36,165 bases of DNA, from contig NZ_MDSS02000037.1 of assembly GCF_001758425.2 (NCBI RefSeq), positions 1 to 36,165 on the forward strand. The letters run 5' to 3'. Shown here piece by piece: positions 1-36,165 of the stretch. The position numbers and the translations under genes were made by a program. This DNA comes from Nesterenkonia sp. PF2B19. GTDB lineage: Bacteria > Actinomycetota > Actinomycetes > Actinomycetales > Micrococcaceae. The notes beneath the pieces are model-generated. The model searched no databases. It worked only from the letters and a program-made list of their open reading frames with translations, and was not told the origin of the DNA. Each line of letters starts with the position of its first letter. Position 1 is the stretch's first letter.

Positions 1-52
1 GGGAGCCGCGGGCCAGGCGTGGAGGCGCCGCTGAGCCGCGGGCTGCGGCCAT
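1..52 (-). CDS. Possible N-terminus of a clipped reverse-strand gene
   Basis: An ATG at 52 reads leftward without a stop to the window edge, giving 17 residues (MAAARGSAAPPRLARGS). A strong Shine-Dalgarno (AGGGAGGT) lies six bases upstream of this ATG, and a promoter-like palindrome lies about 50 bases upstream. Another ATG at 102 in a different frame is also open to the edge but has no ribosome binding site. A promoter-overlapping palindrome close to a start is usual for autoregulated TetR-type repressors, but the visible residues carry no recognisable domain, so no function is assigned. Confidence 0.35.
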   Translation of the reverse strand, partial: MAAARGSAAPPRLARGS

Positions 53-103
53 GGTGCACCTCCCTGTCCGGTCCATCCGGTCGGATCGACCGTGCCAGCC
101 ATA

Positions 104-121
104 ATTCTACGCGCCGTAGAA
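104..121 (-). promoter_or_regulatory. Operator-like palindrome overlapping a -10 box
   Basis: TTCTACG-CGC-CGTAGAA at 105-121 is a perfect 7-base inverted repeat. On the reverse strand, TAGAAT (positions 109-104) lies inside it and resembles an actinobacterial -10 box reading toward the clipped gene. A repressor bound here would block that promoter. The binding protein is unknown. Confidence 0.4.
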
Positions 122-177
122 ATCAACGGAGCAGGTATGACGGCGCGGGTCCTGCCCCGGCACGAGGCCTCCGGAGA

Positions 178-224
178 CGACGTCGGCCCCCGCCCGCCGA
201 GAGGCGGGTCGAGGGCCGACGTCG
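178..224 (-). terminator. Hairpin terminator downstream of hup
   Basis: A 12-base perfect outer stem (178-189 with 213-224) encloses a second stem CCCGCC/GGCGGG (193-198 with 203-208) closed by a GAGA tetraloop. It begins 24 bases after the hup stop codon. There is no T-run, as is common for terminators in high-GC actinobacteria. Confidence 0.8.
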
Positions 225-247
225 CAGGCCTGTGAGGCTGTGGCTGC

Positions 248-532
248 TCACTTGCCGGAAGCGGCGGCCTTCAGCTTGGAGCCGGCGGTCAGCTTGACTG
301 AGAAGCCCTCGGGGATCTCGATCGTCTCGCCGGTCTGCGGGTTGCGACCGGTGCGAGCGGCGCGCTTGGTGCGCTCCACAGCCAGCCAGCCGGGGATGGT
401 CACCTTCTCGCCAGCGGAGACCTGGGAGGTGAAGACCTCGAATACCGCGTCCAGCACGCCGTTGACGGCGGCCTGGGAGTTGCCGGACTTCTCTGCGACG
501 GCTGCGACGAGCTCGCTGCGGTTCATAGCCAT
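248..532 (-). CDS. hup: HU family nucleoid-associated DNA-binding protein
   Basis: This 94-residue protein matches the length and layout of bacterial HU: an N-terminal helical dimer part (NRSELVAAVAEKSG), the conserved IPG turn, and the DNA-binding arm with the RNPQTGE motif whose proline intercalates into DNA in this family. HU bends and compacts DNA as a dimer in the nucleoid. There is no lysine-rich tail of the mycobacterial HupB type. The start at 532 is set by AGGAGG seven bases upstream; the second Met (residue 3) is less well placed. The gene is followed by a strong hairpin terminator and appears monocistronic, divergent from pyc. Confidence 0.97.
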   Translation of the reverse strand: MAMNRSELVAAVAEKSGNSQAAVNGVLDAVFEVFTSQVSAGEKVTIPGWLAVERTKRAARTGRNPQTGETIEIPEGFSVKLTAGSKLKAAASGK

Positions 533-1053
533 AGTGTGTCCTCCTGGACTGGTTCGGCGTCAGTCCCCGTTGCCGGGGCTTTCAGAACGGCAACCTACCA
601 CGCCGTCACGCCCAGAACCGCATGATTCCGGGCGATTCACAGTGATTTTCCAGGCTCACGGCCCCCTGTGCAGGTCGAGTCCGCCCTGGTCCGGACATCT
701 GACGACACCTCCTGCGACCTGTCGAGCAGTCGCTCCGGCGACGGCCACGAGACCCGGTGACCGCCTCAACGCCCCCGCCCGCACCCGCTGCGGCCCGGCC
801 GGAGGGGCGACCACCTGTCATTATGTGACGCGCCCCACGTGGCGCGCGTCGCTGTGGCCGGTATTCTGTGCTCACTGCGCTGTACCCCTGGCTGTGGAGC
901 CGAGGGTCCCGCGCGCACCCAGCAGTTCCGGACCGGGCAGCGTCGCCCGATGCGGAGGGCGCGCACACCAGGGACTCCGGCACGCCCGTCCGCAGAGCTT
1001 CTGACAGGCCGCACAATGACGTGTGGCCGCAACTGAGAGGAACGCGACAACGG
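533..1053. other. Divergent intergenic region, hup / pyc promoters
   Basis: No gene is supported in these 521 bases. On the reverse strand TAGGTT (597-592) could be the hup -10 box, about 60 bases before its start. On the forward strand TATTCT at 862-867 is a reasonable pyc -10 box and would give a leader of about 180 bases. Imperfect GC-rich dyad symmetry surrounds CCACGT near 829-849. No known riboswitch was recognised in the leader. Confidence 0.4.
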
Positions 1054-4000
1054 ATGTTCTCCAAGATTCTGGTGGCCAACCGCGGTGAGATCGCCATCCG
1101 CGCCCTGCGCGCGGCCAACGAGCTCGGCGCCGGCACCGTCGCCGTCTACCCGCATGAGGACCGCAACTCCTTCCACCGACAGAAGGCCGACGAGGCCTAC
1201 CGCATCGGCGAGGAGGGACACCCCGTCCGCGCCTACCTCGACGTCGACGAGATCGTGCGGGTGGCCCGCGAGTCCGGCGCCGACGCCATCTACCCCGGCT
1301 ACGGCTTCCTGTCCGAGAATCCCCACCTCGCCCGCGCCGCTGAGGAGGCCGGCATCGCCTTCGTCGGCCCTCCTGCCGACGTCCTGGAGTCCACGGGGGA
1401 CAAGATCCGTGCCCTGCGTGCCGCCCGCGCGGCCGGGGTGCCGGTCCTGGAGAGCTCCGACCCCTCTGACGACCCCGAGGCGCTCATCGCCCAGGCTGAG
1501 AAGATCGGCTTCCCCATCTTCGTGAAGGCCGTCGCCGGCGGCGGCGGCCGGGGCATGCGCCGGGTGGAGACCCGCGAGGAGTTGCCCGACGCCCTGGGCG
1601 CGGCCATGCGCGAGGCCGAGACCGCCTTCGGCAACGCCACCGTCTTCCTGGAGCAGGCCGTGGTGCGGCCCCGCCACGTGGAGGTGCAGATCCTCGCCGA
1701 CGGTGAGGGCAATGTGGTCCACCTGTTCGAACGGGACTGCTCCATCCAGCGCCGCCACCAGAAGGTGGTGGAGATCGCTCCGGCCCCCGAGCTCGACGAT
1801 GAGATCCGGCAGGCTCTGTTCCGCGACGCCGTCGCCTTCGCGAAGGCCATGGGCTACCGCAACGCCGGCACCGTGGAGTTCCTGGTGGACACCGCCGGCG
1901 AGCGCGCGGGCCAGCACGTGTTCATCGAGATGAACCCGCGCATCCAGGTGGAGCACACCGTCACCGAGGAGATCACCGACGTCGACCTCGTCACCGCGCA
2001 GTTGCGCATCGCCGCCGGGGAGACCCTGGAGGATCTGGGCATCCGGCAGGAGGACCTGCGGGTGCGCGGCTCCGCGATGCAGTGCCGCATCACCACCGAG
2101 GACCCGGCCAACGACTTCCGCCCGGACATCGGCACCGTGACCGTCTACCGCTCGGCCGGCGGCTCCGGCATCCGGCTCGACGGCGGCACCGTCTACACCG
2201 GCGCCGAGATCAGCCCGCACTTCGACTCCATGCTGGTCAAGCTCACCAGCCGGGGGCGGGACCGGCTGACCGCGATCCGCCGGGCCCGCCGCGCGCTGGC
2301 CGAATTCCGCATCCGCGGCGTGGCCACGAACATCCCGTTCCTGAAGAACGTGCTCGACGACGAGCAGTTCCTCGCCGGGGACCTGGCCACCGACTTCATC
2401 GACAAGCGCCCCGAGCTCGCCAAGGTCAACCGCTCCAAGGACCGCGGCACCAAGGTGCTGCAGTACCTGGCCGACACCACCGTCAACCAGCCGCACGGCC
2501 CGCGGGTGGACGGCATCGACCCGCGGGACAAGCTGCCCCGCTTCCCCGGGGACAAGCGGGACGAGCCGGACCGCAGCCCCTTCGACGGGCCGTCGTCGCA
2601 CCCCCGGCCCGCCGGCTGGCGGGACGTCCTGCTGGAGCAGGGCCCCGAGGGCTTCGCCCAGGCCCTGCGCGCCCAGACCGCCCTGGCCGTCACCGACACC
2701 ACCTTCCGTGACGCCCACCAGTCGCTGCTGGCCACCCGGTGCGCACCGGGATCTGCTGGCCGCCGCTCCGGCGCTGTCCCATGTGGTGCCCGGGCTGCTC
2801 TCCGTCGAGGCCTGGGGCGGGGCGACCTACGACGTCGCCCTGCGCTTCCTCTCCGAGGACCCGTGGCGCCGACTGGCGCTGCTGCGGGCGGAGATGCCCA
2901 ACATCCCCATCCAGATGCTGCTGCGCGGCCGCAACACGGTCGGGTACACCCCCTACCCGTTGGAGGTCACCGACGCGTTCGTCGCCGAGGCCGCCGAGAC
3001 CGGGGTGGACATCTTCCGGATCTTCGACGCCCTCAACGACGTCGACCAGATCGCCCCGGCCATCGCCGCGGTGCGCAAGACCGGCACCGCCGTGGCCGAG
3101 GCCGCCCTGTGCTACACCGGCGACCTCTCCGACCCGGCCGAGGATCTCTACACGCTGGACTACTACCTGGGTCTGGCCCAGCGCATGGTGGACGCCGGGG
3201 CGCACATCCTGGCCATCAAGGACATGGCCGGGCTGCTCCGGCCGGCCGCTGCCCGCACCCTGGTCACGGCGCTGCGGGAACGCTTCGACGTGCCGGTGCA
3301 CCTGCACACCCATGACACCGCCGGCGGCCAGCTGGCCACCCTGCTGGCCGCCGCGGAGGCCGGGGTCGACGCCGTCGTCGTCGCCACCTCCTCCATGGCC
3401 GCCACCACCTCTCAGCCGCCGGCCTCCGCGCTGGTGGCCGCGCTGGAGCACACCGAGCGCGACACCGGCCTGGGGCTGGAGGCCGTGGCCTCGCTGGAGC
3501 CCTACTGGGAGGCGGTGCGCGCCATCTACAAGCCCTTCGAGTCCGGGCTGCCCAGCCCCACGGGACGCGTCTACCGCCACGAGATCCCCGGCGGCCAGCT
3601 CTCGAACCTGCGGCAGCAGGCCATCGCGCTGGGACTGGGTGAGCGCTTCGAGGACATCGAGGACATGTACCACGCCGCGGACACGATGCTGGGCCGGCTG
3701 GTGAAGGTGACGCCGTCGTCGAAGGTGGTCGGTGACCTGGCGCTGCAGCTGGTGGGCATGGGGGTGGATCCCGCTGAGTTCGAGGCGGCGCCGCAGAGCT
3801 TCGACCTGCCGGACTCGGTCATCCAGTTCCTGGCCGGACAGCTGGGCGACCCGCCCGGCGGCTGGCCCGAGCCGTTCCGCTCCAAGGCGCTGGAAGGCCG
3901 CACCGTCCGTCCGCTGGACGAGGATCTCACCGACGAGGACCGGGCCGGGCTGGCCGGGGACTCCGCGACCCGCCAGGCCACGCTGAACCGGCTGCTGTTC

Positions 4001-4501
4001 CCGGGCCCGACCCGGGACTACGAGGCCGCCCGCGACGCCTACGGGGACGTGATGGTCCTGCACACCCGGGACTTCCTCTACGGTCTGCGCCGCGGCGAGG
4101 AGCACACCATCTCCCTGGGCAAGGGCGTCCGGCTGCTGGTGACCCTGCAGTCCGTCTCCGAGCCGGACGAGAAGGGCCTGCGCACCGTGATCTGCGCGCT
4201 CAACGGCCAGCCCCGGCCCCTCGTGGTCCGCGACGAGTCCGTGGAGGCCACCGTGCACACCGCGGAGAAGGCCGACGCCGCGGTCCCCGGCCAGGTCGCC
4301 GCGCCCTTCGCCGGAGCCGTCTCCCTGCTCGTGGAGGAGGGCCAGACCGTGGAGCCGGGACAGAACATCGCCACCATCGAGGCGATGAAGATGGAGGCCG
4401 CGATCACCACCCCGGTGGGCGGCACCGTGGCCCGCACCGTGCTCAACGGCGTGCAGCAGGTCGACGGCGGCGACCTCCTGGTGGTGGTCGAGCCGGCCTG
4501 A
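1054..4501 (+). CDS. pyc: Pyruvate carboxylase (frameshifted as sequenced)
   Basis: Biotin-dependent ATP:pyruvate carboxylation to oxaloacetate, the anaplerotic cytoplasmic step. The N-terminal biotin carboxylase domain (about 1-450) starts MFSKILVANRGEIAIRA and has the glycine-rich ATP-grasp loop (GGGGRGM) and MNPRIQVEHTVTE. The carboxyltransferase domain begins at TDTTFRDAHQS (about residue 548). The C-terminal biotinyl domain carries EAMKME with the biotinylated lysine codon at 4388-4390. The start follows GAGAGGAA (1035-1042). Near 2737-2750 two bases are missing (a G and a C, each in a three-base run), so the first part reads in one frame and the rest in another. Restoring them gives ATRVRTRDLLAAA and about 1149 residues, normal for the family. 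The break is probably a consensus error. Confidence 0.95.
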
Positions 4502-4548
4502 GGGCCGGGCGACGGTCGAGCCGCGCCCTTCCGCACTCTCCCCGTCCA

Positions 4549-4608
4549 GTGGCGATTCACTGCCGCTCAGGCGCCGATTCCGTCGGCCAGCGGCAGTGAA
4601 TCCGCCAC
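4549..4608 (+). terminator. Long inverted repeat after pyc
   Basis: Arms 4549-4567 and 4589-4608 pair over 19 bases with one bulged base, around a 21-base loop. It starts about 48 bases after the pyc stop and before the ASCH gene start. A terminator role is the simplest reading. A REP-like dispersed element cannot be excluded. Confidence 0.55.
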
Positions 4609-4654
4609 GCGTCGATTCCGATGCTGGTGGTGGGGAAGGTGTTGAATTGGGAGC

Positions 4655-5167
4655 ATGAACTCTCCGCAGGCCAGCCGTCCCCTCGCCGCCCCTGACCACG
4701 AGGCCGCCCGCGCCCTCTGGGACCAGTACGCGCAGGTCCACCCGGCGGCCGCGTCCGCGAGCCCTGACTTCCTGGTCGATCAGTTCGGTGACCATGCCGA
4801 GCTGGCCGACGAGCTGCTGGACCTGGTGCGCGCGGGGCACAAGACCGCCACCGCCAGTCTGCTGTCCGAATACGTCTGGGAGGGTGAGGCCCCACCCGGG
4901 ATCGGCGCCCACACGGTGTTCTGCGACGGCGACGGCGACCCTCGGGTGATCGTACGGACCACCGGCCTCGCGCTGGCCGGCTTCACCGACGTCGACGCCG
5001 ACCACGCCTGGGCGGAGGGCGAGGGCGACCGCAGCCTGGCGCATTGGCGCACTGAGCATCGACGCTTCTGGGAGCGCGTCTGCGCGGCCGCCGGTCGCAG
5101 CTTCAGCCCCGACATGGAGGTGCTCATGGAGCGCTTCGAGGTCGTCTGGTCCGATGCCGAGGGGTGA
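4655..5167 (+). CDS. ASCH domain-containing protein
   Basis: This 170-residue protein has the signature of bacterial ASCH (formerly DUF984) proteins: GHKTATASLL, then PPGIGAHTVFCDGDGDPRVIVRTT, then AEGEGDRSLAHWRTEHRRFW. ASCH domains have a PUA-like beta-barrel fold and are thought to bind RNA or modified nucleotides; some small members hydrolyse N4-acetylcytidine. The cellular role of this longer type is not established. The start has a weak GGGAG four bases upstream. The NUDIX gene begins 16 bases after its stop, and both products may act on nucleotides, but that gene appears to have its own promoter. Confidence 0.85.
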   Translation: MNSPQASRPLAAPDHEAARALWDQYAQVHPAAASASPDFLVDQFGDHAELADELLDLVRAGHKTATASLLSEYVWEGEAPPGIGAHTVFCDGDGDPRVIVRTTGLALAGFTDVDADHAWAEGEGDRSLAHWRTEHRRFWERVCAAAGRSFSPDMEVLMERFEVVWSDAEG

Positions 5168-5170
5168 GGA

Positions 5171-5176
5171 TACTCT
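5171..5176 (+). promoter_or_regulatory. -10 box for a leaderless NUDIX transcript
   Basis: TACTCT ends exactly seven bases before the ATG at 5184, so the expected +1 is the A of the start codon. There is no convincing Shine-Dalgarno for that ATG. The same TANNNT-N7-ATG pattern precedes the aldo/keto reductase at 28660. Confidence 0.5.
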
Positions 5177-5183
5177 GGCAGGC

Positions 5184-5780
5184 ATGCCGACCGGAGAGAG
5201 CCCCCCGACCGCCTCTGCCCGCACGCTCTCCCCGATCGCCGCGGGGTTCCTGGAGGACCTGCGCGGCTGGACGCCGGTCTCGCCCGCCCAGCGCCGTCTC
5301 CAGCAGGACTACGTGGACCTGGCGGCACAGGGCGATGAGGCCTTCCGCCGTCGGCCGCGGCCCGAGCACCTCACCGCCAGCTGCTTCATCTTCGACGACA
5401 CGCTCACCCAGGTGCTGCTGTGCTTCCACGGCAAGGGCCGGTTCTGGGTGCAGCTGGGCGGCCACATCGAGGACGCCGACGACTCCGTGCCGGAGGCCGC
5501 CTTCCGGGAAGCCGCCGAGGAGAGCGGCCTGACCACCCTGCGGCCCCTGCGCCGCACGCCGGTGGACCTCAACGTGCACCCGCTGGGCTCCGGATTCTCC
5601 CACTGCACCGCCCACTGGGACGTCGGCTATGCGGCGATCGCCCCACGGGACGCGCGCATCGTGGTCAGCGAGGAGAGCGAGGACGTCGCCTGGTGGCCGG
5701 TGGACCGTATGCCGGCCAACGCGGCCGACGAGTTCGACGTCCGTCTGCACACCGTGCTCACCGAGCTCGGCGTGAGCTGA
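5184..5780 (+). CDS. NUDIX hydrolase
   Basis: The protein is 198 residues from the ATG at 5184. It carries a NUDIX box: GGHIEDADDSVPEAAFREAAEESGL (split here for reading: GGHIEDADDSV / PEAAFREAAEESGL), with the REAxEE core that binds the metal. Such enzymes cleave nucleoside diphosphates linked to another group; the substrate cannot be predicted. A start at 5154 would overlap the ASCH gene and lacks support, whereas 5184 lies seven bases after a -10 box. The gene converges with manA, with 24 bases between stop codons. Confidence 0.88.
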   Translation: MPTGESPPTASARTLSPIAAGFLEDLRGWTPVSPAQRRLQQDYVDLAAQGDEAFRRRPRPEHLTASCFIFDDTLTQVLLCFHGKGRFWVQLGGHIEDADDSVPEAAFREAAEESGLTTLRPLRRTPVDLNVHPLGSGFSHCTAHWDVGYAAIAPRDARIVVSEESEDVAWWPVDRMPANAADEFDVRLHTVLTELGVS

Positions 5781-5782
5781 GG

Positions 5783-5804
5783 GCCGGCACGCGCGCTCGC
5801 CGGC
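5783..5804. terminator. Possible shared terminator between NUDIX and manA
   Basis: GCCGGC at 5783-5788 pairs with GCCGGC at 5799-5804 around a 10-base loop, within the short gap between two converging stop codons. The stem is short, so support is modest. Confidence 0.35.
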
Positions 5805-7017
5805 TCAGCCGCGCAGCTTCGCGAGGAAAGCACGCCCGGCACCGCGGAGCCGCAGCCGGCCGGGGTCGGTGTGGAGCAGCTGGGCTCCGCGGCCGGCAGT
5901 GCGGGGACCGCTCGTCGGCGACGAGACGGTGAACGTCCCGTCGAGGACGATCAGCACGCTGGGTCCCGGGGTCGCGACCTCCGTGTCCCCGGTGATCTCC
6001 ATCAGCTCGAAGGGCGCCTGCTCCTGTCCCTCCGGGCGGTGGGCCAGCAGATGCTCCTCCAAGGGCATGGGAGCGGTGGGGCGGGGCCGCCCCGGCGTGA
6101 GGTCTGCGATGCGGAGCAGCTCCGCGACGTCGAGGTGTTTGGTGGTCAGTCCGCCGCGCAGCACGTTGTCGCTGGGACCCATGAGCTCCACGCCGAGGCC
6201 CTGCACGTAGGCGTGGAGGACGCCGGCCGGCAGCCACAGCGACTCCCCCGCCCGCAGGGTCAGGTGGTGGAGCATCACCGCCACGGCGATCCCCGGATCC
6301 CCGGGGTGAGCGGCCTGCAGGCGACGGATGAGGTCCCACGGGGCGAGCTCCTCGGCGTCGACGGACCGCGGCGCCGCCTCGGCGGCCAGCAGGGCCGGCA
6401 CGACTCCGGCGGCCTCCTCCGCGGTGAGCAGCCAGGCGACCACCGCCCCGAGGTGCGTCCGACCGTCGTCGACCTGCTGGAGGTGCGCTCGCCAGCGGCT
6501 CAGCGCCTGCACGTGCCCCGGCGTCTCCTGCTCCGCCGCCTCATGCTCCCGGGGGACCCGGGTCGATGACGGCGTCGACGATGCCGAGGATCTGCGCGGT
6601 CTCCTGGAATCCGCAGAGCGCCTGGAAGCCGTCCTCGAGGGCGACGATCATCTCCGGCTTCGGCCGGGGGTCACGGTAGTTCCGGTGCGCGGCGTCGATC
6701 GGGATGCCGGCAGCCTCCTCCCGGGAGAAGCCCACCTCTGCCTCAGCGGCAGAGGGATGAGCCTGCAGTGAGAGCGGCCTGTCGGCGGCCAGGATCTTCA
6801 GGAGGAACTGCAGATGAGATCCTGTGCTCTGCTCCCACTCGTGGACGTCGCTCCATCGAGAGTCATCGAGGATCCGGCTGGGGGCCTTCGGGTGGGCGCC
6901 CAGCCATAGCTCGGCCTCACGGCCTGCCACACCAGGACGCCCCAGCAGAGCAGAGATCCGTCCGGGAGAGCCCCAGTCGTAGGGCATGCACCGGTTGTCG
7001 ATCCTCAGCAGCGTCAT
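5805..7017 (-). CDS. manA: Mannose-6-phosphate isomerase, class I (frameshifted)
   Basis: A zinc-dependent cupin that interconverts mannose-6-phosphate and fructose-6-phosphate. The N-terminal half reads NRCMPYDWGSP, LQAHPS (zinc ligands Q and H) and PKPEMIVALEDGFQALCGF. The C-terminal half has WLPAGVLHAY and SDNVLRGGLTTKHLDVAEL, typical of type I isomerases. The halves lie in different frames. A run of five G on the forward strand (6551-6555) holds one base too many; with four, the reading continues PGPREHEAAEQE and gives 403 residues, a normal length. Unrepaired, translation stops after 158 residues. Its start overlaps the stop of the upstream kinase by four bases (ATGA), so the two are translationally coupled. 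Confidence 0.92.
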
Positions 7018-8000
7018 GACGCAGACTCCTGGCGCCGGGCGACGGAGATGAGATCGCGCAACGGGTGGCCCTCCGGCAGCTCGGCCATGAGTGCGGAGCC
7101 CTCCACACCATCGACCTCCGGGCTGAGCAGTCGCGCCTGGGGCACCGTGTCCGCCAGGCAGCCCCGGAATGCGCGGAGAACTGCAGGGGAGACGAAGACT
7201 CCTCCGATGGCTGCCACCTGGGTGGGATCGTCCCCCTGTGGCTCCTCCACGCGACGCAGGGCCGTCCCGGCGGTATGGGCGAGCTCGCGGCCGGCCTGCG
7301 CGCAGATCTCAGCGCAGACGGCGTCCGATTCAGCGAGTCGGGACACCTCTGCGGCGAAGGATGCCACCGTGCTCACCCGCTCCGGGTCGTTCTGCAGCTG
7401 CACGTAGGCGCTCTCCAGGTCCGGCCATCGTGCAGCGGCCACTTCCCGGAAGGCCGTCGACGGACCGCGCCCGTCGTGGTCGCGCATCGCCGCGTCCAGC
7501 GCAGCTCGGCCGATCCAATAGGCGCTGCCTGCATCGCCCATGATGTTGCCCCAGCCATCGACGCGGGCCACCCGCACCCGCCCCACGCCGAGGGCGACGG
7601 TACCGGTGCCCGCTGCGACGACTGCTCCGCAGGAAGCACCCAGCGCACCGAGGGCGGAGGTCACCGAATCATGCGCCAGGCGAACTTCACGAGCGTCGAG
7701 GTCCCCGGGAAGCTCCAACAGCAGGCCGGCATCCGCGTCGGGGCGTGTGAGGCCGGTGACCCCAAGAGCGACGACCGCGTCCTCTCCCAGCTCATTGAGG
7801 GCGTGGGCGATGAGGACTCGCAGCTGCGGCACCAACGGGCGGTCAGTCTGCACGCCGCCGAGCCGGAATCGCCGCTCGGACCTGAAGACGTCACGGATCA
7901 GAACCTTGGTGCTGGTCTGACCCACATCCATGGCGACAAGCGGAGCACCGGGCGCAGCAGCCCGGACCGGCTCGAGCGGACGCCGTCGGACAGTGGTCAT
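7014..8000 (-). CDS. BadF/BadG/BcrA/BcrD-family sugar kinase (N-acetylglucosamine kinase-like)
   Basis: This 328-residue protein has the ASKHA-fold ATPase layout: phosphate-1 loop MDVGQTSTKVLI (residues 24-35), phosphate-2 segment AAGTGTVALGVG, the GWGNIMGDAGSAYWIG segment typical of GlcNAc kinase-like members, and a C-terminal adenosine motif near GGVFVSP. It lacks the cysteine motifs of the 2-hydroxyacyl-CoA dehydratase activators in the same superfamily. The probable reaction is ATP-dependent phosphorylation of N-acetylglucosamine or a related hexose. The start has GAGGAG eight bases upstream. It is the first gene of a two-gene operon with manA, which suggests coupled uptake of a sugar into fructose-6-phosphate. 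Confidence 0.85.
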   Translation of the reverse strand: MTTVRRRPLEPVRAAAPGAPLVAMDVGQTSTKVLIRDVFRSERRFRLGGVQTDRPLVPQLRVLIAHALNELGEDAVVALGVTGLTRPDADAGLLLELPGDLDAREVRLAHDSVTSALGALGASCGAVVAAGTGTVALGVGRVRVARVDGWGNIMGDAGSAYWIGRAALDAAMRDHDGRGPSTAFREVAAARWPDLESAYVQLQNDPERVSTVASFAAEVSRLAESDAVCAEICAQAGRELAHTAGTALRRVEEPQGDDPTQVAAIGGVFVSPAVLRAFRGCLADTVPQARLLSPEVDGVEGSALMAELPEGHPLRDLISVARRQESAS

Positions 8001-8364
8001 GGACTCAGCTCCTCACAGTCAGCCTCCGGGCAGCGGGAAATCACGCCGGCCGGATTGATGACATCGTAGGACATCGAGTGATCCACAACAAGACGTGAAG
8101 CTCCATGGACGCACGCCACGCGCAGCATTCCTACGCCCAATGTGGACCGCATCTCGTCTCATGACCTGCGAATGCTTGCTCTCCCCCTCGTCAGCGCATC
8201 ACCAGAAATCCAGCCCAGCTGTCACTGTCCCACGTGGTCTTCACTGGACATCTCGCCGCAGCAGATCTCATCCATGTCCACAGGTTCAATCAGCCGCTGT
8301 GGCCCGCCCAGGCGCTGCTGGTGCACCTCATCGAGGCCTGAGGGTGACCCTGGGCAGACATGAC
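8001..8364. other. Gap of lower GC, possible gene remnant
   Basis: No intact gene is supported. The stretch is visibly less GC-rich than its surroundings. One forward frame (8216-8341, ending in TGA) reads QLSLSHVVFTGHLAAADLIH and continues with protein-like composition (HRFNQPLWPAQALLVHLIEA), but has no start codon or upstream continuation in frame. It could be the tail of a decayed gene. The family was not recognised. Confidence 0.25.
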
Positions 8365-8398
8365 AGGGGCGGGACCACCCGAAGGTGGTCCCGCCCCT
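8365..8398 (-). terminator. Strong hairpin terminator of the rpmB-rpmG-rpsN operon
   Basis: A perfect 15-base stem (8365-8379 with 8384-8398) is closed by a CGAA tetraloop. It lies 42 bases after the rpsN stop codon. No T-run follows on the reverse strand. Confidence 0.85.
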
Positions 8399-8440
8399 AT
8401 CAGCGGTCCGGATCAGCCGATGCTGATCACGGATGCGTCG

Positions 8441-8746
8441 TCACCAGGACGACTTGGTGATGCCGGGCAGCTCGCCGTTGTGCGCCATGTTGCGGAAACG
8501 GATGCGGGAGATGCCGAACTTCTGGAAGGTGCCGCGCGGACGGCCGTCGATGGAGTCGCGGTTCCGGACTCGGATCGGGCTGGCGTCACGGGGCAGCTTC
8601 TGCAGGCCCACGCGGGCGGCCTCGCGCTCCTCGTCGGAAGCGTTCGGGTCCACGAGGGTCTTCTTGAGCTGAGCGCGCTTCTCGGCGTAGCGCTCGACGA
8701 TGACCTTGCGCTGCTCGTTCTTTGCGATCTTGGACTTCTTGGCCAT
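8441..8746 (-). CDS. rpsN: 30S ribosomal protein S14, zinc-independent form
   Basis: S14 is a 30S head protein. At 101 residues this is the long form: it opens [20 protein letters not shown] and ends with [17 protein letters not shown] and [15 protein letters not shown], the classical S14 C-terminus. It has no cysteines, so it lacks the zinc ribbon of the short form. It is the third gene of rpmB-rpmG-rpsN, two bases after the rpmG stop. In actinobacteria such Cys-free sets are often zinc-regulated paralogues, but in some Micrococcales they are the main copies; one window cannot decide. Confidence 0.97.
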
Positions 8747-8748
8747 GA

Positions 8749-8916
8749 TCAGCGCTCCTCTCGGAAGTCGACGTGCTTGCGGACGACCGGGTCGTACTTC
8801 TTCAGCACGATGCGGTCGGGGTTGTTACGGCGGTTCTTCCGGGTCACATAGGTGAACCCGGTGCCGGCCGTCGACTTCAGCTTGATGATGGGACGTACGT
8901 CCTTGTCCTTGGCCAT
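8749..8916 (-). CDS. rpmG: 50S ribosomal protein L33, cysteine-free
   Basis: A 55-residue protein, [20 protein letters not shown] then [20 protein letters not shown] and [15 protein letters not shown]. The [14 protein letters not shown] segment is diagnostic of L33. It has no cysteines and so is the zinc-free form. The ATG at 8916 shares one base with the rpmB stop codon (TAATG), and rpsN starts two bases after its stop, so the three genes form a tight operon. Confidence 0.96.
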
Positions 8917-9152
8917 TAGAGCTTCTCACCCTTCTCAATCAGCTCGGCGACGACGGCGTCGATGCCGCGGGCATCGATGGTCTTGATGCCCTTCACGGAC
9001 AGGGTCAGCGTGACGTGACGCCCCAGCGAGGGCACCCAGTAACGCTTCTTCTGGATGTTCGGGTCGAACCGCCGCTTGGTGCGGCGGTGCGAGTGGGAGA
9101 TGCTGTGGCCGAACTGCGGCCCCACTCCGGTTACCTGGCAACGTGCTGCCAT
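8916..9152 (-). CDS. rpmB: 50S ribosomal protein L28
   Basis: A 78-residue protein beginning [20 protein letters not shown], followed by [20 protein letters not shown], the L28 core. Where zinc-binding L28 has CxxC near the N-terminus, this one has CQVTG with a single cysteine, so the zinc site is absent. The start is preceded by GGAGGAG. It leads the rpmB-rpmG-rpsN operon. No clear Zur palindrome was found in the 60 bases upstream. Confidence 0.97.
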
Positions 9153-9176
9153 GATCACTCCTCCAACATAAGTACG

Positions 9177-9182
9177 AAAATA
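9177..9182 (-). promoter_or_regulatory. Candidate -10 box for rpmB
   Basis: TATTTT on the reverse strand lies about 25 bases before the rpmB start codon, in a short AT-rich patch (9155-9185). The -35 box is not clear. Confidence 0.35.
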
Positions 9183-9599
9183 TCTCCGGGCGGAGCCCGC
9201 GAGCACACAGTTCTCCCAGGTCAGACCCAGGATGGCCGTGCAGTCGTTGAGCCGAGTCCCGCCACCAGCTATGACACCGTGACTTACGAGGACGGACCAG
9301 GCTGGGTGAGATCCAACCGAAGTGCCTTCACATCGTGGACGAAAGACGGTGGTGCTTGTCTTGTGGTGCGCTGGAATCCAGGCTTCACAATCCACCGGGC
9401 TGCTTTCCGGAGCCGAGCCCCGTCCTTCCTCCGGGCGAGGACCTGAGCATCTCGGGTCCTGCACCCCTCGGGCACACGTGAGCACAGCACAGCACGGCTT
9501 GCGACTGTCCATAGTAGCCCGCCGACGGCGTCTCGGCAAAGCGAGGCGTGCAGGATCACATCCCCGGCACGCCGGCGATCACGGGCTGCCGACCCGACC
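9183..9599. other. Intergenic stretch without a recognised gene
   Basis: About 420 bases between the rpmB promoter and the thiolase stop. Short frames on both strands (for example reverse 9559-9284, 91 residues) have no ribosome binding site and no family resemblance. No tRNA cloverleaf or clear terminator was seen. Confidence 0.4.
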
Positions 9600-10823
9600 T
9601 CAGCTCAGTCGCTCGAGGACCATCGCCATACCCTGGCCGCCTCCGACGCACATGGTCTCCAGACCGTACTGACCGTCGGTGCTGCGCAGACCGTTGAGCA
9701 GGGTCGCGGTGATGCGCGCCCCGGTCATGCCGAAGGGGTGCCCCACGGCGATCGCGCCACCGTGGACGTTGAGCTTCTCCCACGGCACGCCGAGCTCCTT
9801 GGCGGAGGGGATGACCTGCGCGGCGAAGGCTTCGTTGATCTCCACCAGGTCGACGTCGTCGATGCTCAGGCCGGCGCGGCCCAGCGCCTGACGACTGGCC
9901 TCCACCGGCCCGAGTCCCATGATCTCCGGGGACAGCCCGGACACCCCGGTGGAGACGATCCGCGCCAGCGGGGTCAGGCCGAGCTCGCGCGCCTTGGCGT
10001 CGCTCATGATGACCAGTGCGGCGGCGCCGTCGGTGAGCGGGCAGGCGTTGCCGGCGGTGACGGTGCCGTCGGGCCGGAACACCGGGTCCAGCCCGGACAG
10101 CGCCTCAGCGGTGACACCGGGGCGGGGGCTGTCGTCGGCGTCGACGGTGCCGCCGTCGGGCAGGGCGAGCGGGGTGATCTCGCGGGCGAAGAACCCCTCG
10201 GCGATGGCCTTCTCGGCGCGGTTCTGGCTGAGCTGGGCGAACTCGTCCTGCTCGGCGCGGGAGACTCCGGTGTGCTGGGCGACGTTCTCTGCGGTCTGCC
10301 CCATGGAGATGTAGGCGTCGGGCAGAGCACCGTCTTCCCGCGGGTCGTGCCAGGTGGTCCCCCCTTCGGCGGCCTTCGCGGTGCGAGCCGTGGCCTCGGC
10401 GAAGCGGGGGTTCTCCAGCTCGGCACCGGGGATCCAGTCCGAGGTGCCCTGGGCGAACCGGCTGACGGCCTCGACGCCGGCAGAGACGAAGACCTCCCCC
10501 TCCCCTGCCTTGATGGCATGGAAGGCCATGCGGGTGGTCTGCAGGCTGGAGGAGCAGTACCGGTTGACGGTGGTGCCCGGCAGGTGGTCCATGCCGGCGA
10601 GCACGGCGACGATGCGGGCCAGATTGAATCCCTGCTCTCCGCCGGGGAGACCGCAGCCGAGCATGAGGTCGTCGATGTCGCGGGGGTCGAGCTCCGGAAC
10701 CTGGGCCAGGCCGGCCTGGACCATCTGGGCGGTCATGTCGTCGGCGCGCAGATCCACCAGGGATCCCTTGCGGGCCCTTCCGATGGGCGAGCGGGCCACG
10801 GACACGATGACAGCTTCAGGCAT
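9600..10823 (-). CDS. Acetyl-CoA C-acyltransferase (thiolase)
   Basis: A 407-residue thiolase that condenses or cleaves acyl-CoA with CoA. The nucleophilic cysteine is C90 in VNRYCSSSLQ. The catalytic histidine is H362 in GGAIAVGHPFGMTG and the second cysteine is C392 in MCVGGGQGM. The NEAFAAQ motif is also present. Length and motifs fit the FadA/AtoB family; degradative and biosynthetic forms cannot be separated by sequence here. The start follows GAGGGAGA. No beta-oxidation partner lies beside it; the next gene upstream is a LysR regulator on the same strand, about 30 bases away. Confidence 0.93.
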   Translation of the reverse strand: MPEAVIVSVARSPIGRARKGSLVDLRADDMTAQMVQAGLAQVPELDPRDIDDLMLGCGLPGGEQGFNLARIVAVLAGMDHLPGTTVNRYCSSSLQTTRMAFHAIKAGEGEVFVSAGVEAVSRFAQGTSDWIPGAELENPRFAEATARTAKAAEGGTTWHDPREDGALPDAYISMGQTAENVAQHTGVSRAEQDEFAQLSQNRAEKAIAEGFFAREITPLALPDGGTVDADDSPRPGVTAEALSGLDPVFRPDGTVTAGNACPLTDGAAALVIMSDAKARELGLTPLARIVSTGVSGLSPEIMGLGPVEASRQALGRAGLSIDDVDLVEINEAFAAQVIPSAKELGVPWEKLNVHGGAIAVGHPFGMTGARITATLLNGLRSTDGQYGLETMCVGGGQGMAMVLERLS

Positions 10824-10853
10824 GATGTGATCTCCCTCTCAGAACGATAGTGA

Positions 10854-11780
10854 CTACACAGTAACATCGCGGAGAGGCGTCACCCCAGCCCGCCCGGCGA
10901 GGCCGCGCAGCACATGGCGCACCGTGCCGACCGCCGGCGACTCGCACAGACTGCCTCGGGTGCGCAGCACGATGGTGCGACGCAGTGCGGTCCCGCCCAG
11001 CTCGACGGCGACCACCTGCGCCGGATCGGCCCGCACCGAGGAGAAGCTCAGCCGCGGCATCACCGTGATCCCCACCCCCGCCGCGACCAGCGCCACCGCG
11101 GCGCCGTAGTCCTGGGTCTCATACTGGAAGCCGGGCGTGAAGCCCGCCGCCGCACACGCCTCCAGCAGGATCAGCCGGCACGTGCCCAGCGTCAGATCGT
11201 TGTCCACCCAGCGCTCGACGGCGAGCTCCTCCAGATCCACCGCCTGCCGCCCCGCGAGCGGATGGTCCCTGGGCACCACCGCCACATAGGGCTCGGTGAG
11301 CAGCGCCTCGACGTCGAAGCCCGGCCGGGCCGGCAGGTCACGGTGGGCCACGCAGATCTCGACGTCGACGTCGTCGTCACGCCCCTGCACCGCCTCCCAG
11401 AGCCGCAGGTCCAGGCGGAGATCCCGGAACTCGTCGGAGAGCGCCGCGACGACGGACGGGATCCAGGTCACCCCCACCGAAGCGATGTGCGAGATCACCA
11501 GAGAACCGGTCCGCCCCTCCCGCAGATCCACCGCGAGGGCCTCCAGCCGAGCGGCCTGCCCGAGCAGGCGATCTGCCTCCTCGGCGAAGCGTCGCGCCAC
11601 CCCGGTGGGCGCCAGTCCGCGCCCGTTGCGGGTGAAGAGTTCGAGACCGGTGTCCTTCTGCAGGGCCTGCAGCTGCTGGCTCACCGCTGACGGCGTATAG
11701 CCGAGGCTCTCTGCGGCCGCGTGGACGGAGCCTGCGGCGAGCACCGCGCGGAAGGTCCGAAGCCGGATCAGATCGATCAT
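10854..11780 (-). CDS. LysR family transcriptional regulator
   Basis: This 308-residue protein has an N-terminal winged helix-turn-helix (MIDLIRLRTFRAVLAAGSVH, then AAAESLGYTPSAVSQQLQAL) and a periplasmic-binding-protein-like effector domain from about residue 90. That is the normal LysR size and order. The ATG at 11780 was chosen because it opens the conserved HTH; the longer frame upstream overlaps the divergent transporter gene. It is divergent from the EamA gene with an 82-base gap, the classic LysR arrangement, so it probably controls that exporter. Its stop lies 30 bases before the thiolase start, so thiolase co-transcription is possible. Confidence 0.92.
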   Translation of the reverse strand: MIDLIRLRTFRAVLAAGSVHAAAESLGYTPSAVSQQLQALQKDTGLELFTRNGRGLAPTGVARRFAEEADRLLGQAARLEALAVDLREGRTGSLVISHIASVGVTWIPSVVAALSDEFRDLRLDLRLWEAVQGRDDDVDVEICVAHRDLPARPGFDVEALLTEPYVAVVPRDHPLAGRQAVDLEELAVERWVDNDLTLGTCRLILLEACAAAGFTPGFQYETQDYGAAVALVAAGVGITVMPRLSFSSVRADPAQVVAVELGGTALRRTIVLRTRGSLCESPAVGTVRHVLRGLAGRAGVTPLRDVTV

Positions 11781-11862
11781 CCCTGCATCATAAAGCGCTG
11801 CTGAACGATCATCCAGAGATGTTCGCTTGTGCTGTCGATTCCGGCGCGGAAGGATCATCCCC

Positions 11863-12804
11863 ATGACCCGCCTGATGAATGCACCGACGGCACGCGCCGC
11901 GGAGTCCCCGACGCACCGGCCATCCGGCACACTCCGGACCCGGCTGGCAGCCCCGGCCGCCGTCGCCACCACCGTGGTGCTGTGGGCCTCCCCTTTCGTG
12001 ATCATCCGGTGGGTGGCCCCGGTGTTCTCCCCCGGCCCGCTGGCGCTGATCCGACTGCTGGCCGGCGTCGCCGCGCTCACGGTGCTGGTGATCCTGCTGC
12101 GTCGGCACACCCTGAGGATGCCCGGCCCGCGGGCGCTGTTGGTCATCGCTCTCTACGGCGTGCTGTGGTTCGCCGCCTACACCGTGGTCCTCAACCACGC
12201 AGGCCATCTTCTCGACGCCGGCACCATGGCGATGGTCGTGAACCTCTCGCCGGTGCTGGTGGCCGCAGGAGCCGGCCTGTTCTTCCGGGAGGGTTGGCCG
12301 CGCTCCCTGTTCGCCGGGATGGCCGTGGCTCTGGCGGGCATCGCGGTGATCACCCTGGCCGCCGGGGACGGACGGATCTCCCTGCTGGGAGTGGTGCTGG
12401 CACTGGTGGCCGCCGCCGTCTACGCCGTCGCCATGCTGCTGCAGCGGGCCGTGCTCCCGGACACGGATCCGCTGACCATCGTCTGGCTGGGCTGCGTGGC
12501 GGGCACCCTGGCAGTCCTGCCGTTCGCGGGGCAGACGTGGGCCGAGCTGCAGGACGCACCGGCCGCCGCCGTCGGCGGGGCGGCATTCATGGGAGTGGGC
12601 GCCACCGCGCTGGGATTCTGGCTGTGGGCCTTCGCCCAGACCCGGATGCCGACGGGACGTCTGGCCGCCTGCTCCCTCGCAGTGCCCGCCGTGGCGGTGC
12701 TGATGTCCGCGGTCGCCTCCGGCGAGGTGCCCACCGTGTTGGCGATCATCGGCGGGACGACCTGCCTGGTCGGCGTGGCGATCGCCCAGCTGGGCCGCCG
12801 CTGA
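11863..12804 (+). CDS. EamA/DMT family transporter
   Basis: A 313-residue integral membrane protein with about ten hydrophobic segments in two repeated halves, the EamA (DMT) arrangement. The first half contains PGPLALIRLLAGVAALTVLV and the second ALGFWLWAFAQTRMPTGRLA, a typical EamA repeat pattern. These carriers export amino acids or other metabolites. The start at 11863 has GGAAGGAT eight bases upstream; an earlier start at 11827 lacks a site. It is transcribed away from the LysR gene and converges with the helicase gene. Confidence 0.92.
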   Translation: MTRLMNAPTARAAESPTHRPSGTLRTRLAAPAAVATTVVLWASPFVIIRWVAPVFSPGPLALIRLLAGVAALTVLVILLRRHTLRMPGPRALLVIALYGVLWFAAYTVVLNHAGHLLDAGTMAMVVNLSPVLVAAGAGLFFREGWPRSLFAGMAVALAGIAVITLAAGDGRISLLGVVLALVAAAVYAVAMLLQRAVLPDTDPLTIVWLGCVAGTLAVLPFAGQTWAELQDAPAAAVGGAAFMGVGATALGFWLWAFAQTRMPTGRLAACSLAVPAVAVLMSAVASGEVPTVLAIIGGTTCLVGVAIAQLGRR

Positions 12805-12825
12805 GCCCCGCCCGCTCCTGACTGC

Positions 12826-15321
12826 TCAGCGCACGCCGGCCCAGGTGAAGAACTGCTCGGCAGCCAGCACGGGCTTGCCGTACTCCTGGGCCTTGCGGGC
12901 CTTGCCCGACTGGGTCCCCAGCTCGGCCACCACCAGGACGTCGCAGCGCGTCTTGGTGACGGTCGCGACCGGGGCGAGGCCTCGATCGGCGGCGAGCGCG
13001 GTCATCTGGTCGCGGGACCACAGCCGACCGTCAGCGGAGACCGCCTCCCCGGTGAAGCAGATGCGCGTGCCAGGCTGCAGCAGCTCGTCCGGAGCCTCTC
13101 GTGACCCCACCGTCGCGGCGAGCCTCTCGGGAGCCACGAGCTCGCGGCCCAGCAGCCGGCCGGCCCGCTCCAGGCGCCTGGCCACCTCGTCGGTCAGCTG
13201 GGCCCGCGCGGCCGCAGCGGTGAGCTGGTCGGCCACGGTCTGCCGGGCGGCCGCATGCCAGGAGTCGGCGTCGTCGTCCCCGACGACAAGCTCCTCCCCC
13301 AGCAGGATCCCACCCGCCTGCCGGCTGACCCCCAGCAGGGCGCCGAGTCCGGGCATCTCCTCGAGGGAGGGCGAGGGCGTCGCCGGGTCGCGGGTCAGCA
13401 GGTGGCCCGCGGCCTGCACCGTGTCCTCCGAGGGCTCGAACACCGTGGCCGTGCGGTCCACCACCTCCGGATCCTGGGCCTCGGCCTGCCGCAGATCCTC
13501 CAGCACCGCACGGGCCGCCTCCACGGCCCGCCGCGGCGGCCCGGCCCGACGGCGTCGCGGCGCCTCCGCGCCGAAAGGCATGGGTTCCACGTGCCCGAGC
13601 CGCTTGAGCTCGAAGTCGATCAGCCCCAATGTGCGGTCCACGTCCTCGGCCACCGGGACATGGCCAGCGAGCGCCGGGGAGAGCACCGCCCAAGCCTCCG
13701 CGAGGGTCGGGGCGAGCAGGACGTCCGCGGTGGCGATCTCGTAGGCGGTCCGTGCGTCCCCGAGGTCGCGCTGCGGGTTGACCAGGGTGGACAGTGCCGT
13801 GCCGTCCTCGAAGGCAACCGCCAGCTCGACGGGTCGCGGCCGGGACATGCGCCCCTCCTCCCCGATGGTGAGCACCGCGAGCGCGCAGCGCGGCCGCCGT
13901 TCCTCCGCGGAGGCGCCGCCGCGCAGGAAACGCAGGATCCTCCGGTCGGTCTTCATGTCCTTCGGGAACACTGGCCGGGTGAGCACCAGGCCGGACAGCG
14001 AGGTGACCCGGCTCAGCGCCACGTAGAGCTGCCCGTAGGAGAAGGTACCGCCGGAGAGGTCCACCACCAGGCGGTCGGCCGTCTGCCCCTGGCTCTTGTG
14101 CACGGTGATCGCCCAGGCCAGTTTGAAGGGCAGCTGGGTGTAGGTGCCCACCACCAGGTGGGTGAGGGTGCCGCCGTGGACCTCGGGGCGGGTGATGTCC
14201 CAGGTGTGCGGGCCGACGTCGACCCGGGCTCCATCCCGCAGCACCACACCGACCCGTGGCTCGCCGTCGTCGTCGACCCCCACCTCCACCACATGGCCGA
14301 GCGTGCCGTTGACCCAGCGGCCCAGGGGATCATTGGTGAGGAACATGATCTGCGCGCCGACTGCGAAGACCAGCCGCTCCTCCACGGGCCGGTCGAAGCC
14401 GTCCTGCTCGCCGCGCAGCACCGCCCGGCAGGCGTGCTCCGGGCCGGGGAGCCGCTCCAGACGACGTCGATTCCGGGACTCAGCGATCCGGTTGGTGGTG
14501 GCCAGAGTCAGCCAGAATTCACCCTCGGGCGGCTCGAACTCCGGGTCCACATGCCGGTTGAGGTCCTCCCGGGCGGTGCCCAGCAGCACGCCTTCCCGGA
14601 TGGAGTTCAGCACCGCGGTGAGGCGGTCATCGCCGAGCTGCCGGAACACGGTGGTCAGTGAGACGGTCGGGAAGTCCTCTGCCCTCCAGCTGTCGGCCGA
14701 GAAGAAGTAGGGGGTCTCATAGCGGGTCTCGAAGCGGACGCGCTCGGACTCGGTGACCACCGGCGGCAGCTGCAGCAGGTCGCCCACGAGCACCAGCTGG
14801 ACCCCGCCCAGCCGCTGCCCGGGGCGCGGGCCGAAGCGCTCGAGCGCGGCGACCAGCTGGTCGAAGAGGTCGGCGCGCACCATGGAGGCCTCGTCGATGA
14901 TGAGAGTGTCCAGGGCCTTCAGGGTCCCGGCGAAGCGGCCGGGGTAGTACCGGCCGTGGCGGATCTCCTCCAGCGTGATCTGCGGGTGGAAGCCGAAGAG
15001 CCGATGGATCGTGTAGCCACCGACGTTCAGCGCGGCGATGCCGGTGGGGGCGGCGACGACGACGGCACGGCCGGAGGGGACGTCGTCGGTCAGGGCCGTC
15101 TCGCTCGCCCAGTCCTCACTCACCCAATCCTCACTCGCCCAGTCCTCGGCGGGCTGCGTCCTCTGCGCGGCCGACCCCGTCTCGCAGCGCCGCAGGAACT
15201 CCCGGATCAGCGTCGACTTGCCGGTGCCCGCCTTGCCGGTGAGGAACATCGACTCCCCGGCCTCGAGGCGCGCGAGGGCGTCGGAGAACTCCTCGGTGAG
15301 GACGATGCGCTGGTCCGACAT
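12826..15321 (-). CDS. PIF1-like AAA helicase with degenerate exonuclease-like region and BRCT domain
   Basis: An 831-residue protein from the ATG at 15321. Walker A is GKAGTGKST (29-37), Walker B LIIDEAS (140-146), followed by LVLVGDLLQLPPV and a UvrD/PIF1-type C-terminal motif FKLAWAITVHKSQGQT and YVALSRVTS. A tandem EDWAS insertion sits at 59-74. After the motor, a stretch around 530-640 aligns by eye with DEDDh exonucleases (VELAVAFEDG, TLVNP, FELKRLGH) but lacks the DxE acids. The C-terminal 80 residues (ICFTGEAVS to FFTWAGVR) look like a BRCT domain. A role in DNA repair or replication is inferred. The longer frame to 15471 includes an AQP repeat and is not preferred, because GGAAGG precedes 15321. 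Confidence 0.9.
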   Translation of the reverse strand: MSDQRIVLTEEFSDALARLEAGESMFLTGKAGTGKSTLIREFLRRCETGSAAQRTQPAEDWASEDWVSEDWASETALTDDVPSGRAVVVAAPTGIAALNVGGYTIHRLFGFHPQITLEEIRHGRYYPGRFAGTLKALDTLIIDEASMVRADLFDQLVAALERFGPRPGQRLGGVQLVLVGDLLQLPPVVTESERVRFETRYETPYFFSADSWRAEDFPTVSLTTVFRQLGDDRLTAVLNSIREGVLLGTAREDLNRHVDPEFEPPEGEFWLTLATTNRIAESRNRRRLERLPGPEHACRAVLRGEQDGFDRPVEERLVFAVGAQIMFLTNDPLGRWVNGTLGHVVEVGVDDDGEPRVGVVLRDGARVDVGPHTWDITRPEVHGGTLTHLVVGTYTQLPFKLAWAITVHKSQGQTADRLVVDLSGGTFSYGQLYVALSRVTSLSGLVLTRPVFPKDMKTDRRILRFLRGGASAEERRPRCALAVLTIGEEGRMSRPRPVELAVAFEDGTALSTLVNPQRDLGDARTAYEIATADVLLAPTLAEAWAVLSPALAGHVPVAEDVDRTLGLIDFELKRLGHVEPMPFGAEAPRRRRAGPPRRAVEAARAVLEDLRQAEAQDPEVVDRTATVFEPSEDTVQAAGHLLTRDPATPSPSLEEMPGLGALLGVSRQAGGILLGEELVVGDDDADSWHAAARQTVADQLTAAAARAQLTDEVARRLERAGRLLGRELVAPERLAATVGSREAPDELLQPGTRICFTGEAVSADGRLWSRDQMTALAADRGLAPVATVTKTRCDVLVVAELGTQSGKARKAQEYGKPVLAAEQFFTWAGVR
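15104..15148 (-). repeat. Three 15-base tandem repeats inside the helicase gene
   Basis: Three near-identical 15-base units (15104-15118, 15119-15133, 15134-15148) encode EDWAS/EDWVS/EDWAS between Walker A and the following helicase motif. The number of units may vary between strains, since it keeps the reading frame. Confidence 0.85.
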
Positions 15322-15332
15322 GAGGGCCTTCC

Positions 15333-15377
15333 GGGCAGGCTGGGCAGGCTGGGCGGGCTGGGCAGGCTGGGCGGGGT
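15333..15377. repeat. Five 9-base tandem repeats before the helicase start
   Basis: Five units of GGGCAGGCT or a close variant run from 15333 to 15377, 12 bases upstream of the chosen helicase start codon. They lie in the probable leader. If translation began further upstream they would encode an AQP repeat. Confidence 0.85.
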
Positions 15378-15441
15378 GGTGCTGCAGAGGACGGTGCTTC
15401 CCGCGCTCCGGGCGAGTGTATCGACCCAGCCCTCCCGGAAG

Positions 15442-15501
15442 ATCGTCTCTCTGTGAGGAATCGCCCCTCAATCCGGCGACGATCTCTCACGGAGAGACGA
15501 T
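15442..15501. promoter_or_regulatory. 16-base inverted repeat upstream of the helicase
   Basis: ATCGTCTCTCTGTGAG (15442-15457) and CTCACGGAGAGACGAT (15486-15501) are inverted copies with one mismatch and 28 bases between. They lie between the terminator of the ArsR operon and the helicase gene. The wide spacing suits a pair of half-sites or a large hairpin. No known operator was recognised; it is not an actinobacterial SOS box. Confidence 0.5.
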
Positions 15502-15550
15502 GCATGCAGGGACGGCTGAATGATCGGGGTTCACGCGCGTGAGGCAGGAC

Positions 15551-15582
15551 GAAGCCCGGACCGCAGGAGCGATCCGGGCTTC
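15551..15582 (-). terminator. Hairpin terminator of the ArsR/His-rich operon
   Basis: GAAGCCCGGA (15551-15560) pairs perfectly with TCCGGGCTTC (15573-15582) around a 12-base loop, 47 bases after the stop of the histidine-rich peptide gene. Confidence 0.75.
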
Positions 15583-15628
15583 GCAGATGACCCAGCGTGC
15601 TGGGCCTGTGGATTCAGTGCCTGTCGAG

Positions 15629-15781
15629 TCAGTGCTCGTCGTAGTGGTCACCATGCTCGGCGTGCCGGTGACCGTCGTGGACGTAGTCCACGTGGTCCTC
15701 ATGCTGGACCGCCTCGTGCCCGCAGCCCTCGCCGTGCTGGTGCTCGTCAACTGTGTGCTCTGCTGTCTTGTGGTCGCTCAT
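15629..15781 (-). CDS. Histidine-rich 50-residue peptide, probable metal chelator
   Basis: A short gene reading MSDHKTAEHTVDEHQHGEGC, then GHEAVQHEDHVDYVHDGHRH and AEHGDHYDEH. Thirteen of 50 residues are histidine, with many Asp/Glu and one cysteine. This HxH and DH pattern is seen in small actinobacterial proteins linked to zinc, often mislabelled as zinc transporter permeases; it has no membrane segment. The ATG at 15781 has GGAAGGG six bases upstream and follows the ArsR stop by 18 bases, so the two are one operon ending at the hairpin at 15551-15582. A metal storage, buffering or chaperone role under ArsR control is inferred. Confidence 0.85.
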   Translation of the reverse strand: MSDHKTAEHTVDEHQHGEGCGHEAVQHEDHVDYVHDGHRHAEHGDHYDEH

Positions 15782-15799
15782 CGCTGGCCCTTCCGGCCG

Positions 15800-16108
15800 T
15801 CAGTCGGCCGATCTCGTGGTGTCTGGCTCCTGGGCGTGCGCGACGGCGTCGTCGACGATGTGAGACACGTGCTCGTCTGCCAGCTGGTAGCTCACACTCT
15901 GCCCTCGGCGATCGGGGGTCACCAGCCCTGCATCCTTCAAGGAGCGCAGGTGCTGCGAGACCAGCGGCTGGGACAGTCCGGTCGCAGCGACCAGCTCCCC
16001 CACCGTCAGGGGCGCCTCGCCGAGCAGCCGCAGCAGCCGCAGCCTCGACTCATTGCCGAGCACCTTGAACAGCTGGGCAGCCTCCGAGAGGCCCTGATCG
16101 TCACGCAC
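15800..16108 (-). CDS. ArsR/SmtB family metal-type repressor
   Basis: This 102-residue protein is a winged-helix ArsR repressor: LFKVLGNESRLRLLRLLGEA, PLTVGELVAATGLSQPLVSQ and HLRSLKDAGLVTPDRRGQSV. The C-terminal helix contains DEHVSHIVDDAVAHAQE, whose D-x-H and H-x3-H spacing resembles the alpha-5 zinc site of SmtB/CzrA-type members; it has no ELCVCDL cysteine motif. It therefore probably senses zinc or a similar metal. The start is GTG at 16108 after GGTGGAGAT. An AT-rich imperfect palindrome 17 bases upstream is a likely autoregulatory operator. The His-rich peptide gene follows in the same operon. Confidence 0.92.
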   Translation of the reverse strand: MRDDQGLSEAAQLFKVLGNESRLRLLRLLGEAPLTVGELVAATGLSQPLVSQHLRSLKDAGLVTPDRRGQSVSYQLADEHVSHIVDDAVAHAQEPDTTRSAD

Positions 16109-16124
16109 ATCTCCACCTCACCAG

Positions 16125-16146
16125 ATATATCAAGACATTGCAATAT
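16125..16146 (-). promoter_or_regulatory. Probable ArsR operator
   Basis: ATATATCAA-GACA-TTGCAATAT is an imperfect 9-4-9 inverted repeat in a notably AT-rich patch directly upstream of the ArsR start. SmtB-type operators are AT-rich imperfect palindromes overlapping the promoter, which fits. Confidence 0.55.
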
Positions 16147-16190
16147 GTTTATTGAGAGGCGATCTCATCACGCCGCACGAGATGCCAGCC

Positions 16191-19112
16191 TCACTCGGCC
16201 CGCCGGGCCAACAGCTCGGCCAGATGGATGGCCTCGACGTCGGCAAGGTCGTCGAGCTGGATGCGGCAGGACATGCCGTCGGCCAGGACGACGGTCTCCC
16301 CGGCGGAGGCGCCGTCGTCGGGGAACGCGTCGCGGACCGCAGGCAGCACATGCGTCTCGGCCACCGCCACGCTGACCTCGTAGTGGCCGGCCTCCACGCC
16401 GAAGTTGCCGGCCAGGCCGCAGCAGCCGGGCACCGCAGTCACCTGGGCGCCGGCCTGCTCCAGCAGCGCCTGATCCGCCCGCCACCCGATGACGGCGCGC
16501 TGGTGGCAGTGCGGCTGCGCCACGACCCGCACACCGCTGAGGTCCGGCAGCTGGATCCGGCCCTCGTCCACGAGCCGATGCACCAGCTCCGCGAAGGTCA
16601 GCACCCCGTCCGCCACGGTCCGGGCCTCGGGCCGATGGGAGAGCTGCACCAGGTCGCTGCGCAGTGTGGCCGTGCAGGAGGGCTCCAGTCCGATCACCGG
16701 CACGCCGGACTCCACCGGGTCCAGCAGCGCATCCACGGCCTCGTCCACCAACCGACGGGCCTGGTCCAGCTGGCCGGTGGTGATCCACGGCAGCCCGCAG
16801 CAGCCCTTGCGCTGCAGCACCTGCACCTCCAGGCCCTGGGACCGCAGGAACTCCAGGGCCGCGAGGCCGGACTGCGGGAAGAAATGGTCCGTGAAGGAGT
16901 CCGCCCACACCCAGACGTCCGGGGCGGAGCGAGATCCGCCTCCCTGCTCCCGCCGAGCGGCGGCCCGGCGCAGCGTCTGATGCGCGAAGGCCGGGACGTC
17001 CCGACGCCGGTCGATGCCGGCGGTCCACTTCGCCACGGCCGCCAGAGGCGGGACCTTCATCATCGCGTTGACCAGCGGCGCCACCGGGGAGGCCAGTCGT
17101 GCCCAGAACGGCATCCGCCCCAGGATGTAATGGGAGCGCGGACGCAGCCGCCGACGTCGCCCGGAGCCGTCGGGGCGGGCCGTCCCCCCGACGTCGTAGG
17201 TCTGGTACAGCGCCTCGGACTTATAGGCGGCCATGTCCACCCCGGCCGGGCAGTCCGAGGCGCATCCCTTGCAGGACAGGCACAGATCGAGGGCCTCATG
17301 CACGGCCGGGTCCGCGAGCCCGTGCACCAGACTGCCGTCCAGGGCCTCCTGGAGGATGCGGCCTCGCCCCCGGGTGGAGTCCTTCTCCTCCTTGGTCGCC
17401 AGATAGGAGGGGCACATGACCGACGGCGTCGTCGGCGCCACGCACTTCCCGACCCCCGAGCAGCGGTGCACGGCCGCGCCGAAGTCACCCGCGTCGTGAG
17501 TGTGCCGCATCCCCGGCCAGGGCAGCTCCCGGGTGGCCTGGGTGGGTCGCAGGTCCTCGGTGTGCGGGGCGGGATCGGTGATGATCCCGGGGTTCAGCAG
17601 GTTCTCCGGGTCGCAGATCCGCTTGGCGCGGGCGAACAGGTCCAGGGAGGTCTGGTCATACATGTACGGCAGCAGCTCGGAACGCACCCGGCCGTCGCCG
17701 TGCTCCCCGGACAGCGAGCCCCCATAGGCGGCCAGACGTTCCGCGCAGGTACGCATGAACTCCGCGAACACTCTCGTGCTGCCGGGGTCCCCGTGGGTGA
17801 AGGGGAAGTCGATCCGGCAGTGGATGCAGCCGTCCCCGAAATGCCCGTACGGGTAGCCCTGCAGGCCGAAGTCGACCATGAGCTCCTCGAACTCGCGCAT
17901 CCAGGCACCCAGATGCTCGGGCGGAACGGCGGCGTCCTCCCAACCGGAGTGCGCGGGGGTGTCCAGACTGATCCCGGCCAACCCGGCGCCGTCCTCCCGG
18001 ATGCGCCACAGGGCGGCGGCCTGGACGGCGTCGTCGATCAGGGCGGAGTCCACGCAGCCGGAGGCCGCCCGGACGGTGGCGATGACGTCGTCGGCGTCGT
18101 CCCCGGCAGCCTCCACGAACAGCCAGCTCTGGCCCTCCGGCAGGGGCGGCACCTGTCTTCCGGCCCCACGGACCAGCGCCACCAGCCGGGAGTCCATGCC
18201 TTCGCAGGCGATGAGTCGGCCCGGCGCCGCGGCGAGCAGCTGCGGCACGGCGTCGGCGGCCTCGGCCACCGAGTGGTAGCCCAGCACGATGAGCAGCCGG
18301 TGCGGATGGTCGGCCACCAGGTTCACGGTGGCCTCCAGGACCGTGCCCAGCGTGCCCTCGGTGCCGACCAGGAAGCGGTCGATGCGCCCGCGGTTCTCCG
18401 GCAGCAGGTGCTCCAGCGAGTAGCCGCTGACCTGCCGGTCGAAACGGCCGAAGTGGGTGCGCACATGGCCCAGGTCCGTCTCCACCAGGCGCAGCAGCTG
18501 CTCCGCGGTGGAGCCAGACGAGGCGAGGCCGGCGCCGAAGGTGCCGACCTCCCCGTTGCCGAACAGCACGGTGGCGGCCTCCACGTTGTCCGCGGTGCGC
18601 CCGTAGCCCAGCGCCCGGGAGCCGCAGGCGTTGTTGCCGATCATCCCGCCGATCGTGCACCGCGTGTGGGTGGAGGGGTCGGGGCCGAAGCGCAGCCCGT
18701 GGCCGGCGGCGGCCGCTGCAGCCGGGCGTGCACCACTCCGGGCTCCACCCGGGCGGTGCGGTGGCCTCCGGGTCGATCTCCAGGATGCGGTCCAGGTCCC
18801 GGGTGTCGACGACGAGGCCGGGGCCCACGGCGTTGCCGGCGATCGAGGTGCCGGCACCGCGCAGGGTGACCGGCACCCCCGTGGCCCGGGAGACCTCCTG
18901 GACGGCGTGGAGCTCGTCCACATGCTGGGGCCGGGCCACCACCTGGGGCACCACCCGGTAGAGGCTGGCGTCGGAGGAGTACATGCCGCGGGCCAGGGCG
19001 GAGTCGTCGACCCGACTGACGCCGGCGCGTCGCAGGCGCGGGCGGCGACCTCGGCGCCGGCGGAGGCGTCTCCCGCCCGGGCTTCGGCGTCGGATGGCAC
19101 AGTCGAGGTCAC
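16191..19112 (-). CDS. FAD-linked, Fe-S-containing D-2-hydroxyacid oxidase (three frameshifts)
   Basis: A fused FAD_binding_4 oxidase and Fe-S protein of the GlcD/YdiJ/D-lactate dehydrogenase type. The FAD part has VTLRGAGTSIAGNAVGPG and TIGGMIGNNACGSRA; the oxidase C-domain has SGEHGDGR. Next come two ferredoxin-like clusters (GKC...CP and CLSCKGCASDCPAG), then two CCG modules (KGCCGLPW and GCCGLAGNFG). It should oxidise a D-2-hydroxyacid and pass electrons to the membrane chain. The start is GTG at 19112 after AAAGGAGA. Single bases are missing near 19035, 18763 and 18714, each in a G or C run. Because there are three, the outer frame stays open, but residues about 29-133 of the unrepaired reading are wrong. 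Repaired length is 974. It is the last gene of a four-gene operon. Confidence 0.9.
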   Translation of the reverse strand: MTSTVPSDAEARAGDASAGAEVAARACDAPASVGSTTPPWPAACTPPTPASTGWCPRWWPGPSMWTSSTPSRRSPGPRGCRSPCAVPAPRSPATPWAPASSSTPGTWTASWRSTRRPPHRPGGARSGARPAAAAAAGHGLRFGPDPSTHTRCTIGGMIGNNACGSRALGYGRTADNVEAATVLFGNGEVGTFGAGLASSGSTAEQLLRLVETDLGHVRTHFGRFDRQVSGYSLEHLLPENRGRIDRFLVGTEGTLGTVLEATVNLVADHPHRLLIVLGYHSVAEAADAVPQLLAAAPGRLIACEGMDSRLVALVRGAGRQVPPLPEGQSWLFVEAAGDDADDVIATVRAASGCVDSALIDDAVQAAALWRIREDGAGLAGISLDTPAHSGWEDAAVPPEHLGAWMREFEELMVDFGLQGYPYGHFGDGCIHCRIDFPFTHGDPGSTRVFAEFMRTCAERLAAYGGSLSGEHGDGRVRSELLPYMYDQTSLDLFARAKRICDPENLLNPGIITDPAPHTEDLRPTQATRELPWPGMRHTHDAGDFGAAVHRCSGVGKCVAPTTPSVMCPSYLATKEEKDSTRGRGRILQEALDGSLVHGLADPAVHEALDLCLSCKGCASDCPAGVDMAAYKSEALYQTYDVGGTARPDGSGRRRRLRPRSHYILGRMPFWARLASPVAPLVNAMMKVPPLAAVAKWTAGIDRRRDVPAFAHQTLRRAAARREQGGGSRSAPDVWVWADSFTDHFFPQSGLAALEFLRSQGLEVQVLQRKGCCGLPWITTGQLDQARRLVDEAVDALLDPVESGVPVIGLEPSCTATLRSDLVQLSHRPEARTVADGVLTFAELVHRLVDEGRIQLPDLSGVRVVAQPHCHQRAVIGWRADQALLEQAGAQVTAVPGCCGLAGNFGVEAGHYEVSVAVAETHVLPAVRDAFPDDGASAGETVVLADGMSCRIQLDDLADVEAIHLAELLARRAE

Positions 19113-19176
19113 GTCGTCGTCTCCTTTCGCCGCGCGGGTCCGAACCTACCGGACCGCGGGCCGCTCGGCGGCTGGA

Positions 19177-19683
19177 TCAGTCCTCCCCGGCACGGGCGAA
19201 GGCCAGAAACTCGCCGCGGGCCCCGTCCATCCAGATCGACTGGCAGGCCTCGGCCATCACGTCCAGCCCGTCCACCACGGTGGCGAACACGTTGCCCGGC
19301 ACCCACCCCTGGTCCCCGTTGATGAGCAGGTTGTTCCGCCCATAGAACAGGGCGAGGTCGATGAGCTCCGGGCGATCCCGCACTCCGGCGGAGGCCTCGT
19401 AGCCGTAGCCGGGGTTGCCGAGGTCGTCAGCGTCGAAGTGGAACCAGCACACGTCCCCGGGGATGGGAGTGACGGTGGTGTTCTCCTTGCCCGGGTCCTG
19501 CGCGGAGAAGACCGGCAGCAGGGCGTAGATCTCGTTGCGGGCGTACTTGCCGTGGTAGACCTGTCCGTCCAGCGGGAGCGCCTCCCACACCGCCGCACAG
19601 GTGCGGGGCGCGACGTCGTCGAGCAGGCGGGCCGTGCAGCTCACGCCCCGGGTGGTCAGAGTCAGGCTGATGTAGCGGGCCAT
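19177..19683 (-). CDS. DUF3830 family cyclophilin-like protein
   Basis: A 168-residue protein with the DUF3830 pattern: GVSCTARLLDDVAPRTCAAV, VYHGKYARNEIYALLPVF, PGDVCWFHFD and FYGRNNLLINGDQGWVPGNV. The family has a cyclophilin-like barrel and no assigned activity; to my knowledge its members often sit beside amidases, hydantoinases or Asp/Glu racemases, as here. AAGGAGG is well placed before the ATG at 19683. It lies 42 bases after the amidase and 64 bases before the FAD/Fe-S oxidase, so it is the third gene of the operon. It may bind or process the same small substrate, but that is only inference. Confidence 0.85.
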   Translation of the reverse strand: MARYISLTLTTRGVSCTARLLDDVAPRTCAAVWEALPLDGQVYHGKYARNEIYALLPVFSAQDPGKENTTVTPIPGDVCWFHFDADDLGNPGYGYEASAGVRDRPELIDLALFYGRNNLLINGDQGWVPGNVFATVVDGLDVMAEACQSIWMDGARGEFLAFARAGED

Positions 19684-19725
19684 GGTGCTCCTCGCCTCCT
19701 TCTGCGGCTCGTACCGGTCCTCGTC

Positions 19726-21160
19726 TCAGGCTCCCAGAACTGCGGGCTCCACCGGACGGACGAACCGCTCCCCGGAGGCCTTCTCATAGGCCCGGGCGGC
19801 ACGCAGTACCAGGCGGTCCTGGGTGCGGGCCCCGACGATCTGCAGCCCCACCGGCAGGCCGTCGGCGGCCACTCCGCAGGGCACCGACGCCGCCGGCTGC
19901 TGGGTCATGTTGAACGGATAGGTGTAGGGGGTCCAGGAGGTCCACAGATCAGAGGGCCACCCGTCAGGCGCCTGACGGGTCTTGTCGAAGGCCGTGATCG
20001 GCATCGTCGGGGTGACCAGCAGGTCATAGCGCTCGTGGAAGGTCCCCATGCGCACGCCCAGATCCATCCGGGTCGCCGTGGCACCCAGATAGTCCAGGGC
20101 GCTGGCGTCGCCGTACTGCTCGATGCCGGCACGCAGGCCCGGGTCCACATGGTCCACCGCACCGGGCCCGAAGGCCTCCAGCACCTTGGCGGCCCCGGTG
20201 AACCAGAGGATGTGGAAGTCCTCCACCGGGTCCTCAAAGCCGGGATCGACCTCCTCCACCACTGCGCCGGCACCCTCGAGCACCCCGACGGCCTCGGTGA
20301 CCAGCCGTTCCACCTCTGGGTCGTTCTCCCCGAACCCGAGGGTCCGGGAGTAGGCGATGCGCAGTCCGGCGACCCCGTCCTCGAGTCCGTCGAGGTACGA
20401 GCCGACAGGGCTGGGGAGCGCCGCCCAGTCGCGGGCGTCGAAGCCGGCGATGATGTCCATCAGCAGCGCCGCGTCGGTGACGGTGCGCGTCATCGGACCG
20501 GCATGGGCCAGCGTCCCGAAGGGCGAGGCCGGGTACATCGGCACCTGCCCATAGGTGCCCTTCAGCGCGACCGTCCCCGTGAACGAGGCCGGGTATGCGC
20601 ACCGACCCGCCGGCATCGGTGCCCACCGCCCAGGGGGCCATGCCGGCGCCGACGGCCGCCGAGGCACCTCGGAGGAGGCCGCCCGCCGTGGTGGACGGGT
20701 CCCACGGGTTGCCGGTGGCGCCGCAGCGGATGCTGTCCGTGGTGCCCTTCCAGGCGAACTCCGGGGTGGTCGTCTTCCCGACCAGCACCGCGCCGACCTC
20801 TCGGAGCCGCGCCACGCAGGGAGCGTCCACGTCCCACGGGCCGTCCTCCCCGATGAGCGTGGAGCCCTTGAACGTCGGCCACCCGCGGGTGAGGAACATG
20901 TCCTTGATGGAGGTCGGCACGCCGTCGCCGGGGCCGAGCGTCTCGCCGGTCTGCCAGCGGCGCGCGGAGGCCTCCGCGGAGGCCCGGGCGGACTCGGGGT
21001 CCACAAGCACGAAGGCGTTGAGGGCGTCGTCGTGCCGGGCGATCTGCTCCAGCACCGCCTCCGTGGCGTCCACCGGGGTGAACTCCCCGGCCCGGTAGCC
21101 TGCGATGAGCTCGGCGGCGGTGAGCTCCGCGAGGCTGCGCGTGGTCCGAGTCTCCGTCAT
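19726..21160 (-). CDS. Amidase signature family amidase (indels, one over the active site)
   Basis: An amidase of the Lys-cisSer-Ser class that hydrolyses an amide to a carboxylate and ammonia. The catalytic lysine is K86 (PTSIKDMF) and the nucleophile S186 (GTDAGGSVRIP). The GGSSGG loop reads GGLLRG at 160-165, because one C is inserted and one G lost close together near 20671-20681; undoing both gives GGSSGG, with cis-Ser 162 exactly 24 residues before S186 as in known members. One further extra base at about 20594 switches frame inside VRIPASFTGT. The repaired protein has 477 residues. The start at 21160 has AGGAGGTCACC. It is the second gene of the operon, 58 bases after the hydroxyacid dehydrogenase. 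Confidence 0.92.
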
Positions 21161-21218
21161 GGTGACCTCCTGTGTGCCGGTGGTGGGCGACGTCGTGTCC
21201 GGGCGGCCCCGGGCCGTG

Positions 21219-22211
21219 TCAGGACTGGGGGCGGGGCACGTACCCCTTGTGCTTGTCGACGACGTTGTGCAGCTCCTCGCCGTCGAGCCAGCGGCGCGCG
21301 TTGTCCAGGAACTGCTCAGCGAGCGCGTCGCGCCAGCCGATGACGTCTCCGGACATGTGGGCGGAGATCAGCACGTCCTCGCGGTCCCACAGCGGCGAGT
21401 CCTGGGGCAGCGGCTCCTGGTCGAAGACGTCGAGGGTGGCGAACCCGAGGGGCCCGTCCTCCAGGGCGTCCACCAGGGCTGCCTCGTCCAGGGTCTCTCC
21501 ACGGCCGATGTTGATCAGATGGGCTCCCTCGGCGGCGGCGGCGAGGACCTCGGCGTCCAGCAGACCAGTGGTCTGCGGGGTCAGCGGGGCGGCGTTGACG
21601 ACGATGTCGGCCGCGCCGATGTGGGCGGCGAGGTCGTCGCTGGCGACCACGGTGCCGAAGTCGGGGTCCTGCTCGCGTGCCGTGCGTCCTGCGGCGAAGA
21701 CCTCGACGTCGACGGCGCGCAGCAGGGCGGCGATCTCCCGGCCGATGGCGCCGGTGCCGATGACCAGGGCGGTGAGCCCTCCGACGCGCTGGGTCTCGCG
21801 ATGCTCCCAGGTCCTGCGCTGCTGACGGCGCAGACTGCCGGGCATGTCCTTGGCGCGGGCCAGCACCGCGCCGAGCACGTACTCGGCGATGGGCCGGTCG
21901 AAGATCCCCTGGGCGTTGGTGACGACGACGTCCGAGTCCGCCAGCTCGTCGAACATCAGCTTGTCCACGCCGGCGGCGGCCACGTGGATCCAGTCCAGGG
22001 AGTCGGCGGCGTGCCAGGCCTCAGAGACGGCGCGTGAGAAGAAGTCCCACAGGAAGAGCGCGTCGGCCCCGGGCAGGGCATCGGCGAGATCGGCGGCGGT
22101 GGCGGTGCGGATCTCCGCCCGGTCCTGCAGCTCATCCAGGCCCGGGGGCACGGCGTGCGGGACGTCGTCGTCGGGACACAGGACGGTGATGACCGGCAGG
22201 GACTCCGCCAT
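21219..22211 (-). CDS. D-2-hydroxyacid dehydrogenase (NAD(P)-dependent)
   Basis: A 330-residue member of the D-isomer 2-hydroxyacid dehydrogenase family. The nucleotide loop is VIGTGAIG (150-157), and the catalytic triad is R237 (NIGRGE), E266 (FDQEPLP) and H285 (ISAHMSGD). It interconverts a 2-oxoacid and a D-2-hydroxyacid in the cytoplasm; the substrate is not predictable. GAGGTGACGG precedes the ATG at 22211. It is the first gene of a reverse operon with the amidase, DUF3830 and FAD/Fe-S oxidase genes. The cluster thus holds both a soluble dehydrogenase and a respiratory oxidase for hydroxyacids, which suggests such an acid is an intermediate. Confidence 0.92.
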   Translation of the reverse strand: MAESLPVITVLCPDDDVPHAVPPGLDELQDRAEIRTATAADLADALPGADALFLWDFFSRAVSEAWHAADSLDWIHVAAAGVDKLMFDELADSDVVVTNAQGIFDRPIAEYVLGAVLARAKDMPGSLRRQQRRTWEHRETQRVGGLTALVIGTGAIGREIAALLRAVDVEVFAAGRTAREQDPDFGTVVASDDLAAHIGAADIVVNAAPLTPQTTGLLDAEVLAAAAEGAHLINIGRGETLDEAALVDALEDGPLGFATLDVFDQEPLPQDSPLWDREDVLISAHMSGDVIGWRDALAEQFLDNARRWLDGEELHNVVDKHKGYVPRPQS

Positions 22212-22387
22212 CCGTCACCTCGCTTCCTCCAGCGGCGTGCTGAGCATGCTCCGCGGGTCCGTGATCCTGCGATCCGGCACCTGCGCTCAGATGGTCGTGC
22301 GGCCCGCCGGGAAGCCGTCTGACGTGGACCTCCGGATGGCCGCAGGGGACTCTCCCCGGGGTCTTCCCGGGGCGGGGCCCGTGCCGC

Positions 22388-22424
22388 TATGCTAGGGAGA
22401 CCTCACGAAGATTGTCAACAATCT
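22388..22424 (+). promoter_or_regulatory. Promoter and GntR-type operator of the racemase operon
   Basis: TATGCT (22388-22393) is a good -10 box. Sixteen bases on, AGATTGT-CA-ACAATCT (22409-22424) is a perfect inverted repeat covering the early transcribed region. Its core ATTGT-NN-ACAAT recurs before the GntR gene at 24345-24356. The site lies in the 251-base gap between the two divergent operons and could control both. Confidence 0.75.
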
Positions 22425-22462
22425 TGTAGGAGCTGATCGCACCGTCTCAGATTGGAGCGGCC

Positions 22463-23401
22463 ATGGCGCTCACCCCCTCCTCCGGACGCGTCCGGACGAC
22501 TCTCCCCGATCACCCCGAACCTCCCGCAGACCCGGCCGCAGTCCCCTCGGATCTGAGCTCGGACCTCCCCCTGGCCGGCGCTCCCGGAATCGCGCCGGGA
22601 CTCGTCCCGGAGGGCCACCCGCAGCCCGAGGACGCAGGATCGGGCCGGCAGATGCCGGCGGTCGGCGTCGTCGTCCCCTATGACATGGCCCTGGACCGCG
22701 AGCTGCGAGCCTTCACCCATGATGAGCGGGGCGCCGAACAGCTGGACCTGCTGTTCACCCGCACCCGGCATGAGTCGCTGGCCGTCACGGTCAAGCAGGC
22801 GCGGGCGATCTCCCGCCCGAAGGCCATCGCCGAATGCGTCCGGGCGGTCTCCGCCGTGGTCCCCTCCGGCTATGTCTACGCCTGCACCTCCGGCAGCTTC
22901 GTCCGGGGCCTCTCGGGTGAGCGCACCCTGCTGCGCGCCATGGCCGCCGCCGGCGGAGCCCCCAGCTTCACCACCTCAGGCGCCCTGCTGGCCGCGGTGC
23001 GCGCCTTGGGCGCCCGCACCATCGCCGCGGCCACCCCGTACGACGACGCCATCACCGCCCAGTTCGCCGCATTCTTCGCCGAAGCGGGGGTCCACCTCAT
23101 GAGCAGCTCCAATCTGGGGCTGAACGGCCGCATCTGGGAGGTCCCCGCCGAACGGACCTACCAGCTGGTGCGGCAGGCGGGCTCGGACCAGGCGGACGCC
23201 GTCGTGGTGTCCTGCACGAACCTGCCCACCGCCTCGGTGCTGGACCAGCTGGAGCAGGATCTGGGAAAGCCGGTGATCTCGGCGAACCAGGCCACCATCT
23301 GGACCGTGCTGCGGCACTTCGGACTGCCGTATCGCGGCCCGGGCCACGCGCTGGCCTCACTGGAACCTGCTCCCCCGAGCCTGACGAAGGAGGCGCCATG
23401 A
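22463..23401 (+). CDS. Maleate isomerase / Asp-Glu racemase family protein, two-cysteine form
   Basis: A 312-residue member of the Asp/Glu/hydantoin racemase superfamily, closest in pattern to maleate cis-trans isomerase. Both active-site cysteines are present: C141 in VYACTSGSF and C251 in VVSCTNLPT. It should isomerise or racemise a dicarboxylate such as maleate. Residues 1-60 form a Pro/Ala-rich extension not typical of the family; a later start may be used, but the ATG at 22463 has GGAG six bases upstream. The stop overlaps the start of the next paralogue (ATGA). It is first in the forward operon with its own operator. Confidence 0.88.
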   Translation: MALTPSSGRVRTTLPDHPEPPADPAAVPSDLSSDLPLAGAPGIAPGLVPEGHPQPEDAGSGRQMPAVGVVVPYDMALDRELRAFTHDERGAEQLDLLFTRTRHESLAVTVKQARAISRPKAIAECVRAVSAVVPSGYVYACTSGSFVRGLSGERTLLRAMAAAGGAPSFTTSGALLAAVRALGARTIAAATPYDDAITAQFAAFFAEAGVHLMSSSNLGLNGRIWEVPAERTYQLVRQAGSDQADAVVVSCTNLPTASVLDQLEQDLGKPVISANQATIWTVLRHFGLPYRGPGHALASLEPAPPSLTKEAP

Positions 23402-24327
23402 GCGACCACCTGCTGGAGACCCACGCGATCACCGACGTCGACGAGTTCGTCGACACGCGACAGCAGATACCGATCCCAGGCCGCCCCGAGAACCCGACGG
23501 TGGGGATCCTATATCCGGGCCATGCCGCGGAGGACGACTATCCGGCCTTCGAGGAGGCCTGCGGCGGAGCGGTCCGGCTCCCGGTGACCCACACCACCAT
23601 CGGGGTGGATGAGCACACCACCCAGGCCCTGCTGGACACCGGGTCGCCCGCCCGGCTCGCCGAGGGGGCCCAGCGCCTGCTGGCCGAGCATCCCGTGGAG
23701 GCCCTCATGTGGGCCTGCACCTCGGGCAGCTTCGTCTACGGGTTCGACGGCACCCACGACCAGACCCGGACGCTGGAGCAGGCCGCGGGGGTGCCGACGT
23801 CGTCGACCTCGCTGGCCTACCTGCACGCTCTGCAGACCCTGGGAGTGCGCCGGGTCGCCGTGGCGGCGTCCTATCCTGCCGACCTGGCCGAGCACTTCCA
23901 GGACCTCCTGGGGCGCGCGGGCGTCGACGTCGTCGCCTTCGCCTCCCACGGGATCTTCACCGCCGCCGAGGTGGGCCTGATGGGCAGGGAGGACGTGGTG
24001 GCGATGATCCGCGCCGTCGATGTGCCGCAGGCCGAGGCGATGCTGGTGCCGGACACCGCCATGCACTCGCTGCGGTGGATCCCGGACCTCGAGGAGTCGC
24101 TCGGCAAGCCCGTGCTGACCGCCAACCAGGTCACCGTCTGGGAGGGCCTGCGGCTCACCGGACGGCCGATGCCGGTCCTGCCGCAGCTGGGCTGCTTGGG
24201 CGACCCGAACGTCTTGGGCGACCCGAACGCCCTGAGCGTCCCGGACCGACCGGCCGCACCCGGAGGGGGCGGGGCCGACGTCAGCGCCGAATCCTGGGGC
24301 GACGCCGTCGACTGGCCCGAGGACTGA
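23398..24327 (+). CDS. Maleate isomerase / Asp-Glu racemase paralogue, second cysteine replaced
   Basis: A 309-residue paralogue of the preceding protein. The first cysteine is kept (C107 in MWACTSGSF), but the position of the second reads LVPDTAMHS, with Asp219 where the neighbour has C251. Two-base acid/base chemistry needs both cysteines, so this protein probably catalyses a different reaction, binds substrate, or partners its neighbour in a heterodimer. GGAGG precedes the start, which overlaps the upstream stop by four bases. A short in-frame repeat (LGDPNVLGDPNALS) lies near the C-terminus, followed by a low-complexity tail. Confidence 0.87.
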   Translation: MSDHLLETHAITDVDEFVDTRQQIPIPGRPENPTVGILYPGHAAEDDYPAFEEACGGAVRLPVTHTTIGVDEHTTQALLDTGSPARLAEGAQRLLAEHPVEALMWACTSGSFVYGFDGTHDQTRTLEQAAGVPTSSTSLAYLHALQTLGVRRVAVAASYPADLAEHFQDLLGRAGVDVVAFASHGIFTAAEVGLMGREDVVAMIRAVDVPQAEAMLVPDTAMHSLRWIPDLEESLGKPVLTANQVTVWEGLRLTGRPMPVLPQLGCLGDPNVLGDPNALSVPDRPAAPGGGGADVSAESWGDAVDWPED

Positions 24328-24337
24328 GGCCCGGCGG

Positions 24338-24356
24338 TATCATCATTGTCGACAAT
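24338..24356 (+). promoter_or_regulatory. Promoter and GntR operator before the GntR gene
   Basis: TATCAT (24338-24343) is a probable -10 box, directly followed by the palindrome ATTGT-CG-ACAAT (24345-24356), the same core as at 22411-22422. Binding here would cover the start of transcription and autoregulate the regulator. Confidence 0.7.
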
Positions 24357-24438
24357 CCACGGATCCTGTGATCCCCCTCTCACCACACTGGTCTCACCGC
24401 ACCGCGCACCATCCGACCCTCACCCCGCTGGAGCCACG

Positions 24439-25146
24439 ATGCCCGCCACCGCAGCCCGATCCGCCGGCCGATTCACCCCCGTGAACAAGGAGTCCACGGC
24501 GTCGCTGATCACCCGGCAGCTGCGGGAAGGCATCATGGACGGCTCCCTGCCCGCCGGCAGCCAGCTCTCCGAGGCTCGACTCTCGGCGGCCTTCGGGGTC
24601 AGCCGCGGCCCCCTGCGTGAGGCCATGCAGCGCCTCGTGCAGGAGGGCCTGCTGCGCGCGGAGCCGAATCGCGGACTCTTCGTCAAGGAGCTCGACGCCG
24701 AGGAGATCCGCGATCTCTACGTGGCGCGCACCGCCGTGGAATCGGCGGCGGCGCTGAAGATCGTGCGTGACGCCGCCACGGAGACGACGCCCCGCGCCGT
24801 CGCCCTGCTGCGCGCGACCTGCACCGCGATGCGTCGGGCGGCGACCGCCGGGGACCTCAGTGCCCTCTCGGATGCGGACTTCGACTTCCATGAGGAGCTG
24901 GTCACCGCCTCCGGCAGCGCTCGGCTGCGCCGGATGCACGAGACGCTCATGGTGGAGACCCGGATGTGCCTCACCGCCCTGGAGGGGACCTACTACGATC
25001 CCGAGGACCAGGTGGACGAGCACCGCCGCATCGCCGACGCGATCGCCGACGGCGACGAGGCCGCCGTCCTCCGCGCGATCGACGATCACATGCATCAGGC
25101 CCTCGAGCGCCTCATCCGCGGCGGCGAGGCCGACACACGAGGCTGA
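24439..25146 (+). CDS. GntR family regulator, FCD (FadR) subfamily
   Basis: A 235-residue regulator. The N-terminal winged helix covers LREGIMDGSLPAGSQLSEAR, LSAAFGVSRGPLREAMQRLV and QEGLLRAEPNRGLFVKEL. The C-terminal FCD helical bundle has DFDFHEELVTASG and DEHRRIADAIADGDEAA with later HMHQAL, giving the Asp/His pattern that binds a metal and carboxylate effectors in this subfamily. The ATG at 24439 has GGAG nearby. It follows the racemase genes and is preceded by the palindrome ATTGT-NN-ACAAT, repeated before the racemase operon. It is therefore the likely local repressor, relieved by a pathway acid. It converges with the ABC permease, with three bases between stop codons. Confidence 0.92.
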   Translation: MPATAARSAGRFTPVNKESTASLITRQLREGIMDGSLPAGSQLSEARLSAAFGVSRGPLREAMQRLVQEGLLRAEPNRGLFVKELDAEEIRDLYVARTAVESAAALKIVRDAATETTPRAVALLRATCTAMRRAATAGDLSALSDADFDFHEELVTASGSARLRRMHETLMVETRMCLTALEGTYYDPEDQVDEHRRIADAIADGDEAAVLRAIDDHMHQALERLIRGGEADTRG

Positions 25147-25149
25147 GCC

Positions 25150-26048
25150 TCAGCGGCTGAGGTTCTTGAACTGCCGGACCGCCAGCGGCAGGAAGATCAG
25201 CATGATCACCGCCGGCCAGATCACGGCACCGGCCACGGCATGGCCGTCGATCCAGTAGGCGGGCTCCAGATGCTGCATCCCCGGGGTCTCGAAGAGCTCG
25301 CGGATGGCGGCCGCCGTCGAGGACACCGGGTTCCAGGCCGCGATGGCCCCGAGCCAGCCGGGCATCATCTCCGGCGGGGCGAACACCGAGGAGATGAACC
25401 CCAGAGGGAAGGCCACGGCGAACAGCATGCCCGCGGTCTCCGTGTTCCGGATGCACAGCCCCAGGTAGATGCCGACGAAGATCAGTGCGAGGCGCAGCCA
25501 CAGCAGCAGCGCGAACGCCAGCAGCGTGGCCCCGAGCTGCCGCCGGCGCGCCACCCGATCAGCAGGGCGACCCCGACGATGACGGCCAGGTCGATCGCCG
25601 CGCGGATCACATCCGAGACCGCCCGCCCGGTGACGGGTGCCGAGGAGGCCATGGGCATGGACCGGAAGCGGTCCATGAACCCCTTCTCCTTGTTGTGGGT
25701 GACCGCATAGGCGGTGTCCATGAAGCCGAAGGCCATGGTCATGGCGAACATCCCTGGCATGGCGAAGTCCACATACCCCTCCCCCGCGCCCTGCCCGGTC
25801 ACGTCCATGGCGGAACCGAAGACGTAGACGAACATCAGCACCATCACCACCGGGAAGCCGATCTGCCAGGCGAAGGTGCTGGGCTGGCGCACCAGGTGGG
25901 TGAACTCCTGCAGGACGATCGTCCAGCAGTCACGGGCCGCCCAGAGCAGCCCGGCGCCGGGCTGGGCCGTCGGGGCCGTCGCGGAGCCGAGGGAGTGTCT
26001 GCCAGTGCGTCCGTTGCGGCGGCCGTCGTGGTGAGTCGTCGTCGTCAT
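25150..26048 (-). CDS. ABC-2 type exporter permease, DrrB-like (frameshifted)
   Basis: An ABC-2 membrane component. The first part has [20 protein letters not shown] and [20 protein letters not shown], the DrrB-type cytoplasmic loop. The second has [20 protein letters not shown] and [20 protein letters not shown] near the last membrane helix. About six hydrophobic segments are present over the two parts. The frame breaks near 25536, where restoring one C gives [13 protein letters not shown] and a protein of 299 residues. Unrepaired, translation ends at 25482. The start overlaps the stop of the ATPase gene by four bases (ATGA). Confidence 0.9.
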
Positions 26049-27013
26049 CGGGTCTCCTCCTGTGCGGCACCCGTTCGGGAGGTCAGGTGCAGGAATGCCT
26101 CATCCAGCGTGGGGCGGCGCAGACCGATGTCGGCGACCTCGATGCCCTGGGCTCTGATCTCCACCGCCACGGTGGTCAGGGCGGCCACGCCGTCGGGCAC
26201 CGGGACGCTGAGCGTCGCGGCGTCCTCGTCCAGGGCGGGGTCTGCGCCGGTCGCCTGCCGGACGAGCTCGGCCAGCCCGGCCAGGTCGGCGGGATCGACC
26301 GCGACGACGTCGAGCCGCTCGTCCCCGATCCGACGCTTGAGCCCGGCCGGTGTGTCCTCGATGATGTTCCGTCCGTGGTCGATCAGGCTGATCCGGTCGC
26401 ACAGCTTGTCCGCTTCGTCCAGATAGTGCGTGGTCAGCAGAACGGTGGTCCCCTGGGAGGTGAGGTTCCGCACCGCCTCCCACACCTCCCGGCGCCCGGC
26501 GGGGTCGAGGCCCGTGGTGGGTTCGTCGAGGAACATCACCTGCGGCGCCAGGATCATCGACGCCGCGAGGTCCAGCCGCCGCCGCATCCCGCCGGAGAAC
26601 TTCTTGGGAGAGCGACCGGCGGCCTCGGTGAGTCCGAAGATCTCCAGCAGCTCGTCCGCCCGCCGGCGCGCGTCAGCCTTGCTGAGCCGGAACAGTCGAC
26701 CGAACATCGTCAGGTTCTGCCGGGCGGTCATCAGGTCGTCCACCGCGGTCTGCTGTCCGGTCAGACCGATGCTGCGGCGCACCTCGCGTGGCTGAGCGAC
26801 GACGTCATGCCCGGCCACCCGGGCCTCGCCGCCGTCGGGATCCGTCAGGGTGGCCAGCACCCGGACCGTGGTCGTCTTTCCCGCCCCGTTGGGGCCGAGC
26901 AGCCCGTGCACCGTCCCACGGGGCACAGCCAGGTCGACGCCGTCGAGCGCCACCTTGTCCTTGTATCGCTTCGTAAGACCCACGGTCTCCACGGCGAGCT
27001 CCTGTGCCGTCAT
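26045..27013 (-). CDS. ABC exporter ATPase, DrrA (daunorubicin-resistance) type
   Basis: A 322-residue ATPase. Walker A is GPNGAGKTTT, the signature is FSGGMRRRLDLA, and Walker B VMFLDEPTTGLDP with a switch histidine in LLTTHYLDEADKLCD. The C-terminal extension ends with RRPTLDEAFLHLT, typical of the DrrA subfamily, which powers efflux of drugs or lipids. The ATG at 27013 was chosen over an in-frame start at 27079 because the longer form would run through the operator region. The gene is divergent from a TetR regulator, 88 bases away, and overlaps the permease gene. Confidence 0.94.
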   Translation of the reverse strand: MTAQELAVETVGLTKRYKDKVALDGVDLAVPRGTVHGLLGPNGAGKTTTVRVLATLTDPDGGEARVAGHDVVAQPREVRRSIGLTGQQTAVDDLMTARQNLTMFGRLFRLSKADARRRADELLEIFGLTEAAGRSPKKFSGGMRRRLDLAASMILAPQVMFLDEPTTGLDPAGRREVWEAVRNLTSQGTTVLLTTHYLDEADKLCDRISLIDHGRNIIEDTPAGLKRRIGDERLDVVAVDPADLAGLAELVRQATGADPALDEDAATLSVPVPDGVAALTTVAVEIRAQGIEVADIGLRRPTLDEAFLHLTSRTGAAQEETR

Positions 27014-27031
27014 CCCACGCCACCCCTTCTT

Positions 27032-27062
27032 CGTACACTGAACGCAACAAATGTAGCGTACG
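27032..27062. promoter_or_regulatory. Probable TetR operator between exporter and regulator
   Basis: CGTACACT (27032-27039) and AGCGTACG (27055-27062) are inverted with one mismatch and 15 bases between them, in the divergent gap. A TetR box here could control both directions. For the regulator gene, TAGGCT at 27087-27092 is a probable -10 box nine bases before its ATG. Confidence 0.5.
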
Positions 27063-27101
27063 CCGTGCGCAGTCATCAAGGGCGGTTAGGCTGAGGCCAC
27101 C

Positions 27102-27869
27102 ATGAATGCTGAGAATCCTGTCCGGAAGAGCCTGCAGCTGCTCTGGTACGGCCTGCCGGATCCCAAGAAGGGCCCGAAGCCGACGCTGACGCTGGAGCAG
27201 ATCGTCCGCACCGCGATCGGCCTTGCCGACTCCGAGGGCCTCGACGCCCTGTCCATGCGGAAGCTGGCCCAGCGGCTCGACGTCGGCACCATGTCCCTCT
27301 ACCGATACGTCCCCTCCAAGACTGAGCTGCTGAATCTCATGCTGGACGCGGTCAGCGGACCCACGCATCTGCGCCGCACCACCTTCGATGCCGGGTGGCG
27401 CGTCGGACTGGAGGGGGTCGGCCACGGCGGACGGCAGCAGTACCTGGCGCACCCGTGGCTGCTGCAGGTCAACTGGACACGGCCCGTGCTGGGACCCAAC
27501 AGCGTGGCCGACATGGAGCTGATCATGACGGGCCTGAAGGACCTGCCGCTCTCCGACCGGGAGAAGATGCACGTGGTGGTCGCTTTGGACTCCTACGTCA
27601 CCGGCGCGGTGCGGCAGGAGATCCTCTCCCAGCGCGCCGCCGCGGAGAGCGGCATGACCGATGAGGAGTTCTGGGAGGCCCAGGCACCGTTCCTCTACGA
27701 GATCTTCGACACCGGCCGCTACCCCACGATGGCCTCCCTCTCGGAGGACACCTTCGCGGGCACCTGGGAGGAGAGCTTTGACTTCGGCCTGAGGCTGCTG
27801 CTCGACGGCATCGAACAGCAGCTCGCCCGGCGGGCGGAGTCGCCCGACACAGCGGACACGCCGTTCTGA
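27102..27869 (+). CDS. TetR/AcrR family regulator
   Basis: A 255-residue repressor. The N-terminal helix-turn-helix is LTLEQIVRTAIGLADSEGLD, ALSMRKLAQRLDVGTMSLYR and YVPSKTELLNLMLD. The C-terminal region is of the type seen in tetracycline-repressor-like (TetR_C_1) proteins, with LAHPWLLQVNWTRPVLGPNS. It is divergent from the ABC exporter, so it most likely represses it and itself, with relief by the exported compound. The ATG at 27102 lies nine bases after a -10 box, so the leader is very short. Confidence 0.92.
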   Translation: MNAENPVRKSLQLLWYGLPDPKKGPKPTLTLEQIVRTAIGLADSEGLDALSMRKLAQRLDVGTMSLYRYVPSKTELLNLMLDAVSGPTHLRRTTFDAGWRVGLEGVGHGGRQQYLAHPWLLQVNWTRPVLGPNSVADMELIMTGLKDLPLSDREKMHVVVALDSYVTGAVRQEILSQRAAAESGMTDEEFWEAQAPFLYEIFDTGRYPTMASLSEDTFAGTWEESFDFGLRLLLDGIEQQLARRAESPDTADTPF

Positions 27870-27909
27870 ACCGGCGGCCCGCCCGCCTGCGTCATCGGAA
27901 CCGGACTGG

Positions 27910-28428
27910 CTACTCCGCGGCCTCCGTGCCGCCGGACTGACGGGCGCCCAGCTGCTCGTCCAGCTTCAGCAGTCCCGGGCCGTCGTCTCCGATCAGCCGG
28001 ATCTTGCCGATCAGCTCGGAGACGGTGGCCTCCTCCTCGAGCTGCTCGTCGATGAAGGAGTTGAGCAGCGGCAGGGCGTCGATGTCACCCTCCTGCTGCG
28101 CCAGCCGGTACAGGTTCCGGATCGACTCCGAGACCTTCTGCTCATGCGCGAGCGAGGCCTCGAAGGCCTCCTGCACCGTGCCCGCGGTCGCCGCGACGGC
28201 AGGCACCGCCTGGATGCGCGGGTGGGCGTCCCGGTCGGTCATGTGATCGATGAAGCGATTGGCGTGCACGACCTCCTCATCGGCCTGCGCCCGGAACCAC
28301 GACGCCATACCGGGCAGGTCGAGCATGTCCATCTCGATGGCGAGCTGGCGGTAGACCAGCGAAGCCTCCAGCTCCAGAGTGACCTGGTCGTTGAAGGCCG
28401 CCTCGAGCGCGCCGGTGAGCTGTGCCAT
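27910..28428 (-). CDS. Bacterial ferritin
   Basis: A 172-residue ferritin with the four-helix ferroxidase core: E21 (LELEASLVY), E52 and H55 (ADEEVVHANRF), E96 (SLAHEQKV), Q129 and E132 (FIDEQLEEE), matching E. coli FtnA E17, E50, H53, E94, Q127 and E130 in order and spacing. It stores iron as a 24-mer; there is no haem-binding methionine pattern that would mark it as bacterioferritin. The start at 28428 has GAGGAG ten bases upstream; a longer frame to 28587 adds an unrelated N-terminus and is rejected. It converges with the TetR gene. Confidence 0.93.
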   Translation of the reverse strand: MAQLTGALEAAFNDQVTLELEASLVYRQLAIEMDMLDLPGMASWFRAQADEEVVHANRFIDHMTDRDAHPRIQAVPAVAATAGTVQEAFEASLAHEQKVSESIRNLYRLAQQEGDIDALPLLNSFIDEQLEEEATVSELIGKIRLIGDDGPGLLKLDEQLGARQSGGTEAAE

Positions 28429-28492
28429 GGTGAGAACACTCCTCGTCTCGGATCTCTGGCGGCCGCCGGGTGCCGGGGCCGCCTCTGATGCC

Positions 28493-28498
28493 ACTGTA
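28493..28498 (-). promoter_or_regulatory. Candidate -10 box for the ferritin gene
   Basis: TACAGT on the reverse strand lies about 65 bases upstream of the ferritin start, giving a leader of roughly 58 bases. The -35 box is unclear, and no iron box of DtxR type was recognised. Confidence 0.35.
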
Positions 28499-28646
28499 GC
28501 CACCGGGAGCCGCGCTGACCACGCAGGAGAGGCAGGCCTCACCTGGAACGATCGGCCCGCCGTCGTCATCGGAGAGCATCGCATCATGCCTGGAAGGACA
28601 CATGTGACTGCGCCGCGAGCCTCTGGTCAGGGGCTCACCGGCTGAC

Positions 28647-28652
28647 TAGTCT
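28647..28652 (+). promoter_or_regulatory. -10 box for a leaderless aldo/keto reductase transcript
   Basis: TAGTCT ends exactly seven bases before the ATG at 28660, placing +1 at the start codon. There is no Shine-Dalgarno in between. Confidence 0.5.
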
Positions 28653-28659
28653 GATCTGC

Positions 28660-29664
28660 ATGGAGTTCAGGTATCTCGGCCACAGCGGCCTCAAGGTCTC
28701 ATCAGTCACGTACGGCAATTGGATCACCCACGGCTCGCAGGTCGAGAACGACATGGCGACCCAGTGCGTGCACGCCGCGCTCGACGCCGGCATCACCACC
28801 TTCGACACTGCGGACGTCTATGCCAACACCGTCGCAGAACAGGTCCTCGGCGACGCGCTGGCCGGCCAGCGCCGCGAATCCCTGGAGATCTTCACGAAGG
28901 TCTACTTCCCCACGGGCCCCAAGGGACACAACGACACTGGACTCTCCCGGAAGCACATCATGGAGTCCATCGACGGCTCCCTGAGCCGTCTCGGCACAGA
29001 CTATGTGGACCTCTACCAGGCTCACCGCTACGACGTCGAGACTCCGCTGGAGGAGACGATGCAGGCGTTCGCCGACATCGTCCGGCAGGGCAAGGCACTC
29101 TACATCGGCGTCAGCGAGTGGACGGCGGAGCAGCTGCGCGCCGGCCACGCCCTGGCCAAGGAGCTGGGCTTCCAGCTGATCTCGAACCAGCCGCAGTACA
29201 ACATGCTCTGGCGCGTCATCGAGTCTGACGTCGTGCCGACCTCCGAGGAGCTGGGCATCTCCCAGATCGTCTGGTCGCCCATCGCCCAGGGCGTACTCAC
29301 CGGCAAGTACGTACCGGGTCAGCCGTTGCCGGAGGGATCCCGCGCCACCGACGAGCAGGGTGGTGCGCAGTTCATCCAGCGGTATCTGGACGACGAGATC
29401 CTGCACGCGGTGCAGAAGCTCAAGCCGATCGCCGACGAGCTCGGGCTCACGCTCGCCCAGCTCTCCATCGCGTGGGTCCTGCAGAACCAGAATGTGGCGT
29501 CTGCGCTGGTGGGGGCCTCCCGGCCGGAGCAGATCGCTTCGAACGTCGCCGCCGCCGGGGTCACCCTGGACGGTTCGGTCATGGAGGCCATCGACTCGGT
29601 CATCGGGCACCTCGCCCAGGACGACCCGGCGCTGACCACCTCCCCCGAGGCTCGCCTGACCTGA
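28660..29664 (+). CDS. Aldo/keto reductase, KvBeta/YghZ-like
   Basis: A 334-residue NADPH-dependent TIM-barrel oxidoreductase. The catalytic tetrad is D49 and Y54 (FDTADVYAN), K80 (IFTKVYF) and H122 (YQAHRYD). The cofactor end has ALVGASRPEQIASNV. The YGNWITHGSQV start and DVETPLEETM segment resemble KvBeta/YghZ-type members, which reduce aldehydes or methylglyoxal-like carbonyls; the actual substrate is unknown. The gene appears leaderless and is followed by a strong hairpin terminator, so it is probably monocistronic. Confidence 0.93.
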   Translation: MEFRYLGHSGLKVSSVTYGNWITHGSQVENDMATQCVHAALDAGITTFDTADVYANTVAEQVLGDALAGQRRESLEIFTKVYFPTGPKGHNDTGLSRKHIMESIDGSLSRLGTDYVDLYQAHRYDVETPLEETMQAFADIVRQGKALYIGVSEWTAEQLRAGHALAKELGFQLISNQPQYNMLWRVIESDVVPTSEELGISQIVWSPIAQGVLTGKYVPGQPLPEGSRATDEQGGAQFIQRYLDDEILHAVQKLKPIADELGLTLAQLSIAWVLQNQNVASALVGASRPEQIASNVAAAGVTLDGSVMEAIDSVIGHLAQDDPALTTSPEARLT

Positions 29665-29695
29665 CGCTCAGCACCTGAGGCTCAGCGCCCGGGAC

Positions 29696-29738
29696 GATGC
29701 CCGGGAAGATCACGGCCACCGTGATCTTCCCGGGCATC
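29696..29738 (+). terminator. 20-base perfect hairpin after the aldo/keto reductase
   Basis: Arms 29696-29715 and 29719-29738 are perfectly complementary over 20 bases with a three-base loop (CCA), starting 31 bases after the stop codon. Its strength suggests an efficient terminator. Confidence 0.85.
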
Positions 29739-29880
29739 TCTGCGTCCCAGAGGGCCGCCCTGCCGGGAGCTCCTCCAGAGGGCACGCCGGGCGCGACGAC
29801 GTCGGAGAGGCATCGCCCCAGCTCAGACGCCTCAGACTGCGGCAGTGACCAAATCGTTATGGAACTGTGGTGATTCTGCG

Positions 29881-29886
29881 TAGACT
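29881..29886 (+). promoter_or_regulatory. Candidate -10 box for the surface protein gene
   Basis: TAGACT lies about 42 bases before the GTG start, in a relatively AT-rich stretch (29845-29890). The -35 box is not clear. Confidence 0.4.
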
Positions 29887-29928
29887 GTGGACCCTGACAT
29901 CCCATCCCCGGGTGAAAGGTGATCCGGC

Positions 29929-31248
29929 GTGAGCAACGCAACCGACGTCGGGCGGCATCCCCGCCTGACTGCCGCACTGTGCGGGAGCGCCCTGGCAGGC
30001 GTCCTGCTGCTGTGCGGCGCCGGCCCTGCGGCCGCCTCCAGCCAGGAGCCCGAGCCCAGCGAGTCCCAGAACGAGGCCGCCTCCAGTTCCGCCTCCCCCG
30101 ACGAGGACGAGACGCAGGACGACGCCGGTTCAGACGACGACTCAGGAACCGATTCCGACTCTGACTCCGAGGACGCCGACTCCGAGGACGCCGACTCCGA
30201 GGAGGCAGGCGACGAGTCCACGGATGACGAGGCCGACGGGGAGGAGGAAGACGACCGGACCCCGGAGACCGAGGATCCCGAGTCTGAGGACCCCGAGTCC
30301 GAGGAACCCGAGTCCGAGGAACCTGAGTCCGAAGCCCCAGAGTCCGAGGATCCTGACGAGCCGGGCGACGAGTCCACGGTCGAGCCGACCGACCCCGGCA
30401 CGACGCCGGAGCCGGACCCCACGCCCGAGCCCGAGCCCACTCCGGATCCGGGCGAGACGGACGAGGGGACGCCGTCCCCTGAGCCGAGTCCGGACCCGGA
30501 GGACCTGCAGGCCACCTGCACCTCGGCCACCGGCTACCCCGGAGAGGTCCTGACCTTCGAAGTCAGTGTCAACGCCTCTGACGCCCGCATCACCTCGGTG
30601 AGCTCCGGAATCCGCGGAGGCAGCTCCTGGCATGAGGGCATGACGGTCCACTATCTGCTGGAGCGTGAGGTCTCCTCGATCACCCAGGACACCGTCACCG
30701 TGCAGGTGGAGGCCGAGGACGGACGCACCGCCAGCTGCTCAAGCACGTTCACGCTGTACCCGAACGCCGTGGACGAGACTCCCGGGCAGGAGGACAGCCC
30801 GGAGAGTGACCCCGACCCGACGCAGGAGGTGGACCGCACCAGCGCGCCCAGCCCTGCCGAAGTGCCCTCGGTCCCCGGGGCGCCGTCGGCTCCGGACCCC
30901 GCTCCGGAGGGCCGGCCGACGGGCCAGGACAGCGCCGACGAGTCCAGCGAGGGCGAGTCCAGCGAGGACGACGGCGTCGAGGACCGCCCGAGCTTCAGCC
31001 CGCGTCCCCTGGTCCCCGGCGCGCCCGATCGCGACCTCAGCGACAGCGCCACCACGCAGCCCTCCGCAGAGGAGACGGGTGCTGGCGAGACGGGAGCGGA
31101 CGACGAGGACGACGGCGACGGACTGGCTTCGACCGGTGCCGCCCCGCATGCCCTCACCGCCGGAGCACTGGGAGTCGCCGCCCTCGGGGCCGGCTCCCTG
31201 GCCGTCTGGACGGCACACCGACGCGGTCAGCTCAGCCGGAGGCACTGA
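29929..31248 (+). CDS. Acidic, repeat-rich, LAxTG wall-anchored surface protein
   Basis: A 439-residue secreted protein. A signal peptide (about 1-37) has a basic start and the core LAGVLLLCGAGPAAA. Residues 40-190 are extremely rich in Asp, Glu, Ser and Pro, with SDSDSE and PESEE-type repeats. A small folded segment with two cysteines (about 193-283, CTSATGYPGEVLTFEVSVNA to ASCSSTFTLYP) looks Ig-like. A second low-complexity stalk leads to a sorting signal: LASTG (399-403), a hydrophobic helix and a basic tail (AHRRGQLSRRH). LAxTG is the motif of class E sortases in actinobacteria; no sortase is in the window. The start is GTG with AAAGGTG upstream. Ligand unknown; an adhesin or wall-spanning stalk is plausible. 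Confidence 0.88.
   Translation: MSNATDVGRHPRLTAALCGSALAGVLLLCGAGPAAASSQEPEPSESQNEAASSSASPDEDETQDDAGSDDDSGTDSDSDSEDADSEDADSEEAGDESTDDEADGEEEDDRTPETEDPESEDPESEEPESEEPESEAPESEDPDEPGDESTVEPTDPGTTPEPDPTPEPEPTPDPGETDEGTPSPEPSPDPEDLQATCTSATGYPGEVLTFEVSVNASDARITSVSSGIRGGSSWHEGMTVHYLLEREVSSITQDTVTVQVEAEDGRTASCSSTFTLYPNAVDETPGQEDSPESDPDPTQEVDRTSAPSPAEVPSVPGAPSAPDPAPEGRPTGQDSADESSEGESSEDDGVEDRPSFSPRPLVPGAPDRDLSDSATTQPSAEETGAGETGADDEDDGDGLASTGAAPHALTAGALGVAALGAGSLAVWTAHRRGQLSRRH
30163..30207 (+). repeat. Three 15-base repeats encoding DSEDA
   Basis: Units at 30163-30177, 30178-30192 and 30193-30207 encode DSEDA, DSEDA and DSEEA in the acidic stalk of the surface protein. Confidence 0.85.
30271..30360 (+). 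repeat. Six 15-base repeats encoding EDPES-type units
   Basis: Six consecutive 15-base units encode EDPES, EDPES, EEPES, EEPES, EAPES and EDPDE. The copies differ mostly at silent or conservative positions, as in expanded low-complexity stalks. Confidence 0.85.
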
Positions 31249-31292
31249 GCGCGGACTGGTCCCACTCGTCCCCGGCAGGATCAGCGGCGGGG

Positions 31293-31748
31293 TCAGCGGC
31301 GGCGGATCGCCCGCCAGGCGGGGGCGTCGACGCTGAATGCACCGGGCCCGGTGAAGACCAGGGCGAGCCCGAGGACGGCGTAGAGCACCATGAACTCCAC
31401 CGGGTTGCCCAGGAGGAGCAGGAACGGCTCATTCCACCCGTGCACGCTGACGAAGACGGTACCTCGGTCGAGCAGCAGGAACGCCGCCATGCCCGAGAGC
31501 AGCGCGAGCACAGCGGCCGCGACCCGCGTCATCAGCCCCAGCGTCAGCAGTGCGCCGCCGATGATCTCTGTGAACACCATGGCAGCCCCGAGATGTTCGG
31601 CGAAGGGGACGGCGAGCCCGGCGACATACTCGCTCGAGCCGTCCACACCGAGCCAGGTGGCCTTGCGCAGGCCGCCGACCAGCAGGAGGATGCCCGCCGC
31701 GAGGCGGAGCAGGAGAAGACCGAGATCGATGCTGAAGACATTCCGCAT
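31293..31748 (-). CDS. DoxX family membrane protein
   Basis: A 151-residue membrane protein with about four hydrophobic helices. LLLLRLAAGILLLVGGLRKA, MVFTEIIGGALLTLGLMTRV and ALLSGMAAFLLL are typical of the DoxX family. Members are linked to redox or thiol stress and to quinone-associated functions, but the reaction is unclear. The ATG at 31748 starts the first helix; the longer frame to 31844 overlaps the thioesterase gene. A perfect inverted repeat lies eight bases upstream. It sits 38 bases after the thioesterase on the same strand and converges with the surface protein gene. Confidence 0.9.
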   Translation of the reverse strand: MRNVFSIDLGLLLLRLAAGILLLVGGLRKATWLGVDGSSEYVAGLAVPFAEHLGAAMVFTEIIGGALLTLGLMTRVAAAVLALLSGMAAFLLLDRGTVFVSVHGWNEPFLLLLGNPVEFMVLYAVLGLALVFTGPGAFSVDAPAWRAIRRR

Positions 31749-31755
31749 GACACCA

Positions 31756-31774
31756 CTCTGACACCTGGTCAGAG
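31756..31774 (-). promoter_or_regulatory. Inverted repeat directly upstream of DoxX
   Basis: CTCTGAC-ACCTG-GTCAGAG is a perfect 7-5-7 inverted repeat that ends eight bases before the DoxX start and just after the thioesterase stop. It could be an operator or an intercistronic hairpin that masks the ribosome binding site. Confidence 0.45.
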
Positions 31775-31786
31775 CTGATCCGCGGT

Positions 31787-32341
31787 TCACCACACGTTCG
31801 GCGCCGGCTTCCTGCTCGAAGGCAGTGCCGCTGACTCCCGCCACCGGCGCAGCTCCTCGCCGACGTCCAGGTCGGCGGGGGTCTCATGACCGAGGCCGCG
31901 GATCTCATCCAGGATCTGCTCGTTGGTCACCGGTCCGGAGCCGGACAGCAGTCGCGCAGCGATATGGGCGCGGACGTAGATCTCGCCGTCGACGACGACG
32001 CGCTGCTCGAAGTAGATGCTCTTCTCATCCATGCCGAGCATGCGCGTGTGGATCTCGAAGCGGGTCAGGAAGGTGACCGACTTGCGGAAGGTGATCTGCT
32101 CCGCCTGGACCACCGGCGACCACCCGAGCTCACGCATACGCCGCCATAGACCTGCCCGCGCCATGAGGTCGAAGCGGCCGAGGTCGAACAGCGAGAAGTA
32201 CTGCCCGTTGTTGATGTGCATGGCGATGTCGATGTCCGTGGGCAGCGCGCGCAGCGTGACCGTGGAGGTCTCCCAGGGCGAGAGCGGCGGGCGGCGACGA
32301 GCGCGCAGCAGGGTCAGGAGGGTGCGGAAGATCACATGCAT
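31787..32341 (-). CDS. Acyl-CoA thioesterase-like hotdog protein
   Basis: A 184-residue hotdog-fold protein. TDIDIAMHINNGQYFSLFDL has the D-x-x-x-H-x-N-N motif of 4HBT thioesterases, followed by GRFDLMARAGLW and FLTRFEIHTRMLGMDEKSIY. The layout resembles the THEM6-like/4HBT_2 group, which hydrolyses acyl-CoA; chain-length preference is unknown. The ATG at 32341 lies seven bases after CAGACT, a -10-like box, so the transcript may be leaderless. It lies 30 bases downstream of the response regulator gene and 38 bases before DoxX. Confidence 0.88.
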   Translation of the reverse strand: MHVIFRTLLTLLRARRRPPLSPWETSTVTLRALPTDIDIAMHINNGQYFSLFDLGRFDLMARAGLWRRMRELGWSPVVQAEQITFRKSVTFLTRFEIHTRMLGMDEKSIYFEQRVVVDGEIYVRAHIAARLLSGSGPVTNEQILDEIRGLGHETPADLDVGEELRRWRESAALPSSRKPAPNVW

Positions 32342-32348
32342 GGCATCC

Positions 32349-32354
32349 AGTCTG
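32349..32354 (-). promoter_or_regulatory. -10-like box for the thioesterase gene
   Basis: CAGACT on the reverse strand is seven bases before the ATG at 32341, the same spacing as the leaderless boxes at 5171 and 28647. Its first base departs from TANNNT. Confidence 0.35.
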
Positions 32355-32370
32355 CCACAGAACCTACTTA

Positions 32371-33306
32371 TCAGTAATCAGCGGTGTCGGGGTCGCTCGT
32401 CCTCGCCGGAGCGCCGTCATCCTGAGCATCCCCTCCAGCTTCATCCCGCGCCTCCTCGTCGGGCGGGCCGTCGGATGGACCGTCGACGGGTCGTGGGGGC
32501 TCAGCCGGACGCAGGACGTAGCCCGCACCGCGAACCGTGTGGATCATGCGGGGCATGTCCGCTTCGATCTTCTTCCGCACATACGAGATGTAGAGCTCCA
32601 CGATGTTCGCCTGGCCGGCGAACTCGTACTCCCACACCTGCTGGAGGATCTCCGTCTTCGGCAGCACCGTGCGGGCGTGACGCATCAGCAGCCGCAGCAG
32701 GCGGAACTCGGTGTCGGAGAGGTCGATGTCCTTCTCTCCGCGCCGGACGGTGCGTGCCGCGGTGTCCATCTGCAGGTCTCCCACCACCAGCCGCTCACCT
32801 TCGCGACGCTCCGGCAGCCGCCCGGTGAGGAAGTGCAGACGCCGCAGCGACTCCTCGACGTCGATCCGAGACGCCATGTGGTCGTCCACGGGTTCGCACA
32901 GCGCCGTCACCGCGGCGAACTCCACGTCGGCGTCGAACCACACCAGGGCCGCGGCGTCCTCCATGAGCCGACGCAGCTCGGGCACGGTCTCTTCCACCCC
33001 CGGGATCCGTCGGCTGGACCGGGCGTCCACCACAAGAAGCTGTGGCTGCTCCTCTGTGATGAGGTGCCGGGCCGAGTCCGGGGTGGGCGCGTGGAGCACC
33101 TTCACGTCCAGGCCTCTGAGGCGCTGCGTCAGCTCGGAGACCGCCGGAGAGGGGCCGGCGAGGATCAGCACCGGCGAGGAGATATGCGGCTCTGGCGCGT
33201 CGGCACCCTCGCGCACGGGGGCCTCCTCGCGCTCTGCCTCCACAGCGTCCTCCGTCCGGCGATCACTCGGCGTGGACGCCGCGCGCATGTCGGCGGCGCC
33301 GCGCAC
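32371..33306 (-). CDS. OmpR-type response regulator with degenerate receiver domain
   Basis: A 311-residue protein with a C-terminal OmpR/PhoB winged helix (about 171-266: DLSDTEFRLLRLLMRHARTV, ILQQVWEYEFAGQANIVELY, YVRKKIEADMPRMIHTVRGA). The preceding receiver-like domain (45-150) keeps an Asp at the phosphoacceptor position (D94, LLVVDARS), but the acidic pair after strand 1 is replaced (LILAGPSP) and no conserved Lys is evident. Residues 1-42 and 270-311 are low-complexity acidic tails. No histidine kinase is nearby. It is probably an atypical or phosphorylation-independent regulator. The start is taken as GTG 33306, bounded by an upstream in-frame stop; ATG 33288 is an alternative. Confidence 0.88.
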   Translation of the reverse strand: MRGAADMRAASTPSDRRTEDAVEAEREEAPVREGADAPEPHISSPVLILAGPSPAVSELTQRLRGLDVKVLHAPTPDSARHLITEEQPQLLVVDARSSRRIPGVEETVPELRRLMEDAAALVWFDADVEFAAVTALCEPVDDHMASRIDVEESLRRLHFLTGRLPERREGERLVVGDLQMDTAARTVRRGEKDIDLSDTEFRLLRLLMRHARTVLPKTEILQQVWEYEFAGQANIVELYISYVRKKIEADMPRMIHTVRGAGYVLRPAEPPRPVDGPSDGPPDEEARDEAGGDAQDDGAPARTSDPDTADY

Positions 33307-33335
33307 GGCGAGATCCAGCGTGTGTCCAGACAGCT

Positions 33336-33341
33336 AAGATA
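33336..33341 (-). promoter_or_regulatory. Candidate -10 box for the response regulator
   Basis: TATCTT on the reverse strand lies 29 bases before the GTG start at 33306, next to an in-frame stop codon that limits the N-terminus. Confidence 0.35.
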
Positions 33342-33484
33342 GCCCACATCTGTGCCGTCCGACACCCTGAAGGAACCGAACGACGAGCGGAACTCCGCCG
33401 ACATCGTCCCTGGTGAGCGTCGCGTCGGGCGGCGAACGACAGGGGTTTCCGCCATAGTGTCCCTCGCTGTCGGCGCGGCCCTGC

Positions 33485-33997
33485 TCAGGTGAGCAGGTGG
33501 ACGAGCGTCCCGATCAGAAAGCTGGACACTGCGAGGCCGGCGAGGCCGAACTCCACCAGGATGCCCAGCCCCATGGCACGCAGCGCGGCAAGGCTGGCCT
33601 GCGCGGCAGCCTGCCAGTCACGGTCGCGCCGGATGAACTCGGCGCCGAAGAGTCCCAACGCGAAGCCGAGGAAGAGACCCAACGGAGGCAGCATGACCAT
33701 CCCGACGAGGGCCGCCACGACGCCGACGAGGATGGGGCCACGGGGAATCCGTTCACGGTGCAGCGCCCGTCCGGTGAGCACCGTGGACGCCGCCCAGCCA
33801 GCCGTGGCCAGCACCATGCCGATCACCGCAGCCGTCCAGACCGCAGGCCCTCCCAGCAGCACCGCCCACGCCAGGAGGGTGACGATGATCAGCAGACTGC
33901 CCGGCAGCACCGGGAGCACCACTCCGGCCATGGCGACCAGCAGCAGGACGAAGGCCACCCCGGTGGCGACACCTTCCGCGACGAGTCCTTCGAGCAT
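33485..33997 (-). CDS. DUF456 domain-containing membrane protein
   Basis: A 170-residue protein with about five hydrophobic helices and the DUF456 pattern: [20 protein letters not shown] at the N-terminus, [20 protein letters not shown], and a glycine-rich [20 protein letters not shown]. The function of the family is unknown. The ATG at 33997 begins the first helix; the longer reverse frame to 34411 adds non-membrane sequence without support. CAGGCT lies six bases upstream of the start and could be a -10 box for a leaderless message. Confidence 0.88.
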
Positions 33998-34318
33998 GAC
34001 TACAGCCTGCCACACGGCGCCGCCGCACCGACCACACTGACGCGTGCGCGACGTGGCCGGAGCCCTCTCCCCCGGAATGACGCGGATCCAGGGACCATGT
34101 CGACAGGTGACGCCGGCACTTGGCAGGACCTCACGCCGGGCCATAACCTTGTGAAGCCCGGGGCCACCTCCCCCAGGCCGGCGGACTGCGGCACCAGCGC
34201 CCGGATCAGCCGACGACGACGTCGTCCGGTCCACTCCCGCGCCGCACCTCAGCCCGACTCCGCCGCCCAGACCACCAGCGACCGCAGCCTCACAAGGGAG
34301 GCGGAGCAAGGAGACCAG
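33998..34318. other. Divergent gap between DUF456 and ald
   Basis: About 320 bases without a supported gene. It should hold the ald promoter; CATAAC near 34142 and the AT-richer CCTTGTGAA that follows are weak candidates. No clear Lrp/AldR-type repeat or riboswitch was recognised. Confidence 0.35.
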
Positions 34319-35430
34319 ATGATCATCGGAGTCCCGACCGAAGTCAAGAACAACGAGTTCCGCGTGGCGCTGACGCCTGCCGGCGCCGTCGACCTCACCC
34401 GCCGCGGGCACACCGTGCTGATCCAGCTGGGGCCGGGGAAGGTTCAGGGTTCTCCGACGAGGACTACCGCGGTGCCGGCGCCGAGCTGGTGCCCGACGTC
34501 GACGACGTCTGGGGTCAGGCCGAGCTGGTGCTGAAGGTCAAGGAGCCGCAGCCCGAGGAGTTCCCCCGCATGCGTCAGGGTCAGGTGCTGTTCACGTATC
34601 TGCACCTGGCCGCGGAGCCGGCGTGCGCCGCCGCCCTGAAGGAGCGCGGCGTCACCGCCATCGCGTATGAGACCGTCACCGGCCCCACCGGCCTGCCGCT
34701 GCTGGCACCGATGAGCGAGGTGGCCGGGCGCCTCTCGGCACAGGTGGGCGCCTACCACCTGATGCATTCCCAGGGCGGCTCCGGGCTGCTGATCGGTGGC
34801 GTGCCCGGCGCACGCCCGGCGAAGGTCGTCGTCATCGGCGGCGGAAAGGCCGGCGAGCAGGCGGCCATCACGGCTCATGGCATGGGCGCGGACGTGACGG
34901 TCATCGACCTGAACCTGGACCGCCTGCGCGAGCTCTCTGCCATGTCCGGCCGCGGGCTGACCACTCTGGCCTCGAACACCCTGACCATCGCGGAGGAGGT
35001 CGCCGCGGCAGACCTGGTGATCGGCTCGGTGCTCATTCCGGGTGCCTCCGCCCCCAAGCTCGTGACCAAGGACATGGTCTCCCAGATGCGGCCCGGCTCG
35101 GTCCTGGTGGACATCGCCATCGACCAGGGCGGCTGCTTCGAGGGCTCCCGCCCCACCACGCACGCCGATCCGACGTTCCCCGTCGGCGAGCAGATCTACT
35201 ACTGCGTGGCGAACATGCCCGGCGCTGTGCCCCACACCTCCACCGCCGCCCTGACCAACGCCACCCTGCCGTATATCTTCCGCCTGGCGGACAAGGGCTG
35301 GAAGCAGGCGCTGGCCGATGATCCGCACCTGGCGGCCGGCCTGAACGTCCACGACGGACGGCTCACCCACGCTCCGGTGGCCCACGCCCTGGGCGAGGAG
35401 GCGCTCCCGCTGGAGACCGCCCTGGCCTGA
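34319..35430 (+). CDS. ald: Alanine dehydrogenase (frameshifted as sequenced)
   Basis: NAD-dependent oxidative deamination of L-alanine to pyruvate and ammonia, reversible. It starts [20 protein letters not shown], followed by [11 protein letters not shown]. Later come LVLKVKEP, the nucleotide loop [13 protein letters not shown], and [20 protein letters not shown] with [16 protein letters not shown], all diagnostic of Ald. AAGGAG precedes the start. Near 34429-34432 one G is missing from a G run (GGGG should be GGGGG): the first 37 or so residues are in one frame and the rest in the next. Repair gives [19 protein letters not shown] and 370 residues, the normal length. The downstream nested hairpin ends the unit. 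Confidence 0.94.
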
Positions 35431-35448
35431 ATCTCACCTCTGAGGCAC

Positions 35449-35513
35449 CTCGAGCGGGGTCCCGTCGACGTCGGCGCCATTGTCGCCGACAGATCGTCGG
35501 GGCCCCGCTCGAG
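35449..35513 (+). terminator. Nested hairpin terminator after ald
   Basis: Outer arms 35449-35463 and 35499-35513 pair over 15 bases with one mismatch. Inside them GTCGGCG (35470-35476) pairs with CGCCGAC (35484-35490). It starts 18 bases after the ald stop. Confidence 0.7.
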
Positions 35514-35677
35514 TCGTTCTGCGGCCGAGGCTGGGGTCGGATCTGACCGTGCGTTTTGGCCGGCTGGTCCCGCTCCTCCGGGATGTGTCAGAGGGTTCCG
35601 GAAGACTGAGCAACACCAGGAGGAGCCGGGGCAGGATCCCCGCGAGAGGGCAGCCGGGTAGAGCGTCCCGGCAGGGG

Positions 35678-35723
35678 CGGCAGAGACGGGCACCCCCGCA
35701 GGGACGGCAGAGACGGGCACCCC
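35678..35723. repeat. Direct repeat of 19 bases, period 27
   Basis: CGGCAGAGACGGGCACCCC occurs at 35678-35696 and 35705-35723, with related fragments on either side, in the gap before the DUF222 gene. It is non-coding as far as can be seen. Confidence 0.7.
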
Positions 35724-35751
35724 GGCAGAGACGTCAGAGGAGGTGGATAGC

Positions 35752-36165
35752 GTGGGAGACATGGAGGACCAGGACGGGGTGAACCAGCACCCAGACCAGC
35801 ACAGCCAGCACGGCGACGACTCTCGTGCCGATCACGCTGCTGCTGGTTCTGGTGATGCTGGCTCCGTGTTCTGGCCCGCCCGAGCCGCGCACCTGGCCCA
35901 AGAACCAGAACTCTCCCACGCCCGAGCACTGATCATCACCACCCGACAGACCGAAGCCCAAGCCCTCACCGGACTGCTGGACTACCAAGACCGCAGAGCC
36001 CGAGAAGCTGACGCCGCCGAAGTCGACCATCACACCCGCCGCGCCCTGCGGGAGGCCGCCACCACAGACACCGCCCACATCCTCGGAGTCAGCGAACAGG
36101 TCGCCTCCGGGATGCTGACCGCCGCCCGCACCGCCCGGACCACCCTGCCGGTCACTTGGAAGACC
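35752..36165 (+). CDS. DUF222/HNH endonuclease family protein (13E12-type), N-terminal part
   Basis: The reading frame is open from GTG 35752 to the window edge (138 codons). After a hydrophilic start rich in His and Asp, it reads VFWPARAAHLAQEPELSHAR, ALIITTRQTEAQALTGLLDY, then TAHILGVSEQVASGMLTAAR and TLPVTWKT, the N-terminal DUF222 pattern. Full proteins of this family usually end in an HNH nuclease domain, which lies beyond the window. They occur in many near-identical copies in actinobacterial genomes and are suspected mobile or selfish genes. AGGAGG eight bases upstream supports the GTG over ATG 35761. Confidence 0.85.
   Translation, partial: MGDMEDQDGVNQHPDQHSQHGDDSRADHAAAGSGDAGSVFWPARAAHLAQEPELSHARALIITTRQTEAQALTGLLDYQDRRAREADAAEVDHHTRRALREAATTDTAHILGVSEQVASGMLTAARTARTTLPVTWKT

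Follow-up and report, generated by a model that had tools for sequence, protein, structure and literature searches.

A GntR/FCD-controlled island of Nesterenkonia sp. PF2B19 as the probable core of an ectoine or 5-hydroxyectoine catabolic regulon

Genes of the island

The window analysed here is a 36,165-nucleotide stretch of Nesterenkonia sp. PF2B19 (contig NZ_MDSS02000037.1). It holds seven genes in two divergent operons at 16191-25146, all of them present in the open reading frame list and in Pfam and NCBIfam scans. The reverse-strand operon begins with an NAD-dependent D-2-hydroxyacid dehydrogenase (DHDH; 21219-22211; PF02826 and PF00389), whose top PDB match is the phenylpyruvate reductase 8HPG (E=4.5e-45). 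It continues with a PRK06169-like amidase-signature hydrolase (19726-21160), found as two pieces that both match PF01425 and that score 414 and 275.1 bits with the PRK06169 model, for which the curated whole-protein cut-off is 506. Next come a long-form DUF3830 protein of 168 amino acids with a cyclophilin-like fold (19177-19683) and a FAD-linked oxidase/4Fe-4S/CCG protein (16191 to about 19011; Pfam FAD_binding_4, FAD-oxidase_C, Fer4_8 and CCG), a D-2-hydroxyacid dehydrogenase of the GlcD-GlpC/YdiJ-like fusion type. The forward-strand operon encodes Rac1 (22463-23401), a member of the EutA/Amdase superfamily (PF17645, 100.2 bits), a second EutA-like paralogue, Rac2 (23398-24327; PF17645, 77.1 bits), and a regulator with an N-terminal GntR domain (PF00392) and a C-terminal FCD domain (PF07729). 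The regulator gene, with its ATG read from the sequence, spans 24439-25146.

The initial annotation had described Rac1 and Rac2 as two maleate-isomerase paralogues. A pair from that superfamily is present, and the PDB matches of the racemase-like proteins include maleate isomerases, a family defined by two catalytic cysteines. Among NCBIfam models, nevertheless, EutA scores best with each of the two (TIGR02990; 101 and 105.6 bits, below the cut-off of 318), and Rac2 lacks the second cysteine. The catalytic cysteines of Rac1, C141 and C251 in numbering from the ATG, are kept in 117/117 and 116/117 copies. In Rac2 the first cysteine, C107, is kept in 100 of 104 copies and is Ser in 4, and the second position is Asp in 103 of 104 (D219 here), with a gap in one. 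Judged from the model scores, "maleate isomerase" is a superfamily label only for these proteins. An annotated Rhizobium EutA is 35% identical to Rac1 over 153 amino acids and 31% identical to Rac2; among the matches listed, many plasmid relatives of Rac2 are annotated as EutA, at about 27-31% identity.

The DUF3830 protein matches PF12903 over the entire profile (1-143 of 143; 221.6 bits, cut-off 26). Its PDB match is 3KOP (E=1.6e-92), a cyclophilin-like protein of the same family from Arthrobacter sp. FB24, deposited as uncharacterised. 3KOP was also the best Foldseek match (65% identity, TMq 0.87) of a structure model of the protein (pLDDT 85.5, pTM 0.83), followed by the Pictet-Spenglerases KslB (best E 2.8e-8) and McbB (5.3e-8) at TMq 0.57-0.65. 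On this model, these enzymes of the cucumopine synthase family would be the nearest by fold outside the DUF3830 family, a likeness of fold alone, with 17-20% identity and KslB and McbB the longer proteins. The nearest enzyme folds so predicted act on amine-carbonyl ring chemistry. Literature searches found no paper naming DUF3830 or 3KOP, and a search on the Pictet-Spenglerase fold returned nothing usable. Among plasmids, DUF3830 had one weak match (Rhizobium, 29%), and a megablast of the whole island gave 4 plasmid records covering at most 5% of the query.

Operator and regulon

The divergent promoter region contains the operator AAGATTGTcaACAATCTT (22408-22425), recognised by a palindrome search and its conserved core motif. 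A second operator from the palindrome search, CATTGTCGACAATC (24344-24357), lies between Rac2 and GntR as an inverted repeat upstream of the regulator's own gene, and is overlapped by a listed alternative TTG start of that gene at 24346. With up to two mismatches allowed, the palindrome GATTGTNNACAATC matches twice in the window (22410-22423 and 24344-24357) against 0.19 expected, a count reached in 1 of 100 shuffles. The palindrome is conserved in the loci of relatives. Of 183 divergent gaps between genes of this set, 146 contain its core, TTGTNNACAA, as do only 2 of 138 control gaps (120 distinct loci), including 61 of 69 gaps between DHDH and Rac1, with the window counted as one of them. 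These results bear out the initial annotation in its description of divergent operons with one regulator and a shared operator core. Both operons appear to form a single regulon governed by one GntR, for which the palindrome would be the predicted binding site.

The genome of the strain has the palindrome at only three places, two in the island and one on contig C39. The C39 site is a perfect palindrome between an Atf-like class III aminotransferase (AT3) and an Ssd-like aldehyde dehydrogenase (SSADH), each 65% identical to its homologues in the clusters of relatives, where the core motif is found in 21 of 24 AT3/SSADH gaps. Since a control search of the same genome with the reversed pattern found 2 matches on each strand against 3 for the palindrome, the weight of the third site lies mainly in its position between AT3 and SSADH. 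The EhuABCD operon of this strain has no palindrome within one mismatch, and we rejected it as a member of the operator regulon.

In relatives, by comparison, the operator does precede ectoine-type genes. In 9 loci a site with at most one mismatch lies 88-121 bp before the aligned EhuB start, and in 12 loci one lies 24-125 bp before that of DoeA, from 20 EhuB and 40 DoeA labels in total, and none falls within a labelled gene; as L017 and L167 are one contig, the distinct loci number 8 and 11. No site lies directly before 11 of the 20 EhuB and 28 of the 40 DoeA copies, some of which sit further down an operon, and none was found in the 8 DUF/EhuB gaps. Among all 245 sites in the loci, 25 are unassigned. 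Those examined, which come from three Kribbella loci, fall within called genes, except one in L127.

Conservation and ectoine-type partners

We collected 124 actinobacterial long-form DUF3830 loci in two sets, which gave 120 distinct loci after 4 duplicate pairs were removed. One set (79 loci) was drawn from the best 80 matches listed and so leans to close relatives. Genome G398, with its long-form DUF3830 on a separate contig, was used in family searches and left out of neighbourhood counts. The genes are conserved together, as the initial annotation had proposed: Rac1 is found in 112 of the 120 loci, the amidase in 104, Rac2 in 99 (both Rac proteins in 97), DHDH in 89, GntR in 70 and the FAD/Fe-S oxidase in 28. 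All four EhuABCD genes are present in 19 loci, a DoeA/EutD homologue in 38 and either in 50, and the remaining 70 have neither DoeA nor a full Ehu set in the stretch covered. Apart from a BCCT-like transporter, the other recurring families near the core (the largest in 10 loci) appeared by eye to be opposite-strand reading frames or general neighbours.

Several importer genes exceed their NCBIfam cut-offs (EhuB 190.9, EhuA 345.4, EhuD 205.2). These include EhuB and EhuA in L017 (264.5 and 374) and L187 (244.7 and 347.7), EhuB in L178 (279.5) and L148 (258.4), and EhuA in L088 (364.4) and L121 (369.6). In the strain itself EhuA (354.3) and EhuD (215.4) are over cut-off, and EhuB is in pieces below it (119.4 and 32.9). 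In a phylum draw of 396 genomes, EhuB over cut-off was found in 11 of 18 genomes with long DUF3830 (own genome excluded) versus 20 of 378 others, kinship being ignored. The EhuABCD models could also pick up a related amino-acid importer.

The top PDB match of the DoeA homologue is the ectoine hydrolase 6TWK (350 bits; best non-DoeA chain 81.5), and such homologues reach at most 419 of the 613 bits of the TIGR02993 cut-off. DoeA over cut-off was found in none of 46 core genomes, although homologues of 389-419 bits occur in 9 of them and one of 173 in a tenth (G292); the best match in the strain's own genome is 74.2 bits. An order draw of 198 genomes contained a homologue of 383-419 bits in 15 genomes and of 178-211 bits in 9 more, and long DUF3830 in 14. 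Only 4 genomes had both DUF3830 and a strong DoeA, so the core and DoeA modules are separable, and DoeA was rejected as a constant partner of the core. EutB and EutC (TIGR02992 and TIGR02991) were likewise over cut-off in 0 of 46 core genomes; neither exceeds it in the strain itself, whose best TIGR02991 match is 246.7 bits against 413.35. Compared with an annotated Rhizobium ehu-eut-doe cluster, identities were 56% for EhuA, 40% for EhuB, 48% for EhuC, 47% for EhuD, 44% for DoeA, 47% for Ssd and 31-33% for Atf. The annotated Rhizobium DoeB was unmatched by the M20, amidase and other queries from the clusters; an M20 hydrolase is found in the window-type clusters where the Rhizobium cluster has DoeB.

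Discussion

The island is probably the core of a GntR/FCD regulon with which a Nesterenkonia-type actinobacterium breaks down ectoine, 5-hydroxyectoine or both, or else a closely related derivative. The substrate is suggested by association, since the operator is shared with recurring partners of three kinds: an ectoine importer, a homologue of ectoine hydrolase, and Atf/Ssd-type enzymes. Most likely, the island belongs to a widespread gene set through which actinobacteria consume ectoine and hydroxyectoine, compounds that protect against salt stress. On our best reading, the places of EutB, EutC and, in many species, DoeA are taken by the two EutA-like proteins, DUF3830, the amidase and the hydroxyacid oxidoreductases. 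No account of a pathway with this exact gene set came up in literature searches, in agreement with the initial annotation.

The ehuABCD-eutABCDE/doeABCD clusters of Pseudomonadota (S. meliloti, R. pomeroyi, H. elongata) share with the window type an EhuABCD-type importer, an EutA-like protein and Atf and Ssd homologues, and a DoeA/EutD homologue is common to them and to part of the window's relatives. Both have a GntR-superfamily regulator, the known case being the repressor EnuR (PMC5924519), which is of the MocR/GabR type, whereas the window regulator is an FCD-type GntR with the operator GATTGTNNACAATC. Unlike the Pseudomonadota clusters, the window type has two EutA-like paralogues, one with Asp for the second cysteine, and is frequently joined by long-form DUF3830, an amidase and a D-2-hydroxyacid dehydrogenase; EutB and EutC were not found over cut-off and DoeA is often absent. 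Known ectoine clusters also include a hydroxyacid dehydrogenase gene, described as of undefined role (PMC5924519). EutABC are required for hydroxyectoine use, their precise activities being given as unknown (PMC8739950). The conserved set, the defined operator, the EutA-like paralogues and a family of known structure make the questions of EutABC and DUF3830 function testable.

A possible pathway can be sketched, though we consider the order of its steps doubtful. GntR would repress the regulon via GATTGTNNACAATC until a pathway intermediate appears, and the solute would enter by an EhuABCD-type importer, which this strain encodes without the operator. The Rac1/Rac2 pair may set stereochemistry, either on the ring or on the acid formed by its opening, and in the absence of DoeA the cyclic amidine or its product may be opened or rearranged by DUF3830. 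The amidase would then remove the acetyl group to give (hydroxy)diaminobutyrate, which the aminotransferase and aldehyde dehydrogenase would convert to (3-hydroxy)aspartate. Disposal of the hydroxylated branch could fall to the D-2-hydroxyacid dehydrogenase and the FAD/Fe-S oxidase. It is conceivable, though somewhat unlikely, that actinobacteria have a (hydroxy)ectoine route independent of both EutD/DoeA and EutBC, with long-form DUF3830 and Rac1/Rac2 carrying out ring-opening or C-N cleavage. If true, this would provide an activity for DUF3830, to which the literature searched assigns none, and would explain ectoine use in genomes called negative by EutD-anchored surveys.

There is an appreciable minority chance that the core serves the 5-hydroxyectoine branch only, with the racemase-like pair, DUF3830 and DHDH replacing EutABC and with DoeA or an unrecognised hydrolase elsewhere opening the ring. 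The lack of EutB and EutC over cut-off and the duplication of the EutA-like proteins fit this explanation, as does the position of DoeA beside Rac1, on the same strand and divergent from DHDH, in 20 of the 79 loci among the matches listed. However, most core genomes are without DoeA, and the four f21 genomes that have EhuABCD beside the core contain no DoeA homologue.

It is unlikely that the regulon degrades some other small nitrogenous solute, such as a cyclic amide or amidine or a betaine-like compound, taken up by an Ehu-like importer. Transporter family names are no proof of substrate, the DoeA and EutA scores are below cut-off, and 9 of 120 loci have a BCCT-like transporter (family name read from the sequence by eye). 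Against this stand the part-by-part match to the annotated Rhizobium ectoine cluster (DoeA, Ssd, Atf and EhuABCD) and the operator shared before EhuB and DoeA.

The amidase and the oxidase were both present as initially annotated, but each has a broken frame that the annotation did not mention. The amidase frame is split near 20576-20607 and the oxidase frame near 18689-18763. For the oxidase, the homologue L160:10921-13512 covers 18689-16197 in frame -2, whereas L019:4501-7527 covers 19011-18763 in frame -1; the amidase homologues of L018 and L116 run in one frame. These two splits could mean that in this strain the island is decaying into pseudogenes, which we regard as quite improbable. Other genes of the same draft assembly look likewise indel-broken (an ABC-2 permease at 25150-26048 that forms two open reading frames, EhuB on contig C91 with two separate matches, and the 5′ end of the aminotransferase gene on C39), so assembly indels seem likelier than decay. 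The frames of DUF3830, DHDH, Rac1, Rac2 and GntR are open over their full length.

The initial annotation had named maleamate, hydantoins and N-carbamoyl acids as candidate substrates and suggested that an amide could be converted to a dicarboxylate and isomerised. A maleamate/nicotinate-type or hydantoin/N-carbamoyl-amino-acid pathway would suit the superfamily of the Rac proteins, the amidase and the maleate isomerases among the PDB matches, but is very improbable and was set aside on the Asp at the second cysteine of Rac2, on the recurring labelled neighbours, which are ectoine-type, and on the same-operator partners, which point to ectoine or 5-hydroxyectoine instead.

Ectoine catabolism has likewise been proposed for putative EutD/EutB clusters of Gram-positive bacteria, in Bacillota and Actinomycetota (PMC13188858, 2026). 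That survey is anchored on EutD and EutB, both lacking here, so window-type clusters fall outside it by design, and its main text contains neither "amidase" nor "racemase". EutD-based counts of ectoine degraders may miss many actinobacteria. Two Arthrobacter papers (PMC3534580, PMC9608346) mention, in the parts that concern ectoine, its uptake or its role as a solute and not its catabolism. The Bacillota clusters of PMC13188858 contain an amidohydrolase gene, abgB.

Results

The seven island genes and their order, as set out in the initial annotation, were borne out by open reading frames and profile scans. The most likely GntR start, judging from the sequence, is the ATG at 24439, nine bases past the beginning of a GGAG, rather than the listed TTG. 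The amidase frame is split near 20576-20607 and the oxidase frame near 18689-18763, and relatives carry single-frame homologues of both. Like these two, an ABC-2 permease (25150-26048) is apparently broken by small indels, as are EhuB (locus L114) and the 5′ end of a class III aminotransferase (L209) on two other contigs of the genome, C91 and C39 respectively. Apparent breaks of this kind in several genes suggest that the assembly is indel-prone.

One operator core had been proposed for both operons, and a putative common operator was indeed found. The palindrome GATTGTNNACAATC occurs without mismatch at 22410-22423, where it extends to AAGATTGTCAACAATCTT (22408-22425), and recurs with one mismatch at 24344-24357. 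At least two matches were seen in only 1 of 100 shuffled windows.

The distribution of DUF3830 (PF12903) is patchy, with the family present in 15 of 198 genomes drawn from the order, 43 of 396 from the phylum and 20 of 120 from the family. Scores separate a long form (about 160-227 bits) from a short form (about 40-114 bits); one extra match, in genome G620, fell under the cut-off at 20.5 bits. The comparison set comprised 49 retrieved stretches of 9.6-19.9 kb (long form in 44; short form in 5, namely L029 and L090-L093) plus 79 named loci drawn from the best 80 matches listed. The counts omit the short-form stretches and the long-form genome G398. Including the window, this gave 124 long-form loci, or 120 distinct loci after removal of four duplicates. 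Labels were assigned by tblastn with one query per label, a match of 80 bits or more being required; the DoeA label of L083 reflects just 29% identity.

A search for conserved neighbourhoods with DUF3830, an amidase and two racemases had been suggested, and these genes recur together across the 120 loci. Many loci are truncated at contig ends (16 of the 79 named loci and 3 of the 45 others are under 17 kb), so absences from the following counts are upper bounds: Rac1 112, amidase 104, Rac2 99, D-2-hydroxyacid dehydrogenase (DHDH) 89 and GntR 70. Less frequent are the class III aminotransferase AT3 (49), the aldehyde dehydrogenase SSADH (44), homologues of the ectoine hydrolase DoeA (38), AT1 (37), M20 (35), EhuA (29, part of them other ABC ATPases), the FAD/Fe-S oxidase (28), EhuB, EhuC and EhuD (19 each), BCCT-like (9) and YjgF (8). 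In Mycolicibacter sp. MYC340 (L174), the DUF3830-amidase-DHDH-Rac1-Rac2 core is present in two tandem copies.

The palindrome recurs between genes of this set. Where labelled genes diverge, 151 of 189 gaps (36.0 kb) hold TTGTNNACAA, versus 2 of 142 gaps between unlabelled called genes (37.7 kb), or 146 of 183 versus 2 of 138 with duplicates removed, although gap counts are not independent because the loci are related. It occupies 61/69 DHDH/Rac1, 21/24 AT3/SSADH, 13/13 AT3/DHDH and 11/12 amidase/Rac2 gaps, and is rare or missing in amidase/Rac1 (2/7) and DUF3830/EhuB (0/8) gaps. A longer pattern, with up to one mismatch, gave 245 sites in 2.36 Mb of loci, versus none for the reversed pattern. 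Of these sites, 220 precede labelled genes and the other 25 do not; a site between two genes is scored for both, since any label up to 450 bp away in either direction counts. Nine sites lie 88-121 bp upstream of EhuB and 12 lie 24-125 bp upstream of DoeA, none of them within a labelled gene, and a site that near is absent for the other 11 of 20 EhuB and 28 of 40 DoeA labels. Several operator-like palindromes fall within called genes in Kribbella loci (L127, L146, L147 and L156; examined in L127, L147 and L156), outside every explanation offered here.

In the 3.7-Mb genome of the strain itself, the pattern occurs at 3 places and the reversed pattern twice per strand. At the third site, a perfect palindrome separates an aminotransferase gene from an aldehyde dehydrogenase gene; both share 65% identity with their counterparts in the cluster, and the arrangement mirrors in trans the AT3/SSADH gap of relatives. 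This is the strongest single support for the strain's regulon reaching Atf/Ssd-type steps.

Ectoine genes adjoin the core in several relatives. In Arthrobacter sp. SPG23 (L017 and L167, which are one contig), EhuB (264.5 bits, cut-off 190.9) and EhuA (374 bits, cut-off 345.4) flank the core and exceed their NCBIfam equivalog cut-offs. Also flanking it are a DoeA-type M24 protein scoring 414 bits against a cut-off of 613, an M20 hydrolase and two aminotransferase-type proteins, one with the class I/II fold and one of class III. The M24 protein matches PDB entry 6TWK at 350 bits, with the best other chain at 81.5, and by this comparison is specifically DoeA-like. EhuA or EhuB also exceeds its cut-off in Streptomyces (L187), Leucobacter (L178), Glaciibacter (L148), Nonomuraea (L121) and the distant L088. 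EhuB is over cut-off in 11 of 18 long-DUF3830 genomes, and missing at that level from the other 7, versus 20 of 378 other genomes, among which the strain's own falls (Fisher p = 2e-9, uncorrected for kinship).

An annotated Rhizobium cluster resembles the regulon in its importer (EhuA 56%, EhuB 40%, EhuC 48% and EhuD 47% identity), its enzymes (DoeA 44%, Ssd 47%, Atf 31%) and its EutA (35% and 31% to the two EutA-like proteins). Its EutB, EutC and DoeB matched no regulon query at E 1e-6. A similar composition is seen outside the window's phylum, on a plasmid of Sinorhizobium sp. CCBAU 05631 (L211, 526402-547058). There, Ehu genes accompany an EutA-like protein, an amidohydrolase, a diaminobutyrate aminotransferase, an aldehyde dehydrogenase and an NAD(P)-dependent oxidoreductase, while neither DoeA nor EutBC is annotated within the stretch. 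Transposases lie close by.

Canonical ectoine enzymes are often missing from genomes that carry the core. The best DoeA match in the strain's own genome scores 74.2 bits, and among 46 long-DUF3830 genomes DoeA homologues score 389-419 bits in 9 and 173 bits in 1. EutC is over cut-off in none of the 46 (above E 1e-40 in 4), nor is EutB, whose sub-cut-off matches in 42 are presumably threonine dehydratases. EhuABCD adjoins the core in four genomes of one set (f21, taken for Streptomyces), none of which has DoeA at E 1e-40. In the order draw, DUF3830 is missing from 11 of the 15 genomes whose DoeA homologue scores 383-419 bits, and DoeA from 10 of the 14 that have long-form DUF3830, so DoeA and the core are separable.

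Discussion

The known ectoine route consists of DoeA, DoeB, Atf and Ssd, with open questions (PMC5924519, PMC8739950, PMC13188858). Gene content and a common palindrome are what we observe here, and the most economical fit that we infer is as follows. The solute would be imported and its stereochemistry adjusted by the EutA-like pair. DUF3830, or DoeA where present, would open the ring or cleave a C-N bond, and deacetylation would fall to the amidase or M20. AT3 and SSADH would then carry out gamma-transamination and aldehyde oxidation, and DHDH with the FAD/Fe-S protein would oxidise hydroxyacids. The initial annotation knew of no described pathway with this exact set, and none appeared in titles or abstract openings on hydroxyectoine/racemase/amidase or ectoine; the ectoine search covered EutA, ehuABCD with Actinobacteria, EutD and Arthrobacter.

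The two EutA-like paralogues differ in their cysteines. Rac1 keeps the first in 117/117 copies and the second in 116/117. Rac2 keeps the first in 100/104 copies, with Ser in 4, and in the joint alignment has Asp in 103/104 copies, and a gap in 1, at the column of Rac1's second cysteine.

An alignment of 37 DUF3830 sequences, each closely related to that of the window (61-75% identity), has 47 invariant columns, including H44, K46, R49, N50, E51, D77, Y114, R116, N117, N118 and D124. Such strong conservation suggests that DUF3830 is an enzyme. Its structure model matches 3KOP, then the Pictet-Spenglerases KslB/McbB and TM1367. The link to cucumopine synthase by sequence is not significant (E 0.2-0.37), and the modelled likeness to Pictet-Spenglerases is one of fold. 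Neither the name DUF3830, looked for in 5.39 million papers, nor 3KOP occurs in the literature searched, whose reach mostly excluded subscription papers.

Among the five short-form stretches fetched, short-form DUF3830 genes lie amid ureide/purine catabolism genes (L029:3675-4088, L090:9933-10343, L091:9865-10302 and L093:9853-10269). The neighbours are allantoinase, allantoate amidohydrolase and urease alpha in L091; hydroxyisourate hydrolase, allantoate amidohydrolase and tartronate-semialdehyde reductase in L093; and glyoxylate carboligase, a carbamoyltransferase and an amino-acid-kinase-family gene in L029. Both L091 and L093 have a sub-cut-off match to hydroxypyruvate isomerase. The short form is a candidate for a ureidoglycolate-type step. 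Of 14 control genomes, Haloferax volcanii is the sole one matching DUF3830 as well as the DoeA family, the latter at E<=1e-40.
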